Below, one piece after another: positions 1 through 64,000 of a stretch of 64,000 bases of DNA; the first letter of the stretch is position 1, and every line of letters starts with the position of its first letter. Location: contig NZ_CP092827.1 in the NCBI RefSeq assembly GCF_022533585.1, positions 249,001-313,000 of the forward strand. The letters are read 5' to 3'. The stretch comes from Pseudomonas sp. LS.1a (GTDB lineage: Bacteria; Pseudomonadota; Gammaproteobacteria; Pseudomonadales; Pseudomonadaceae). The translations under genes and the position numbers were made by a program. The notes under the pieces are model-generated. The model was given only the letters and a program-made list of their open reading frames with translations, did no database searches and was not told the origin of the DNA.

Positions 1-1287
1 GGCCTTGCCGTGTTCTGCACCGCCTTGCGCCTGGTCCAGCAGCTCGGCCAGTGGCCGGATGCGCTCGATCAGCTCGCTGGCCCAGTCCTTAAGGCCGATC
101 GGCTGGCCATTGCGGCGCAGTTCCAGGCCCGGGCGACGGCCTTCCTTGACCACGGTCAGGAAGTTGTTGGTGCACTGGCCGCATTCGCCGTTGTCCAGTT
201 GCGGGCTGTCTTCCAGCGCGCAGAACAGCAGGAACGCGTCGAGGAAGCGCGCTTCGGTCAGGTCGATGCCTACCGGCAGGAACGGGTTGATGTCCAGGCA
301 TCGCACTTCCACATACTGCACGCCGCGTGAGGTCAGGGCCTGGATCGGCCGCTCGCCGGTGTAGGTGACGCGCTTGGGGCGGATGTTCGAGTAGTACTCG
401 TTTTCGATCTGCAGGATGTTGGTGTTCAGCTGTACCCACTCGCCGTCCACGTGCGTGCCGACTTCAACGTAGGGCGGATAGGGCGTACCCACCGCCTTGC
501 GCAGGCTGTCGGTGTAGCTGGCCAGGTTGTTGTAGCACGGCGTCAGGCCAGCCTGGGCATTGCTCTGGTAGCCCAGGTCGCTCATGCGCAGGCTGGTGGC
601 GTAGGGCAGGTACAGGGTTTCGGCGTCCAGCTCTTCGAGCTGGTGCGGGCGGCCACGCAGGAAGCCTTTGTCCAGGGCTGGCGAGGCGCCGAACAGGTAC
701 ATCAGCAACCAGCTGTAACGGCGGAAATTGCGGATCAGCGCGATATAGGCCGACGACTGGTAGTCGCGGTCGCTCTCGCTGCCGCCTTCGGCAGCGCGCA
801 GCAGTGGCCACAGCGCTTCGGGCAGCGAGAAGTTGTAATGGATACCGGCGATGCACTGCATGGTGCGGCCGTAGCGCAGGGCCAGGCCCTTGCGGTAGAC
901 GTGCTTGAGCTTGCCGATGTTCGAGCTGCCGTACTCGGCGATCGGGATGTCCTCCTCGGCCGGCAGCGTGCAGGGCATCGACGGGCTCCACAGGTATTCG
1001 TCGCCCAGCTTGCTGTAGACGAAACGGTGGGTCTCTTCGAGGCTTTCCAGCACCTTGGCCGGGTCGGGCAGGGCCGGGGTGATGAACTCCAGCAGCGACT
1101 CGGAATAATCGGTGGTGATCTGCTCGTTGGTCAGCGCCGATCCCAAGGCTTGCGGATGCGGGGTCTGGGCCAGGCGACCTTCGTCGGTCACGCGCAGGCA
1201 TTCGCGCTCAATACCGTGCAGGCACTGCTTGAGCAGGGGGAGATTGGCGCCGAGCAGGCTCAGGCGGCGGTTGAGGAGGTCGCTCAA
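1..1287 (-). CDS. gshA: glutamate-cysteine ligase, C-terminus cut by window edge
   Basis: First enzyme of glutathione synthesis: ATP-dependent joining of glutamate and cysteine in the cytoplasm. The reading frame is open from a TTG start to the window edge and gives 429 residues beginning [16 protein letters not shown], with family blocks such as [29 protein letters not shown] and the [14 protein letters not shown] segment. Proteobacterial type GshA is usually about 520-530 residues, so roughly 100 C-terminal residues lie outside. The TTG is chosen because AAGGA lies about 8 bases before it and the peptide then starts as in homologues; no ATG fits. It is downstream of tex and the thioesterase on the same strand. 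Confidence 0.95.
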
Positions 1288-1391
1288 GATGTATTCCTTC
1301 ACGCGTCAGTCGCCCCAATATGGGGGTAGAGATAACGGTCTACAAGGGTAGGAAGAAAGGAACTGGCGTTGTCGCCTGGTTAACGCGGATC

Positions 1392-1413
1392 CAGCAGTGC
1401 CAGCGCACTGCTG
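1392..1413. terminator. hairpin between thioesterase and gshA
   Basis: A perfect 9-bp inverted repeat, CAGCAGTGC and GCACTGCTG, encloses the tetraloop CAGC. It lies about 28 bases beyond the thioesterase stop and 105 bases before the gshA start, read on the minus strand. No clear T-run follows on that strand, so it could be an attenuator, an mRNA 3' stabiliser or a weak terminator. Confidence 0.35.
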
Positions 1414-1440
1414 AAAATACCGCAGATACTGCTTGGTGAG

Positions 1441-1823
1441 CTAGAGAACCGCGAAGGTTCCTTGCGCTTTCGCCACCAGCTTGTCGCCCTGGACTACGTC
1501 GGCGTCGACTACCAGGGTGCGCCGCCCGGCATGCAGCACACGGGCGGTGCACAGCACCTCGCCGTCACTGACGGCGCGCATGTAGTTGATCTTGCACTCG
1601 ATGGTGACGCTTTGCTGGTCAAAGCCATGGCTGGCCGAGCAGGCCAGGCCCATGGCGATGTCCACCAGGCTGAAGATCGCCCCGCCATGCAGCTTCTGGC
1701 CACGGTTGCGCAAGTGTGGCTCGAGCGCCAGGGCTACCTCGGCAACACCTGTTTCCAGGCGTTGCAGGCGGCAGCCGAGGAGCTGGCTGAAGGCGCTTTC
1801 GACGTATTCGCGTGGAACGTCCA

Positions 1824-1824
<1 letters not shown>
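1441..1824 (-). CDS. PaaI-type hotdog-fold thioesterase
   Basis: A 127-residue single hotdog domain protein, probably hydrolysing acyl- or aryl-CoA thioesters in the cytoplasm. Visible family features are HGGAIFSLVDIAMGLACS (the HGG motif with the catalytic acidic residue in the following helix) and the central strand VTIECKINYMRA. The ATG is chosen; its A is shared with the last base of the tex stop (TGATG), so the two genes are translationally coupled. A GTG one codon earlier is possible. The substrate cannot be told from sequence. The gene order tex-thioesterase-gshA on the minus strand suggests a shared transcript. Confidence 0.85.
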
Positions 1825-4148
<2,324 letters not shown>

Positions 4149-4365
4149 GTAAACCACCTGACATTTGTGAATACGGGGGTCGCCTGTGGGCCTGTCGCCC
4201 GGCGGCGCTGGATGAAAGCCGCGCATTATACCCATCGCAAACGGCTTGCGGTGATGGCGCCCGGCCAGCCGGAACTGGCGCCGGGGGAAAAATCTGCTAA
4301 CAATGCTCACGCAACGTGCAGCAATGGCTACGCCATAATGCGCGGCGATATCAGAGGAGTTATTC

Positions 4366-5106
4366 ATGACCGGCACGCCAAACACCGCTGAAGGTGACAA
4401 GATTCTCATCGTCGACGACGACCCGGGGCTGAGCAGCCTGCTGGAACGTTTCTTCACCAGCAAGGGCTACCGTGCCCGCGCGGTGCCCAACACCGAGCAG
4501 ATGGACCGCCTGCTGCAGCGTGAAGTGTTCAACCTGGTGGTGCTCGACCTGATGCTGCCCGGCGAAGATGGCCTGTCGGCGTGCAAGCGCCTGCGCCAGC
4601 AGAACAACCAGATCCCGATCATCATGCTCACCGCCAAGGGCGACGAGCTCAGCCGTATCAAGGGCCTGGAACTGGGCGCCGACGACTACCTGGGCAAGCC
4701 GTTCAACCCGGACGAGCTGATGGCCCGGGTCAAGGCCGTGCTGCGCCGTCAGGCACCGAGCGTGCCGGGTGCGCCTGGTAGCGAAGACGAGTCGGTCACC
4801 TTCGGCGACTACGAGCTGTCGCTGGCCACCCGTGAACTCAAGCGTGGCGACGAAGTGCACATGCTCACCACCGGCGAGTTCGCTGTGCTCAAGGCACTGG
4901 TGATGCACGCACGCGAGCCGCTGACCCGCGACAAGCTGATGAACCTGGCCCGTGGCCGCGAGTGGGATGCGCTGGAACGCTCCATCGACGTGCAGATCTC
5001 GCGTCTGCGCCGCATGATCGAACCGGACCCGTCCAAGCCGCGTTATATCCAGACTGTCTGGGGCGTGGGCTACGTGTTCGTGCCGGACGGAAACGCCGGT
5101 AAATGA
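4366..5106 (+). CDS. ompR: OmpR response regulator
   Basis: A 246-residue cytoplasmic response regulator with an N-terminal receiver ([10 protein letters not shown]; phosphoacceptor D61 in [12 protein letters not shown]; conserved K in GKPFNPDEL) and a C-terminal winged-helix DNA-binding domain ending [13 protein letters not shown]. The start is supported by AGAGGAG 7 bases upstream. It is followed 13 bases later by the EnvZ-type kinase, its probable partner. A CATAAT hexamer lies about 30 bases before the start and may be the -10 element. The family controls porins and osmotic or envelope responses. Confidence 0.95.
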
Positions 5107-5119
5107 TGCCGCGCAGTCG

Positions 5120-6433
5120 ATGAAGACACCGCTCTGGTTTCCGCAAAGTTTCTTCGCCCGCACCCTGTGGCTGGTGTTGATCGTCGTCCTGTTCTCCAAG
5201 GCCTTGACCCTGGTCTACCTGTTGATGAACGAGGACGTGCTGGTCGACCGTCAGTACAGCCACGGTGTGGCGCTGACCTTGCGCGCCTATTGGGCGGCCG
5301 ACGAAGAAAACCGCGACAAGATCGCCGAAGCGGCTGGCCTTATCCGGGTCACCGGCTCGGGGGTGCCCGAGGGTGAGCAGCACTGGCCCTACAGCGAAAT
5401 CTACCAACGGCAGATGCAGGCCGAGCTGGGCGAAGACACCGAGGTACGGCTGCGCATTCATGCGCCGCCGGCGTTGTGGGTCAATGCGCCAAGCCTGGGC
5501 CCGGGCTGGTTGAAGGTACCGCTGTACCCGCACCCGCTGCGTGGTCAGAAAATCTGGAACGTGCTGGGTTGGTTCCTGGCCATCGGCCTGTTGTCTACCG
5601 CCTCGGCCTGGATCTTCGTGCGCCAGCTGAACCAGCCGCTCAAGCGCCTGGTGTTCGCCGCCCGCCAGCTGGGCCAGGGGCGCAGCGTGCGCCTGCCGAT
5701 CAGCGACACGCCCAGCGAGATGACCGAGGTGTACAAGGCCTTCAACCAGATGGCCGAGGATGTCGAGCAGGCCGGGCGTGAGCGTGAGCTGATGCTGGCC
5801 GGGGTTTCCCATGACCTGCGTACACCGCTGACGCGCCTGCGCCTGTCGCTGTCGTTGCTGAACAGCGACAGTGAACTGAGTGACGACATGGTCCGTGATA
5901 TCGAGGACATGGACGCGATCCTCGACCAGTTCCTGGCCTTTATCCGCGATGGCCGAGACGAGCCGGTGGAGGAGGTGGACCTGGCCGACCTGGTGCGCGA
6001 GGTGGTGGCGCCGTACAACCAGCCGGAAGAACGGGTGCGGCTGTGCCTGGAGCCGATTCCACCGTTCCCGCTGCGCCGGGTTTCGCTCAAGCGCATGCTG
6101 GGCAACCTGATCGGCAACGCCCTGCACCACGCCGGCAAGGGGGTCGAGGTGGCCGCCTATGTGTCGGGCGACGAGAGTGCGCCGTATGTGGTGCTGAGCG
6201 TGCTGGACCGCGGGACGGGGATCGACGAGTCGGAGCTGGAGACCATCTTCAATCCGTTCATTCGTGGCGACCGGGCGCGCGGCGGCAAGGGCACCGGGCT
6301 GGGGCTGGCGATCGTCAAGCGGATCGCGGCGCAGCATGGCGGGAATGTGGAACTGCGCAATCGCTCTGGTGGCGGGATCGAGGCGCGGGTACGGTTGCCT
6401 TTGGGGTTGTTGCTGCCGCGTAATGCCGTGTGA
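5120..6433 (+). CDS. envZ: EnvZ-type osmosensor histidine kinase
   Basis: A 437-residue inner-membrane sensor kinase. A membrane segment (TLWLVLIVVLFSKALTLVYLLM) lies at about residues 14-35. It is followed by a periplasmic stretch, a second membrane segment (ILGWFLAIGLLSTASAWIFV region, about 155-172), a HAMP linker, the HisKA box VSHDLRTPLTRLRLSLSLL with the phospho-accepting His, and an ATPase domain with NLIGNALHHAG, DRGTGIDE and GKGTGLGLAI. It lies directly behind ompR and is followed by a REP doublet rather than a T-run terminator. Confidence 0.94.
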   Translation: MKTPLWFPQSFFARTLWLVLIVVLFSKALTLVYLLMNEDVLVDRQYSHGVALTLRAYWAADEENRDKIAEAAGLIRVTGSGVPEGEQHWPYSEIYQRQMQAELGEDTEVRLRIHAPPALWVNAPSLGPGWLKVPLYPHPLRGQKIWNVLGWFLAIGLLSTASAWIFVRQLNQPLKRLVFAARQLGQGRSVRLPISDTPSEMTEVYKAFNQMAEDVEQAGRERELMLAGVSHDLRTPLTRLRLSLSLLNSDSELSDDMVRDIEDMDAILDQFLAFIRDGRDEPVEEVDLADLVREVVAPYNQPEERVRLCLEPIPPFPLRRVSLKRMLGNLIGNALHHAGKGVEVAAYVSGDESAPYVVLSVLDRGTGIDESELETIFNPFIRGDRARGGKGTGLGLAIVKRIAAQHGGNVELRNRSGGGIEARVRLPLGLLLPRNAV

Positions 6434-6439
6434 TTGCCA

Positions 6440-6541
6440 GGGCCGCTTTGCGGCCCTTTCGCGACACAAGGCCGCTCCTACGGAGGATCGCGTAACCCTG
6501 TAGGAGCGGCCTTGTGTCGCGATGGGCTGCGCAGCAGCCCC
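6440..6541. repeat. REP doublet, GACACAAGG subtype
   Basis: Inverted copies of a REP unit: CGCGACACAAGGCCGCTCC (about 6460) and its complement (about 6505), each flanked by a small GC hairpin. It lies between the converging envZ and rimK 3' ends and probably acts as an mRNA 3' hairpin. The same subtype occurs at 8447, 29911 and 53856. Confidence 0.85.
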
Positions 6542-6547
6542 AAAATC

Positions 6548-7453
6548 TCAGCCCTTACCCTTGGTCCGGGTCTGATTAGGCCCACCGTTCTTCTCCAGGT
6601 GCTCGATGATCATGCCGGCCACGTTCTTGCCGGTGGTCACTTCGATACCTTCCAGCCCCGGCGACGAGTTCACCTCCATCACCAATGGCCCATGGTTGGA
6701 GCGCAGGATATCCACACCCGCCACACTCAAGCCCATCACCTTGGCCGCGCGAATGGCGGTCATGCGTTCTTCCGGGGTGATCTTGATCAGGCTGGCCACC
6801 CCGCCGCGGTGCAAATTGGAACGGAATTCCCCCGGCTTGGCCTGGCGCTTCATCGACGCGATGACTTTGTCGCCGACCACGAAGCAGCGGATGTCCGCGC
6901 CACCCGCTTCCTTGATGTATTCCTGCACCATGATGTTCTGCTTCAGCCCCATGAACGCCTCGATCACCGATTCGGCGGCCTTGGTGGTTTCGCACAGCAC
7001 CACGCCGATGCCCTGGGTGCCCTCCAGCACCTTGATCACCAGCGGGGCACCGTTGACCATCTGGATCAGGTCGGGGATGTCGTCCGGCGAGTGGGCGAAA
7101 CCGGTAATCGGCAGGCCGATGCCGCGCCGCGACAGCAGTTGCAGCGAACGCAGCTTGTCGCGGGAGCGGGCAATCGCTACCGACTCGTTGAGCGGATACA
7201 CGCCCATCATCTCGAACTGGCGCAGCACCGCGCAGCCATAGAAGGTCACCGAGGCACCAATGCGCGGGATCACCGCGTCGAAGCCTTCCAGCGGCTTGCC
7301 GCGGTAGTGGATCTGCGGCTTGTGGCTGGCAATGTTCATGTAGGCCCGCAGGGTATCGATCACCACCATTTCGTGGCCCCGCTGGGTACCGGCTTCGACC
7401 AGGCGGCGGGTGGAATACAGACGCGGATTGCGCGACAGCACAGCGATCTTCAT
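6548..7453 (-). CDS. rimK: RimK, ribosomal protein S6 glutamate ligase
   Basis: A 301-residue ATP-grasp ligase that adds glutamate residues to the C-terminus of ribosomal protein S6. Visible signatures are [21 protein letters not shown] at the N-terminus, the ATP-grasp segment [17 protein letters not shown], and the metal-binding end [14 protein letters not shown]. The ATG overlaps the stop of the upstream protease-like gene (ATGA), so the pair is coupled. In other pseudomonads RimK works with RimB (protease) and RimA to remodel ribosomes; only the first two are seen here. Confidence 0.95.
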
Positions 7454-7932
7454 GCAGCACCTGTGACAGGGGAAAGGGTGGCCGGGAAGGCCGGTTTGTC
7501 TTGGACGTACTTCAGGCCAGGGTTGACCACCAGCTGGCCATGGATCAGGGCCTTGGAGCCCAGCAACAGGCGGTAACGCATGTTCTTGCGGCAGGCCAGG
7601 GTGAACTCCACCTCCCACACACCATCGCCCAGGGCCAGTGACGTGCGGATGACATAGCGGGTCTGGGCCTGGCCGTTGGAGCTCTTGATGGTTTTCATGG
7701 TCACCAGCGGTGCCTCGCAGCGGCGGTGGCGCAACTGCACCACCGAGCCCAGGTGTGCGGTGAAGCGGACCCAGGGTTGGCCGTCGCGCTCGAACGGTTC
7801 CACCTCGGTGGCATGCAGGCTGGAGGTGCTGGCGCCGGTGTCGATCTTGGCGCGCAGCCCGGCCACGCCAAGGTCGGGCAGGGCGACCCACTCGCGCAGG
7901 CCGATCACAGTCAAATGGTCAAATGTCTTCAC
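7450..7932 (-). CDS. RimB-like ATP-dependent zinc protease / retropepsin-like protein
   Basis: A 160-residue member of the family annotated as putative ATP-dependent zinc protease (DUF785, RimB-like). The aspartic-protease-like motif [14 protein letters not shown] lies near residue 25, followed by WVRFTAHLG and a C-terminal [10 protein letters not shown] block. The GTG start ([18 protein letters not shown]) is preferred, with AGGG about 11 bases upstream; the open frame runs 51 codons further but across the promoter of the divergent hslR. It is coupled to rimK by a 4-base overlap. By analogy with P. fluorescens RimB it may cut glutamate residues added by RimK. Confidence 0.85.
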
Positions 7933-8041
7933 GAAACGCACCCTGCGGATGAGGTGTTGAACTGTAAGCACGGCGGGGATTTTTTGCATCCGATCGTTAC
8001 GGTAGTACAGTTCGATGAAACACAGCGTTCGAGGTAACGGG

Positions 8042-8443
8042 ATGGCACAAAAAGCCGAAGACGACGACAAGGTTCGCCTGGACAAATGGCTGTGGGCGGC
8101 ACGTTTCTACAAGACCCGCGCGCTGGCCAAGGCGGCGATCGAGAGCGGCAAGGTGCATTGCCGGGGCGAGCGCTGCAAGCCGGGCAAGGAACCGCGGGTG
8201 GGTGACGAGTTCGTGCTGCGTACCGGGTTCGATGAACGTACCGTGGTGGTGAAGGCGCTGTCGGTGGTGCGCCGAGGGGCGCCAGAGGCGCAGACGTTGT
8301 ACGAAGAGACCGAGGACAGCGTGCGTCGGCGTGAGCAGGCGGCAGAAATGCGCAAGGCCGGGGCGATGGGTGTGACCACCGATGGGCGGCCGACCAAGAA
8401 GCAGCGGCGGCAGATTCACCAGTTGCATGGCAGCTTCGAATAG
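8042..8443 (+). CDS. hslR: Hsp15-type ribosome-associated heat shock protein
   Basis: A 133-residue S4-domain RNA-binding protein. Hsp15 binds stalled 50S subunits carrying a nascent chain and helps recycle them. The S4 motif is clear: VRLDKWLWAARFYKTRALAKAAIESGKV near the N-terminus, followed by a basic C-terminal tail (RPTKKQRRQIHQLHG). The ATG at 8042 is chosen because GAGGTAACGG precedes it, while an in-frame ATG 27 bases earlier has no ribosome site. It is divergent from the rimB-rimK pair. Confidence 0.93.
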   Translation: MAQKAEDDDKVRLDKWLWAARFYKTRALAKAAIESGKVHCRGERCKPGKEPRVGDEFVLRTGFDERTVVVKALSVVRRGAPEAQTLYEETEDSVRRREQAAEMRKAGAMGVTTDGRPTKKQRRQIHQLHGSFE

Positions 8444-8446
8444 CCG

Positions 8447-8550
8447 TGGGCCGCGTTGCGGCCCTTTCGCGACACAAGGCCGCTCCTACAGGAAATCGCG
8501 TTCCGCTGTAGGAGCGGCCTTGTGTCGCGATGGGCTACGCAGTAGCCCCA
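8447..8550. repeat. REP doublet, GACACAAGG subtype
   Basis: Inverted pair of the GACACAAGGCCGCTCC unit with flanking GC hairpins, immediately after the hslR stop and before the converging PAP2 gene. Its internal spacer differs from the copy at 6440. Confidence 0.85.
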
Positions 8551-8555
8551 AGGAT

Positions 8556-9350
8556 CTAGCGGGTCACCGCCAAGCGCCCGACCAACGGTAACTTGGCCGC
8601 GATCGCGAACAACGGCGCTGTCCAGCGCATCAGCACCGCACTACCCTTGGCCGCCAGCGGTGTGTAGCAGCTCCAGCCCAACGCCAGCACTGCCATCAGC
8701 AGCCCGCCGATATAGTCATCCTGCCCCCAGTGGGCACCTGCCACCAGGCGCGGCAACATGAACAGTACCGCCAGCCCCCAGACCACCAGGTACTGCATCA
8801 GGCGGCGGCTGAACACGCTCATGAACAGCGCCCAGACCAACAGCACCGAGGCATGGTCCCCCGGGAAACTCTTGCTGGAACGGTCCTTGAGCTCCCAGGC
8901 CGCCTCCAGGTTCGGGTAGTAGTCGCTGAGGTGCACCACCTCGTCGAACATCATCGAAGGGCTCTTGTGCTGCCAGCCGGCTGCATCCACCCACTTGGAA
9001 AACAGCGCGCGAATCACCACTAAGAGGGTTAGCGTGACCAGAAAGCCGAAAAAGGCCTGGCGAACCTGGGTTGCCTTGAACACCCAGTCGCCACGGATAA
9101 GCACTGCCAGAAGGATCAGGCCGACGACGATGTCGAACGGGCGCAGGCTGCCGATGGTCCAGATGTAGCGCCATGTGGTGTTGTCGGCTAGCGGCGCATT
9201 CAGGCTGTGGAACAGCCACTCGTCGAAAGTCAGGCACAGGATCTGGCCAATGGGCCATAACCAGAAAGACAGTAGAGCGATGGGAAGCAGCGTACAGGCT
9301 GCCAATGGCCCCCAGGACCACCTTGCTTGGAACAGTGGTCGATTGTCCAT
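8556..9350 (-). CDS. PAP2-family membrane phosphatase
   Basis: A 264-residue integral membrane protein with about six hydrophobic segments and the PAP2 active-site blocks SFPGDHAS (about residue 160) and RLVAGAHWGQDD (about 200), giving the two catalytic His residues. The first PAP2 block (K-x6-RP) is not canonical here. Relatives dephosphorylate isoprenoid or lipid-A phosphates at the periplasmic face of the inner membrane; which substrate applies is not visible. It is divergent from hslO. Confidence 0.85.
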   Translation of the reverse strand: MDNRPLFQARWSWGPLAACTLLPIALLSFWLWPIGQILCLTFDEWLFHSLNAPLADNTTWRYIWTIGSLRPFDIVVGLILLAVLIRGDWVFKATQVRQAFFGFLVTLTLLVVIRALFSKWVDAAGWQHKSPSMMFDEVVHLSDYYPNLEAAWELKDRSSKSFPGDHASVLLVWALFMSVFSRRLMQYLVVWGLAVLFMLPRLVAGAHWGQDDYIGGLLMAVLALGWSCYTPLAAKGSAVLMRWTAPLFAIAAKLPLVGRLAVTR

Positions 9351-9471
9351 AAAATACCTCTATTGCAAACAGGAATCGGAGCGCCTTGTGAGCGCTCTGT
9401 CACGGGGTTCTCGCAAGTTTTCGACAACCCTTGTAACCATTTTGTCATCATTTTTTAGATAGCCAAAACCT

Positions 9472-10371
9472 ATGAGCGACCTGCCTGATACCGATTTCAC
9501 CCAACGTTTCATCTTCGACGAGCGCGATGTGCGCGGCGAGTGGGTGTCTCTCGACGACAGCTACGCCGCGGTGCTGGCGCGTCATGAATACCCGCAGCCG
9601 GTACAGGCGCTGCTCGGTGAGCTGATGGCCGCCACCGCCTTGCTGGTGGGGGCGCTGAAGTTCGACGGCCTGCTGATTCTGCAGGCGCGTTCGGAGGGGC
9701 CGATCCCGCTGCTGATGGTGGAGTGCTCGGGCGAGCGCGACATCCGAGGCATGGCGCGTTATGACGTCGAGCAGATCCCTGACGGCGCCACCCTGTCGCA
9801 ACTGATGCCGGACGGCCACCTGACCCTGACTATCGATCCGGTCAAGGGCCAACGCTACCAGGGCACCGTGGATCTCGATGGCGCCACCCTGTCGGAGTGC
9901 TTCACCAACTACTTCGTCCAGTCGCAACAGCTCAATACCCGCTTCTGGCTCAACGCCGAAGGCGGCAAGGCCCGTGGTCTGCTGCTGCAGCAACTGCCGC
10001 GCGATCGCCAGCCGGACGATGAAGAGCGTGAAGAAAGCTGGCAGCACGTTGTGGCATTGGCTACCACGCTCAAGGCTGATGAGTGGGCGCTGGACAACGA
10101 AACCCTGCTGCACCGCCTGTACCACGAAGACGCCGTGCGCCTGTTCGACATCCAGCCGCTGCGCTTCAATTGCAGCTGCTCGCGCGAACGTTCCGGCAAT
10201 GCGCTGGTCAGTTTGGGCGAGCACGACGCCAAGGCGCTGGTGGAAGAATGCGGCGGGCAGGTGGAGATCGATTGCCAGTTCTGCAACGAGCGCTATTTCT
10301 TCGACGCCAGCGATGTGGCGCAACTGTTTGCCGGTGGCGGCACTGACGTAGCCTCAGAAACTCGTCACTGA
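9472..10371 (+). CDS. hslO: Hsp33 redox-regulated chaperone
   Basis: A 299-residue cytoplasmic holdase activated by oxidation. The zinc-binding redox switch is complete: C234-S-C236 and C268-QF-C271 near the C-terminus. The N-terminal half carries [16 protein letters not shown] and [24 protein letters not shown] typical of the family. It lies alone between the divergent PAP2 gene and pckA, and is followed by a hairpin with a T-run. Confidence 0.96.
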
Positions 10372-10392
10372 AACGTTTAACCACAGGACAAT

Positions 10393-10446
10393 CTCCTGTC
10401 TAATTGCGCAAAAGCGCAGTTCTGACAGGAGGGGCCTACTTTTTTT
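10393..10446 (+). terminator. terminator after hslO with nested and competing stems
   Basis: The outer stem CTCCTGTC (10393-10400) pairs with GACAGGAG (10424-10431) and encloses a second hairpin TGCGC-AAAA-GCGCA (10405-10418). Nine bases later there is a run of seven T (10440-10446). An upstream ACAGGA (10383-10388) can also pair with TCCTGT (10394-10399), which would compete with the outer stem. Confidence 0.6.
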
Positions 10447-10455
10447 GGGCGTTTC

Positions 10456-10464
10456 TGGCATAAT
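10456..10464 (+). promoter_or_regulatory. candidate extended -10 promoter of pckA
   Basis: TGGCATAAT lies just after the hslO terminator and about 87 bases before the pckA start, and fits an extended -10 element. No convincing -35 hexamer is seen. The leader then carries an imperfect hairpin between TGTAGT (about 10483) and ACTACA (about 10503). Confidence 0.4.
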
Positions 10465-10550
10465 CCGGCCACTTTTTTCGCTGTAGTAGTTTTTTCAAGA
10501 CAACTACAAAACGTTTGGAGCACTCGGCCTCGGGCCGGATGGGGTATCTC

Positions 10551-12092
10551 ATGACGCAAGCCAACAACACCGTGTACACCGACCTGAGCGTCGATGAGCT
10601 GGTAAAAGAAGCGCTGCAACGCGGTGAAGGCGTACTAGCCGATACTGGTGCACTGGTCGTGGAGACTGGTCACCGTACTGGCCGTTCGCCGGCTGACCGT
10701 TTCATCGTCGAAGAACCTTCCACCCAGGACGCCATTGCCTGGGGCCCGATCAACCGCAAGTTCCCGGCCGACAAGTTCGATGCCCTGTGGGACCGCGTCG
10801 AGGCGTTCAACAACGCCCAGGATCACTTCGTTTCCTACGTCCACGTAGGGGCGGCCGCCGAGCACTACCTGCCGGTGAAGATGACCACCCAGACTGCCTG
10901 GCAGAACCTGTTCGGTCGTTGCCTGTTCATCAACCCGGAGCAGTACAACCCGGCTGGTCGTGGCGAGTGGCAGGTCCTCAACGTCGCCAACTTCGTGTGC
11001 GAACCTGAGCGTGACGGCACCAACTCCGATGGTTGCGTGATCATCAACTTCGCCCAGAAGAAGGTGCTGATCGCTGGCATGCGCTACGCCGGCGAAATGA
11101 AAAAAGCCATGTTCTCGGTGCAGAACTTCCTGCTGCCGGCTGCCGACGTACTGCCGATGCACTGCGCCGCCAACATCGGCGAAGCAGGCGATGTGACCCT
11201 GTTCTTCGGCCTGTCCGGCACCGGCAAGACCACCCTGTCGGCCGACGAAAGCCGTTACCTGATCGGTGACGACGAGCACGGCTGGGGCGAGGGCGTGGTC
11301 TTCAACATCGAAGGCGGTTGCTACGCCAAGTGCATCGACTTGTCCGAGAAGAATGAGCCGGTCATCTGGAAAGCCATCAAGCATGGCGCCGTGCTGGAAA
11401 ACGTTGTTCTCGACGCCAACAAGCACGCCGACTACAGCGATGTCAGCCTGACCCAGAACAGCCGCGCGGCCTACCCGCTGGAGCACGTTGCCAAGCGTTC
11501 CGAAGCGAACCTGGGCGGCGAGCCGAATGCAGTCATCTTCCTGACCTGCGACCTGACGGGTGTTCTGCCTCCGGTTTCGATCCTGAACAACGAGCAGGCG
11601 GCCTACCACTTCCTGTCCGGCTATACCGCGCTGGTCGGTTCCACCGAAATGGGTTCGGGCAGCGGCATCAAGTCGACCTTCTCCACCTGCTTCGGCGCTC
11701 CGTTCTTCCCGCGCCCGGCTGGTGAATACGCCGAGCTGCTGATCAAGCGTATCAAAGGCTTTGACTCGAAGGTCTACCTGGTCAACACCGGCTGGACCGG
11801 CGGTGGTTACGGCGTTGGCAAGCGCTTCAGCATCCCGACCACCCGTGCCGTGATCGCTGCGATCCAGAGCGGCGCGCTGATCGGTGCCGAAACCGAGCAC
11901 CTGGACATCATCAACCTGGACGTGCCGAAGGCCGTTCCGGGCGTTGAAACCGAGCTGCTCAACCCGCGCACCAACTGGGCTGACAAGGCTGCCTACGACG
12001 AGGCCGCCAAAGGCCTGGCCAAGCTGTTCATCGAAAACTTCAAGAAGTTCGAAGTTTCCGACGCCATCAAGGCCGCTGGCCCGCAGCTGTAA
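10551..12092 (+). CDS. pckA: phosphoenolpyruvate carboxykinase (ATP)
   Basis: A 513-residue cytoplasmic enzyme converting oxaloacetate and ATP to phosphoenolpyruvate, CO2 and ADP, the entry to gluconeogenesis. The ATP-site kinase motif [14 protein letters not shown] (about residues 218-231), the [17 protein letters not shown] block, the nucleotide loop [25 protein letters not shown] and [17 protein letters not shown] are all present. The ATG giving [17 protein letters not shown] is chosen; an ATG 12 codons earlier lies in the leader. Length matches the family. A strong terminator follows. Confidence 0.97.
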
Positions 12093-12111
12093 GCTGAGCC
12101 TGCCTGTAACG

Positions 12112-12145
12112 AAAAGGCCGCCCCAACGGGCGGCCTTTTCGTTTT
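12112..12145 (+). terminator. rho-independent terminator of pckA
   Basis: AAAAGGCCGCCC and GGGCGGCCTTTT pair around a short AA(C)G-type loop and are followed by CGTTTT. It begins 19 bases after the pckA stop. Confidence 0.85.
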
Positions 12146-12154
12146 CTACTGCCT

Positions 12155-12258
12155 GTACCGGCCTCTTCGCGGCTAAAGCCGCTCCCACAGGTACTGCACT
12201 GCATTCAACGCTGGTGGTGTACCTGTGGGAGCGGCTTTAGCCGCGAAGAGGCCGGCAC
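12155..12258. repeat. REP doublet, CTTCGCGGCTAAAGCC subtype
   Basis: Inverted REP units (CTTCGCGGCTAAAGCCGC and complement) separated by a spacer that begins GGTACTGCACTG, between the pckA terminator and the next gene. The spacer resembles that of the doublet at 63666. Confidence 0.85.
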
Positions 12259-12324
12259 AAGCAGCGAAAACCCGGTTTTTCTGTTTCACTGTCAGCATCC
12301 ATTGCGAAGACAAGAGCCAGCCAG

Positions 12325-12765
12325 ATGACCGAATCCCCCCAGCGCACTGCCTTCTCCCACTTCCACCCCATCCTCACCCGTCCCCAGGACAATGACCTGA
12401 ACGGCCACATTGCCGGTGCCACCGTGCACGGCTTCTTCGAAACCGCCATCCAGGCGTTCCTCGTCGAACAGGCCGAACTGGACCTGCGTGACGGCGAGCT
12501 GGCGGCTTTCGTGGTCAGTTCGGCGGCGGATTTCTATGCCTTACCGGGCTTTCCGGACGTGCTGGAAGTGGGGCTGGGGGTAGCGCGCCTGGCGGGCAGC
12601 ACGGTGGAATACCGCCTGGCGCTGTTCCGCCCAGGGGAGCCGGAGGCGTGTGCGGCAGGCACGGTGGTGCAGGTGTTCATCGAACGCACCAGCGGCCGGC
12701 CTGTGGCGTTGCCAGCGGCGTTGCAGGTGATCCTGTCTGGCATCCTGCTGGAACAGCAGGCATAA
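12325..12765 (+). CDS. 4-hydroxybenzoyl-CoA-type thioesterase
   Basis: A 146-residue hotdog thioesterase. The motif PQDNDLNGHIAGATVHGFFETA near residue 20 corresponds to the D-x-D-x-x-G-H segment carrying the catalytic Asp in the 4HBT/YbgC class, followed by FVVSSAADFYALPGFPDVLEVGLGV and a strand with VVQVFIER. Its substrate is unknown. The ribosome site is weak (AAGAG about 9-14 bases before the ATG). It ends in a strong bidirectional terminator shared with the converging glycine-zipper gene. Confidence 0.82.
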   Translation: MTESPQRTAFSHFHPILTRPQDNDLNGHIAGATVHGFFETAIQAFLVEQAELDLRDGELAAFVVSSAADFYALPGFPDVLEVGLGVARLAGSTVEYRLALFRPGEPEACAAGTVVQVFIERTSGRPVALPAALQVILSGILLEQQA

Positions 12766-12797
12766 AAAAGCCCCGCTGGCAGGGGCGGGGCTTTTGT
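12764..12797. terminator. bidirectional terminator
   Basis: AAAAAAGCCCCGC pairs with GCGGGGCTTTT around a GGCAGG loop, with a T-run on the plus side and an A-run that becomes T on the minus side. It serves both the thioesterase and the converging gene ending at 12821. Confidence 0.85.
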
Positions 12798-12820
12798 TGC
12801 CGGGGCAGGGCCCTCAGGCG

Positions 12821-13303
12821 TTAGTCGCGCCAGTGGCGCTTGTGCTTGCGGTGGCCGTAGTGGTGGCCACGGTCCCAGTGGCGACGGTCGTCGTCATAGC
12901 CACGACGGTAGCGGCGGCCATCGTGGTAATCGTCTCTGTCGGCCTCTTTACCCATGTAGTTACCCAGTGCGCCACCGGCGCCACCGCCGGCTGCCGCGCC
13001 AATGTAGCTACCGGTAGTGCCGCCCATGGAGCGGCCGACCACGTTGCCGCCTGCGGCGCCCAATGCGCCACCGATGGCTGCCTCACCACGCTGGTGCTTG
13101 TTGGCACCGACTGCACTGCCAGCTGCGCCGCCCAGGCCAGCGCCGATCGCGCCGCCTGTGCTACCACCAATGGACTGGCCTACGACAGAGCCCAGTACCC
13201 CACCCAATGCGCCGCCAATGCCGGCCTCGGTGGTGCCGCCTGCCATGGCAACGCCGCTGAGCAAGCTGAAAGACAACAACAGTATCGAGGAGTACTTCTT
13301 CAT
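12821..13303 (-). CDS. secreted glycine-zipper protein
   Basis: A 160-residue predicted exported protein. The signal peptide is MKKYSSILLLSFSLLSGVAMAGG. It is followed by about 100 residues of Gly/Ala-rich zipper repeats (GIGGALGGVLGSVVGQSIGG, IGAGLGGAAGSAVG, IGGALGAAGGNVVG) and then a charged His/Arg/Asp tail (DRDDYHDGRRYRRGYDDDRR...KHKRHWRD). Glycine zippers usually insert in or span a membrane, as in 17-kDa surface-antigen-like proteins. The ATG is supported by GAGG 10 bases upstream. There is no lipobox, so it is not a lipoprotein. Function unknown. Confidence 0.8.
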   Translation of the reverse strand: MKKYSSILLLSFSLLSGVAMAGGTTEAGIGGALGGVLGSVVGQSIGGSTGGAIGAGLGGAAGSAVGANKHQRGEAAIGGALGAAGGNVVGRSMGGTTGSYIGAAAGGGAGGALGNYMGKEADRDDYHDGRRYRRGYDDDRRHWDRGHHYGHRKHKRHWRD

Positions 13304-13385
13304 CAAGAGAGCCTCATAGGGATGACGAGGCGAATTTGAGCCTTGCAGGCGCGCCTGGCAACGGAAATCCGACGAGTAACACGAC

Positions 13386-13502
13386 TTGTACACAATTCTC
13401 TAACTTACTGTATTTACTATGAAACTTTATCGTTTTTTCGCTGTCTGAGCTCTTTATGACGAAGCCCTGAACCGCTATGGAACAGGGCTTTTTTGTTTTT
13501 TG
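13386..13502 (+). ncRNA. possible small RNA ending in a terminator
   Basis: GCCCTG (13464-13469) and CAGGGC (13483-13488) form a hairpin followed by TTTTTTG and more T, oriented on the plus strand. No plus-strand gene precedes it: the neighbour at 13303 starts leftward and the oxidoreductase ends leftward at 13621. A weak promoter-like pair, TTGTAC (13386) and TGTATT 17 bases later, would give a transcript of about 80 nt. The rest of the 317-base gap holds only the REP doublet. Confidence 0.3.
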
Positions 13503-13513
13503 CGGTAGGGCTT

Positions 13514-13610
13514 CCGGCCTCTTCGCGGGCACGCCCGCTCCCACAAGGTAAAGCACAGGAATCGAAACATGTGGAGTTCCTGTGGGAGCGGGCGTGCCCG
13601 CGAAGAGGCC
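13514..13610. repeat. REP doublet, GGGCACGCCC subtype
   Basis: Inverted copies of CTTCGCGGGCACGCCCGC and complement, between the candidate small RNA terminator and the 3' end of the oxidoreductase gene. Confidence 0.85.
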
Positions 13611-13620
13611 AACACGATTC

Positions 13621-15966
<2,346 letters not shown>

Positions 15967-15971
15967 GAGTG

Positions 15972-16802
15972 TTACGACTCCGCCGCTGGGCTGTAGACCC
16001 GCGGTGCGCTGTGCTTGGGCAGATGGATAAGGTTGAGGTTGTGCTTGCGCGCCCATTGCAGGGCAAGGCCGGTGGGCGCTGACAGGCTGACCAGGGTCTG
16101 GATACCGGCCCGCAACACTTTCTGGATCAGCTCCAGGCTGCAGCGGCTGGTGACGATGGCCAGGCCGCCCTGGCTGTCGATGCCTTGGCGCAGCAGGGCA
16201 CCGATCAGCTTGTCGAGGGCGTTGTGCCGGCCGATGTCTTCGCGGCCGAGCAGCAGTTCGCCATGGCGGTCCATGAACAGCGCCGCGTGCACCGCGCCAC
16301 AGTGCTGGCCGAGGGGCTGGAAGGCATCGATGCGCTCACGCAGGCCGACCAGCCATTGCGCCGGTGGCAACGGCGCGCCAGGCAGCTCGGCCAGCTCTGG
16401 CAGCGCCTGCTCCAGTGCCTCCACCCCGCACAGGCCGCAACCACTGGTGCCGGCCAGCTGGCGGCGCTGGTTTTTCAGGTTCCAGAATGCACGGCTGGAA
16501 ATCTCCAGGTCGGCATACATCGCCGAGCCGCTGCCGGAGAGCTTCAGGTCGTAGATTTCCGTGGTGCCTTCGACAATGCCGCTGCCGACACTGAAGCCGA
16601 CGGCGAAGTCTTCCAGGTCGGTTGGGCTGACCAGCATTACCGCCTGGTTGAGGCCGTTGTAGGCGATTGCCAGCGCCACTTCTTCGGCCAAGGGCGTACT
16701 GTCGCGTCTGGCATCGCTGAGCTGGACGTAGTCGTAGCTGTTGCTGGCGGCGGGCATGGACAAGGGCGATGAGGCCGCGCAGACCGGAGGTTTGCTGTTC
16801 AT
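15972..16802 (-). CDS. fdhD: FdhD sulfurtransferase for molybdoenzyme maturation
   Basis: A 276-residue FdhD protein. It hands sulfur to the molybdenum cofactor before insertion into a formate-dehydrogenase-type enzyme. The catalytic CxxC is in GTSGCGLCGVEALEQ (about residue 120), with EVALAIAYNG, DLEDFAVGFSVGSGIV and LLGREDIGRHNALDKLIG as further family blocks. The ATG at 16802 gives the usual length; a TTG 12 codons earlier is possible. Five bases separate it from the oxidoreductase it presumably serves, so the two form an operon. Confidence 0.93.
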   Translation of the reverse strand: MNSKPPVCAASSPLSMPAASNSYDYVQLSDARRDSTPLAEEVALAIAYNGLNQAVMLVSPTDLEDFAVGFSVGSGIVEGTTEIYDLKLSGSGSAMYADLEISSRAFWNLKNQRRQLAGTSGCGLCGVEALEQALPELAELPGAPLPPAQWLVGLRERIDAFQPLGQHCGAVHAALFMDRHGELLLGREDIGRHNALDKLIGALLRQGIDSQGGLAIVTSRCSLELIQKVLRAGIQTLVSLSAPTGLALQWARKHNLNLIHLPKHSAPRVYSPAAES

Positions 16803-16976
16803 CGAGGTGGGGCTATCGGCAGCTTTCGGATAGCACAAGCCTAGGCGTGCGGGCCGACGGCGTCTAATCGCTAGGGTCTATGCCTTGATAGACCGCGTCG
16901 ATGGGTCGCACGGGGCACGAGGGGAAAAGCTGGCCTAGACTGCTGTGTCCGAGGTTTCGTCAACAAGGAGAGCGCT

Positions 16977-17417
16977 ATGAGCTTGTTCAGTTTCGTCAAG
17001 GAAGCGGGCGAGAAGTTGATCGACCTGCTGACCCCCGGCAATGCCAATGCCGAAGAGCAGCTGAAGAAACACGTGGAAAGTGTCGGCCTGGGCAATCCGA
17101 ATATCACGGCCACTGTAGAGGGAGACAAGATCATCCTCAAGGGCGAGGTGGCCAGCCAGGAGGAGAAAGAGAAGATCATCCTGGCGGCGGGCAACATCGC
17201 TGGCGTGGCCAGTATCGATGACCAGATCACCGTGACCGGGCCGGTGGCCCAGGCGGCGCGGTTCGTGACGGTGGAGAAGGGCGATACGTTGAGTGCCATT
17301 TCGAAGAAGGTGTATGGCGACCCCAACAAGTACCAGAAGATCTTCGAAGCCAACAAACCGATGCTCAAGCACCCGGACAAGATCTATCCGGGGCAGGTGC
17401 TGCGTATTCCTGACTGA
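16977..17417 (+). CDS. kbp: BON-LysM protein, Kbp/YgaU-like
   Basis: A 146-residue cytoplasmic protein with a BON domain (about residues 25-88; NPNITATVEGDKIILKGEVASQEEKEKIILAAGNIAGVASIDDQI) and a C-terminal LysM domain (about 95-145; FVTVEKGDTLSAISKKVYGDPNKYQKIFEANKPML...YPGQVLRIP). This architecture and length match E. coli Kbp/YgaU, a potassium-binding protein. AAGGAGAGCGCT precedes the ATG. It stands alone between the divergent fdhD and a REP doublet. Confidence 0.9.
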   Translation: MSLFSFVKEAGEKLIDLLTPGNANAEEQLKKHVESVGLGNPNITATVEGDKIILKGEVASQEEKEKIILAAGNIAGVASIDDQITVTGPVAQAARFVTVEKGDTLSAISKKVYGDPNKYQKIFEANKPMLKHPDKIYPGQVLRIPD

Positions 17418-17428
17418 TCTCTGCAGCC

Positions 17429-17527
17429 TGTACCGGCCTCTTCGCGGGCACGCCCGCTCCCACAGGGATCGCACACAGTTCAGGTCTGTGGTGATCCTGT
17501 GGGAGCGGGTTTACCCGCGAAAGGGCC
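17429..17527. repeat. REP doublet with mixed arms
   Basis: The left arm is CTTCGCGGGCACGCCCGC and the right arm GCGGGTTTACCCGCGAAAG, so the two halves come from two REP subtypes. It lies between the converging kbp and yrfG genes. Confidence 0.8.
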
Positions 17528-17528
17528 T

Positions 17529-18191
17529 TCACAGGCCTGCCAACAATTCCCGGTAATCCTCGACCGCCGCAAACTCTTCGGTATCCCGCGGCCCTGCCTG
17601 GCTATCCGGCTGGCGCACCGCCAGCAGATGCCCCACGCCAAACCGTCTCGCACTGCGCAGGATCGCCAGGGTGTCATCGATGAACAGGCTGCGCTCCGGT
17701 TCAAAGCCAATGTCTGCCTGCAAGGCATCCCAGAACTGCGGGCTTTCCTTCGGGTAGCCATAGTCATGCGAACTGATCAGTCGCTCGAAATACGGCGCCA
17801 GCTCAACTCGCTCCAGCTTCAGCGACAGCGAATCCCGGTGCGCATTGGTGATCATCACCACGCGCTTGCCCGCGTCGCGGATCGCTGCCAGGAAGGTGTC
17901 GGCATCCGGGCGCAGGGCGATCAGGTCGGCGATTTCCTGTTTCAGCTCGCGGATCGGCAGCCGCAGCTCGCGGCTCCAGAAGTCCAGGCAATACCAGTTC
18001 AGCGTGCCGGCATTGCGTTCGAACAGCGGCTGCAGCTCCATTTCCGCCATGGCCCGGCTTACCCCGTGCAGCTCGGCATAGCGCTGGGGCAAGTGGTCCA
18101 GCCAGAAGCGGTTGTCGTAATGCAGGTCGAGCAGGGTGCCGTCCATGTCCAGCAGGACGGTATCGATGGCGGACCAGGGAAGAACAGGCAT
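17529..18191 (-). CDS. yrfG: GMP/IMP nucleotidase YrfG (HAD family)
   Basis: A 220-residue HAD hydrolase. Motif I is VLLDMDGTLLDLHYDN, motif II MITNAHRDSL, motif III PKESPQFW and motif IV FIDDTLAILRSA, in the order and spacing of YrfG nucleotidases, which remove phosphate from purine mononucleotides. The ATG at 18191 is the family start; the longer open frame would cross nudE. It is divergent from nudE, a common pseudomonad and enterobacterial neighbour pair. Confidence 0.9.
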   Translation of the reverse strand: MPVLPWSAIDTVLLDMDGTLLDLHYDNRFWLDHLPQRYAELHGVSRAMAEMELQPLFERNAGTLNWYCLDFWSRELRLPIRELKQEIADLIALRPDADTFLAAIRDAGKRVVMITNAHRDSLSLKLERVELAPYFERLISSHDYGYPKESPQFWDALQADIGFEPERSLFIDDTLAILRSARRFGVGHLLAVRQPDSQAGPRDTEEFAAVEDYRELLAGL

Positions 18192-18255
18192 GGGAAATTC
18201 TCGATCAGTCGGCAAGCCACGGTATAGTAACCCGTTCACGCCAAGGAGCCGCCCC

Positions 18256-18822
18256 ATGCGCCAGAAACCCACCGTCCTCAGCCGCGAAATCGTCGCCAGC
18301 AGCCGCCTGTTTCGCGTCGAAGCCGTGCAATTGCGCTTCAGCAATGGCAACGAGCGCACCTACGAGCGCCTGGTGGGCCGGGGTAATGGCTACGGCGCGG
18401 TGATGATCGTGGCCATGCTCGATGCCGAGCATGCGGTGTTGGTGGAGGAATACTGCGGCGGCACCGACGAATATGAGTTGTCGTTGCCCAAGGGCCTGAT
18501 CGAGCCGGGCGAGGACGTGCTGGCGGCAGCCGACCGGGAGCTCAAGGAAGAAGCCGGTTTTGGCGCGCGCCAGCTGGAGCACCTGACCGAGCTGTCGCTG
18601 TCGCCGGGCTACATGAGCCAGAAGATCCAGGTGGTGCTGGCCAGCGACCTGTACGAGGAGCGCCTGGAAGGCGACGAGCCGGAGCCGATGCGGGTCGACA
18701 AGGTCAACCTGCGCGAACTCTCGGCCCTGGCCATGCACCCGCAGTTCACCGAGGGGCGTGCCCTGGCGGCGTTGTACCTGGCGCGTGACCTGCTGATTCA
18801 GCGGGGGCTGCTGGAAGCATGA
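18256..18822 (+). CDS. nudE: NudE ADP-compound hydrolase
   Basis: A 188-residue Nudix hydrolase acting on ADP-ribose, NADH, Ap3A and similar compounds. The Nudix box GLIEPGEDVLAAADRELKEEAGF (about residues 78-100) has all catalytic acidic residues, with YGAVMIVAMLDAEHAVLVEEYCGGTDEYELSLPK before it. AAGGAG is placed 8 bases before the ATG at 18256. Its stop overlaps the cysQ start (ATGA), so the two are coupled. Confidence 0.94.
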   Translation: MRQKPTVLSREIVASSRLFRVEAVQLRFSNGNERTYERLVGRGNGYGAVMIVAMLDAEHAVLVEEYCGGTDEYELSLPKGLIEPGEDVLAAADRELKEEAGFGARQLEHLTELSLSPGYMSQKIQVVLASDLYEERLEGDEPEPMRVDKVNLRELSALAMHPQFTEGRALAALYLARDLLIQRGLLEA

Positions 18823-19637
18823 ACGACCTGCAATTGATGCACGAAGTGGTCAAGCTGGCCCGGTTGGCGGGCGAGGCGATCCTGCCGTTCTGGCGCGCCG
18901 ATGTGGCCGTGACCAACAAGGCCGACGATTCGCCGGTCACCGCCGCCGACCTGGCGGCGCACCGGGTGATTGCCGATGGCCTGCTGGCGCTGGCACCGCA
19001 GATCCCGGTGTTGTCCGAAGAGGACTGCAACATTCCGCTGGCCGAGCGCCAGGGCTGGAGCCGCTGGTGGCTGGTCGATCCACTGGACGGCACCAAGGAA
19101 TTCATTGCCGGCAGTGAGGAGTTCACGGTCAACATCGCCCTGGTCGAAAATGGCGAGGTGGTGTTTGGCGTAGTATCCATGCCGACCAACGGGCGCTGCT
19201 ACTTTGGTGGTCGCGGTTTGGGGGCCTGGCGTGCGGAGGCCGGTGAAGCAGCCCAACCGATCCAGGTACGTAACGCGCCGCCTACGGGGGGGCGCTTTAC
19301 CGTGGTTGCCAGCCGTCGGCATTCCAGCCCGGAACAGGAAGCACTGTTGGCGGGGCTGGGGACGGCGGTGGGGGAGCTGGAACTGGCCAATATCGGCAGT
19401 TCGTTGAAGTTCTGCCTGTTGGCCGAGGGTAGCGCCGATTGCTATCCGCGCCTGGCCCCGACCTCGCAGTGGGACACTGCGGCGGCGCAGGGGGTGGTGG
19501 AAGGAGCAGGTGGCGAAGTGATCGGGCTGGATGGCTTGCCGTTCCGGTACCCTGCGCGGGAGTCGTTGCTCAACCCGCATTTCCTGGCGTTGCCGGCCAA
19601 TGCTGCCTGGCGTCAAGCCTTCCTGAACCTGATCTGA
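18819..19637 (+). CDS. cysQ: 3'(2'),5'-bisphosphate nucleotidase
   Basis: A 272-residue inositol-monophosphatase-like enzyme removing the 3' phosphate from 3'-phosphoadenosine 5'-phosphate, the by-product of sulfate assimilation. Metal-binding blocks are visible: VLSEEDC, WLVDPLDGTKEFIAG (about residues 85-100) and SQWDTAAAQGVVEGAGG near the C-terminus. It begins inside the last codon of nudE and is followed by a compound REP element. Confidence 0.94.
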   Translation: MNDLQLMHEVVKLARLAGEAILPFWRADVAVTNKADDSPVTAADLAAHRVIADGLLALAPQIPVLSEEDCNIPLAERQGWSRWWLVDPLDGTKEFIAGSEEFTVNIALVENGEVVFGVVSMPTNGRCYFGGRGLGAWRAEAGEAAQPIQVRNAPPTGGRFTVVASRRHSSPEQEALLAGLGTAVGELELANIGSSLKFCLLAEGSADCYPRLAPTSQWDTAAAQGVVEGAGGEVIGLDGLPFRYPARESLLNPHFLALPANAAWRQAFLNLI

Positions 19638-19676
19638 CGATTCCACAGGTGCAGCAATTCTTCGTAGCTACGCGGA

Positions 19677-19790
19677 ACCTGTGGGAGCGGGCGCGTCGAG
19701 GCGTCGAACCGCCGCGAACACCGGCGGAGCCGGTGCCATACACCGCGGTGTCTGCTTCGCGGGCGCGCCCGCTCCCACAGGGATCACGAC
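19677..19790. repeat. compound REP element
   Basis: Outer arms CCTGTGGGAGCGGGCGCG and CGCGCCCGCTCCCACAGG enclose a longer middle part with an ACACCGGCGGAGCCGGTG palindrome and CACCGCGGTG. The same kind of middle part (ACACGGGCGAAGCCCGTG) is found in the two units near 36445 and 36653. It lies between the converging cysQ and thioesterase genes. Confidence 0.75.
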
Positions 19791-19802
19791 AGCCTTCCAG
19801 TT

Positions 19803-20258
19803 TCAGCGGTGCAGGACGTACTGGCCGCTGAATTTCACCGCAGGCTCGTCGCTTCCGGCATTGCTAACAGTGGTCTCCAGCGTCAACCGTGCCCGCCCGC
19901 GGCGCTGGTACAGGGTCAAGAATCGCTCCCAGGTCTTCTCATCCGGGGCCGCACAACGCGCCACCGCCGCTCCGGTAACCGGCAGCGGGTAGCTGATCTG
20001 CCCTTCCTGGATGACGATATGCCCGTCATCGACACCCGATTCGCGCAGGCGCAGGTGCAGCCAGCCCCACCCCACCAGCACCGCGGCGCAGTACAGGCTA
20101 CCGCCGAACATGGTGCTCTTGTGGTTGACGTTGGCCGCCAGCGGCAATTGCAGGCGCAGGGTGTGCTGCTGCCAATCGAGCACTTCCAGGCCCATTTCGC
20201 GGGTCAGGGGGATGTCGCCGTGCAGGATGGACTGCAGGTACTGGCTATCGCTGTTCAT
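19803..20258 (-). CDS. YiiD-C/DUF4442-type thioesterase
   Basis: A 151-residue putative hotdog thioesterase. The segment LRLQLPLAANVNHKSTMFGGSLYCAAVLVGWGWLHLRL matches the YiiD C-terminal domain, with the N-x-K-x-T-x-F-G-G-S motif. Its start codon overlaps the dctD stop (ATGA), so it is translated with dctBD. Substrate unknown. The physical link to a C4-dicarboxylate sensing system may be incidental. Confidence 0.8.
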   Translation of the reverse strand: MNSDSQYLQSILHGDIPLTREMGLEVLDWQQHTLRLQLPLAANVNHKSTMFGGSLYCAAVLVGWGWLHLRLRESGVDDGHIVIQEGQISYPLPVTGAAVARCAAPDEKTWERFLTLYQRRGRARLTLETTVSNAGSDEPAVKFSGQYVLHR

Positions 20259-21664
20259 TGACGGTTGTCCTCTTGATCGTCATGCCCGCCGCTACCACCG
20301 TCGAAGCTCAAGCCGTGCTTGCGCAGCTTGTCGTGCAGGGTCTTGCGGGGGATACCCAGGGCCTCGGCCAGGCTGCGCATGGAGCTGTGTGGCTGGGCCA
20401 GTTCGGCAGCGATCAGCGAGCGTTCGAACTGCTCGACCTGTTCGCTGAGGTTGCCGCTCGGCATCGGTGCCGAAGGCATTGCCGCAGCTGGTGCCTGGCC
20501 GTCCAGGGCCAGTTCCAGGCCCAGGGCGAAACGCTCGGCGGCGTTCTGCAACTCGCGCACGTTGCCGGGCCAGTCGTGGCGCAGCAGCAGGGCGCGCTGG
20601 GGCGGCTGCAGGGTGTGCGGCGGCAGGCCGTGGCGCTGGCTGGCGGCGTCGGCGAAGTGCTGGAACAGCACCAGGATGTCATCGCCGCGTTCGCGCAGCG
20701 GTGGTATACGCAGCGGCGCCACGTTCAGGCGGTAATACAGGTCGGCGCGGAAGCGCCCCTGGTCGGCAGACTGGCGCAGGTCCTCCTTGGTCGCTGCGAT
20801 GATGCGGATGTCCAACGGGATCAGCTGGTTGCCGCCCAGGCGCTCGACCACCCGTTCCTGCAGCATGCGCAGCAGTTTCACCTGCACATCCAGGCTCATG
20901 CTCTCGATTTCGTCGAGGAACAGCGTGCCGCCGTTGGCGAACTCGAACTTGCCGATGCGGCGTTTCTGCGCGCCGGTGAACGCACCGGGCTCATGCCCGA
21001 ACAGCTCGCTTTCGACCACCGACTCGGCCAGTGCGCCAGCGTTGATCGCCACGAACGGCCCGTCGCGGCGGCTGGACAGGTCGTGCAGGGCGCGGGCCAC
21101 CACTTCTTTGCCGGCACCGGTCTCACCCAGGATCAGCACATCGGCGCGGGTGCCGGCCAGGGCGCCGATCTGCTCGCGCAGGCGCTGCATGGCCGGCGAC
21201 TGGCCCACCAGGCGGGTGGCCAGTTGCTGGCGGTCGCTAAGGGCCAGGCGCAAGCTGCGGTTGTCCAGCACCAGGCGGCGCAGCGCCAGGGCACGGCGCA
21301 CACTGTCGAGCAGGGCGTCGCTGGCAAAGGGTTTTTCCAGGAAGTCATAGGCGCCGGCGCGCATCGCCTGCACCGCCAGCGGCACATCACCGTGGCCAGT
21401 GATCAGCAACACCGGCAGCTCGTTGTCACGACCGTGCAGTTGTTCCAGCAGCTGCAGGCCATCGATGCCCGGCATGCGGATGTCGCTGACCACCACGCCG
21501 GGCCAGTCGGCCTCGATGCGGTCTGCCAGGCCCTGGGCATCAGCCAGGGCGACCACCTTGAGCCCGGCCAGGTCCAGGGTCTGGCTCAGGGCCTGGCGCA
21601 GGTGGGGGTCGTCGTCGACCAGGATGACCTGGGCTCGGCTGTCGATCAGTGTCTCGGTGGTCAT
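20255..21664 (-). CDS. dctD: DctD sigma-54-dependent response regulator
   Basis: A 469-residue NtrC-family activator. The receiver has D61 in VVSDIRMPGIDGL and K in EKPFASDALL. The AAA+ domain has Walker A LGETGAGKEVVARALH, the sigma-54 contact loop GHEPGAFTGAQKRRIGKFE and FLDEIESM. The C-terminal Fis helix-turn-helix is MRSLAEALGIPRKTLHDKLRKHGLS. It activates C4-dicarboxylate uptake genes from sigma-54 promoters when phosphorylated by DctB. It overlaps dctB by 4 bases. The transporter gene itself is not in the window. Confidence 0.93.
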   Translation of the reverse strand: MTTETLIDSRAQVILVDDDPHLRQALSQTLDLAGLKVVALADAQGLADRIEADWPGVVVSDIRMPGIDGLQLLEQLHGRDNELPVLLITGHGDVPLAVQAMRAGAYDFLEKPFASDALLDSVRRALALRRLVLDNRSLRLALSDRQQLATRLVGQSPAMQRLREQIGALAGTRADVLILGETGAGKEVVARALHDLSSRRDGPFVAINAGALAESVVESELFGHEPGAFTGAQKRRIGKFEFANGGTLFLDEIESMSLDVQVKLLRMLQERVVERLGGNQLIPLDIRIIAATKEDLRQSADQGRFRADLYYRLNVAPLRIPPLRERGDDILVLFQHFADAASQRHGLPPHTLQPPQRALLLRHDWPGNVRELQNAAERFALGLELALDGQAPAAAMPSAPMPSGNLSEQVEQFERSLIAAELAQPHSSMRSLAEALGIPRKTLHDKLRKHGLSFDGGSGGHDDQEDNRQ

Positions 21665-23475
21665 GCCGAGGGGTCCTCCGAATTGGGCAAAGTAGCGCCA
21701 GGCGCGGCCACACGCAGCTGCAGGGTCAGCAGTGCGCCACCTTCCGGGTGGTTGGCCAGCAGCAGTTCACCGCCCAGGGCGCGCATCAGGCTTTCGCAGA
21801 TGGCCAGGCCCAGGCCCAGGCCCTGGGTGCGGGTCTTGGTGGTGAAGAACGGCTCCTTGGCGTGCTCCAGGGCCTGGCGGCTGAAGCCGGGGCCGTTGTC
21901 GCGAATGTACAGGTAGACGCAGTCATCGCGCTGCTCGGCACTTAGCCACAGGCGGCGCGGGTTGGCCTTTTCGGTCAGGGCGTCGAGGGCATTGGCCAGC
22001 AGGTTGCCGAGCACCTGGCGCAGACGGGTCTCGCCGGCCTGTACCCACAAGGTGGCTTCCGGCAGGTCGCGGATCAGCTCGACGGCCATTGCCCGGCGGC
22101 GCTTGGCCAGCAGCGCCAGGGCGTCGTCCAGGGCCGGCTGCAGGGCCACGCTCTCCGGGGCGTGGCGGTCACGGCGGGCGAAGGCGCGCAGGTGGGCGAT
22201 GATCGAGGCCATGCGCCCGGTCAGCTCGCCGATCAGCTTGAGGTTGCCGCGGGCGTCTTCGATACGCTGGTGGTCAAGCAGGATCTCGGCGTTTTCCGCA
22301 TAGCTGCGGATGGCGGCCAGCGGCTGGTTGAGCTCGTGGCTGATGCTGGCCGACATGGTGCCAAGCACTGATAGCTTGCCGGCCTGCACCAGCTCATCCT
22401 GGGCGCGTACGGCCTCCTGTTGGGCGTTCTCGCGCTCCAGCACGGCGCTCTTGAGCCGGGTGTTGAGGCCTTCGAGGTCGGCGGTGCGCTCGGCCACGCG
22501 TTTTTCCAGTTCCTGGCGGCCACGGGCCTCGAAGTCGATGCGGTCGATATAGTGACGGCGCCGCTGCATCACCAGGCCGGCCAGCAGCATCAGCACCAGC
22601 AGGGTGGCAGCGCCGATGGCCATCACGGTTTGCACCGAACGGTCGACCAGCGTGCGCGGGGCGAGGATGCTGACCTGCCAGCCGGTTTCCTTGATGTCGC
22701 GGGTCTGGCTGATCCAGGCGTCCGGGCTGAGCACCAGCGGTTGCGGGGCCTGGGTCGGGTAGGGCTGGATGGCGATGATGGCCTGGCGCTCGGCATCGGT
22801 CAGAGCGCGGGTCGCGCGGAAGCGCCAGTCGGGCCGCGAGGTCAGGATGACCACGCCATTGTGGTCGGTCAGCAACAGCTGCTCGGGGGTGCGGCCCCAC
22901 AGGGTTTCGGTGTGGTCGAGGTCGACCTTGACCACCAGTACGCCAACGATGCGTTCACGGTCATGCACGGCGGCGGCAAAGAAGTAGCCGCGCTTGGCCG
23001 ATGTGGTGCCCTGGCCGAAGAAGCGCCCCAGGCGGCCGGCCATGGCTTCGTTGAAGTAAGGGCGGAAAGCGAAGTTGCGGCCGACGAAGCTGTCGCGTTT
23101 GTCCCAGTTGGAGGCGGCCAGGGTGTTGCCGTTGACGTCCATCAGGTACATCACCTCGGCGCCGGTCTGCTGGACGATGTCCTTGAGCAGGCGGTTGGCG
23201 TTGGTCACCGCTTCCAGGCGCAACGGGTCGGCCAGTACCCCGCGCAGCGCCGGCAGGTCGCCGAGTATCTGCGGCAAGGTTTCGTAGCGGTGCAGGGTAC
23301 CGAGCAGGTTGGCGACGTACAGGTCGAGGGTCTGGCGGTTCTGCGAGGCCAGTTCTTCCTGGTAGTAACGTTCGGCCAGGTGATGCAGGGGCCACAGTAA
23401 TGGGGCCAGGCACAGGGCCAACAGGGCCAGGCTGCGCCAGCGGGGACGGCGTGGGGGCGTGGGTTTTGCAATCAT
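21661..23475 (-). CDS. dctB: DctB C4-dicarboxylate sensor kinase
   Basis: A 604-residue membrane kinase. A first membrane segment (RSLALLALCLAPLLWPLHHLAERYY) is followed by a periplasmic double-Cache-type region, a second segment (TVMAIGAATLLVLMLLAGLVMQ, about residue 290), a coiled coil, HisKA (LGTMSASISHELNQPLAAIRSYAENAEILL) and HATPase (LGNLLANALDAL, DNGPGFS, TQGLGLGLAI). The ATG at 23475 is chosen; a GTG lies one codon earlier. It probably senses succinate, malate and fumarate in the periplasm. It is coupled to dctD. Confidence 0.92.
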   Translation of the reverse strand: MIAKPTPPRRPRWRSLALLALCLAPLLWPLHHLAERYYQEELASQNRQTLDLYVANLLGTLHRYETLPQILGDLPALRGVLADPLRLEAVTNANRLLKDIVQQTGAEVMYLMDVNGNTLAASNWDKRDSFVGRNFAFRPYFNEAMAGRLGRFFGQGTTSAKRGYFFAAAVHDRERIVGVLVVKVDLDHTETLWGRTPEQLLLTDHNGVVILTSRPDWRFRATRALTDAERQAIIAIQPYPTQAPQPLVLSPDAWISQTRDIKETGWQVSILAPRTLVDRSVQTVMAIGAATLLVLMLLAGLVMQRRRHYIDRIDFEARGRQELEKRVAERTADLEGLNTRLKSAVLERENAQQEAVRAQDELVQAGKLSVLGTMSASISHELNQPLAAIRSYAENAEILLDHQRIEDARGNLKLIGELTGRMASIIAHLRAFARRDRHAPESVALQPALDDALALLAKRRRAMAVELIRDLPEATLWVQAGETRLRQVLGNLLANALDALTEKANPRRLWLSAEQRDDCVYLYIRDNGPGFSRQALEHAKEPFFTTKTRTQGLGLGLAICESLMRALGGELLLANHPEGGALLTLQLRVAAPGATLPNSEDPSA

Positions 23476-23517
23476 CACGTAAAGGCGCCAGATAAGTCTG
23501 ACGCAATTATGCGCTAG

Positions 23518-24063
23518 TTAAGGCAGCAGTTCCGCCTCTGCCAACGGCAGGCCGCGTTTGTCCTTGTCCGACAGCACCGGTGGTTGCTGCAGCCGCCAGT
23601 CGATGGCCAGGGTCGGGTCATCCCAGCGGATGCAGCGGTCGGCGCCCGGGTTGAAGTAGTCGGTGGTCTTGTAGAGGAACTCGGCCGACTCGCTCATCAC
23701 CGCAAAACCATGGGCGAAGCCGGGTGGAATCCACAGCTGGCGATGGTTGTCGGCCGACAGCTGCACCGCGACCCATTGGCCGAAGGTTGGCGAGCTCTTG
23801 CGTACGTCTACCGCAATATCACGGATTTCCCCCTGCACCACGCGCACCAGCTTGCCTTGGGTGTTTTCCACCTGGTAGTGCAGCCCACGCAGTACGCCCT
23901 TGATGGAGCGCGAGTGGTTGTCCTGGACGAACTCGACATTCACGCCGGTTTGCCGGGCGAACTCACGGGCGTTGAATGCCTCGAAGAAAAAACCACGGCT
24001 GTCACCGAAAACCTTCGGCTCGATGATCAGTACTTCAGGGATTGCGGTAGGGATGATGTTCAT
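23518..24063 (-). CDS. rfbC: dTDP-4-dehydrorhamnose 3,5-epimerase
   Basis: A 181-residue cupin epimerase of dTDP-L-rhamnose synthesis. Family blocks FGDSRGFFFEAFNAREF, FVQDNHSRSIKGVLRGLHYQ (catalytic His) and DIAVDVRKSSPTFGQWVAVQLSADNHRQLWIPPGFAHGFAV are present, and length is normal. The other rhamnose genes (rfbB, rfbD, rfbA) are not adjacent, so this is an isolated copy, 40 bases from the dctB start and upstream of it on the same strand. Confidence 0.93.
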   Translation of the reverse strand: MNIIPTAIPEVLIIEPKVFGDSRGFFFEAFNAREFARQTGVNVEFVQDNHSRSIKGVLRGLHYQVENTQGKLVRVVQGEIRDIAVDVRKSSPTFGQWVAVQLSADNHRQLWIPPGFAHGFAVMSESAEFLYKTTDYFNPGADRCIRWDDPTLAIDWRLQQPPVLSDKDKRGLPLAEAELLP

Positions 24064-24206
24064 GGTGGTTCGCTGGCCCGTTTTGCCCACGTATTGACCC
24101 TAGCCGGTCTCGCCGGTTTTTTCCGCCTTGCGCTACAACGGGGTTAACAAGGTCTGGCTAAGGTAGATGTCATACCGTTTTGCTCCCCGCTCAAGGCTGT
24201 ATTTGT

Positions 24207-24222
24207 ACCGATTGTTATCGGT
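24207..24222. promoter_or_regulatory. upstream palindrome before aguA
   Basis: ACCGAT-TGTT-ATCGGT is a perfect palindrome with 6-bp arms and a 4-base spacer. It matches the second site at 24271 in 12 of 16 positions, including nearly all arm positions. Confidence 0.5.
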
Positions 24223-24263
24223 TTAAGTGCGTGAGTGATTGATGGATTTCCCGATTACCGGGC

Positions 24264-24293
24264 TTCAAATATCGATATATATCGGTTATAAAT
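24264..24293 (+). promoter_or_regulatory. aguA promoter with operator between -35 and -10
   Basis: TTCAAA (24264-24269), 17 bases, TATAAA (24287-24292) form a sigma-70-type promoter. The spacer is almost filled by ATCGATATATATCGGT (24271-24286), a second copy of the upstream palindrome. A repressor bound there would block the promoter. The aguA start lies about 52 bases after the -10. Confidence 0.5.
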
Positions 24294-24343
24294 TGGCAAA
24301 CGCCCCAGCACAGTCCGGCTCAGGGCCATCACAGAGGTCAACC

Positions 24344-25450
24344 ATGAAAACCCTCAACTCCACTCCCCGTGCCGATGGTTTCCACATGCCCGCCGAGTGG
24401 GCCCCGCAAACCCAGGTGTGGATGGTCTGGCCGGAGCGCCCGGACAACTGGCGCCTGGGCGGCAAGCCGGCGCAGGCTGCCCATGTGACCCTGGCCAAGG
24501 CCATTGCCCGCTTCGAGCCGGTAACCGTCGCGGTTTCTGCTGGCCAGTACGAAAATGCCCGTCGTCAGCTCGACCAGCCGAACATCCGCGTGGTCGAGAT
24601 CAGCAATGACGACGCCTGGGTGCGTGACACCGGCCCGACCTTCGTCATCAACGACCAGGGTGAAGTGCGCGGCGTGGACTGGGGCTTCAATGCCTGGGGC
24701 GGCTTCGATGGCGGCCTGTACGCACCGTGGAACCGTGACGAGGAGCTGGCGGCCAAGGTCCTGGAAATGGAGCGCTGCCAGCGCTACCACACCGAAGGCT
24801 TCGTACTCGAAGGCGGCTCGATCCACGTGGACGGCGAAGGTACCGTGATCACCACCGAAGAATGCCTGCTCAACCGCAACCGCAACCCGCACCTGAACCG
24901 CGAGCAGATTGAAGCGGTGCTGCGCGACCATCTGGCGGTGGATACCGTGGTCTGGCTGCCGGATGGCCTGTACAACGACGAGACCGACGGCCACGTCGAC
25001 AACTTCTGCTGTTACGTGCGCCCGGGCGAAGTGTTACTGGCCTGGACCGATGATTCCAACGACCCCAACTATGCACGTTGCCACGCCGCCATGGAGGTGT
25101 TGAAGAACACCCGCGATGCCAAGGGCCGTGAGTTTATCGTGCACAAGATGCCGATCCCGGGCCCGCTGTTTGCCACCGCCGAAGAGTGTGCCGGTGTCGA
25201 CCAGGTAGTCGGCAGCCAGGAGCGTGACCCATCGGTGCGCCTGGCCGGCTCTTACGTCAACTTCCTCATCGTCAATGGCGGCATCATCGCGCCGAGCTTC
25301 GACGACCCGGCAGACGCTGAGGCCAGAGCGATTCTGGCGAAGGTTTTCCCCAACCATGAGGTAGTGATGATTCCAGGCCGTGAACTGTTGTTGGGCGGTG
25401 GCAACATCCACTGCCTGACCCAGCAGCAGCCTGCGCCGGTAAGGCGTTGA
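24344..25450 (+). CDS. aguA: agmatine deiminase
   Basis: A 368-residue guanidino-group hydrolase converting agmatine to N-carbamoylputrescine and ammonia in arginine/polyamine breakdown. The catalytic Cys is C357 in [16 protein letters not shown]. Other blocks are [52 protein letters not shown] and [14 protein letters not shown]. The ATG at 24344 has AGAGGT 8 bases upstream. The next pathway enzyme (AguB) is not in the window. A terminator follows. Confidence 0.96.
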
Positions 25451-25465
25451 GCGCACGCTGAATGA

Positions 25466-25497
25466 AGGGGCCCGTCACATGACGGGCCTTTTTTTGT
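25466..25497 (+). terminator. terminator of aguA
   Basis: GGCCCGTC (25469-25476) and GACGGGCC (25481-25488) pair around ACAT and are followed by TTTTTTTG. Confidence 0.9.
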
Positions 25498-25637
25498 TTC
25501 CGGGGGCCGTCCGGAGGCCTGTGCTGGCATATGTTTTGTATTGTTTTCAGTTAGATAGCTCGGCCAGGCCGCGCTCTCGGATCTGTAACAACACTTACGT
25601 AAATTAGCCACTCACGGGCCAGGGAGTACGTGTAGAA

Positions 25638-25835
25638 ATGAATGCAGCAAGTGAGTCGGCATTGCGCCCATCGGCAGTGAATCACCAATCGCTCAGGCTT
25701 GTGGCGAAGTGGTTGAAACACCATGGAAGCATCAGGGTCAGGACGACCGACACACGACGTCTGCTTGCCGGACGATACCCCCAAGGCTTGATCAGCGAAG
25801 CAGAAATGCAGGCGCTGATGGCGGTTTGGCACTGA
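25638..25835 (+). CDS. small hypothetical protein
   Basis: A 65-residue basic protein, MNAASESALRPSAVNHQSLR at the N-terminus and GLISEAEMQALMAVWH at the C-terminus. It lies in a real gap of about 400 bases between the aguA terminator and a REP doublet, overlaps no other gene, and has protein-like composition with a helix-forming end. A purine-rich AGGGAG lies about 13 bases before the ATG, which is far for a ribosome site. No family recognised; it could be a chance frame. Confidence 0.5.
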   Translation: MNAASESALRPSAVNHQSLRLVAKWLKHHGSIRVRTTDTRRLLAGRYPQGLISEAEMQALMAVWH

Positions 25836-25850
25836 TCGATTGCTTGAACC

Positions 25851-25957
25851 TGTATCGGCCCCTTCGCGGCTGAAGCCGCTCCCACAGGGACACCACATGT
25901 CTCGAACCCTGTGGAGTACCTGTGGGAGCGGGCGAGCCCGCGAAAGGGCCGGTACAG
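25851..25957. repeat. REP doublet with mixed arms
   Basis: The left arm is of the GGCTGAAGCC type, the right of the GGGCGAGCCC type, joined by a spacer with ACCCTGTGGAG. It lies between the small gene and the 3' end of the TonB receptor. Confidence 0.8.
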
Positions 25958-25967
25958 GCAATAAAGA

Positions 25968-28073
25968 TCAGAAGCTGTAACTGCCAGTCACCACCAGGCT
26001 GCGCGGGTCACCCACCTGGATCTGCGCCGCACTGGTCGCCGAACTGTAGTAGGTCTTGTCGGCGATGTTGCTCAGCGCCGCCCGCACATCCCAGTCATGC
26101 GTGCGGTACCCCGCCAATGCATCCCAGCGGCCATAGCCCGGTAGCACCGTGGTGTTCTGGTTGTCCGCGTAACGCTCACCCACCAGCGTCAGGCCGGTTT
26201 CGGCGTACCAGCCCAGCTCCGGTTTCCAGGTCACGAACAGGCTGCCATTACGCTTGGCCACGTCATTGATGCGGTTGCCTTCCTGGCCGTTGTTGTCCTT
26301 GACGATGGTCGCATCCTGCAGGCCGATCCCACCGCGCACGTACCAGTTGCCGACGATATTGCCGGTGGCGGTCAGCTCGATGCCGCGCGAGCGCTGCAAG
26401 CCGCTGAGCAGGATGTTTGCCGGGTTATGCGGGTCGCGGGTGCGGCGGTTGTACAGTTCCAGCTCGTAGATGGCCAGGGTGGTTGTCAGGCGCTGGTCGA
26501 GCCAGTCGCTCTTCACCCCGATTTCCTTCTGGCGGGTTTCTTCCGGCTTGGCGTCGTTACCGTTGCCCTTTGCGCCTGGGGTGATGCCGATCAGACCGCC
26601 ACCTACAGGCGAGAAGGTCTTGCTCCACGAAGCGTAGAACGAATGGTCGCGCCACGGTGTGTAGACCACGCCCAGGCGTGGGCTGGTGCTATTGCTGTCC
26701 TGTGGTTCGCTGCGGCCATCCTTGTCGGTGGTCTGCACTTCGAACTGGTCGAAGCGTACGCCGGCAAGAACCTGCCACTGATCGTTCAGGCGGATCTGGT
26801 CCTGTAGGTAAAGGCCGCGGCTATCGACCACGGTATGGTTGTCACTAAACACCGTCATCGGGCCATTGTGCTGCTGGCTGCGGTCGGGGTTGCCAAGGTC
26901 AAGGCCTGGCACCGCCTGGCCACCTTCCTTGACAGGCAAAGTGGTGTACAACAATGGGTCACGTTTCTGGTTGCCGAACTCCAGGCCCAGCAACAGCTTG
27001 TGCTCCAGGCCAAAGGTGTCGAAGTCGCCCTCGGCCTCCAGGTTGTTGAACAGGTTGCGGGTGTTCAGGTCTTGCTGCCAACGCTGGCGGGTAACGGTGT
27101 TGTTACTGGCGTTGTAGCCCGTGACGTAGGTGTTGTCGAACTCACTGGCGAGCTTGAATAGACCCAGGGTATGGCGCAACTGCCAGGTTTCGTTCAGCTG
27201 GTAGTTCAGACGCGAGCGCAGCGACTGGGCGCGGTCGTCGATGTAGTCGCGCTGGGTATCGCCATAGGTGGTGCTGCGGCTGACATCGGCCGGGCGGCCG
27301 TTGACACCGGGGATGCCTCGGTCCGGGGTGCGGTTGTAGCGGCTGTATTCGTATTGCACCAGCCAGTTCAGGTCGGGGGTGACCTGCCAGCTGATCGACG
27401 GGGCGAACAGCTGGCGGCTGCCGTCGATGCCGTCGCGGAAGCTGTTGTTGTCCTGGTTGCCCATGTTCAGGCGCAGGCTGACGGTGTCGCTGGGGTCGGC
27501 ACTGAGGTCGGCATACAGGCTGCGCAGGTCTTCGCTGCCGGCCTGCGCCTCGATGCTCGAACGGCGGCCGTGCTCCGGCGCCTTGCTCACCCGGTTGACG
27601 ATACCGCCCTGGCTGCCACGGCCATACAGCACCGCTGCCGGCCCCTTGAGCACTTCGACCCGCTCGATGTTATGCAGATCGCGGATGTACTGGCTGTCGT
27701 CGCGAATGCCGTCCAGGTAAAAGTCGTTGCTGGCCTCGAAGCCGCGAATGCGCACGCTGTCGAAGCGGGTGTCGTCACCGCTGCTGACGTTGGGAATGCC
27801 TTCCAGCGCCTTGCCCAGGGTATTGCTGCCGTAATCGAGCACGTTGGCGGTCTTCACCGTGTCGATGGCCTGCGGCACATAGCGCACCGGCGTCGAGGTG
27901 CGGGTCGCAGTGCTTACCTCCTTGATCCGCGGGTTGTCCTTGTCGCGCTCGCTGTCTGCGGTAACCGACAGTTCCGGCAGGGTGGTGGTGGCGGCACTGG
28001 CCAGGCCGGCGCCGAACAGCAGCGAAAGGCCAAGTGTCAGGGGGGAAAGACGGCAAGGTACAAGCATGGGCAT
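25968..28073 (-). CDS. TonB-dependent siderophore receptor
   Basis: A 701-residue outer-membrane receptor. The signal peptide is LTLGLSLLFGAGLASA, cleaved before ATTTLPELSVTAD. The TonB box region is LPELSVTA and the plug domain runs about residues 55-165 (YVPQAIDTVKT, VRIRGFEASNDFYLDGIRDD, RVEVLKGPAAVLYGRGSQGGIVNRVSK). A 22-strand barrel ends in the C-terminal Phe of VTGSYSF. There is no N-terminal signalling domain. Catecholate or hydroxamate ferric siderophores are the usual substrates; which is not visible. A Fur-box-like site lies 35 bases upstream. Confidence 0.92.
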   Translation of the reverse strand: MPMLVPCRLSPLTLGLSLLFGAGLASAATTTLPELSVTADSERDKDNPRIKEVSTATRTSTPVRYVPQAIDTVKTANVLDYGSNTLGKALEGIPNVSSGDDTRFDSVRIRGFEASNDFYLDGIRDDSQYIRDLHNIERVEVLKGPAAVLYGRGSQGGIVNRVSKAPEHGRRSSIEAQAGSEDLRSLYADLSADPSDTVSLRLNMGNQDNNSFRDGIDGSRQLFAPSISWQVTPDLNWLVQYEYSRYNRTPDRGIPGVNGRPADVSRSTTYGDTQRDYIDDRAQSLRSRLNYQLNETWQLRHTLGLFKLASEFDNTYVTGYNASNNTVTRQRWQQDLNTRNLFNNLEAEGDFDTFGLEHKLLLGLEFGNQKRDPLLYTTLPVKEGGQAVPGLDLGNPDRSQQHNGPMTVFSDNHTVVDSRGLYLQDQIRLNDQWQVLAGVRFDQFEVQTTDKDGRSEPQDSNSTSPRLGVVYTPWRDHSFYASWSKTFSPVGGGLIGITPGAKGNGNDAKPEETRQKEIGVKSDWLDQRLTTTLAIYELELYNRRTRDPHNPANILLSGLQRSRGIELTATGNIVGNWYVRGGIGLQDATIVKDNNGQEGNRINDVAKRNGSLFVTWKPELGWYAETGLTLVGERYADNQNTTVLPGYGRWDALAGYRTHDWDVRAALSNIADKTYYSSATSAAQIQVGDPRSLVVTGSYSF

Positions 28074-28107
28074 ATCCGGATCGAGCAGGTGAAAAAGAGG
28101 TGCGGAT

Positions 28108-28126
28108 GGTAATGCTTGTTATTTGC
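28108..28126 (-). promoter_or_regulatory. candidate Fur box
   Basis: On the minus strand GCAAATAACAAGCATTACC matches the 19-base Fur consensus GATAATGATAATCATTATC at 13 positions. It lies 35 bases before the TonB receptor start, where Fur would repress under iron-replete conditions. Confidence 0.4.
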
Positions 28127-28185
28127 TGTTGCTTGAGTATTTGTAAAGGGTTGTCATTACATCTGTGTCTGATTGTTACGGTTCC

Positions 28186-28243
28186 TGCTGCGGCGCGTCT
28201 TCCTGCAGGAGCAGCCTTGCGCTGCGAAAGCGCCCTCACAGGA
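28186..28243. repeat. degenerate single REP-like unit
   Basis: CTGCAGGAGCAGCCTTGCGC followed by TGCGAAAGCGCC resembles half of a REP unit with many changes. It lies in the 499-base gap before the porin gene; apart from this, the Fur-like site and a promoter, nothing else is seen there. Confidence 0.35.
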
Positions 28244-28372
28244 AAATTGTCCGTTCGATCAAAAGGACTTTTCGCACGCGAGATAAATTGCCCACTGATA
28301 GCGCCAACCGGTATGGAAATGCACTGGTACCGTCGGTGAATTTGGTTATATCAACCTGCATTTCACGACTTT

Positions 28373-28402
28373 TTGACATTTGTAATCGCACACGGCTAGG
28401 AT
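28373..28402 (+). promoter_or_regulatory. candidate porin promoter
   Basis: TTGACA (28373-28378), 18 bases, TAGGAT (28397-28402). The -35 is perfect. It lies about 170 bases before the porin start, leaving a long leader. Confidence 0.45.
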
Positions 28403-28572
28403 TCGGCCAACGCCTGCTGGCCATGCTCTTGGCCATGCTGCTGCCAGAGGCCGCCGTGTGATTACCGGCAGGCCTTCCAGTCTGGATCCGCATAGCGTCG
28501 AACCTACGAAGGGGCGTTGGTTCCTGGCGTCATATTGCAGAGCGTTTTTGATTAAGAAATAAGGAAAACAAC

Positions 28573-29892
28573 ATGTTGAAAACCAGGATCAGCCTGGTCG
28601 CCCTGGCGATGATCGCCGCGACCCAGGCACAGGCCAATGATCAGGCCGACAGCAAAGGCTTCATCGAGGACAGCCACGCCAACGTTCTGCTGCGCAACGC
28701 CTACATCAACCGCGACAAGAAACACGGCACCGACGACCAGATCGAATGGGGCCAGGGCGTCATCGCCAACTTCTCCTCCGGCTTCACCCAGGGCACCGTC
28801 GGTGTCGGCGTCGATGCATTCGGCCTGTATGCCGTGCGTCTGGACGGCGGCAAGGGCCACAACGGTGGTGCCGGTGTCGACTTCTTCAAGCCTTCGGACT
28901 TCAAGGACGAGAACGGCAACGCCAACTCGCCGCACAACCTGGCCCGTGGTGGCGCTGCTGTGAAGTTCCGCATCTCCAACACCGTGCTCAAGTACGGTGA
29001 CCAGATGCCGGCACTGCCAGTGCTGCAGTACGACGACGCGCGTCTGCTGCCAGAAAGCTTCACCGGTACCCTGATCACCTCCAAAGAGATCCAGGGCCTG
29101 GAACTGAACGCCGGTCGCTTCACCCAGGAAGCGCGCAAGAGCGCCGAGCGCCGTGACGGTGGTGGCCTGAAGTCGATCAACGTCCTTGGTGGTAGCTACA
29201 AGTTCACCGACAACTTCACCGCTTCGCTGTACACCGCCGACAACGAAGACGTGATGAAGAAGCACTACCTGGGCTTGAACTACGTCTTCCCGATCGCCAG
29301 CGACCAGTCCCTGACCCTGGACTTCAACGGCTACAAGTCGGACATCGACGACAAGTTCGTGAAATCCGCTGGCCTGAACGGCGACTCCAACACCATCTGG
29401 AGCCTGGCAGCCACCTACGCGTACGGTGCCCACTCGTTCACCATCGCCCACCAGCGCAGCACCGGCAGCACCGGCTACAACTACGGCTGGTACCAGAACG
29501 AGGGTGGCGTGGGTGACGGTGGTTCGACCATCTACCTGGCCAACTCGTACTGGTCCGACTTCAACGCCGAAGACGAGCGTTCCTGGCAGCTGGGCTACGG
29601 CCTGGACTTCGGTGCCTATGGCATCCCGGGTCTGACCTACAAGCTGGCTTACGTGGTGGGTGACAACATCAACACCCGCAACGTCGCCAACCCGCAGGGC
29701 TTCGGTGAAGGTAAAGAGCGCGAGATCTTCAACCAGATCCGTTACGTGGTGCAGGACGGCCCGGCCAAGGACCTGTCGATCAAGCTGCGTAGCTCGTTCG
29801 TGCGTACCAACAACGCCGTGCAGCAGAACGGTTACAACGACGACGGCAACGAAGTCCGCGTATTCGTCGAGTACCCGATCAGCATCTTCTGA
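28573..29892 (+). CDS. oprQ: OprD-family outer-membrane porin (OprQ/OprE-like)
   Basis: A 439-residue porin of the OprD family, with signal peptide MLKTRISLVALAMIAATQAQA. The mature N-terminus GFIEDSHANVLLRNAYINRDKK and blocks DFFKPSDFKD, SNTVLKYGDQMPALPVL, LLPESFTGTLITSKEI and GLNYVFPI are typical. The C-terminus EVRVFVEYPISIF ends in Phe for barrel assembly. AAGGAAAAC precedes the ATG. The exact subgroup (OprQ versus OprE) is a judgement. A REP doublet follows. Confidence 0.85.
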   Translation: MLKTRISLVALAMIAATQAQANDQADSKGFIEDSHANVLLRNAYINRDKKHGTDDQIEWGQGVIANFSSGFTQGTVGVGVDAFGLYAVRLDGGKGHNGGAGVDFFKPSDFKDENGNANSPHNLARGGAAVKFRISNTVLKYGDQMPALPVLQYDDARLLPESFTGTLITSKEIQGLELNAGRFTQEARKSAERRDGGGLKSINVLGGSYKFTDNFTASLYTADNEDVMKKHYLGLNYVFPIASDQSLTLDFNGYKSDIDDKFVKSAGLNGDSNTIWSLAATYAYGAHSFTIAHQRSTGSTGYNYGWYQNEGGVGDGGSTIYLANSYWSDFNAEDERSWQLGYGLDFGAYGIPGLTYKLAYVVGDNINTRNVANPQGFGEGKEREIFNQIRYVVQDGPAKDLSIKLRSSFVRTNNAVQQNGYNDDGNEVRVFVEYPISIF

Positions 29893-29910
29893 TCCTGATC
29901 TGATGGCCTA

Positions 29911-30020
29911 GGGGCTGCTTTGCAGCCCATCGCGACACAAGGCCGCTCCCACATTGTCGGCATGCGCAGGACCATTGTGGGTGCGGCCTTGTGTCGCGAA
30001 AGGGCCGCAAAGCGGCCCCC
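29911..30020. repeat. REP doublet, GACACAAGG subtype
   Basis: Inverted CGCGACACAAGGCCGCTCC units with flanking GC hairpins between the converging porin and glutamate-synthase-like genes. Confidence 0.85.
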
Positions 30021-30025
30021 GGCTT

Positions 30026-31690
30026 TCACGCCGGCTCCACTGCCCTGCGCCGCACCCCGGCAACCTTCACCTCTCCCTCCCCAGTCTCCGGCGCAAAGCT
30101 GTCACTGCGCGCCATCCGCCACATCCGCGCATAAAACTCGCTTTCAATCGAGCCACTGAGCAATTCGCCCGGCTTGAGGAATGTGTGCAGGTCCGAGAAC
30201 AGCCCGATTTCGCTGGGGCTGATACGCCGCGCCAGGTGTTTGGGCTTGAGTTCCGAAGGGTGTTCCAGGCCCGCGGCAGCCAACATTTCGGCCAGCGCAT
30301 GCAGCGTGTTGCGGTGGAAGCTGGCCACCCGCTCGGCCTTGTCCGGCACCACCAGGGCGCGCTGGCGCAGCGGGTCTTGCGTGGCCACGCCGGTCGGGCA
30401 TTTGTTGGTGTGGCAGCTCTGCGACTGGATGCAGCCGATGGCAAACATGAAACCGCGCGCGGAGTTGACCCAGTCCGCCCCGATGGCCAGCACGCTGGCG
30501 ATGTCGAAGGCGCTGACGATCTTGCCTGCCGCGCCAATGCGGATGCTGGCGCGCAGGTTCAGGCCGACCAGGGTGTTGTGCACGAACATCAGGCCTTCGC
30601 GCATCGGCACGCCCATGTTGTCGCTGAACTCGCGTGGTGCCGCACCGGTGCCGCCTTCCTTGCCATCGACGACGATGAAGTCCGGCGTGATGCCAGTGGC
30701 CAGCATGGCCTTGGCAATGCCCATGAACTCCCAGGGGTGGCCCAGGCAGAATTTGAACCCCACCGGCTTGCCGCCCGACAGTTCGCGCAGGCTGGCCACG
30801 AACTGCAGCAACTCGACCGGGGTGCGGAAGGCGCTGTGCGCCGCCGGCGAGATGCAATCCTCGCCCACGCGCACGCCACGGGTGGCGGCAATCTCGGGGC
30901 TGACCTTGTGCCCCGGCAGGATGCCGCCGTGGCCCGGCTTGGCGCCCTGGCTGAGCTTGATCTCGATCATCTTCACCTGCGGCGAGCGCGCCTGCTCGGC
31001 GAAGCGCTGCGGGTCGAAGCGGCCGTCCTCGGTGCGGCAGCCGAAGTAGCCACTGCCGATCTCCCAGATCAGGTCACCGCCATGTTCGCGGTGGTACGGG
31101 CTGATGCTGCCTTCGCCGGTGTCATGGGCAAAACGGCCCATGCGTGCACCGCGGTTGAGGGCAGCGATGGCGTTGGCACTGAGGGCACCGAAGCTCATGG
31201 CCGAGATGTTGAAGATCGAGGCCGAGTAGGGCAGGCGGCATTGCGGCCCGCCGATGGCGATGCGGAACGATGCCGGGTCTGGCGTGGCCACCGGCAACAT
31301 GGAATGGCTGATGAACTCGAAGCCGGGCTTGTAGGCATCGTTGAGGGTGCCGAAGGCCTTCTCGGCGCTTTCGTTCTTGGCCCGGGCGTAGACCAGCGAG
31401 CGCTGCGAGCGGGAGAACGGCAGCTTGTCGTCGTCGCCCTCGATCAGGTACTGGCGGATTTCCGGGCGGATGGTTTCGATCAGGTAGCGGATGTTGCCCA
31501 GGATCGGGTAGTTGCGGCGCACGGCGTGATGGCTTTGGCGCAGGTCGTTCAGGCCGACCAGGCTCAGTAGCGCGGTGATCAGCGTTACAGGCCACAGCCA
31601 GGCATGCTGGGGTAGCAGCGGCAGGCTGGCGAAGGTGAACAGCAGGCAGAGGGCGAGGCAGGCGTAGCGGCTGGGTAGAGAGTGTTTCAT
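30026..31690 (-). CDS. FMN-binding glutamate synthase family protein
   Basis: A 554-residue protein with an N-terminal membrane region (LALCLLFTFASLPLLP...WLWPVTLITALLSLVGL). A GltB-type FMN barrel follows: ISAMSFGALSANAIAALNRGARMGRFAHDTGEGSIS, EIKLSQGAKPGHGGILPG, FIVVDGKEGGTGAAPREFSDNMGVP. The Fe-S cysteine cluster CIQSQSCHTNKCPTGVATQD is present. It lacks the glutaminase domain of GltB, so it is not a full glutamate synthase, and its acceptor and role are unknown. The ATG at 31690 has GGA 6 bases upstream. Confidence 0.88.
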   Translation of the reverse strand: MKHSLPSRYACLALCLLFTFASLPLLPQHAWLWPVTLITALLSLVGLNDLRQSHHAVRRNYPILGNIRYLIETIRPEIRQYLIEGDDDKLPFSRSQRSLVYARAKNESAEKAFGTLNDAYKPGFEFISHSMLPVATPDPASFRIAIGGPQCRLPYSASIFNISAMSFGALSANAIAALNRGARMGRFAHDTGEGSISPYHREHGGDLIWEIGSGYFGCRTEDGRFDPQRFAEQARSPQVKMIEIKLSQGAKPGHGGILPGHKVSPEIAATRGVRVGEDCISPAAHSAFRTPVELLQFVASLRELSGGKPVGFKFCLGHPWEFMGIAKAMLATGITPDFIVVDGKEGGTGAAPREFSDNMGVPMREGLMFVHNTLVGLNLRASIRIGAAGKIVSAFDIASVLAIGADWVNSARGFMFAIGCIQSQSCHTNKCPTGVATQDPLRQRALVVPDKAERVASFHRNTLHALAEMLAAAGLEHPSELKPKHLARRISPSEIGLFSDLHTFLKPGELLSGSIESEFYARMWRMARSDSFAPETGEGEVKVAGVRRRAVEPA

Positions 31691-31805
31691 GGGTCCATCG
31701 CAGGCAGGATGACCGGGCATAGGATAGGCAAAGGCGGGGAGGGGAAAACCTGGGTAATCGGTAAAAGACTGTTACCTGATCGTGTATTTCCAGGCTCATG
31801 CGCTC

Positions 31806-33203
31806 CTACAGCGGGGCGCGCAAAGGCTGACTGGGTAGCAACACGCTGACCCGCAACCCACCCCCCTCGCGGTTGGCCAGCAGCAACTCGCCCCCATGGC
31901 TGGCAGCAATCCGCTGGGCAATGCTCAACCCCAGCCCATACCCCCCGGAGGCCTGATTACGCGACCCTTCACCGCGCACGAACGGGTCGATGATGGTCGC
32001 CAGCAAGCCCGGTGCAATCCCCGGTCCGCGGTCGTCGATATGGATAAACACTCCCGTGGTAGCGCGCTCCAGCGTGACCGAAACCTCCTTGGCATAACGC
32101 AACGCATTGACCAGCAGGTTCTGCAGGCAGCGCTGCAGCAGCAGGGCATCGGCCCGCAGGCTGCCCGCCTGGCCATGCACCGGCAACGGCTCTTCGGCAG
32201 TGGCCAGCTCCGCGCACTGGCGCATCACCAGCCGGTCCAGGTCCACCTGCTGCAAGTTCTGCTGCTCCCCCGCGCGCAGGTAATCGAGCACCTGGCCGAT
32301 CATGTCGTCCATCTGCGTGATGTTCTGCCGCAGGCGCTGCCGGTGTTCGTCGTCCGGCAGGCGCTCCAGGCGCAGGCGCATGCGCGTCAGCGGGGTGCGC
32401 AGGTCGTGGGATACAGCGGCCAGGAAGTAGGCCTTGTCGTTGACCATCGCAATCAGCCGCTGCTGCATGGCGTTGAAGGCCTGGGCCGCCTGGCGCACTT
32501 CCTCCGGGCCATCCAGCGCCAGGGGCGGCTGCTCGAGGTTGCTACCCAGGCCGCGCGCGGCATCGGCCAGGCGCCATAACGGGCGCAGGCACAAGCGCAC
32601 CGCAACCAGGCACACCAGCAATACCGCGACGATGCGCAGCGCGTACACCCGCAACAGGTAATCGCTGATCAGCACCCACGCTGACTCGCCGCTCCAGCCT
32701 TGCAGTTCCTGGCCTTCGATGGTCAGCCAGTGCCCATCGGCCAACGGCACCGCGAACTGCAGATGCGCCTGGGCCGTGCGCAGGCCGAACAGGCTGCGCC
32801 AGACGATCGGCTGGCCCTGTTCATCGGTCAACTGCACCTTCATCAGGCGCACGTCCTGGGCATGCCCCAACTCGTACTCGAGGGCCTGGTGCAACAACAG
32901 TTCGATACGCCTGCGCCCACGACGCTCGTCCTGTACCGGCGTGGGCAGGGCTTCGCTGCAACGCAGTTGGTAATGCGCTGGTGCCTGCAGCGCACCAGCA
33001 CGGCAGTCCGCCTGGGCGATCAACGGCGCGCTGCGTGCGGCAATCAGCCGGACAGGGGCCTCGAGTACCTGGGCAAAACGCACATCGAACCAGATGCTGC
33101 TCGACATCAACTGGATCAGCACGGTGCCGCTGACCATGATCAGCAGCAACTGGCCGAACAACGTGCGTGGCCACAGCCGGCGAAGCCAGCGCATGTCAGG
33201 CAT
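31806..33203 (-). CDS. sensor histidine kinase
   Basis: A 465-residue membrane kinase. Membrane segments lie at about residues 15-35 (FGQLLLIMVSGTVLIQLMSSS) and 185-205 (IVAVLLVCLVAVRLCL), with a periplasmic loop of about 150 residues between. It has HAMP, HisKA (AVSHDLRTPLTRMRLRLERLP) and HATPase (NLLVNALRYAK, DRGPGIAPG, GGYGLGLSIAQRIA). The ATG at 33203 overlaps the regulator's stop by 8 bases; another ATG lies at 33194. It is partner of the regulator upstream. With a TonB receptor divergent from the pair, an iron-siderophore signal is plausible but unproven. Confidence 0.88.
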   Translation of the reverse strand: MPDMRWLRRLWPRTLFGQLLLIMVSGTVLIQLMSSSIWFDVRFAQVLEAPVRLIAARSAPLIAQADCRAGALQAPAHYQLRCSEALPTPVQDERRGRRRIELLLHQALEYELGHAQDVRLMKVQLTDEQGQPIVWRSLFGLRTAQAHLQFAVPLADGHWLTIEGQELQGWSGESAWVLISDYLLRVYALRIVAVLLVCLVAVRLCLRPLWRLADAARGLGSNLEQPPLALDGPEEVRQAAQAFNAMQQRLIAMVNDKAYFLAAVSHDLRTPLTRMRLRLERLPDDEHRQRLRQNITQMDDMIGQVLDYLRAGEQQNLQQVDLDRLVMRQCAELATAEEPLPVHGQAGSLRADALLLQRCLQNLLVNALRYAKEVSVTLERATTGVFIHIDDRGPGIAPGLLATIIDPFVRGEGSRNQASGGYGLGLSIAQRIAASHGGELLLANREGGGLRVSVLLPSQPLRAPL

Positions 33204-33915
33204 CGGCCCCGTTGGCGGCAATGCTCAGCAAATAGCCTTCGTTGCGGATGGTGAGGATTTGTGCGGCACCCGCCGGGGCGTGGCGCAGGTGCTGGCGCAG
33301 GCGGCTGACGCACATGTCCACCGAACGGTCGTCTGGCAGGTGGTCGCGGCCGAACGCACTGCGCGTCAGCTGATCGCGGGACACCACGCGACTGTTGGCT
33401 TCCAGCAGCTCGCGCAATACGCGGTAGTCGGAGCGGGGCAGGGTCAGGGTCTCGCCATCGGGGCGGGTGAGCAGGCGCTTCGCATGTTCCAGGCGGAAGC
33501 CGGCGAACAGCTGGGCTTCCTCTGCCGGCGCTTCGGCGGGGGCATCCAGGCGTTGCGGACGACGCAGCACGGCCTTGATCCGGGCGATCAGTTCGCGTGG
33601 CTCGAAGGGCTTGGCCAGGTAGTCATCGGCACCCACTTCCAGGCCGATGATGCGGTCCAGCGTGCTGCCCTTGGCCGACAGCATGATCACCGCCAGCCCA
33701 GGCGTGGCTTGCAACTGGCGGCACAGGCTCAGGCCGTCTTCGCCCGGCAGCATCAGGTCGAGCACCACCAGCTCCACCTTGTGCCGGGCCAGTTGTTCGC
33801 GCATCTGCTCGCCGTCGGCCGCTGCCAGCACGTTATAGCCGGCATCTGCCAGGTAATCACAAAGAAGTTCGCGGATCTCGTCGTCATCATCGACAACAAG
33901 CAGAGTTGTGCTCAT
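33196..33915 (-). CDS. OmpR-family response regulator
   Basis: A 239-residue regulator. The receiver begins TTLLVVDDDDEIRELL, with D53 in [13 protein letters not shown] and K in AKPFEPREL. A winged helix follows, with LPRSDYRVLRELLEANSRVVSRDQL and SVDMCVSRLRQHLR, ending LTIRNEGYLLSI. The ATG at 33915 is used; the frame could begin at a GTG four codons earlier. The first gene of a two-gene unit with the kinase, it is divergent from the TonB receptor at 34056 with 140 bases between, a usual place for control of both directions. Confidence 0.9.
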   Translation of the reverse strand: MSTTLLVVDDDDEIRELLCDYLADAGYNVLAAADGEQMREQLARHKVELVVLDLMLPGEDGLSLCRQLQATPGLAVIMLSAKGSTLDRIIGLEVGADDYLAKPFEPRELIARIKAVLRRPQRLDAPAEAPAEEAQLFAGFRLEHAKRLLTRPDGETLTLPRSDYRVLRELLEANSRVVSRDQLTRSAFGRDHLPDDRSVDMCVSRLRQHLRHAPAGAAQILTIRNEGYLLSIAANGADA

Positions 33916-34055
33916 GCGGAAAAACACCTGTTCGGTGAGGGCCGGTGGCGCTCGTTACGTTCGATTACATCCCCATACAAGCCGGGTCTGGAGCCCGGAG
34001 GGCCGATCCCTAGAATCCTAACAAAAAATCATCTGCAAATACGAAGTCTTCCCAA

Positions 34056-36353
34056 ATGAACGCCGAGAGCACCCCGAACGCCTTCCCTTCCATCAGCCGA
34101 GACGGCCCTCGCCTGAAACCGCTGGCCTTGTTCATCGCCGTAGCCGTCAGTGGTGGCGCGATGGCTGCCGACAGCAAGCCCCTGGAGCTGGACGCCACCC
34201 AGATCGAAGACAGCGCCCTGCTGCCTGCCGACGAAGCCGGCCAGCTGGGTTACACGGTCGAAAGCACCCGCAGCTCCACCGGCCTGGCCCTGACGCCGCG
34301 GCAGACACCGCAGTCGGTCACCACCATTACCCGGCAGCAGATGGACGACCGCGACATCCACACCATCGAGCAAGCGCTGGAAACCACCCCGGGGGTGACC
34401 GCGAGCAAGTCCGAAGTGGGCGGGCGTACCGACTACCGTGCCCGTGGTTATTCGATCAGCAACTGGAAGGTCGATGGCCTGCAGTTCCAGGGCGGCTCCG
34501 ACTTCAGTGGTGGTGGCAACGCGCTGAACATGGACCTGTACGAGCGCATCGACATCGTGCGTGGCGCCAACGGCCTGCTGGGCGGCACCGGCGACCCGTC
34601 GGCCACCGTCAACCTGATCCGCAAGGCGCCGACCAGGACGTTCGGCGGCAGCGCCTATGCCACCTATGGCAGCTGGGACAAGCGCCGCCTGGGCGCCGAC
34701 CTCAACCTGCCGCTGTCCGAAGACGGCCGCCTGCGTTCGCGCTTTGTGATGACCCAGCAGGACGCCAATTCATTCCGCGATAACCAGTCCGAACGCTCCC
34801 GCGCCGCGCTGGCCAACTTCGAATTCGACCTGGACGACGCCACCACCCTCGGTGCCGGCTACCAGTACGAGTACAACAAGATTGTCGGCGGTGGCTGGGG
34901 AGCGAACATCCCGATCTGGTACCGTGATGGCAGCAAGACCGACCTGCCGCGCAGCACCAACGTGGTACCTAGCTGGAGCTTTGGCGAGTACACCACCCGC
35001 ACCGCGTTCGGCTCGCTGGAGCACCGCTTCGACAACGACTGGACCCTGGACCTGAAAGCCGCCCAGAGCACCGCCGAAACCCTCAACCACCGCGGCCTGG
35101 CCAAGGTCAACTCGGCGGGCCGTGGCAGCTACGGCGGCTACTGGGACCAGGATGGCAGCGGTGCCGTGCTCAACGGCCTGCACAGCTCCACCGACACCAC
35201 CCAGCAGTCGGCGCAGATCGACCTGTCCGGCCCGTTCCAGCTGTTCGGCCGTACCCACCAGGCGATGGTCGGCTACAACGACAGCCGCACCGTGGCCTGG
35301 TCGCCGGAATACACCTGCACCATGGTCGGCGACGGCATGGCCAGTGCGCCTGCGCTGGGTTGCCAGTTCCGCGCCAACAACGGCTTCCCGCTGACCGACT
35401 GGCGCAATGGCGTGGATGACGACTACAGCATCATCGCCTCGCGCACCGGCCGCCACAGCAAGACCACCACCCGCCTGCAGGGCATGTATGCGGCAACCCG
35501 CCTGAGCATCACCGACCCGCTGTCGGTCATCCTTGGCGTGCGCACCAGCAACTACTCAGCCACCACCCGCAGCGTGGCTGGCGCACGTACCAGCCAGGAA
35601 GAGAATGGCATCGTCACCCCGTACCTGGGCGCGGTGTACGACCTCAACGACAACTACTCGCTGTACGCCAGCTACACCGACATCTTCACCCCGCAAACCG
35701 CTGAAACCAGCAGCGGCAGCAAGGTCGAGCCGATTCGCGGGCAAAGCTACGAGACGGGTATCAAGGGTGAGTGGTTCGATGGCCGCCTGAACGCCTCGGC
35801 GGCGTACTTCCGCACCAAGCAGGAGAACAAGGCAGTGCTCGACGGCGACCTCACCACCCCCACCGGTGGCGATGCCTACAAGGCCGGTTCCGGCCAGGAA
35901 ACCGACGGTATCGACCTGGAAATCGCCGGCGCCCTGACCCCCAGCTGGAACGTGTACGCTGGCTACACCTACCTGCACTTCGGCCGCGTCGACAGCGACG
36001 GCCGCAGCGACCCGTCACACCTGTTCAAGGCCTCGACCACCTACCGCCTTTCCGGCCCGCTCGACCGCCTGACCCTGGGCGCCGGGGTGACTGCGCAGAG
36101 CAACATCCGCGCAATCTCCAGCCCGGCAGGCCAGCCGAGCAATGGTGTGAGCAACGGTGCCACTGACGTGAACTGGTCCGGTTATGCCATCTGGAATGCC
36201 ATGGCCAAGTACCAGCTGACCGACGACACCAGCGTCAGCCTCAACGCCAACAACCTGTTCGACAAGCACTACTACACCCGCTACGGGTTCTATGCCGGGG
36301 CAATCTACGGCGACCCACGCAACCTGTCGCTGACGGTCAGCACGGCGTTCTGA
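34056..36353 (+). CDS. TonB-dependent siderophore receptor
   Basis: A 765-residue outer-membrane receptor. An unusually long N-terminus (about 25 residues) precedes the signal peptide hydrophobic core LKPLALFIAVAVSGGAMA. The plug begins near residue 75 (TPRQTPQSVTTITRQQMDDRDIHTIEQALETTPGVTAS) and continues YRARGYSISNWKVDGLQ and DIVRGANGLLGGTGDPSATVNLIRK. The barrel ends with NNLFDKHYYTRYGFYAGAIYGDPRNLSLTVSTAF. No signalling domain lies between signal and plug, so sigma/anti-sigma control is unlikely. The divergent two-component pair is the obvious candidate regulator. Substrate unknown. Confidence 0.92.
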   Translation: MNAESTPNAFPSISRDGPRLKPLALFIAVAVSGGAMAADSKPLELDATQIEDSALLPADEAGQLGYTVESTRSSTGLALTPRQTPQSVTTITRQQMDDRDIHTIEQALETTPGVTASKSEVGGRTDYRARGYSISNWKVDGLQFQGGSDFSGGGNALNMDLYERIDIVRGANGLLGGTGDPSATVNLIRKAPTRTFGGSAYATYGSWDKRRLGADLNLPLSEDGRLRSRFVMTQQDANSFRDNQSERSRAALANFEFDLDDATTLGAGYQYEYNKIVGGGWGANIPIWYRDGSKTDLPRSTNVVPSWSFGEYTTRTAFGSLEHRFDNDWTLDLKAAQSTAETLNHRGLAKVNSAGRGSYGGYWDQDGSGAVLNGLHSSTDTTQQSAQIDLSGPFQLFGRTHQAMVGYNDSRTVAWSPEYTCTMVGDGMASAPALGCQFRANNGFPLTDWRNGVDDDYSIIASRTGRHSKTTTRLQGMYAATRLSITDPLSVILGVRTSNYSATTRSVAGARTSQEENGIVTPYLGAVYDLNDNYSLYASYTDIFTPQTAETSSGSKVEPIRGQSYETGIKGEWFDGRLNASAAYFRTKQENKAVLDGDLTTPTGGDAYKAGSGQETDGIDLEIAGALTPSWNVYAGYTYLHFGRVDSDGRSDPSHLFKASTTYRLSGPLDRLTLGAGVTAQSNIRAISSPAGQPSNGVSNGATDVNWSGYAIWNAMAKYQLTDDTSVSLNANNLFDKHYYTRYGFYAGAIYGDPRNLSLTVSTAF

Positions 36354-36365
36354 TCAACCGCACCT

Positions 36366-36715
36366 GGGGCTGCTGCGCAGCCCTTCGCCGGCAAGCCGGG
36401 CTCCCACAGGTACTTTGGGAGCAACTAACAGGTGGCGCGATCCCTGTGGGAGCGGGCTCGCCCGCGAACACGGGCGAAGCCCGTGCCATCCACCGCGGCA
36501 CCTGATTCGCTGGGTCGGCGCCAGGCTCAAACCATGCGCTGTACCTGTGGTAGATGGCCCAGCCCTTTGGGCTGCGCTGTCGCGTAGATAACTGAAGTTG
36601 CAAGCAATCCGCGTCCCCTGTGGGAGCGGGTTTACCCGCGAAGAATGCAACGCGGTGGATGGCACGGGCTTCGCCCGTGTTCGCGGGTAAACCCGCTCCC
36701 ACAGGCCCCCTGCTA
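36366..36715. repeat. REP-rich segment with inverted 55-bp compound units
   Basis: The 431-base gap after the receptor is mostly repeat. Compound units at 36448-36502 and 36653-36707 are inverted copies of each other over about 55 bases: CCTGTGGGAGCGGG, a variable four bases, CCCGCGAACACGGGCGAAGC, then CCGTGCCATCCACCGCG. A further imperfect REP arm is at about 36385-36415. No coding sequence is supported within it. Confidence 0.75.
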
Positions 36716-36784
36716 ACTCAATGAGTTATGTGCAGTTCTATGAGAGCCCGGCTTGCCGGCGATGGGCCGCAAAGCTGCCCCATT

Positions 36785-36991
36785 TCACCTGGGGCCAGCC
36801 TCTTGCACGCGATCAATCGGCTTCTCCAGCCGGTCCTCGAAACTGTCCCAGTCCTCACCAAACAGTTCCACCGGGTGCATGGTCCGACTCGCGCCATTGC
36901 CACAGGCCAACGCCTTGGCCGGGCAGTACAGGTCGCAGCCCCAGCAGATGCGCTCCGGGTGGCCGGGGTTTGTGGGGAATTTCTTGGCCAT
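36785..36991 (-). CDS. DUF3079 small cysteine-rich protein
   Basis: A 68-residue protein. The block KFPTNPGHPERICWGCDLYCPAKALACGNGASRTMHPVELFGEDW is characteristic of DUF3079, with four closely placed Cys (C17, C20, C24, C31) suggesting a metal or cluster site. GGAAG lies 9 bases before the ATG. Function unknown. Overlapping plus-strand frames here have no ribosome site or family features. Confidence 0.8.
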   Translation of the reverse strand: MAKKFPTNPGHPERICWGCDLYCPAKALACGNGASRTMHPVELFGEDWDSFEDRLEKPIDRVQEAGPR

Positions 36992-37156
36992 GGTCAGCTT
37001 CCCTCTGAACTATGTCCCCAACCTATACCTCGGTCCGCTATTCAGCTTGATCGGCATCAATGTCCCGGTGACCTTCAGCAGAGCGTATATTCCGGATCCA
37101 GAAATCTGTTTGACCTAGCACTTGCCCAATACCTAACGATTCGACAGGTGACAACC

Positions 37157-37630
37157 ATGAAGCGGGATAAAACCGAAGCTAATGGACTAGATGCCTTCAT
37201 CGCCAATATTTCACCCATGCTGGATGGCCTGAACGCCCAGATGGCAACCATGGCCCAGCTACTTGCTGCCTGCCATGACCCCATCAAGGACGATGCTGAA
37301 CTCCAGGCGCGGATGGCATTGATCGATGAACTCTACTCGCATGCCGACAGCGAGGGTCACGCAGCTGCGCGTTTTGCGGAGATGGTGGCGGATCGTGTCT
37401 ACGAGTATGAGAGTGAGTCGGTACTCGTGCCGTTTGCGAGCCAGGCCGAAGCGTTGGCCTTCCTGCTGTCGGACAGGGGCGTGAAGCAGAAGGACCTTGC
37501 CTCGATAGCAACCCAGAGTGCGGTTTCAGAGATTTTGAACAACAAGCGGAAGATGACGGTTGCCCAGATCAGGGGCTTTGCTGAGTTTTTCAGCGTACCG
37601 GTTGAGTTTTTCATGCATGGGGTGGTTTGA
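37157..37630 (+). CDS. HigA-type antitoxin-like regulator, no adjacent toxin
   Basis: A 157-residue cytoplasmic protein. A helical N-terminal part is followed by a C-terminal helix-turn-helix (about residues 103-150): AFLLSDRGVKQKDLASIATQSAVSEILNNKRKMTVAQIRGFAEFFSVPVEFFM, as in HigA antitoxins of HigBA modules. AGGTG lies 8 bases before the ATG. The 165 bases upstream hold no HigB-like gene and downstream is a terminator then tRNA-Thr, so it is an orphan or a stand-alone regulator. Confidence 0.75.
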   Translation: MKRDKTEANGLDAFIANISPMLDGLNAQMATMAQLLAACHDPIKDDAELQARMALIDELYSHADSEGHAAARFAEMVADRVYEYESESVLVPFASQAEALAFLLSDRGVKQKDLASIATQSAVSEILNNKRKMTVAQIRGFAEFFSVPVEFFMHGVV

Positions 37631-37668
37631 AATCGGTAGGGCCGCAGGGATCGCGGGGCACAGAAAGC

Positions 37669-37701
37669 AAAAAAGGCCCACCTTTCGGTGAGCCTTTTTT
37701 G
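37669..37701. terminator. bidirectional terminator between higA-like gene and tRNA-Thr
   Basis: AAAAAAGGCCCACC and GGTGAGCCTTTTTT pair around TTTC with one mismatch. On the plus strand it ends the antitoxin-like gene; on the minus strand it ends the tRNA transcript. Confidence 0.8.
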
Positions 37702-37711
37702 ATACTGCGTA

Positions 37712-37787
<76 letters not shown>

Positions 37788-37885
37788 AATGGGGCGTCAT
37801 TATAACGATCGGTTGGCGCCTGTAAACCACTTCGTTGCGAATGTTCGCAAATGACCTAAGTCACCGACCTGAAAGAAGAATTTTC

Positions 37886-38134
37886 CTACCAGCCGCGATG
37901 GATGGTGGTGACGCTCGGCTCGGTTTTGCCCGGGTTGAAGAACAGCTTGTCGTTGTCGCAGCCGCGCTTGCGGCAGGGGCTTTCGGTGCGCAGGGGCAGG
38001 CCGTTGTCGCCGCCCAGCTGCATGCCGGGGTGGTTCCAACCCAGGCTGCTGCTGGGGTGGGGAGCGGTGCCGCTGGCGCAGCCGGTCAGGGCCAGGGTGA
38101 GGGTCAGCAGGGCGAGGGGCTTGGTCTGGGTCAC
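37886..38134 (-). CDS. small lipoprotein
   Basis: An 82-residue predicted lipoprotein. The signal TQTKPLALLTLTLALTGC has a clear lipobox (LTG-C, lipidated Cys at about residue 18), then a mature part of 65 residues with two close Cys (SPCRKRGCDNDKLFF) that may form a disulfide. The GTG start is chosen to place the signal peptide at the N-terminus; no strong ribosome site is visible. Function unknown. Confidence 0.7.
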   Translation of the reverse strand: MTQTKPLALLTLTLALTGCASGTAPHPSSSLGWNHPGMQLGGDNGLPLRTESPCRKRGCDNDKLFFNPGKTEPSVTTIHRGW

Positions 38135-38293
38135 GATGGTCGGGTCCGTTAGTCCATGTCGGTTCTGGCGCAACGCCAGAAGGTCGCGAGGCTGGCGGGC
38201 AGCGCGCGACGTCACTTTTTAATGATTTGGGGGGCGGATGATACACCGTTGGGCGGGATCAGCGGTGGGGCTTTAGCTTTTTGTTGCCTGTGC

Positions 38294-38388
38294 TGGCCTC
38301 TTCGCGGGTAAACCCGCTCCCACAGGGATATCACTGTTCTCAAGCCTTGTGTGATTCCTGTGGGAGCGGGTTTACCCGCGAAAGGGCC
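38294..38388. repeat. REP doublet, GGGTAAACCC subtype (REPIN A)
   Basis: Inverted CTTCGCGGGTAAACCCGC units around a spacer reading GATATCACTGTTCTCAAG. The whole unit including spacer reappears inverted at 40489. Confidence 0.9.
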
Positions 38389-38442
38389 ATCAGCTGTACG
38401 AAGATTCTGAACTTTAGGGCTAACAGCTTCAGGGTTTGGTGG

Positions 38443-38700
38443 CTTCGGAACTATCCTACGCGCGCCGCCGAAGTATCGCTGTTGTGGGGGAAATGGCTCA
38501 CGGATACCGTTTTCGGGTCGCTCTGGCGACCGGGTGTGAGAACCCAAGTCGAATAAGCGCTACCCCTTTTTGGTGGCCGTACGTGGGCAGACTTCGGTCT
38601 GGCCGGGCTTCCTTATTCGACCGGTTTCTCACCCCGCGTACGGCTGCCACCCAAATCCGTGAGAAAGATTTCTGGCAGTCCCTTCCCCGAGTAAGGATAT
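38443..38700 (+). ncRNA. pseudoknot-forming structured leader upstream of DUF3077 gene
   Basis: Hairpin 1 is GGTCGC-TCTG-GCGACC (38516-38531). Helix A is GTCGAATAAG (38548-38557) with CTTATTCGAC (38612-38621), extended outward by 38532-38544 with 38623-38635 (TGAGAA/TTCTCA plus G-C pairs and single bulges). Helix B is GCCGTACG (38576-38583) with CGTACGGC (38637-38644), extended by GGTG/CACC (38572-38575 with 38648-38651). B opens inside A and closes outside it, so the two helices cross. Between them sits CAGAC-TTCG-GTCTG (38588-38601). The element ends about 55 bases before the DUF3077 start. It could be a cis-regulatory leader, a free RNA, or a repeated DNA element. Confidence 0.6.
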
Positions 38701-38705
38701 ATGCC

Positions 38706-38981
38706 ATGAAGAAAACCATCATCGAACCCATCACCACCGCAGGCGTGGAAACCTTCCTCGCAGCCGGCAACCCATCCCTCAATCTGCTACGCGTCGAGCC
38801 CGGTGTCCCCGTCGATGCTGCCTACGAGCATGTCTCGATCCTGATGGGCTACATCAAGCACCTGGTGCGCGAGGGGGATATGGAGGATGACCATAAATTC
38901 CTGGGCGCCGCCGATTATCTGTGCGACATGGCCAAAGCGCTGATGAACGATATCGAGATTGCCAAGAACAAGGCGCATTGA
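38706..38981 (+). CDS. DUF3077 family protein
   Basis: A 91-residue cytoplasmic protein of the Pseudomonas DUF3077 family: MKKTIIEPITTAGVETFLAA, then LLRVEPGVPVDAAYEHVSILMGYIKHLV and a helical end FLGAADYLCDMAKALMNDIEIA. AAGGA lies 11 bases before the ATG. The open frame continues upstream without a stop to 38436, but that stretch is the structured element and has no family similarity. Function unknown. The structured leader may control it. Confidence 0.82.
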   Translation: MKKTIIEPITTAGVETFLAAGNPSLNLLRVEPGVPVDAAYEHVSILMGYIKHLVREGDMEDDHKFLGAADYLCDMAKALMNDIEIAKNKAH

Positions 38982-39066
38982 ACCCTTATGCGCTCCCACA
39001 AGGGACCGCGCAAGTCAGGCCATTCTGAGTAAGGCTTTAGACGCAGTCGCCAACCACAAGAAATGT

Positions 39067-39244
39067 TTATGCACAAGTGGCATCGGCGACTTGCGCGAAA
39101 GGCATGCCGGAGCGCTACACCGCCTGTCTTTGCGCAAACGCCTGTTTTTACTGGCCTTGACGGGCAAGCCGGAATAAGCCAAGCGTTTGAAATAGCGCTT
39201 GGATCCAACAGGTAATCACAAGCTTGTTCACAGAGTTATCCACA
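39067..39244 (+). promoter_or_regulatory. DnaA-box cluster in intergenic region
   Basis: TTATGCACA (39067-39075) and TTATCCACA (39236-39244) match the DnaA consensus TTATNCACA exactly, and TTGTTCACA (39224-39232) matches 8 of 9, all in the same direction. The last two are one helical turn apart. No other feature explains this 276-base gap. It is not the chromosomal origin, since no dnaA, dnaN, rpmH or gidA is near. Confidence 0.5.
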
Positions 39245-39257
39245 GGTTGTGCTGCGG

Positions 39258-40463
39258 CTAACGGTCGCGCTCGGCGAGGATGAGCAGGTTGCGTGGGGTA
39301 AGTGGGTAGTCGCAGAACAGGCCAAGGCGCACGTTGTAGCCTTGTTCTTCGAGGAACAGGGCGCGATCGAGTACCAACCACAGCTCCAGCGGCCGGCGGA
39401 ACAGGTTGCGCACGCGCTCCAGGTTGCGGACCTCGGCCAGGCGCTGCCAGCCGGCGGCTTCCAGGGCTGCCCAGTCCGGGTTGCCAGTCAGCTGCAATTG
39501 CTTGAGTTCGGCCAGGTCGCGGCAGTACTGATCGAAGGTCTTCTCCAACCAGGCTACGGGTAGTGACGGTGTTGGCAGGTACTCATCGGTCTGGCGTTGC
39601 TGGCGCTGCAGCAGGTCGAAGCCCAGGCGCCTGGCCATCGAGGTGTCGCGCTGGCGCCGCACGCGGGCACCGGCGGTAACGGTTTCGCTCAGGGGAAGGC
39701 CCAGGTCGTCCAGTGACAGCCGCAGGCTGGAGGCTTGGGCGACTGTGGATAACGCCTGGTATTGCTGCGCCGCGATGCGGTTGTAGCAGCAGGGCGCCAC
39801 GGCCAGTTGCCGGCAACCTTGCTGGCTGGCCAGTTGCATCAGGCGTACATGCAGGTCGCCACAGGCATGCAGGGCGACCACGCTTTTGTCGCCAGCCAGG
39901 TGGCGGGCGCTGTCGTTGGCCATCACATCCTGGTGTACATGCTGCGCCGGCAAATGGTGGTGCGTGCTCAGGGCCTGGCCGGCGGCGACCAGCTCGGTGT
40001 CGTACTCCAGGCAGGTCAGCTGCTGGCCGGGTTGCAGCAGGCGGCGGCCCAGGTGGCCTTTGCCGGAGCACCAGTCCAGCCAGTGGCGGGGCTGTTCGCG
40101 GAAGGCCAGGTGGCTGGCGAAGGCTTCGATCTGCTGCCATTTGCGGCCGGGGACGGCGACGTCGAGGCGGTGCGCGGCGGTAGGCAGATCGGTTTTCGGG
40201 AGGTTACCGAGGGCCGCAAGCTGTCGGGCTTGCTGGGCCAGTTGCGGGAACGGGGCGGGCAACGGCGTAGCGGTGGTGTCGGTTTCGGCGTCTGCCAGGG
40301 AGCATTGGCGCAGGTGGGCGGCAAGCTCGGTGTGGGCGGTTTCCCAGGCCAGGTGCAGGGTGGTGAAGGGGCGGGGTTTCCACAGCTGCTGGTGCTCGAT
40401 CAGGAACTGGTCGAGGGCCTGGAAGCGGGTGCTCAGGTGGGGGCTGTGGAGGTGGTTGGGCAT
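39258..40463 (-). CDS. SAM-dependent methyltransferase
   Basis: A 401-residue protein with a Rossmann-type methyltransferase fold in its middle. The SAM motif is HWLDWCSGKGHLGRRLL (about residues 125-141), then LTCLEYDTELVAAGQALS, and VVALHACGDLHVRLMQLA with APCCYNRIA, resembling the methyltransferase domain fused to glutathione-transferase-like C-terminal proteins. The N-terminal 110 residues are family specific. Substrate unknown. It is bracketed by inverted copies of the same REP doublet. Confidence 0.78.
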   Translation of the reverse strand: MPNHLHSPHLSTRFQALDQFLIEHQQLWKPRPFTTLHLAWETAHTELAAHLRQCSLADAETDTTATPLPAPFPQLAQQARQLAALGNLPKTDLPTAAHRLDVAVPGRKWQQIEAFASHLAFREQPRHWLDWCSGKGHLGRRLLQPGQQLTCLEYDTELVAAGQALSTHHHLPAQHVHQDVMANDSARHLAGDKSVVALHACGDLHVRLMQLASQQGCRQLAVAPCCYNRIAAQQYQALSTVAQASSLRLSLDDLGLPLSETVTAGARVRRQRDTSMARRLGFDLLQRQQRQTDEYLPTPSLPVAWLEKTFDQYCRDLAELKQLQLTGNPDWAALEAAGWQRLAEVRNLERVRNLFRRPLELWLVLDRALFLEEQGYNVRLGLFCDYPLTPRNLLILAERDR

Positions 40464-40488
40464 GGGGAGGAAGTGTGTTGGGTTTTAG

Positions 40489-40580
40489 GGCCTCTTCGCG
40501 GGTAAACCCGCTCCCACAGGAATCACACAGCTTGAGAACAGTGATATCCCTGTGGGAGCGGGTTTACCCGCGAAGAAGGC
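40489..40580. repeat. REP doublet, GGGTAAACCC subtype (REPIN A, inverted)
   Basis: Inverted CTTCGCGGGTAAACCCGC units with spacer AATCACACAGCTTGAGAACA, the near-exact reverse complement of the doublet at 38294 including its spacer. Confidence 0.9.
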
Positions 40581-40588
40581 TAGGTGGT

Positions 40589-41278
40589 CTAGCGGCCTTG
40601 GCAGGCATCCACGCGCAACCAGCGCTCCAGCAGCTTGAAGCCTTGCACCAGTACGAACGAGATCACCAGGTAGAACACCCCGGCGGCAAAGAAGATCTCC
40701 ACCGGCAGGTAAGTGCGGGCGATGATGGTACGGGCCATGCCGGTCAGCTCCAGCAGGGTCACGGTACTGGCCAGGGCACTGGCCTTGAGCATCAGGATCA
40801 CTTCGTTGCTGTACGCCGGCAGGCCGATGCGCGCGGCGCGTGGCAGCATGATGTAGAACAGCGTCTTGCCCCGCGACATGCCCAACGCCCGTGCCGCCTC
40901 GATCTCGCCCTTGGGGATCGCCTGCAGCGCGCCGCGCAGGATCTCGGCGATGTAGGCGGCGGTATGCAGGGTCATGGTCAGCACGGTGCACCAGAACGGG
41001 TCGCGCAGGTACGGCCACAGCGAACTCGAACGCACCATGTCGAACTGCGCCAGGCCGTAGTAGACCAGGAACAGCTGCACCAGCAGCGGCGTGCCACGGA
41101 AGAAGAAGATGTAGCTGAACGGCACGGCGCGCACGTACCAGTGGCGCGAGGAGCGGGCGATGCCCAGCGGGATGGCCAGGATCAACCCGGCAACTACCGC
41201 GATGGCCACCAGCTCCAGGGTCAGGGTCGCACCCTGGGCCAGGCGTGGCAGCCATTTGATGATGACTTCCCAATTCAT
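40589..41278 (-). CDS. polar amino-acid ABC transporter permease (HisM-like)
   Basis: A 229-residue inner-membrane permease with five hydrophobic segments. The family signature with the EAA loop is EILRGALQAIPKGEIEAARALGMSRGKTLFYIMLPRAARIGLPAYSNEVILMLK. It pairs with the HisQ-like permease upstream, whose stop overlaps its start (TAATG). It is the last gene of the minus-strand operon ATPase - binding protein - HisQ - HisM. Homologues carry arginine, ornithine, lysine or histidine; the exact substrate is not visible. Confidence 0.9.
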   Translation of the reverse strand: MNWEVIIKWLPRLAQGATLTLELVAIAVVAGLILAIPLGIARSSRHWYVRAVPFSYIFFFRGTPLLVQLFLVYYGLAQFDMVRSSSLWPYLRDPFWCTVLTMTLHTAAYIAEILRGALQAIPKGEIEAARALGMSRGKTLFYIMLPRAARIGLPAYSNEVILMLKASALASTVTLLELTGMARTIIARTYLPVEIFFAAGVFYLVISFVLVQGFKLLERWLRVDACQGR

Positions 41279-41970
41279 TATTCGGCCCTCGCAAAGCCGC
41301 GAGCGGCGCGTTTTTCCATGAAGTGCATGCCGGTCATGGCAATGATGGTCAGGCTCAGGTAGATGCAGGCCGCGACCATGTAGAAGGTGAACGGCTCTTT
41401 GGTCACGGTCACGCCGATTTGAGCATGGCGCATGATTTCTTCCAGGCCGATCACCGACACCAGTGCGGTGTCTTTCATCAGGATCATGAACAGGTTGCCA
41501 AGGCCAGGCAGGGCGATGCGCCACATCTGCGGCAGGATGATCCGCGACAGGATGCGGCCCTTGGACAGGCCCAGTGCCAGGCCGGCTTCACGGTGGCCCT
41601 TGGGGATCGCCAGGATGGCGCCACGGAACACTTCGGTGGCATAGGCGCCGAAGCACAGGCCCAGGGCAATCACGCCAGCAGCGAAGGCGCTGAGCTCCAG
41701 GCCCGGCAGGTTCAGGGCTTCGCCGAGGGCGTTCATCAGCCCGACGGTGCCGAAATAGATAAGCAGTACCCAGAGCAGTTCGGGCACGCCGCGAACCAGG
41801 GTCGAGTAGAAGCCGCCAAGCCATTGCAGCGGCTTGATCGAGGAAGTCTTGGCCAGGGCGCCGAGCAGGCCCAGCACCAGGCCCAGCAGCAAGGCGCAAA
41901 GCGCCAGTTTTACGGTCATCAGGGTGCCGGCCATCATGGCCGGACCGAATCCGTGCAGGTCGATATTCAT
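41278..41970 (-). CDS. polar amino-acid ABC transporter permease (HisQ-like)
   Basis: A 230-residue inner-membrane permease. The EAA-loop signature is EVFRGAILAIPKGHREAGLALGLSKGRILSRIILPQMWRIALPGLGNLFMILMKDTALVSVIG. The N-terminal hydrophobic run VKLALCALLLGLVLGLLGAL follows MNIDLHGFGPAMMAGTLMT. Third gene of the four-gene transporter operon. Confidence 0.9.
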   Translation of the reverse strand: MNIDLHGFGPAMMAGTLMTVKLALCALLLGLVLGLLGALAKTSSIKPLQWLGGFYSTLVRGVPELLWVLLIYFGTVGLMNALGEALNLPGLELSAFAAGVIALGLCFGAYATEVFRGAILAIPKGHREAGLALGLSKGRILSRIILPQMWRIALPGLGNLFMILMKDTALVSVIGLEEIMRHAQIGVTVTKEPFTFYMVAACIYLSLTIIAMTGMHFMEKRAARGFARAE

Positions 41971-42024
41971 GGGCAGGTCATTCTAGGGACTGGCGCGCCG
42001 CAAGGGCGCGCCGGTCGGGGCGGA

Positions 42025-42780
42025 TCATTCGATGCTGAACGGGAAGTACTTGTCGTTGATCTTCTTGTACGTGCCGTCGGCCTTGATTTCTGCCAGGGCC
42101 TTGTTCAGGTCGTCGCGCAGCTTGGTGTCACCCTTGCGCACGGCAATGCCGATCTTGTCGCTGTCCATCACCGGCTCGCCCTTGAACTCGAAGTTCGAGC
42201 CGTCTTTGCTCTTCAGCCACTCGTACTGCACGTACTTGTCGGCCAGGATGCCGTCGATGCGGCCGGAAACCAGGTCGAGGTAGGCGTTTTCCTGGGTGTC
42301 GTACAGCTTGATCTCTACGTCGTCACCGTAGTTGTCTTCAAGCCAGGTGCCAGCCAAGGTGGCGCGCTGGGTGCCGATCACCTTGCCCTTGAGCGAAGCC
42401 TTGTCGGTCTTGAAGTCGGCGTTTTTCGGCGCGATGAACTGCAGCTTGTTGGAGTAGTACGGCTCGGTGAAGTCCACCGCCTGCTTGCGCTCGTCGGTGA
42501 TCGACAGCGACGACACCAGGAAGTCGAACTTCTTGGCGTTCAGGGCCGGGATGATGCCGTCCCAGTCGGAGGTGACGACCGAGCACTCGACTTTCATCTT
42601 GGCGCACAGGGCGTCGCCGATGTCTTTGTCGAAGCCGACCACGTTACCGCTGGCATCCTTGTTGTTGAACGGTGGGTAGGCGGCTTCGATACCCATGCGC
42701 AGTTTTTCTGCGGCCAGGGCGTTGGCCGACATTACCAGCGTGGCAGCAGCTGCCAGGAGGAACTTCTTGTAAGTGTGCAT
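42025..42780 (-). CDS. periplasmic amino-acid-binding protein of ABC transporter
   Basis: A 251-residue solute-binding protein, with signal peptide MHTYKKFLLAAAATLVMSANALA, mature start AEKLRMGIEAAYPPFNNKDASGNVVGFDKDIGDALC. Family 3 blocks include WDGIIPALNAKKFDFLVSSLSITDERKQAVDFTEPYY. The SITDERK segment is the usual ligand-binding loop of basic amino-acid binders (HisJ/LAO/ArgT class), supporting a His, Lys, Arg or Orn substrate. GGAG lies 9 bases before the ATG. It lies 11 bases after the ATPase gene. Confidence 0.92.
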   Translation of the reverse strand: MHTYKKFLLAAAATLVMSANALAAEKLRMGIEAAYPPFNNKDASGNVVGFDKDIGDALCAKMKVECSVVTSDWDGIIPALNAKKFDFLVSSLSITDERKQAVDFTEPYYSNKLQFIAPKNADFKTDKASLKGKVIGTQRATLAGTWLEDNYGDDVEIKLYDTQENAYLDLVSGRIDGILADKYVQYEWLKSKDGSNFEFKGEPVMDSDKIGIAVRKGDTKLRDDLNKALAEIKADGTYKKINDKYFPFSIE

Positions 42781-42791
42781 GTATTGCTCCG

Positions 42792-43565
42792 TTAGCGGTG
42801 GCTGGACATGAATTGCTTGCAACGCGCCGAGGTCGGGTTTTCGAAGACCTGCTGCGGCGATCCCTGCTCTTCGACCAGGCCTTGGTGCAGGAAGACGACT
42901 TCACTGGACACATGGCGGGCAAAGCTCATCTCGTGCGTCACCAGCAGCATGGTACGGCCTTCTTCGGCCAATGCGCGGATAACGTTTAGCACTTCCTGGA
43001 CCATTTCCGGGTCGAGCGCCGAAGTTGGCTCGTCGAACAGGATGACCTTGGGCTTCATGGCCAGGGTACGGGCAATGGCGGCGCGCTGTTGCTGGCCACC
43101 GGAAAGCTGGGCGGGGTAGCTGTGGCGCTTGTCGTAGATGCCGACCTTGTTCAGCAGGGCTTCGGCGGCTTCGATGGCTTCGGCCTTGCTCTGGCCGAGC
43201 ACGCGGCGTGGCGCCTCGATGATGTTGTCGAGGATCGACATGTGCGGCCACAGGTTGAAGTTCTGGAAGACGAAGCCGATCTCGCTGCGCAGGCGGTTGA
43301 TCTGGCGGTTGTCGGCGGCGACCAGGTCGCCGTTCTTGGCGGCCTTGAGCTTGAGGGCTTCACCGGCGACCAGGATTTCGCCCTGGTGCGGGTTCTCGAG
43401 CAGGTTGATGCAGCGCAGCAGGGTGGACTTGCCGGAGCCGGACGACCCCAGGATGGAGATCACGTCACCGTCGCGCGCGGTCAGCGAAATGCCCTTGAGA
43501 ATTTCCTGCTCGCCGTAGCGTTTGTGCAGATTGCGGATTTCCAGCGCGGGCGTGGCCTGAGCCAT
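42792..43565 (-). CDS. amino-acid ABC transporter ATPase (HisP-like)
   Basis: A 257-residue ATPase. Walker A is [20 protein letters not shown], the Q loop [13 protein letters not shown], signature [17 protein letters not shown], Walker [15 protein letters not shown] and switch His LLVTHEM. HisP-type features include the insertion [26 protein letters not shown]. First gene of the operon. The upstream gap to gabP is 664 bases. Confidence 0.93.
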
Positions 43566-43814
43566 GTGCGGTCCTCATGTGTACGGGTGCGTTCCCAGCT
43601 GTTGGCGGCCTTCCTGGCGTGCGCCAAGCTAGCATAGCGGCATTATGACGGCCAACAGGGTCGCTGGGCACTCGGGGCGCTGGTGGGGCAGTTTGTCGCA
43701 TCGTTGCAGCGCAACGTCGCGCGGATGTCCGCGAAGGTGTCGCCCAGCACCAGAGCCTTGATGAAAAAAGGCGCGATGGTGCCAGCTTTGGCCCGCTCAT
43801 GGAAGCGGTTTTAG

Positions 43815-43900
43815 ACCTTTCGCGGGCACGCCCGCTCCCACAGGTTCTTTAAATAGCCCAAATGGTTGCACCTGACCTGTGGGAGCGGGCGTGCCCGCGA
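43815..43900. repeat. REP doublet, GGGCACGCCC subtype
   Basis: Inverted CGCGGGCACGCCCGCTCCC units in the gap between the divergent transporter operon and gabP. It is one of the few doublets here that lie between gene starts rather than ends. Confidence 0.85.
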
Positions 43901-43957
43901 ACGGGGGCGGTCAGGTCTTGAGGTTGTACCTGTAGGTTGCACTTTTTGGCATTGCAG

Positions 43958-43994
43958 TGGTGCACAGGTGTTACCTGGGAGCACCTTTGGTGCA
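43958..43994 (+). promoter_or_regulatory. palindrome and direct repeats upstream of gabP
   Basis: GGTGC-AC-AGGT (43959-43969) mirrors ACCT-GGGA-GCACC (43973-43985). TGGTGCA also occurs twice in direct orientation (43958 and 43988), 30 bases or about three helical turns apart. It lies about 240 bases before the gabP start. The remainder of the 664-base gap shows only the REP doublet. Confidence 0.35.
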
Positions 43995-44229
43995 TTTGTA
44001 AGTGGGTATTTCAGTAATCCGATGATTTGGCGGCCTTTCGGTCAGTCACTGGCCGAAAGCCCTCCAAACCGCGTACTAAAAGGCCCGCCGACTTTTCTGA
44101 CGAATGCATTCGGCACATGGCGCGCTTATTGCCAGTAGGAAACCGCCGATTGCAGCGACGCCCAGGTCAACCCCAGGCGCGCTCCGTACCCGCAGTCGGC
44201 GTGGTCCACTCCTTACAAAGGTAGTTTTA

Positions 44230-45615
44230 ATGAGCGGTAACAATTCCAATGACCTCGCTCAGGGGCTCAAACAACGGCATGTGACCATGCTGTCCATCGC
44301 TGGCGTCATCGGTGCCGGTCTGTTCGTTGGCTCCGGCCACGCCATCGCTGCTGCCGGCCCTGCCGTGCTGCTAGCCTATGCTGCCGCCGGTACGCTGGTC
44401 GTGCTGGTCATGCGCATGTTGGGTGAAATGGCGGTCGCCTCGCCTGACACCGGGTCGTTCTCTACATATGCCGACCGCGCCATCGGGCGCTGGGCCGGTT
44501 TCACCATTGGCTGGCTGTACTGGTGGTTCTGGGTGCTGGTCATTCCGCTTGAGGCCAACGCCGCCGCGGCCATTCTGCATGCCTGGTTCCCTGCGGTTGA
44601 CCTGTGGGCGTTCTCCCTGGTCATCACCCTGGCGCTGACCCTGACCAACCTGTGCAGCGTGAAGAACTACGGCGAGTTCGAGTTCTGGTTCGCCCTGCTC
44701 AAGGTGCTGGCAATCATCGGCTTCATCGCTGTGGGTTGTGCTGCCTTGTTCGGCTTTGTGCCGAGCAGCCAGGTAAGCGGTGCCAGCCACCTGTTCGACA
44801 CCCAGGGCTTCATGCCTAACGGCCTGGGCGCGGTGCTGGCAGCCATGCTGACCACCATGTTCTCGTTCATGGGTACCGAAATCGTTACCATCGCCGCAGC
44901 CGAGTCGAAGGACCCGGGCAAGCAGATCAGCCGCGCCACCAACTCGGTGATCTGGCGTATCTGCCTGTTCTACCTGGTGTCGATCTTCCTGGTCGTGGCC
45001 CTGGTACCGTGGAACGACCCGGCCCTGGCCGAGACCGGTTCCTACCAGACCGTGCTGAGCCGCATCGGCGTGCCGAATGCCAAGCTGATCGTCGACATCG
45101 TCGTGCTGATCGCCGTGACCAGCTGCCTGAACTCGGCGCTGTACACCTCGTCGCGCATGCTGTTCTCGCTGAGCAAGCGTGGTGACGCCCCGGCCATTGC
45201 CCAGCGCACCACCAAGTCGGCTACCCCGCATGTGGCGGTTCTGCTGTCCACTGCTGCGGCGTTCCTCTGTGTGTTCGCCAACTTCGTGGCCCCGGCCCAG
45301 GTATTCGAGTTCCTGCTGGCCAGTTCCGGTGCCATTGCGCTGCTGGTGTACCTGGTGATTGCCGTATCGCAGCTGCGCATGCGTGCCCAGCGTGAGGCCC
45401 GCGGCGAGAAGATCACCTTCAAGATGTGGCTGTTCCCGGGCCTGACCTGGGCGACCATTGCCTTCATCATTGCCATTCTGGCGGTGATGGCGCTGCGTGA
45501 GGACCACCGCGCCGAAATCATCGCGACCGCACTGCTGAGCATTGGTGTGGTGGCGGCTGGCTTGCTGGTGCACCGCAAGCGTGAAGCTGCCGGGCGGGTG
45601 GCGCTGGATAACTGA
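44230..45615 (+). CDS. gabP: GABA permease (amino acid-polyamine-organocation family)
   Basis: A 461-residue inner-membrane permease with about 12 hydrophobic segments. The N-terminus NDLAQGLKQRHVTMLSIAGVIGAGLFVGSGHAI and the EIVTIAAAESKDPGKQISRATNSVIWRI loop are those of the AAT/GabP group. GABP-type features such as EANAAAAILHAWFP support GABA uptake, although other amino acids cannot be excluded. The ATG at 44230 follows AAAGGTAG. A strong terminator follows. Confidence 0.85.
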   Translation: MSGNNSNDLAQGLKQRHVTMLSIAGVIGAGLFVGSGHAIAAAGPAVLLAYAAAGTLVVLVMRMLGEMAVASPDTGSFSTYADRAIGRWAGFTIGWLYWWFWVLVIPLEANAAAAILHAWFPAVDLWAFSLVITLALTLTNLCSVKNYGEFEFWFALLKVLAIIGFIAVGCAALFGFVPSSQVSGASHLFDTQGFMPNGLGAVLAAMLTTMFSFMGTEIVTIAAAESKDPGKQISRATNSVIWRICLFYLVSIFLVVALVPWNDPALAETGSYQTVLSRIGVPNAKLIVDIVVLIAVTSCLNSALYTSSRMLFSLSKRGDAPAIAQRTTKSATPHVAVLLSTAAAFLCVFANFVAPAQVFEFLLASSGAIALLVYLVIAVSQLRMRAQREARGEKITFKMWLFPGLTWATIAFIIAILAVMALREDHRAEIIATALLSIGVVAAGLLVHRKREAAGRVALDN

Positions 45616-45633
45616 TCCGCGCTGGCTGAAATG

Positions 45634-45672
45634 AAAAGGCCGCGTCCTGTGAAGGGCGCGGCCTTTTTATTG
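45634..45672 (+). terminator. terminator of gabP
   Basis: AAAAGGCCGCG and CGCGGCCTTTTT pair around TCCTGTGAAGGG and end in a T-run, 19 bases after the gabP stop. Confidence 0.9.
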
Positions 45673-45674
45673 CC

Positions 45675-45768
45675 TGTACCGGCCTCTTCGCGGGTAAACC
45701 TGCTCCTACAGGTACACCACATATCTCAATTGCGGTGATATCCCTGTGGGAGCGGGTTTACCCGCGAA
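45675..45768. repeat. REP doublet, GGGTAAACC subtype
   Basis: Inverted CTTCGCGGGTAAACC units with small changes in the left arm (CTGCTCCTAC). It lies between gabP and the converging gene at 45795. Confidence 0.85.
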
Positions 45769-45794
45769 TGGGCGGGGCAGGTCACATGGCCCTG

Positions 45795-46238
45795 TCAGCC
45801 AAACTGCTTCTGCTGCTGTTGCTGCTTGGCAACCAGCTCCGAAGCGGCCACGTAGGCTGCCTGGAACTCATCGCTTTCCAGCCAGGCCATGGTGGCTTCT
45901 TCGTCGGCCCCATCCAGCCATTTGCGGTAGGCGTTGAACACCAGCACGATGTAGTCGGTGGCGTGTTCTTCCTTGTGCCCTTTGAGCACCAGGGCCAGCA
46001 GCGGGTCCACCAGGAACACCGAGATCATCGGCACCAGGCCGCCTTCCTGGGCTTCCTTCATTTTCTTGAACAGCGGGTCGTAGCTGCCCGACTCCATGGC
46101 CTTGTTGTACACCTGCTCGATGCTGGCGCTGTCGCCGGCACTGGCCTTGACTGCCTGGCCGCTGCGTACCATGCGGTTCTGCTTGGCCTTGCTGGCTGCG
46201 CGCTTGGCGCGTTTCTGTTGCTTGGTAGGGGTGGCCAT
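45795..46238 (-). CDS. hypothetical protein with basic N-terminus and Gln-rich end
   Basis: A 147-residue soluble protein. It starts MATPTKQQKRAKRAASKAKQ, a strongly basic helix, has a central helical part (IEQVYNKAMESGSYDPLFKKMKEAQEGGLVPMISVFLVDPLLALVLK) and ends VAKQQQQQKQFG. AAGGA lies 10 bases before the ATG. No family named. The basic start may bind nucleic acid. Confidence 0.75.
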   Translation of the reverse strand: MATPTKQQKRAKRAASKAKQNRMVRSGQAVKASAGDSASIEQVYNKAMESGSYDPLFKKMKEAQEGGLVPMISVFLVDPLLALVLKGHKEEHATDYIVLVFNAYRKWLDGADEEATMAWLESDEFQAAYVAASELVAKQQQQQKQFG

Positions 46239-46477
46239 GGGGCAATCCTTGGGTGTGTCTGAAAGTGCGCGTATTGAAGCGCAATTGCCCGAGAAACCCA
46301 AGCCGTGTGCCTAGGCAACGCAGGCTGGGGCGTTCTGCCATGGACATGCCTCCTGATTATGCCTGCCAGCCGGCCTGCGTAACGTCTCTCCCGCTGTCAC
46401 CCATGTTCGGGTGGCGGCTCGACATTGCGCCAAATCGGCGTTTGCAGATGCGCACAGTTGCGCTGAAGGAGAGAGCG

Positions 46478-46711
46478 ATGAAGCACTACTACCTTGTGAC
46501 CCTGTACGGCTATGACGGGGAGGGTGAGCTTTTCTATTCGACGGGGTTCGCCAAATGCAACCGGCAGTCAATCACCAAGGCTGACCTTGAGGCGATTGTT
46601 CAAAAAGGCAAAGAGGACAGTGAGTTCGAACTCAAACTGCACGGAGTTTCCTATCTGGGCGAAATGACCGAGGATGCCTTCGAGCATCTCCGTTCCATGC
46701 AGGACGAATAA
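46478..46711 (+). CDS. small hypothetical protein
   Basis: A 77-residue protein, MKHYYLVTLYGYDGEGELFYSTGFA at the N-terminus and an acidic helical end MTEDAFEHLRSMQDE. It has an ideal ribosome site (GAAGGAGAGAGCG before the ATG), reads as a compact alpha/beta protein, and is followed by a strong hairpin. No family recognised. It is divergent from the hypothetical at 45795. Confidence 0.75.
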   Translation: MKHYYLVTLYGYDGEGELFYSTGFAKCNRQSITKADLEAIVQKGKEDSEFELKLHGVSYLGEMTEDAFEHLRSMQDE

Positions 46712-46718
46712 GATTCGC

Positions 46719-46742
46719 CCGCAGCCCGTCTTCGGGCTGCGG
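46719..46742 (+). terminator. hairpin after the small gene
   Basis: CCGCAGCCCG and CGGGCTGCGG form a perfect 10-bp stem with loop TCTT, 7 bases after the stop. The following TGTCTGTC is only weakly T-rich. Confidence 0.6.
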
Positions 46743-46767
46743 TGTCTGTCGAAGGCGGGTCGAGTTT

Positions 46768-47747
46768 TCAGGCTGCTGGCTGGGGTGTCTCGTCTTCTTC
46801 GAACCCGCGTGAAGCCCGGCCTACCAGCAGAGGGTCGGGTGCATGTGCCACCTGAGGGTCCTTGCCCGGGTAGTCCAGCGCGTGCAGGAAATGCCGGATG
46901 CAATTGATCCGCGCACGCTTCTTGTCATCGGACTTGATCACTGTCCATGGCGCATCGGCCGTGTCGGTATGGAAGAACATCGCTTCCTTGGCAGCGGTGT
47001 AGTCGTCCCACTTGTCCAGCGACTTGATGTCGATTGGCGACAGCTTCCAGTGCTTGAGCGGGTCGTCCCGGCGCGAGATGAAGCGGCGCAGCTGCTCTTC
47101 GCGGTTCACCGAGAACCAGTACTTGAACAGCAGGATGCCGCTGTTGCACAGCATCCGCTCCAGGTCCGGGGCCTGGCGCATGAATTCCAGGTACTGCAGG
47201 GGCGTGCAGAAGTCCATCACCTTCTCGACCCCGGCGCGGTTGTACCAGGAGCGGTCGAAGAACACCATTTCACCCGCCGTGGGCAGGTGCTGGATGTAGC
47301 GCTGGAAGTACCACTGGCCTTTTTCCTGCTCGGAAGGTTTTTCCAGGGCAACGATGCGCGCACCACGAGGGTTGAGGTGTTCCATGAAGCGCTTGATGGT
47401 GCCGCCCTTGCCTGCGGCATCGCGCCCTTCGAACAGGATCACCACGCGCTGGCCGGTTTCCTTCACCCAGCTCTGTACCTTCAGCAACTCGATCTGCAGC
47501 GCGTGCTTGGCCTTTTCGTAGTCCTGGCGACGCATACGGGTGCGGTAGGGGTAGCTGGCCGGCAGGCGGGCCGAGGTGCTGTCTTCGTTGCTGCCCTTGG
47601 GGGCGGTGGCGACTTCCAGTGCCGCAGGTTGCTGGCTGATGCTGGTGATGGTCGGCTCCGGCTTGCGCTGGCGGGGGCGGCGCGTGCGGGCTGTGGTAAT
47701 GGCGGGCTCGCTGGGGGCGGGGAGCAGGAGGGGGATTCTTCGCTCAT
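46768..47747 (-). CDS. ppk2: polyphosphate kinase 2, apparent frameshift near the start
   Basis: PPK2-family enzyme transferring phosphate between polyphosphate and nucleoside diphosphates. Walker A FEGRDAAGKGGTIKRFMEHLNPRGARIVAL, the FFDRSWYNRAGVEKVM lid/Walker B block and SPIDIKSLDKWDDYTAAKEAMFFHTDT are intact. The ATG at 47535 opens the intact frame but has no ribosome site and cuts off the conserved SYPYRTRM. An ATG at 47747 has AAGGA before it and reads MSEESP, then is out of frame. Adding one C to the C5 tract (plus-strand G 47730-47734) joins it to LLLPAPSEPAITTARTRRPRQ and the rest: 326 residues. Confidence 0.85.
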
Positions 47748-47823
47748 GGAGGTCCTTGCGAGGTCAGGTCGAATGTCCACCTGGCATCTTAAGGATGAGC
47801 GATTGATAGCGTTTTGATGTTGG

Positions 47824-47952
47824 TCAACTTAGGTTGCCTGAATGAGCCATTCCTGCAGTGCAGGTGAGTTTTCTGGCGATCGCTTTCTTATTGCCTTTGG
47901 CAAACGCTATCGCGCTGTCCCATAGCTGTTGCTCTTCTGCCGTAAAAACCAT
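47824..47952 (-). CDS. 42-residue small ORF, possible gene remnant
   Basis: MVFTAEEQQLWDSAIAFAKG then NKKAIARKLTC and a short divergent end. It has a good ribosome site (AAAGGAGAGGCAA before the ATG) in an otherwise empty gap between ppk2 and tRNA-Phe. The helical start resembles the N-terminus of a larger cytoplasmic protein that stops early; zeta-toxin-like proteins begin in a similar way, but this is a guess. It could be a real small protein or a decayed fragment. Confidence 0.4.
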   Translation of the reverse strand: MVFTAEEQQLWDSAIAFAKGNKKAIARKLTCTAGMAHSGNLS

Positions 47953-48090
47953 TTGCCTCTCCTTTCAAGCGGGCCGCTTGGGGGAGGAGTCTCGGCTTGA
48001 GTAGTAACGGAATCCAGTGCCTTGTCATGACGGTATGTTGCAGTAGGGGGGCGCTGGCCGGAGAGGTGGAACGGGTAGAAAACCACAGAC

Positions 48091-48121
48091 AACAAAAAAC
48101 CCGCACTAGGCGGGTTTCTTG
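48091..48121 (-). terminator. terminator of tRNA-Phe
   Basis: On the minus strand AAACCCGCC and GCGGGTTTTTT pair around TAGT and end in a T-run, about 43 bases after the tRNA. Confidence 0.85.
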
Positions 48122-48163
48122 TTGTCGCTTCGGGTAACTTTGCAACCACCAGAAGCTTGAAGG

Positions 48164-48239
48164 TGGTGCCCAGAGACGGAGTCGAACCGCCGACACGAGG
48201 ATTTTCAATCCTCTGCTCTACCGACTGAGCTATCTGGGC
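48164..48239 (-). tRNA. tRNA-Phe (anticodon GAA)
   Basis: A 76-nt cloverleaf on the minus strand starting GCCCAGATAGCTCAGTCGG. The anticodon stem AGGA/TCCT region encloses TTGAAAA with anticodon GAA. The T arm GGTTCGACTCC and the encoded CCA are present. Confidence 0.97.
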
Positions 48240-48329
48240 GACGAGGTGAATTAAATAGACTTTCAGACCGCTCGTCAACGACTTTTTGAAAAAATTTTAA
48301 ATTAATTCCGTCGCTTACGTTCCGTGGGG

Positions 48330-48602
48330 TCATTCCGAGGGTGGAACGTAGCCTTCCGCCTGGGCGTATTCTTCGCCAGCGAAAAACTTGTCCATCTCGC
48401 CCTGGAGGAATTTGCGGTCCTCGGCGTTCATCATGTTCAGGCGCTTTTCGTTGATCAGCATGGTCTGGTGCTTCTGCCAGTCGGCCCAGGCTTTCTGCGA
48501 GATGTGTTCGAAGATGTCCTGGCCCTTGGCGCCGGGGTAGGGCGGGCGCTCCAGGCCTGGCAGTTCTTCTTTGTACTTGCGGCACATCACGGTGCGGGTC
48601 AT
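48330..48602 (-). CDS. yggX: YggX probable Fe(II)-trafficking protein
   Basis: A 90-residue YggX protein protecting Fe-S clusters from oxidation. [28 protein letters not shown] carries the conserved Cys at residue 7, followed by [33 protein letters not shown]. Its start overlaps the mutY stop (ATGA). The mutY-yggX pairing is a common gammaproteobacterial arrangement and makes sense, as MutY has an Fe-S cluster. Confidence 0.95.
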
Positions 48603-49666
48603 CGGGCGTCTCCTGCGATCAGTTCGTCGGCCGCGCGTTTGAGCAGCTTTTTCACCGGGGCGGCTAAGCCCAGGCGCGGCGGGGTGGCGAGGTTATACCA
48701 GAGCCAGTCGGCCTCGGCCACGTGCTGGCCGACCGGGTCGACGCGTACCAGCCAGGGTTCGATCGCCAGCTGGAAGTGGCTGAAGGTATGGGTCAGGCCT
48801 TCCATGACGCGGCTGTCAGCCAGGCGCAGGCCGTGCTGGTAGGCCAGGTCGTCGAGCTGGGCGATGTCGTCCAGCTCCGGCAGGCTCCACAAACCACCCC
48901 ACAGGCCGCTGGACGGGCGGCGGTAAAGCAGGATGGCGCCTTCGTGGTTGGCCAGCAGCGGCATCAGGGTGCGCCGTTGCGGCAGTGCCTTGCGCGGCTT
49001 GGGCTCGGGGTAGCGGGTTTCTTCACCGTGCAGGTGCGCTTCGCAGCCGCGCTGCAGCGGGCAGATCAGGCAACTGGGCTTGCTGCGGGTGCACAGCGTG
49101 GCGCCCATGTCCATCATCGCCTGGGTGTAGTGGTTGGCCCGCAGTTGCGGAGTAAAGCGTTCGGCCGTGGCCCAGAGCTGGTTGGCCACCTTGGGCTCGC
49201 CGGGGTAGCCGGCCTGGGCGGTGTAGCGGGCCAGCACGCGCTTGACGTTGCCGTCGAGGATCGGTGCGCGGATGCCCATGCTGATGCTGGCGATGGCGCC
49301 GGCGGTGGAGCGGCCGATGCCGGGCAGCTCGGTGAGCTGCTCGACACTGCGCGGGAATTCACCACCATGCTGTTCGACCACGATCTTCGCGGCCTTTTGC
49401 AGGTTGCGCGCCCGGGTGTAGTAGCCCAGGCCCGTCCACAGGTGCAGCACTTCGTCCTCCGGCGCCTCGGCCAGGGCCTGCACGGTCGGCAGGGCCTGCA
49501 TGAAACGGTCGAAGTAGTTGAGCACGGTGCTGACCTGGGTCTGCTGCAACATGATTTCCGACACCCACACCCGGTACGGGGTGATGCCCTGTTGCCAGGG
49601 CAGGTCGTGCCGGCCGTGTTCGTCATACCAATCCAGCACGGCGCTGGAGAACTGCTCGGGGCTCAT
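48599..49666 (-). CDS. mutY: MutY A/G-specific adenine glycosylase
   Basis: A 355-residue DNA repair enzyme removing adenine opposite 8-oxoguanine. It shows [13 protein letters not shown] with the catalytic Glu, the helix-hairpin-helix [21 protein letters not shown] with the Asp in [13 protein letters not shown], the [4Fe-4S] ligands [17 protein letters not shown], and a C-terminal Nudix-like 8-oxoG recognition domain. It overlaps asmA upstream and yggX downstream by 4 bases each, so the three form one translational unit. Confidence 0.96.
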
Positions 49667-51909
49667 CGCTTGAACAGCCCCTTGAGCACGTCTTTCACTT
49701 CCGGGCTCACTTTGTCTCCGAGTTTTTCATCGATCTTGTCTTGCAGGCGATTGCCGGCCAGCTTGGCGGCTACTTTGCCCAGGCCGTTCTGGTCCAGGCG
49801 GCAAGCCTTGGCGCCCAGCTCCAGCGGGCCACGGCAGCGCAGCGGTATTTCGACACCCACATAGCGTTCGTTGACCTGGCAGGCCGGGTCCGGCATGGCG
49901 CGCTGGTCGCCTTCGACGACCACGCCAACGTTGTAGTCCATGCCCAGCACGCGCAGGTCGAGGTCACCATGGCCGTTGACGGTCAGGCCCGGAATACGCG
50001 CCTTGAGGTCCGGGTTGTTGGCGACGCCATTGCGCACCACCAGGCTGCCACGCAGTTCCTGGAACGGTGTGTCCTTGCCGCGTGGCTCGCCGTTGAGCGA
50101 TTTGCGGTTCAGCGTGGCGATGGCCTGGCACAGTTGCTGTTCCAGGTTGGCATTGACCAGCACGCCGTCGTTGATGACGAAGTTGGCGTTGCCGTTGAGG
50201 GTGTCGACCAGGGCCTTCTGGCTGTTGCCGGTGGCCGTCAGGTCGCTGGTCAGGGTCAGCAGGCCTTTGACCGGTGGTGTCTGTTCCTTGCCCTCGGTCT
50301 TTATGAAGTGTTCCACCGGCACCCGCTGGATGCTGGTGTTGACACCCAGTTGCGGCACGGCAGGGCGCACATCGACAGTGCCCTTGGCCTCGAAGGTGCC
50401 GTTGTACAGCTCACCGCGCAGGGTTTGCAGGGTCAGCAGGCCGCCCTGGCCGATGGCCTTGAGCTGGGCGTCTTCGATCGGCAGTTTGTCCAGGGTCAGC
50501 GAGCCGAAGGCCAGGTCGGCCTGCAGGTCGAGGGCGCGCAGGCGGTCGACCGGCAGCAGCTTGTCGTCGCTCCAGGCCACCTGGGTCGGGGCGTTGGGCA
50601 GCGGCGTGGTGCCGGCACCGGCGACTGCGCTGGCCTCTTGTTGCTTGACTTCGGCCTGGCGTGCGGCGGTGGCGCCCTTGGCCTCTTCGCTCTTGGCCGG
50701 CAGGTAGCGGTCGGCGTCGAAGGTGTCGCCTTTGAGCTGCAGGCGCAGGGCCTGTCTGGCGAAGTCTTCGACGGCCACGCGGCCACTGAAGGTGCTGTCG
50801 TCCAGCTTCACCGCCAGGTCTTCCAGGGCCAGGCTGTTCGGCGTGCCCTGCAGGCGGGTGACCAGCTCCAGCTTGGCGAAGGCCGCCGGGTCGTTGGTGG
50901 CCGGCAGCGGGCGGCCGATGCTGTCGAGGAAGGTGCGCAGGTCGAACTGGGCGATGGACAGGCCACCGCTCAGCTGTGGCGCCTTGTCCAGGTCACGCAG
51001 GTTCAGCTCGCCCAGGGCGCGCAGCTGGTTGGCCGAGACTTTCAGGCCGCTCCACGAGGCGACATTGGCGGCCAGGTCGACCAGCAACTGGCCCTGGGCG
51101 GCGAAGGTCACGGCCTTGCCGCCGGTGGGTTCACCCGAGGTTTCGCCCGACAGGCGCATGTCTTCGAAGTTGTAGCGCTTGAGCTTGCGGTCGAAGCGCA
51201 GCTCGCCGGCCAGTTCGGTGCGGGCCTTGATGTTCGGCTGGCTGGCACTGAGGAAGGCGCTGGCCTTGAGCGGAATGTTCGCCCCTTCGTGGACCGGGCC
51301 GGTGCTCAGCTGGATGCTTTCGGCGCTGTAGCTCTGGCCGGTCTTGGCATCGGTGTACTGCACGCGGGCGTTGTTCACGGTCAGGCTGTCGATGTCCAGC
51401 TTGACGGCGCGTTCGTTGCTGGCGGCCGGCGCCGACGCCTGTTCGGTCGGTGCCTGGGCTGGAGCACTGGCCTGCGCATCGGCGCTGGCGCCGTTCTGCG
51501 CGGGCAGCGGCTTGCCAATGTCTTCCCAGTTGCCATGGCCGTGTTCGTCACGGGCCAGGGTCAGGTTCAGGCCCTCGACGCGCACGTCACTCATCTGCAC
51601 TTCACGGCGCAGCAGTGGCAGCACCCGTACCGACAGGCCGAGCATCTGCAGGTCGGCGAATGGCTCCTTGGGTTTGTTCAAGGTGGCGATGCTCGCCTCG
51701 TGCAACTCCAGGCCCAGCCACGGGAACAGGCTCCAGCCAATGTCACCGTTGAGGGTCAGCTCGACGTGAGCCTTGTCACGTGCCAGCTGGCGAATCTCGT
51801 CTTTGTAGTCGTTGGGATCGAAGAGGTGGGTCAGGGCGAAGCCCAGCGCCACGATGATCAGCAGCAACCCGAGAAGCCCAAGTCCCAGGATTTTGCCGAA
51901 CGCTTTCAT
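49663..51909 (-). CDS. asmA: AsmA-family envelope protein
   Basis: A 748-residue protein anchored by an N-terminal membrane segment (ILGLGLLGLLLIIVALGFALTHLF), with a long periplasmic part. The AsmA N-terminal block LTLNGDIGWSLFPWLGLELHEASIA and the C-terminal domain (LLTLTSDLTATGNS, LNGNANFVINDGVLVNANLEQQLCQAIA, DLDLRVLGMDYNVGVVVEG) are clear. A Pro/Ala/Gln-rich linker lies near residues 145-175 and another near 410-430. AsmA proteins are thought to move phospholipid to, or support assembly of, the outer membrane. First gene of the asmA-mutY-yggX unit. Confidence 0.92.
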   Translation of the reverse strand: MKAFGKILGLGLLGLLLIIVALGFALTHLFDPNDYKDEIRQLARDKAHVELTLNGDIGWSLFPWLGLELHEASIATLNKPKEPFADLQMLGLSVRVLPLLRREVQMSDVRVEGLNLTLARDEHGHGNWEDIGKPLPAQNGASADAQASAPAQAPTEQASAPAASNERAVKLDIDSLTVNNARVQYTDAKTGQSYSAESIQLSTGPVHEGANIPLKASAFLSASQPNIKARTELAGELRFDRKLKRYNFEDMRLSGETSGEPTGGKAVTFAAQGQLLVDLAANVASWSGLKVSANQLRALGELNLRDLDKAPQLSGGLSIAQFDLRTFLDSIGRPLPATNDPAAFAKLELVTRLQGTPNSLALEDLAVKLDDSTFSGRVAVEDFARQALRLQLKGDTFDADRYLPAKSEEAKGATAARQAEVKQQEASAVAGAGTTPLPNAPTQVAWSDDKLLPVDRLRALDLQADLAFGSLTLDKLPIEDAQLKAIGQGGLLTLQTLRGELYNGTFEAKGTVDVRPAVPQLGVNTSIQRVPVEHFIKTEGKEQTPPVKGLLTLTSDLTATGNSQKALVDTLNGNANFVINDGVLVNANLEQQLCQAIATLNRKSLNGEPRGKDTPFQELRGSLVVRNGVANNPDLKARIPGLTVNGHGDLDLRVLGMDYNVGVVVEGDQRAMPDPACQVNERYVGVEIPLRCRGPLELGAKACRLDQNGLGKVAAKLAGNRLQDKIDEKLGDKVSPEVKDVLKGLFKR

Positions 51910-52193
51910 GGGCGAGTCCTTGTAGTCCGTTATTGAAATTCAAGCGCCAGAGTATAGCGCCGCAGCCGTTGCCCCTGCGTATTCGTCTAGAGATACAGGG
52001 TGTTTCCTACGCGTACAGCAGATGGTACGGCTTTCGACAGTATTTTTGCTGTACGCGATCAGCTGTGGACTTCAGAAAGAGGACCGTTTCAGCCGAGCAA
52101 AAATTAACGATATCAGATTGCTTTCATGCTACTTGGTGCTGCTACCCTTGCGCCGCTTTGCCTGCACCCTCCCTATAAGAAGGACCTAATCCT

Positions 52194-53854
52194 ATGAGCA
52201 GTACCGTCGCGGCGGGGACCCTGGCCAGTGCGCCAGGCTTCCTGTCGAAGGAGCGCATCATCGCCCGCCCGGGCTTCAACCGCTGGCTGGTCCCGCCCGC
52301 CGCCCTGGCCATTCACCTGTGCATCGGCATGGCCTATGGCTTCTCGGTGTTCTGGCTACCACTGTCGCAAGCCCTCGGCATCACCGCCCCGGTCGCCTGC
52401 GCGGCGGACATGGGCTTCATGGCCCGTATGTTCAGCGCCGAATGCGATTGGCCGATCTCCATGCTGAGCTGGATCTACACCCTGTTCTTCGTCTTCCTCG
52501 GATGCTCGGCGGCCGTGCTGGGTGGTTGGCTGGAACACGCCGGCCCGCGCAAGGCCGGCCTGGTGTCGGCGCTGTGCTGGTGCGGCGGCATGCTGATTTC
52601 GGCCCTTGGCGTGAAAACCCACCAGCTGTGGCTGATGTGGCTGGGCTCCGGCGTAATCGGCGGTATCGGCCTGGGCCTGGGCTACATCTCGCCAGTGTCG
52701 ACCCTGATCAAGTGGTTCCCGGACAAGCGCGGCATGGCCACCGGTATGGCGATCATGGGCTTCGGCGGCGGGGCCATGGTCGGTGCGCCGCTGGCCACCG
52801 CGCTGATGGGCCACTTCGGCAATACGCAGGAAGTGGGTGTGTGGCAGAGCTTCGTCGCCATGGCGGCGATCTACTTCGTGTTCATGATCGCCGGTGCCCT
52901 GGCGTATCGCGTGCCGCCGACCGGCTGGAAGCCCGAAGGCTGGAGCGCCCCGGTGAAAAAGGCTGGCAACACCATGGTCACCGACCGCCACGTGCATGTC
53001 AGCGTGGCCTGGAAGACCCCGCAGTTCGCCTTGATCTGGCTGGTGCTGTGCCTGAACGTGTCGGCGGGTATCGGCATCCTCGGCATGGCTTCGCCGTTGC
53101 TGCAGGAAGTGTTCGCCGGCAAGTTGCTGGGCAACGAGCTGAGCTTCAGCGAGCTGAACAGCGCCCAGCTGGCGCAGATTGCCGCGATCGCCGCCGGCTT
53201 CACCGGCCTGCTGAGCCTGTTCAACATCGGCGGGCGGTTCTTCTGGGCGTCGTTCTCCGACTACATTGGCCGCAAGAACACCTATTTCGCCTTTTTCGCC
53301 CTGGGCGTGGGCTTGTACAGCCTGGTGCCGAACATGGGGCACCTGGGTAACGTGGCGCTGTTCGTGGCGGCGTTCTGCATCATCCTGTCGATGTACGGTG
53401 GTGGTTTCGCCACGGTACCGGCCTACCTGGCCGACCTGTTCGGCACGCAGATGGTCGGCGCCATTCATGGCCGCCTGCTGACTGCCTGGGCGGCGGCGGG
53501 GGTGCTGGGGCCGGTGCTGATCACCTACCTGCGCGAGTATCAGTTGGCGGCCGGGGTAGAGCGTGCGGCTGCTTATGACATGACCCTGTACATCCTCGCC
53601 GGCCTGCTGGTGCTGGGCTTTGTCTGCAACATGCTGGTGCGACCGGTGGCCGACAAGCATTTCATGAGCGATGCCGAACTGGCTGCCGAGCGGGCGTTGA
53701 GCCATGACAAAGGTGCCGACGGGGCGCGATCGCTGGAGTGGAAGGCGGCGCCGGGTAGCCTGCCGCTGGTGTTGCTGGCCTGGGCGGTGGTGGTCGTGCC
53801 GTTGGCCTGGGGGTGTGGATTACCCTGCAGAAGACGGCTGTGCTGTTCCATTGA
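52194..53854 (+). CDS. OFA-type MFS transporter, frameshift near the C-terminus
   Basis: A 12-segment inner-membrane major facilitator related to oxalate/formate antiporters (YhjX-like). Signatures are HLCIGMAYGFSVFWLPLS, GSGVIGGIGLGLGYISPVSTLIKWFPDKRGMATGMAIMGFGGG and FWASFSDYIGRKNTYF. As given, the frame runs to 53978 and its last 50 residues are translated REP sequence. Adding one G to the run at 53809-53813 gives LAWGVWITLQKTAVLFH and a stop at 53854 (553 residues), just before the REP. Substrate unknown. Confidence 0.85.
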
Positions 53855-53855
53855 T

Positions 53856-53961
53856 TGGGGGCGCTTTGCGCCCCTTTCGCGACACAAGGCCGCTTCCACA
53901 GGTGACCGCATGCCTCTGTGGGAGCGGCCTTGTGTCGCGATGGGCTGCAAAGCAGCCCCAG
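53856..53961. repeat. REP doublet, GACACAAGG subtype
   Basis: Inverted CGCGACACAAGGCCGC units with flanking GC hairpins, directly after the corrected stop of the transporter gene. Confidence 0.85.
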
Positions 53962-54100
53962 GTTACCCGGTTGTATAGACCTGTAGCGGTATCCTGCCCC
54001 CGTAATTGCTTGCTTTGCCATATGTCATCCGCGTTTCAAGCCGGCGCGTTCTAGGCCTATAATGAAGCCCTTTTCGCCTAATGATTTTGCGGAGCTGGTG

Positions 54101-54694
54101 ATGGTCGAACGTAAGGCTTCCGTCGAGCGCAACACCCTGGAAACCCAGGTCAAGTGCTCGATCAACCTCGATGGCAGTGGCAAGGCCCGATTCGATATCG
54201 GTGTGCCTTTCCTTGAACACATGCTGGACCAGATCGCCCGCCATGGGCTGATCGATCTGGATATCGAGTGCAAGGGTGACACGCATATCGACGATCACCA
54301 TACCGTCGAAGACGTCGGCATCACCCTGGGCATGGCATTCGCCCAGGCCATCGGTGACAAGAAGGGCATCTTCCGCTACGGCCACGCCTACGTGCCGCTG
54401 GACGAAGCGCTGTCGCGCGTGGTCATCGACTTCTCCGGTCGCCCGGGCCTGCAGATGCACGTGCCGTACACCCGCGCCAGCGTCGGTGGCTTCGATGTCG
54501 ACCTGTTCCAGGAGTTCTTCCAGGGCTTCGTCAACCACGCCCTGGTGACCCTGCACATCGACAACCTGCGTGGTCACAACACCCATCACCAGATCGAGAC
54601 CGTGTTCAAGGCTTTCGGCCGCGCCTTGCGCATGGCCATTACCCTCGACGAGCGCATGGCCGGGCAGATGCCTTCCACCAAAGGGTGCCTGTAA
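54101..54694 (+). CDS. hisB: imidazoleglycerol-phosphate dehydratase
   Basis: A 197-residue cytoplasmic enzyme, the dehydration step of histidine synthesis. Mn-binding His motifs are [47 protein letters not shown] and the substrate block [11 protein letters not shown]. This is the single-domain form without the phosphatase part seen in E. coli. GGAG lies 8 bases before the ATG at 54101; an upstream in-frame ATG would add 13 residues without family support. hisH starts immediately after its stop. Confidence 0.97.
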
Positions 54695-55333
54695 ATGCAG
54701 ACGGTAGCCGTAATCGACTATGGCATGGGCAACCTGCACTCGGTGGCCAAGGCGCTCGAGCATGTAGGTGCCGGTAAGGTGCTGGTCACCAGCGATGCTG
54801 CGGTTATCCGCGAAGCCGACCGTGTGGTGTTTCCGGGGGTGGGCGCGATTCGCGACTGCATGGCCGAAATCCGCCGCCTGGGCTTCGACAGCCTGGTGCG
54901 CGAAGTCAGCCAGGACCGCCCGTTCCTCGGCATCTGTGTGGGTATGCAGGCACTGCTTGACCACAGCGAAGAAAACGACGGTGTCGACTGCATCGGCCTG
55001 TTCCCCGGCCAGGTGCGTTTCTTCGGCAAAGACCTGCAGGAAGACGGCGAGCACCTGAAGGTGCCGCACATGGGCTGGAACGAAGTCGGCCAGACCAACG
55101 ACCACCCACTGTGGCACGACATCCCCGACCGAGCGCGGTTCTACTTCGTGCACAGCTACTACATCAATGCCGGCAAGCCGGCCCAGGTGGTCGGCCGCGG
55201 CCATTACGGTGTCGATTTCGCTGCCGCGCTGGCCGATGGTTCGCGCTTTGCCGTGCAGTTCCACCCGGAGAAGAGCCATACCCATGGCCTGCAGCTGCTG
55301 CAGAACTTCGTCGCCTGGGACGGGCGCTGGTAA
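54695..55333 (+). CDS. hisH: imidazole glycerol phosphate synthase, glutaminase subunit
   Basis: A 212-residue class I glutamine amidotransferase giving ammonia to HisF. The catalytic triad is Cys in [12 protein letters not shown] and His/Glu in [15 protein letters not shown]. The N-terminus [18 protein letters not shown] and HMGWNEV are typical. It begins directly after the hisB stop and is followed, without a gap, by the DUF2164 gene. HisF lies two genes further on. Confidence 0.96.
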
Positions 55334-55594
55334 ATGAGCAGGTCGAAGACCAAGGCCCCGGTCATCACCCTGGCCCCCGAGCAAGAGCGCGAAGCACTGC
55401 ACACGCTCAAGCGCTTCCTCGAAGACCGTTTCGAGCTGGAGCTGGGGTCGTTCGAAGTGGCCGAGGTCCTCGAGCTGTTCAGCAAAGAAATTGCACCCCA
55501 TTACTACAACAGGGCGATTGCCGATGTTCAGCTGCACCTCAAGGAGCGGTTCGAGAGCATCGAAAGTGATCTGTGGGCGCTCGAGAAGCCCTGA
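55334..55594 (+). CDS. DUF2164 protein inside the his operon
   Basis: An 86-residue protein of the DUF2164 family: a polar start, then LKRFLEDRFELELGSFEVAEVLELFSKEIAPHYYNRAIADVQ and an acidic helical end. It starts directly after the hisH stop and is 27 bases before hisA, so it is co-transcribed with histidine genes. Function unknown; nothing in it resembles a catalytic site. Confidence 0.88.
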   Translation: MSRSKTKAPVITLAPEQEREALHTLKRFLEDRFELELGSFEVAEVLELFSKEIAPHYYNRAIADVQLHLKERFESIESDLWALEKP

Positions 55595-55621
55595 AACCCC
55601 AAGAACAGACAGGTTCCCAAG

Positions 55622-56359
55622 ATGCTGATTATCCCCGCTATCGATCTGAAGGACGGTGCCTGCGTGCGCCTGCGCCAGGGCCGCATGGAAGACTCCACGG
55701 TATTTTCCGACGACCCGGTGAGCATGGCCGCCAAGTGGGTCGAGGGTGGCTGCCGCCGCCTGCACCTGGTCGACCTCAACGGCGCCTTCGAAGGCCAGCC
55801 GGTCAACGGTGAAGTGGTCACCGCCATTGCCAAGCGCTACCCGACCCTGCCGATCCAGATCGGCGGTGGCATCCGCTCGCTGGAAACCATCGAGCACTAC
55901 GTCAAGGCTGGCGTCAGCTACGTGATCATTGGCACCAAGGCGGTCAAGCAGCCGGAGTTCGTTGCCGAAGCGTGCAAGGCCTTCCCGGGCAAGGTCATCG
56001 TTGGCCTGGACGCAAAAGACGGCTTCGTCGCCACTGATGGCTGGGCTGAAGTGAGCTCGGTGCAGGTCATCGACCTGGCCAAGCGTTTCGAGGCCGATGG
56101 CGTCTCGGCGATCGTCTACACCGACATCGCCAAGGACGGCATGATGCAGGGCTGCAACGTGCCGTTCACCAAGGCGCTGGCAGAAGCCACCTCGATCCCG
56201 GTGATCGCCTCGGGCGGCATCCATAACCTGGGCGACATCAAGGCCCTGCTGGACGCCAAGGCCCCGGGCATCATCGGCGCCATCACCGGCCGTGCCATCT
56301 ATGAAGGCACCCTCGATGTCGCCGAGGCCCAGGCCTTCTGCGACAACTACCAAGGCTGA
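55622..56359 (+). CDS. hisA: ProFAR isomerase
   Basis: A 245-residue TIM-barrel isomerase opening the ribose ring of ProFAR in histidine synthesis. The catalytic Asp is in [15 protein letters not shown] (first strand) and the second in [15 protein letters not shown]; phosphate-binding blocks are GGGIRSLET and [14 protein letters not shown]. Length is normal. hisF follows after 10 bases. Confidence 0.97.
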
Positions 56360-56369
56360 GGACTGAACC

Positions 56370-57140
56370 ATGGCACTGGCCAAGCGCATCATCCCTTGCC
56401 TGGACGTGGACAACGGCCGGGTGGTCAAGGGCGTCAAGTTCGAGAATATCCGTGATGCCGGCGACCCGGTGGAAATCGCCCGTCGCTACGACGAGCAAGG
56501 TGCCGACGAAATCACCTTCCTCGACATCACCGCCAGCGTCGATGGCCGCGACACCACCCTGCATACCGTCGAGCGCATGGCCAGCCAGGTGTTCATCCCG
56601 CTGACCGTGGGCGGCGGCGTGCGCACCGTGCAGGACATCCGCAACCTGCTCAATGCCGGTGCCGACAAGGTTTCGATCAACACGGCTGCGGTGTTCAACC
56701 CGGAGTTTGTCGGCGAGGCAGCGGACCGTTTCGGTTCGCAGTGCATCGTTGTCGCCATCGACGCCAAGAAGGTGTCCGGGCCGGGTGAGCAGCCGCGCTG
56801 GGAGATTTTCACCCATGGTGGGCGCAAGCCGACCGGGCTGGATGCCGTTGAATGGGCGAAGAAGATGGAAGGCCTGGGGGCTGGCGAGATCCTGCTGACC
56901 AGCATGGACCAGGACGGCATGAAGAACGGCTTCGACCTGGGTGTTACCCGTGCGATCAGTGATGCGCTGGGTATTCCGGTGATTGCCTCGGGTGGGGTGG
57001 GTAACCTGCAGCACCTGGCTGACGGCATTCTGGAAGGGCACGCCAGTGCGGTGCTGGCGGCCAGTATCTTCCATTTTGGCGAGTACACCGTGCCGGAGGC
57101 CAAGGCCTACATGGCTTCGCGCGGGATCGTTGTTCGCTGA
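56370..57140 (+). CDS. hisF: imidazole glycerol phosphate synthase, cyclase subunit
   Basis: A 256-residue TIM barrel closing the imidazole ring using ammonia from HisH. It shows [28 protein letters not shown] with the catalytic Asp, [39 protein letters not shown] with the second Asp, and [15 protein letters not shown]. Last gene of hisB-hisH-DUF2164-hisA-hisF, followed by a hairpin terminator. Confidence 0.97.
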
Positions 57141-57146
57141 TCCATT

Positions 57147-57173
57147 GATTGGGGCCGCAACGCGGCCCCAATT
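57147..57173 (+). terminator. hairpin terminator of the his operon
   Basis: TTGGGGCCGC (57149-57158) and GCGGCCCCAA (57162-57171) pair around AAC. A T-run is absent on the plus strand. It is placed between the converging hisF and choV genes and may serve both. Confidence 0.65.
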
Positions 57174-57176
57174 GCA

Positions 57177-58355
57177 TCAACCGTGATTCTTGCCGAGCAA
57201 GGCGTGATACAGCTCGGTATCCCCAAGAATCCCCACCACCTTGTCGTTGTCCTGCAACACCAGCTTGTTACCGGTCTGGTAACGAATCTGTAGCGCGTCG
57301 CGCATGCCGATATCGGCATTTACCAACGTTGGGCGGCGGCCCAGCAGCTCCACATCCTGCCCTGGTGCCCAGTTCTGCAGGTCAAGCCCGTTCTGCCCTT
57401 GGCGTGCGCGCTTGATCGAGCCACCTTCGCCAAGGTCCAGCCACGAGTCGATGCCGGGATCGATGCACACCGAGCCATTCACCCGCTTGCAGTTGTCCAG
57501 GCTGCGCATCAGGCTGCGCCCGCACAGCACGTTCAGCGGGTTGGTATGGGCGACGAAGGTGCGCACATACTCGTCGGCCGGGTTGAGCACGATCTCTTCC
57601 GGCTTGCTGTACTGGATGATCCGCCCGTCCTTCATGATCGCGATGCGGCTACCCAGCTTCAGGGCCTCGTCCAGGTCGTGGCTGACGAACACGATGGTCT
57701 TGCTCAGCTTGGCCTGCAGGCCAAGCAACTCGTCTTGCAGGCCTTGGCGGATCAGCGGGTCCAGTGCCGAGAACGGTTCGTCCATCAGCAGGATGTCGGC
57801 ATCCATCGCCAGCGCCCGGGCCAGGCCCACGCGCTGCTGCATGCCGCCAGACAGTTCGTCCGGCTTCTTGTTGCGCCACTGGGTCAGGCCCACCAGTTCG
57901 AGCTTCTCGTCAACCAGCTTGCGCCGTTCCTTCTCGGGGCGGCCCTGCATTTCCAGGCCAAAGCTGATGTTCTCGCGCACCGTCAGCCAGGGCATCAGGG
58001 CGAACTTCTGGAACACCATGGCAATGCGCTTGGTGCGCATCATCTTCAGCTCGGCCGGGGTGCAGTGGGCAATGTCGATGTGCTTGCCTTCGTGCTCGAC
58101 GAACAGCTTGCCGCGGCTGACGGTGTTGAGGCCGTTGATGCAGCGCAGCAAACTCGACTTGCCCGAACCGGACAGGCCCATCAGCACGCAGATCTCGCCC
58201 TTCTGGATATCCAGGTTGGCCTTCTCGACACCCACCACCAGGCCGGTCTGCTTGAGGATCTGCTCGCGGGTCTGGCCCTGGTCGAGCAGGGCCAGCGCTT
58301 CGCGCGGCTTGTTGGAGAAGATGACGTCGACGTCTTCGAAACGAATGATGCTCAT
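57177..58355 (-). CDS. choV: glycine betaine/choline ABC transporter ATPase
   Basis: A 392-residue ATPase of the ProV/ChoV class. Walker A is VLMGLSGSGKSSLLRCINGLN, Q loop MVFQKFALMPWLTVREN, signature LSGGMQQRVGLARALAMD, Walker B ILLMDEPFSALDP and switch SHDLDEALKLG. The C-terminal 120 residues form a regulatory part ending VLQDNDKVVGILGDTELYHALLG. Last gene of choX-choW-choV on the minus strand, overlapping choW by 4 bases. In pseudomonads such systems import choline, betaine or carnitine as nutrients. Confidence 0.92.
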   Translation of the reverse strand: MSIIRFEDVDVIFSNKPREALALLDQGQTREQILKQTGLVVGVEKANLDIQKGEICVLMGLSGSGKSSLLRCINGLNTVSRGKLFVEHEGKHIDIAHCTPAELKMMRTKRIAMVFQKFALMPWLTVRENISFGLEMQGRPEKERRKLVDEKLELVGLTQWRNKKPDELSGGMQQRVGLARALAMDADILLMDEPFSALDPLIRQGLQDELLGLQAKLSKTIVFVSHDLDEALKLGSRIAIMKDGRIIQYSKPEEIVLNPADEYVRTFVAHTNPLNVLCGRSLMRSLDNCKRVNGSVCIDPGIDSWLDLGEGGSIKRARQGQNGLDLQNWAPGQDVELLGRRPTLVNADIGMRDALQIRYQTGNKLVLQDNDKVVGILGDTELYHALLGKNHG

Positions 58356-59197
58356 GCTTCACCCCTTACCGGCAGGTCCGGTTGCTTGCAGATACGGTCG
58401 AGCATGATCGCCAGCAGCACGATCGCCAGGCCCGCTTCGAAGCCCAGGGAAATATCGGCGGTGTTCAGTGCGTTGACCACAGGTTTGCCCAAGCCGTCAG
58501 CACCGACCAGGGCGGCAATCACCACCATCGACAGCGACAGCATGATGCACTGGGTAACGCCGGCGGCGATGCTTGGCATCGCGTGCGGCAGTTCAATCCG
58601 GGTGAGCAGCTGGCGTCGCGAGCAGCCAAAGGCCTTGCCGGCGTCCATCAGCTCTTGCGGGACGTCGCAGATGCCCAGGTAGGTGAGGCGGATCGGCGCG
58701 GCGATGGCGAACACCACCGTCGAGATCAGCCCCGGCACCACACCCAGGCCGAACAGGGTCAGGGTGGGGATCAGGTAGACGAAGGTAGGTACCGTCTGCA
58801 TCAGGTCGAGTACCGGGCGCATGGCGGTATAGAACATCGGTTTGTGCGCGGCGACGATGCCCAGCGGCACGCCGATGGCCACGCACACCACCGTGGCGAA
58901 GGTGACCTGCGCCAGGGTTTCCATGGTTTCCTGCCAGTAACCCAGGTTGAGGATCAGCAGAAACGACAGGGCAACGAATGCGGTCAGCGCCCACTTGCGC
59001 TGGATGAAGTGCGCCAAGGCGGCGAACAGAGCGATGAGCACGAACGGATTGAAGAAAGTCAGGGCACTGGTGACGCCATGGATCATGAACTCCAGGCCTT
59101 GCGCGATGGCGTCGAAGTAACTCGCGCCGTTCTGGGTCAGCCACTCGACGAACGACGCGATGTACTGGCCCAGAGGTATTTTCTGATCGATAAGCAT
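58352..59197 (-). CDS. choW: glycine betaine/choline ABC transporter permease
   Basis: A 281-residue inner-membrane permease of the ProW/ChoW class with about six hydrophobic segments. The family block is GIVAAHKPMFYTAMRPVLDLMQTVPTFVYLIPTLTLFGLG and the EAA region LTYLGICDVPQELMDAGKAFGCSRRQLLTRIELPHAMPSIAAGVTQ. The ATG at 59197 has GGAAG about 10 bases upstream. It is between choX (83 bases upstream) and choV (overlapping). Confidence 0.92.
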   Translation of the reverse strand: MLIDQKIPLGQYIASFVEWLTQNGASYFDAIAQGLEFMIHGVTSALTFFNPFVLIALFAALAHFIQRKWALTAFVALSFLLILNLGYWQETMETLAQVTFATVVCVAIGVPLGIVAAHKPMFYTAMRPVLDLMQTVPTFVYLIPTLTLFGLGVVPGLISTVVFAIAAPIRLTYLGICDVPQELMDAGKAFGCSRRQLLTRIELPHAMPSIAAGVTQCIMLSLSMVVIAALVGADGLGKPVVNALNTADISLGFEAGLAIVLLAIMLDRICKQPDLPVRGEA

Positions 59198-59280
59198 GAT
59201 AGCGAGCTTCCACCTGCATAGATTGAAATCACCCGGGGCAGGCACGGGCCTGCCCCGAGGTAGCGCTATTGCGTATTTCG

Positions 59281-60228
59281 TTATTGCGTCAGCTTGGCCT
59301 TGGCCGCCTCAAGGCCGGGTTTGCCATCCACGGTGGTAACGCCGGCCAGCCAGGCCTCCAGTTTGCCTGGGTTGTCCTTGAGCCACTTCTTGGCAGCCGC
59401 CTCGGGTTTCATCTTGTCGTCCAGGACATAGCCCATCATGGTGCTTTCATCCTTGAGCTCGAACGACAGATTCTTCAACAGCTGGCCAACGTTGCTGCAT
59501 TCCTGCACATAACCCTTGCGGGTGTTGGTCAATACGGTCGCCTTGCCGAAGTCGGGGCCGAAGAACTCGTCCCCGCCAGTCAGGTACTGCATCTTGAAGC
59601 GGGTGTTCATCGGGTGCGGTTCCCAGCCGAGGAACACCAGCGCCTCGCCGCGTTTCTGCGCGCGGTCGACCTGCGACAGCATGCCGGCCTCGCTGGACTG
59701 GACGATCTTGAAGCCGGCGTCCTTCAGGCCGAAGGCGTTCTTGTCGATCATGCTCTGGATGGTGCGGTTGCCATCGTTGCCGGGTTCGATGCCGTAGATC
59801 TTGCTGTCGAGTTCTTTCTTGAACTTGGGAATGTCGCTGAAATCCTTCAGGCCCTTGTCATACAGCGCCTGGGGCACCGCCAGGGTGTATTTGGCGTTTT
59901 CCAGGTTGGCGCGCACGGTTTCTACAGTGCCGGCGTCGCGGTATTGCTTGATGTCGTTCTCCATGGTCGGCATCCAGTTGCCGAGAAACACGTCCAGGTC
60001 CTTGCCGGTGGCCAGCGACTTGTAGGTCACCGGTACCGAGATCATGGTGGTGTGGGTCTTGTAACCCAGTGCTTCGAGCACAACGCTGGTGGTCGCGGTG
60101 GTGACCGTGATGTCGGTCCAGCCGACATCCGAGAACCGTACCGTCTGGCATTGCTCGGGTTCGGCGGCCTGTGCCAGCAAAGGCGCGGACAGCAACGCAA
60201 CCAGCAAAAGCGATGGTGAACCTTTCAT
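59281..60228 (-). CDS. choX: glycine betaine/choline-binding periplasmic protein
   Basis: A 315-residue substrate-binding protein, with signal peptide MKGSPSLLLVALLSAPLLAQA and mature start AEPEQCQTVRFSDVGWTDITVTTATTSVVLEALGY. Aromatic residues typical of a quaternary-amine box appear in VFLGNWMPTMENDIK, ALVFLGWEPHPMN and PGNDGN. AGGAG lies 7 bases before the ATG. First gene of the choXWV operon; the shared upstream region holds a 21-bp-period direct repeat. Confidence 0.92.
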   Translation of the reverse strand: MKGSPSLLLVALLSAPLLAQAAEPEQCQTVRFSDVGWTDITVTTATTSVVLEALGYKTHTTMISVPVTYKSLATGKDLDVFLGNWMPTMENDIKQYRDAGTVETVRANLENAKYTLAVPQALYDKGLKDFSDIPKFKKELDSKIYGIEPGNDGNRTIQSMIDKNAFGLKDAGFKIVQSSEAGMLSQVDRAQKRGEALVFLGWEPHPMNTRFKMQYLTGGDEFFGPDFGKATVLTNTRKGYVQECSNVGQLLKNLSFELKDESTMMGYVLDDKMKPEAAAKKWLKDNPGKLEAWLAGVTTVDGKPGLEAAKAKLTQ

Positions 60229-60381
60229 GGATGGACTCCTGTGATTTTGTCTTCGGGTTCGCTTGGGTCGCCGGGCTTTCTCAGGGTCCGGTCGACCAGG
60301 CCTGCAGAGGGCAGGATGCGTGGCCGTGCTTTACGAGTCGCTTTCGATAATCCTCCAGCGCTGGGCAATCGCCTACTGGTG

Positions 60382-60420
60382 GGGTCGTAACCAGTACGGA
60401 ACGGGTCGTATCCAGTATGG
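60382..60420. promoter_or_regulatory. tandem 18-bp repeat, likely AraC-type operator
   Basis: GGGTCGTAACCAGTACGG (60382-60399) is followed by GGGTCGTATCCAGTATGG (60403-60420): 16 of 18 identical, with a period of 21 bases (two helical turns). It lies 154 bases before choX (minus) and about 260 before sdaA (plus). Tandem direct repeats are the normal target of AraC-family dimers, and gbdR is close by. Confidence 0.55.
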
Positions 60421-60459
60421 GCGATGTCGCTTATGGATTTTTCCACCCCTTCAGCCGCA

Positions 60460-60518
60460 TTTTTACGTCACCAGGCCGCCGGAAAGCGGCGAGGCGAGGG
60501 CAGCTCCACACGTAAAAA
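60460..60518. promoter_or_regulatory. 9-bp inverted repeat enclosing a GC hairpin
   Basis: TTTTTACGT (60460-60468) and ACGTAAAAA (60510-60518) are perfect complements; between them GCCGC-CGGAAA-GCGGC (60475-60490) forms a second hairpin. It lies between choX and sdaA. The rest of the 453-base gap shows only the tandem repeat at 60382. Confidence 0.35.
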
Positions 60519-60681
60519 CAGCGCGGCGCTGCTGGACAAAAGTACGTCGGTTGCAGACGGCGAGGGGGGCGGTAAAAGCCCGATGATGCGTGCATTCAAG
60601 GCGGCCCGCTGTTTCAGCCTAGCAGCTGCCCCGCCCTGCGCATGGCGCGCAGAGACAAGCCCAGCAAGAGGTGATTCGATA

Positions 60682-62057
60682 ATGGCCATCAGCGTGTTCG
60701 ACCTGTTCAAGATCGGTGTCGGGCCCTCCAGCTCCCACACCGTCGGCCCCATGCGTGCTGGCGCCCTGTTCGTCCAGGGCCTGCGCGAACGCGGCGAGCT
60801 GGAACGTGTGCAGCGGATCGAAGTGCGCCTGTATGGCTCGCTGTCGGCCACCGGTATCGGTCACGGCACCGACAACGCCACCATCATGGGCCTGATGGGC
60901 GAATGGCCTGACGCCATTGACCCGACCCAGATCGTGCCGCGTATCGCCGACCTGCGTGAAACCAACACCCTGCAGCTGGACAACCGCCTGCCCATCGAAT
61001 TTGTCTGGGCCCGCGACATGCTGCTGCTGGACGAGAACCTGCCGTACCACCCCAACGCCATGACCCTGATTGCCGAAGGCGAGCAGGGCGAGCTGCACCG
61101 CGACACTTACTACTCGGTGGGTGGCGGTTTCGTGGTCGATGCCGCCCAGGCCGCCAGCGGCGTGCTGGATGCCGACCAGACGGTGCTGCCGTACGACTTC
61201 AACAGCGCTGCCGAACTGCTGCGCCTGTGCAAGCAAAACGACCTCAGCGTGTCGCAATTGATGATGGCCAACGAGAAGGTCTGGCGCAGCGAGGAAGAGA
61301 TCCGTGCCGGCCTGTACAAACTCTGGGAGGCCATGCAGGAGTGCGTCAACAATGGCTTGAAGTACGAAGGCACGTTGCCCGGCGGCCTGAACGTGCGCCG
61401 CCGTGCTGCCAAGCTGCACCGCAGCCTGCAGGAAATCGGCAAGCCCAACGTGATCGGCTCGACCATGAGCGCCATGGAATGGGTCAACCTGTTCGCCCTG
61501 GCGGTCAACGAAGAGAACGCCGCCGGCGGGCGCATGGTCACTGCGCCGACCAACGGCGCTGCCGGCATCATTCCGGCGGTGCTGCATTACTACATGCGCT
61601 TCAGTGATGCGGTGAACGAGTCCAGCGTGGTCGACTTCTTCCTCGCCGCTGCGGCAGTGGGCATCCTGTGCAAGAAGAACGCGTCGATTTCCGGTGCCGA
61701 GGTTGGCTGCCAGGGGAAGTCGGCTCGGCCTGTGCCATGGCCGCTGCCGGGCTGGCCGAAGTGCTGGGGGCTACGCCGCCGCAGGTGGAGAACGCCGCTG
61801 AAATTGCCCTGGAACACAACCTGGGCCTGACCTGCGACCCGGTCGGCGGGTTGGTGCAGGTGCCGTGCATCGAGCGCAACGCGATTGCCGCGGTAAAGGC
61901 CATCAACGCAGTGCAGATGGCCCTGCGTGGTGACGGTGAGCATTTCATTTCCCTCGACCAGGTAATCCGCACCATGCGCGATACCGGGGCCGACATGCAC
62001 GACAAGTACAAAGAGACCTCGCGCGGTGGCCTGGCGGTCAGCGCTATCGAATGCTGA
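60682..62057 (+). CDS. sdaA: L-serine dehydratase, apparent frameshift
   Basis: Iron-sulfur L-serine deaminase making pyruvate and ammonia. The start [58 protein letters not shown] and, after the shift, [19 protein letters not shown] and [22 protein letters not shown] are all family blocks with the cluster Cys residues. The frame breaks at GGGG 61713-61716 (residue 345). One extra G gives [23 protein letters not shown] and a 458-residue protein of normal length. AAGAGGTG precedes the ATG. The enzyme completes betaine to glycine to serine to pyruvate. Confidence 0.88.
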
Positions 62058-62071
62058 TAGTTTGATCTGGC

Positions 62072-62159
62072 CTCAAGGCCCCCTTCGCGGGCACGCCCGC
62101 TCCCACAGGAACTGTGCAATCCCTGTGGGAGCGGGCGTGCCCGCGAAGGGGGCCTTGAG
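62072..62159. repeat. REP doublet with perfect 38-bp arms
   Basis: Arms at 62072-62109 and 62122-62159 are exact reverse complements, containing CTTCGCGGGCACGCCCGC, with a 12-base loop. It lies 15 bases after the sdaA stop. Confidence 0.9.
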
Positions 62160-62255
62160 ATTGAAACAGGTGCAGCACAGCTACAAATGTCTCTTTATGG
62201 TGCAAACGACGCATACCGATCGTCGGGTGTCGTTATCAGTGTGGGCGTTGTCGGT

Positions 62256-62271
62256 GACACTCAAGAGTGTC
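62256..62271. promoter_or_regulatory. 16-bp perfect palindrome upstream of gbdR
   Basis: GACACTC-AA-GAGTGTC. The octamer GTGTCGTT also occurs at 62228 and 62268 in direct orientation. It lies about 285 bases before the gbdR start. The remaining part of this 497-base gap holds the REP doublet and nothing else recognised. Confidence 0.35.
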
Positions 62272-62554
62272 GTTTCTGGGCATCCTACACTGCGCGTGTC
62301 ACCAAATTGCTCAGCCGTTACACGCACAACGCCTAGCACGCCTGTTTTGCGAAGATTGGCCAACTCGGTCAAAGCACCTGATTTGCCTAACAAAGGCGTC
62401 GTTTTCAGTTTTTTTGGATAGCCGTTCAATTTCAGGCACGGCGTTTGCGTTGAGATTGGCACCAAAGCCCCTGCACATGAAACCGGGGCCATACATAACA
62501 AGAAATCAGTGCCCGCCTGAGGCACACCCTGCATTTGTGTGAGGAGAAATCGCG

Positions 62555-63659
62555 ATGACGTCGTACACCTCCGGGAACCCAACCCAGAACCGCACAGCCC
62601 CCAGTCCATCGGGTTTCTCCTATTGGACAATTTCACCCTGATTTCCCTGGCGTCGGCCGTCGAGCCGCTGCGCATGGCCAACCAGCTGTCCGGCCGTGAG
62701 CTGTACCGCTGGCACACCCTCACCGCCGATGGTGGGCAGGTGTGGGCCAGCGATGGCTTGCAGATAACCCCTGACGCCGCCATGCACAGTGCGCCCCCAT
62801 CGATACCGTGATTGTCTGTGGCGGCGTGGGCATCCAGCGCAGCGTTACCCGCGAGCATGTCACCTGGTTGCAAACCCAGGCCCGTCAGTCGCGCCGTCTG
62901 GGCGCGGTATGCACTGGCAGCTGGGCCTTGGCCTGTGCCGGGCTGCTGGATGGTTTCGATTGCAGCGTGCACTGGGAATGCCTGGCGGCCATGCAGGAGG
63001 CCTACCCGCGGGTCAACATGAGTACCCGCCTGTTCACCCTCGACCGTAACCGCTTCACCAGCTCTGGCGGCACTGCGCCGCTGGACATGATGCTGCACCT
63101 GATCAGCCGCGACCACGGTCGTGAACTGTCGGCGGCGATCTCCGAAATGTTCGTCTACGAGCGCATCCGCAACGAGCAGGATCACCAGCGCGTGCCACTC
63201 AAGCACATGCTTGGCACCAACCAGCCGAAGCTGCAGGAAATCGTTGCGCTGATGGAGGCCAACCTCGAAGAGCCGATCGACCTGGACGAACTGGCGGTAT
63301 ACGTGTCGGTATCGCGCCGGCAGCTCGAGCGCCTGTTCCAGAAGTACCTGCACTGTTCGCCGTCGCGTTACTACCTGAAGCTGCGCCTGATCCGCGCCCG
63401 GCAGCTGCTGAAGCAGACGCCGATGTCGATCATCGAAGTGGCGTCGGTGTGCGGCTTCGTGTCGACCCCGCACTTCTCCAAGTGCTACCGCGAGTACTTC
63501 GGCATTCCGCCGCGTGACGAGCGCGTGGGTTCCAACACTGCGCAGCAGGTGGCGATGATGCCGATCCCGCAGGCCATGACCCTGTCGCCGCACAGCGGGC
63601 CGATGGCGGCCCTGAGCCAGGCGCGCAACGAGTCGACCTTTGCCAGTGTAAGGCTCTGA
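62555..63659 (+). CDS. gbdR: GbdR-type AraC regulator, two apparent frameshifts
   Basis: AraC-family activator of betaine and dimethylglycine catabolism. An N-terminal DJ-1/glutamine-amidotransferase-like domain (IGFLLLDNFTLISLASAVEPLRMAN ... IVCGGVGIQRSV ... GAVCTGSWALACAGLLDG) is followed by two helix-turn-helices (DLDELAVYVSVSRRQLERLFQKYL; SIIEVASVCGFVSTPHFSKCYREYFGIPP). AGGAGAAATCGCG precedes the ATG at 62555, which reads MTSYTSGNPTQNRTAP and then leaves frame at C5 62598-62602. A second break is at C5 62794-62798 (HSAPP to IDTVIVCGG). One extra C at each gives a 368-residue protein. Confidence 0.87.
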
Positions 63660-63665
63660 AACAGC

Positions 63666-63765
63666 ACTGGCCTCTTCGCGGGTAAACCCGCTCCCACAGG
63701 TACTGCACTGAATTCAAAAGCAGTGCAGTACCTGTGGGAGCGGGTTTACCCGCGAAGAGGCCAGT
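63666..63765. repeat. REP doublet with perfect 45-bp arms
   Basis: Arms 63666-63710 and 63721-63765 are exact reverse complements containing CTTCGCGGGTAAACCCGC and GGTACTGCACTG, with loop AATTCAAAAG. It is the most perfect hairpin in the window, between the converging gbdR and the gene at 63779. Confidence 0.92.
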
Positions 63766-63778
63766 ACAGGAAAACGAA

Positions 63779-64000
63779 TCAGGCGCGCTTGTTGAACTGC
63801 GCCAACGCCGGCAACAGCTGTTTGTCGATGGCCTGGCGCACCGCCGGCAGGATCGTCGCACTGCCGGTATACATCTGCTCCACCATCCCCTTCAGCGCCC
63901 GTGCATTGGGCTCGGTCAGCCCACGCACCACCGCTTCGCAGGCCTGCTCGGCAGTAGCTCCGGCCGGAATCTCGAACCCCCGCGCGCGCAGGTGGCCTGC
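63779..64000 (-). CDS. hypothetical protein, C-terminal 73 residues only
   Basis: A minus-strand frame open to the window edge and ending in TGA at 63779. It encodes 73 residues including FEIPAGATAEQACEAVVRGL, TEPNARALKGMVEQMYTGSA and TILPAVRQAIDKQLLPALAQ before FNKRA. The composition is protein-like, with helical amphipathic segments. The 5' part lies outside. No family recognised. Confidence 0.65.
   Translation of the reverse strand, partial: AGHLRARGFEIPAGATAEQACEAVVRGLTEPNARALKGMVEQMYTGSATILPAVRQAIDKQLLPALAQFNKRA

Follow-up and report, generated by a model that had tools for sequence, protein, structure and literature searches.

The structured element at 38443-38700 of the window, the whole 64,000-nt stretch of Pseudomonas sp. 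LS.1a DNA that was analysed, is very probably a chromosomal C4 antisense-RNA switch placed in front of a DUF3077 gene. This reading draws on the fold of the element, its antisense and target words, the position of one target word on the ribosome-binding site, co-variation, synteny and copy number, all of which are seen in the DNA itself. A preliminary description had recognised no named RNA class in the element, which a scan of the window against Rfam corrects: 38566-38654 (+) match RF01695 (C4 antisense RNA) with 75 bits against a cut-off of 45. The same description had rightly placed a DUF3077 gene downstream, and the 91-aa ORF at 38706-38981 (+), the putative target, matches PF11275 with 57.2 bits against a cut-off of 21. 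Upstream, 38504-38550 resemble the a1, b1 targets of C4 antisense RNA (RF03163) at a relaxed threshold, scoring 20 bits against a cut-off of 46.7. RF03163 leaders lie just upstream of 17 of the 19 C4 RNAs in the LS.1a genome (10 above and 7 below the cut-off), and at E up to 1 the family also matches 9 of 14 control genomes, never above the cut-off. Taken alone, the window element is an ordinary member of the C4 class.

All parts of the cassette lie on the forward strand. A promoter-like site found by eye, with TTGTGG (38482-38487) and TACCGT (38505-38510) separated by 17 nt, is a candidate start. A sigma70-like TTGnnn-N17-TAnncT pattern precedes the leader hairpin in 49 of 101 cassettes, these being the ones that the rule could anchor, of which one was anchored wrongly (L049) and none is the window copy (L004). 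The leader hairpin GGTCGC-TCTG-GCGACC (38516-38531) falls within the RF03163 match and is followed by upstream copies of two target words: a1 (GTGAGAA, 38536-38542), a perfect 7-nt complement of the antisense word a', and b1 (GTCGAATAAG, 38548-38557), a perfect 10-nt complement of the antisense word b'. The C4 RNA has the stems P1 (38571-38587/38633-38649), P2 (38588-38592/38597-38601) and P3 (38602-38606/38621-38625). Word b' lies in the P3 loop (38610-38621), where TCCTTATTCG pairs with the downstream target word b2 and CTTATTCGAC with b1, and word a' (TTTCTCAC, 38625-38632) lies between P3 and P1. Downstream follow a2 (GTGAGAAA, 38659-38666), a perfect 8-nt complement of a', and b2 (CGAGTAAGGA, 38688-38697), which covers the Shine-Dalgarno sequence, complements 10 nt of b' with one G-U pair and ends 8 nt before the ATG of the DUF3077 gene. 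Stem P3, the downstream target copies a2 and b2 and the promoter-like site at 38482-38510 had all been overlooked in the preliminary description.

A further inverted pair in the window, 38497-38505/38655-38663, is used by the predicted fold. It was set aside because the promoter-like site contains its first arm and because it is not intact, as judged by eye, in the paralogous loci L102-L105. Just upstream of the cassette, at 38290-38394, stands an inverted repeat (GCGGGTAAACCCGCTCCCACAGG and its mirror) which I take to be REP-like, and matches to miRNA families at 38276-38406, all below their cut-offs, were discarded, as they fall on this repeat. Elsewhere in the window, Pseudomonas sRNA P34 (RF02405) was found at 13200-13596 (+) with 87.6 bits against a cut-off of 44. 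The C-terminal part of an ORF at 36728-37630 (+) that adjoins a tRNA-Thr resembles by eye a HigA-type helix-turn-helix antitoxin. ARAGORN called a tRNA-Asp at 37970-38053 (+) which is absent from the Rfam scan and overlaps a protein-like ORF on the opposite strand; this call is probably false.

The helices on which the preliminary description was built are present in the window: a crossing helix of GTCGAATAAG (38548-38557) with CTTATTCGAC (38612-38621), a second helix of GCCGTACG (38576-38583) with CGTACGGC (38637-38644), the hairpin CAGAC-TTCG-GTCTG (38588-38601), and the leader hairpin in front. In terms of the C4 fold, the crossing helix is b1/b', lengthened by a1/a', while the closing stem P1 contains GCCGTACG/CGTACGGC and the UUCG hairpin is P2. 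The GGTG/CACC extension proposed for the second helix lies outside the conserved register; GGTG pairs into TGCC instead, because the closing stem of C4 is 38571-38587/38633-38649. These helices had been called far more than chance. They are indeed unlikely to arise by chance, yet not impossibly so: dinucleotide-preserving shuffling of 38443-38700 gave a perfect 10-bp helix in 134 of 5000 sequences, and in 11 such a helix was crossed by a perfect 8-bp helix. Shuffles alone thus leave chance possible, and it is comparative evidence that decides whether the helices are real.

Comparison across genomes does so clearly for the C4 stems. In an alignment of 37 C4 RNAs (all 19 from the LS.1a genome and 18 from other Pseudomonas genomes), 97.2% of the cells of P1, P2 and P3 are paired, and 19 of the 27 pairs show changes on both sides. 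Such both-side changes occupy 113 cells; the shuffles give 26.7, and not one of 500 reaches the observed value. When the register is slid, 33-43% of cells pair. The signal comes from P1 and P2; P3 is the weakest stem, with 90.8% of its cells paired and both-side changes in one of its five pairs. A model built from this alignment (R1), with the window copy in its training set, gives 83.6 bits for the only convincing copy in the window; its other match there, with 12.9 bits, lies on the opposite strand of the same place. The structured regulatory RNA with compensating arm changes that had been proposed is thus borne out, both in the co-varying C4 stems and in words that vary together, b1 and mostly b2 following b'.

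What does not survive is the riboswitch, or self-contained pseudoknotted non-coding RNA, that the preliminary description had suggested and that I now regard as extremely improbable. Its crossing helices do exist, and only 1 of 200 shuffles folds as well as the element (z -3.25, with a program that does not predict pseudoknots). The RNA belongs to a known class by Rfam, however, and the crossing helix is an antisense word paired with one copy of its target, the same word having a second partner over the ribosome-binding site just before the gene. The paired word moreover varies widely among cassettes and its partners follow, which a ligand pocket would hardly permit. The C4 match and the double partner of b' together led me to drop the riboswitch class.

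The words were followed through 101 C4 RNAs by seeking ungapped complements of a' and b'. In LS.1a, a perfect 7-nt a1 lies upstream of all 19 C4 RNAs and a perfect 7-nt a2 within 30 nt downstream of 18, while b2 extends over 8-14 nt in 17 of the 19 (5 nt in L011 and 6 nt in L017). Across all cassettes, b2 reaches at least 8 nt in 85 of 101, and GGA, AGG or GAG lies inside b2 in 85 of 101. An ORF was found for 95 of the cassettes and begins 2-9 nt after b2 in 83 of these, a count that is not fully independent, as starts were sought downstream of b2. Cognate pairing exceeded non-cognate pairing in all four sets examined, both for b'-b2 and for the summed downstream pairing of a' and b' (0 of 10000 permutations each).

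By the summed ungapped runs of a' and b', the target next door ranked first for 17 of 19 C4 RNAs in LS.1a, for 24 of 30 in genome G049 (30 of its copies being used), and for 24 of 27 in a genus sample made up of the best-scoring C4 RNAs, which has one locus in common with G049. The figure was 10 of 26 for orthologue-type loci, which share their words by descent and in which a' is almost invariant (266 of 10000 permutations as high). When a duplex energy that tolerates bulges was used instead, the own target came first in only 9 of 19 (LS.1a) and 11 of 30 (G049); in my opinion this measure separates cognate targets worse because bulged duplexes with the common anti-Shine-Dalgarno core score well everywhere. 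The a2-b2 pattern of the window, written as one degenerate string, occurs once in the LS.1a genome, at its own gene. C4 words are self-addressed, with a strictness that depends on the measure.

In the mechanism that I infer from this arrangement, a single promoter at about 38482-38510 would give rise to a transcript that runs from the leader with a1 and b1 through C4 and the words a2 and b2 into the DUF3077 gene. The C4 part would fold into a three-stem RNA and, by analogy with what has been reported for phage P1, be released by an RNase P cut at the 5' end of P1, just before G38572, where a GG is found. The freed C4 RNA, about 78 nt long if it reaches to the end of P1, would dock with a' on a2 and cover b2, and with it the ribosome-binding site, with b', leaving the DUF3077 mRNA untranslated; its words would mostly fit their own gene better than the genes of sister cassettes. 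In the uncut transcript, a1 and b1 would pair with the same a' and b' words and form the crossing helix described above. Most likely they would then compete for C4 within the transcript, restrict the amount of free C4 and in this way set a threshold for escape of the gene. This is the least certain step of the mechanism. A competitor is preferred because the IsrK leader of Gifsy-1 opens translation by pairing downstream; alternatively, a1 and b1 may be a second repressive target, by analogy with seqA in P4.

The closest known arrangement is the C4 locus of phages P1 and P7 (RF01695 with an RF03163 leader), whose strand and gene order are like those of the window. It has the same P1/P2/P3 fold, the same a' and b' words, a2 and b2 downstream and b2 on the ribosome-binding site (features of P1 per PMC5320573 and the Rfam names). 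It also has a1 and b1 upstream, which in the window are recognised by their complementarity, the RF03163 score there being below the cut-off. As summarised for P1/P7, RNase P cleavage at the 5' end of P1 leaves a phage C4 of about 77 nt, in which a' confers specificity while b' blocks the ribosome-binding site (PMC5320573). The C4 of P1 controls icd/ant, whereas the target here is a DUF3077 gene, or a DUF6124 gene in sister cassettes, and unlike the phage copy the C4 described here is chromosomal, sits at a conserved site and occurs in up to 54 copies per genome. The window does not carry the immI module (c4-icd-ant) of P1/P7 with its antirepressor: the downstream gene is DUF3077, and the first gene was of Bro-N or antirepressor type in 3 of 74 cassettes scanned.

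The chromosome of Acinetobacter baumannii likewise holds many C4-type RNAs, namely 21 Group 1 C4-like sRNAs with variable a' that are expressed and apparently processed at a GG motif (PMC5320573). What sets the Pseudomonas copies apart is that most have an adjoining, fitting target, that a single gene family recurs and that the antisense words vary together with their targets. The IsrK-orf45-anrP locus of Salmonella Gifsy-1 has in common with the window a leader RNA, a downstream complement and a small ORF whose start is controlled, the short IsrK leader pairing with a downstream complementary stretch to open translation (PMC4825925). The window differs from Gifsy-1 in having no RF01394 match (none at 38200-38760 up to E = 1), and a terminator-like string is rare in LS.1a cassettes (2 of 19). 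The CI RNA of P4 with seqA and seqC, which resembles C4 by its description, is also an antisense RNA processed from a leader, with complements on both flanks (PMC4825925); CI acts on transcription termination (PMC4825925), while b2 here lies on the ribosome-binding site.

The attenuator-like part of such systems is distributed unevenly. A terminator-like string precedes C4 in 52 of 94 viral loci, 15 of 26 loci of the genus sample (without L041), 6 of 30 in G049 and none of 26 orthologue-type cassettes, and is not found before the window copy. The isrK RNA (RF01394) overlaps a1b1 and reaches towards C4 in three phage-type loci of seven scanned (60.0 and 55.2 bits, and 48.8 bits in phiAH14b, below the cut-off of 50); the Rfam scan gave no isrK at the Bro-N locus L029 or at the compact loci L013, L016 and L060. 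In Burkholderia, C4 is found in one transcription unit with isrK (PMC4603805). I infer that the attenuator was lost in the domesticated form of C4.

The history of the window copy can be followed at one chromosomal site. A protein search with the DUF3077 product returned 31 Pseudomonas loci and one spurious locus, and C4 lies upstream of the gene in 30 of the 31, L108 being the one without. In 16 loci the neighbours on both sides are those of the window, namely tRNA-Thr and a lipoprotein-like ORF on one side and methyltransferase and ABC transporter genes on the other, and two more (L094 and L101, whose contigs begin nearby) have the neighbours of one side. Species with a cassette at this site include P. 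pudica, P. juntendi, P. putida, P. monteilii, P. parafulva and P. fulva, and the DUF3077 locus of KT2440 presumably lies in the same neighbourhood. The element had been thought a mobile or recurring cassette. It does recur with DUF3077-type genes, but the window copy does not look mobile, since it is found at the same place in several species of the P. putida group; the C4 type is also found in phages and in a satellite-like genome.

Coevolution at this site was assessed in 15 loci, the window copy and 14 of 18 same-site loci (L094, L106, L107 and L116 being left out). The core of DUF3077 has a mean dN of 0.022 and a mean dS of 0.587 (dN/dS 0.037, 104 of 105 pairs usable); the product is thus under purifying selection and has a function. 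Word b' occurs in six types, b1 matches it in all 15 loci (7-10 nt), and b2 scores at least 9 in 11, the exceptions being L090 (7 nt), L096 (best match over the start codon), and L097 and L098 (weak, 5.3 and 6.9). Within a group of three of the six types, covering 10 loci, a word pairs about equally well with its own b2 and with the b2 of the other two types. The word of L096/L099 scores 8.9 on its own b2 against 4.4-6.4 on others, and the words of the other group score 4.3-4.8 on the b2 of L096/L099. The word of L090 fits other b2s as well as its own, and no other type fits the b2 of L090 (4-5 against 7). It is mainly between the three-type group and L096-L099 that the word has clearly been replaced. 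The site has therefore seen a few replacement events and no continual rewriting, and where the word changed its partners have mostly changed too. At the paralogous loci L102-L105 the words are quite different and, as judged by eye, again match on both sides. The preliminary description had held that its element would fall if homologues were lacking or if their paired arms varied without compensation; at the same-site and paralogous loci, it stands.

Two of the loci at the window's site, L106 and L107, have a longer gap between C4 and DUF3077, which in L106 holds a DUF6124-like gene (3714-3980). From these loci, the single-gene form of the window may be a deletion of a two-gene cassette.

These observations also bear on whether the cassette is a dead remnant of a prophage immunity region, a very improbable reading. 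C4 is typical of phages, some sister cassettes have short first ORFs, and a few genes beside LS.1a cassettes have PHROG matches to families without a known function, two of these being strong. A remnant would hardly sit at a single chromosomal site among ordinary genes, show a dN/dS of this order over the 15 same-site loci, or keep its words mostly complementary. When 41 of the 64 ORFs around the 19 LS.1a cassettes were scanned, Pfam returned mostly ordinary enzymes and one transposase. PHROGs returned seven families with one ORF each: five are of unknown function, among them two with E values of 2e-98 and 1e-55, and the other two are a transposase and an alcohol dehydrogenase. A few LS.1a cassettes may thus have phage neighbours.

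Searching Pseudomonas genomes for homologous copies, as had been proposed, turned up many. The LS.1a genome (5.75 Mb, one contig) has its 19 C4 RNAs all above the cut-off. Among 59 Pseudomonas genomes (LS.1a included), 54 have a C4 match, 53 have one above the cut-off, 37 have ten or more and the highest count is 54; a separate scan of G049 gave 55, three of them below the cut-off. Among 229 genomes drawn evenly from the class, C4 was found in 12 (LS.1a included) and elsewhere never in more than four copies, by class-wide scans whose stricter filters lose weak matches. Over the 59 genomes, 1005 C4 matches (E <= 0.001) stand beside 231 DUF3077 and 682 DUF6124 matches, and C4 number follows the sum of DUF3077 and DUF6124 with a Spearman coefficient of 0.93, a value for which related genomes are not independent data points and a single protein may be counted in both families. 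Where C4 is absent, in five genomes, DUF3077 and DUF6124 are absent too. Of the 14 DUF3077 matches in LS.1a, 12 have a same-strand C4 within 500 nt upstream, another has one at 1781 nt, and the last has none; linkage is looser for DUF6124, as 3 of 8 listed matches in G049 have no C4 nearby (by eye). Two C4 cassettes of G049, L075 and L076, lie about 1 kb apart with similar genes and are likely a tandem duplication, a route of expansion.

C4 and c4-a1b1 are listed by Weinberg 2010 (PMC2864571), who according to PMC5320573 already predicted C4 in Pseudomonadales; the Pseudomonas copies as such were therefore known. Among the titles listed from open-licence PubMed Central full text, none had C4 copies in Pseudomonas chromosomes, or C4 with DUF3077/DUF6124, as its subject. 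This is a known RNA class in an unusual setting, and it is the genus-wide, largely self-addressed and protein-linked multiplication that stands out.

The proteins behind the switch are little described: in open-licence PubMed Central full text, one paper was found by the name DUF3077 and none by the name DUF6124. A Pfam scan covered 74 first genes; from the 101 cassettes 77 such genes were taken, without most of the orthologue-type loci, and three of these were dropped. Among the 74, DUF6124 was found in 30 and DUF3077 in 11, three have Bro-N, one has a weak DUF1480 match and the rest have no match. Profile comparison joins DUF3077 and DUF6124 with a probability of 93, and some proteins match both. 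Matches to phage antirepressors in PHROGs occur in 3 of the 74, likely from the three Bro-N genes, and 8 of the 74 match phrog_36471, a family of unknown function. In L006, L008, L011 and L017 of LS.1a, C4 precedes a short first ORF (43-51 aa, against 80-87 aa in the sisters L005, L010 and L016), and a DUF3077 match follows within 400 nt; by analogy with icd or orf45, the short ORF may be a leader coupled to the second. Two DUF6124-like proteins filed under Pantoea sp. (P0139 and P0141) are 66% identical to the Pseudomonas query, and their genomes are possibly mislabelled.

If the DUF3077/DUF6124 protein were harmful, the cassette would be a type I-like toxin-antitoxin or growth-arrest module with C4 as the antitoxin RNA, which I consider unlikely, with a real chance of being right. 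A gene for a small protein whose ribosome-binding site is covered by an antisense RNA is what such a module would look like; Icd of P1 blocks cell division (PMC8201110), and the protein controlled by the IsrK locus is toxic (PMC4825925). Against this, the PADLOC defence library matched none of the 74 first genes, and a sequence-profile search of the PDB gave no convincing relative (best E 0.052 for the DUF3077 profile and 0.12 for the DUF6124 profile), findings with which toxicity is still compatible. A 275-bp DUF3077 gene of P. putida, annotated as a pseudogene, regained its open frame in a furfural-tolerant evolved strain (PMC9630843), which is unlike the loss of a toxin. The window gene, at 276 bp, could be an orthologue of this pseudogene.

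Phages provide the other context for C4. A phage-type C4 region of 501 bases has matches in 33 phage records, and in 31 of these the host is P. aeruginosa. In phage PAJU2, C4 precedes a gene annotated as anti-repressor Ant, and in phiAH14b it lies in a satellite-like genome of 16.8 kb with integrase, AlpA and primase-type genes; the DUF3077 protein of the window itself has no match among INPHARED phages. Two exact core patterns, which miss diverged phage copies, retrieved 94 distinct C4 RNAs from viral contigs, with a2 in 87 and a1 in 90. The gene that follows often encodes a protein of about 52 aa and is often DUF6124/DUF3077-like (by eye, and some contigs may include host DNA).

The many chromosomal C4 RNAs might be an anti-phage memory bank, acting in trans to silence the antirepressor mRNAs of phages or satellites that enter the cell, an idea raised for Acinetobacter (PMC5320573). 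C4 does serve phage immunity, Pseudomonas phages carry it, and a' words are common to chromosomal and viral copies. Set against the 94 viral targets, however, a match at cognate level was found for 1 of 19 C4 RNAs in LS.1a and 1 of 30 in G049, where chance would give 1.3 and 0.85, respectively, with b' permuted among cassettes, or 0.2 and 0.45 with shuffled letters, and most C4 RNAs fit their own adjacent gene. The memory bank is thus unsupported by these 94 copies and appears improbable.

If the switch reading is true, removing C4 or altering the words of a cassette should make the protein appear. On a wider scale, and more tentatively, it is quite possible that Pseudomonas has domesticated a phage C4 and multiplied it into a genus-wide set of up to about 50 self-addressed and largely independent gates per genome, each before its own DUF3077/DUF6124 gene and kept by selection while the words diverge, with little cross-talk. 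The proteins would then be regulators that serve the host, perhaps derived from phage lysis-lysogeny operons, and would be released gate by gate. An RNA familiar chiefly from phage immunity, C4 is present in hundreds of copies within a single bacterial genus, and its counts follow one little-studied protein superfamily, DUF3077/DUF6124, on which it offers a regulatory handle. The cassettes are also a natural collection of diverged antisense-target pairs with which to gauge the evolution of antisense specificity.
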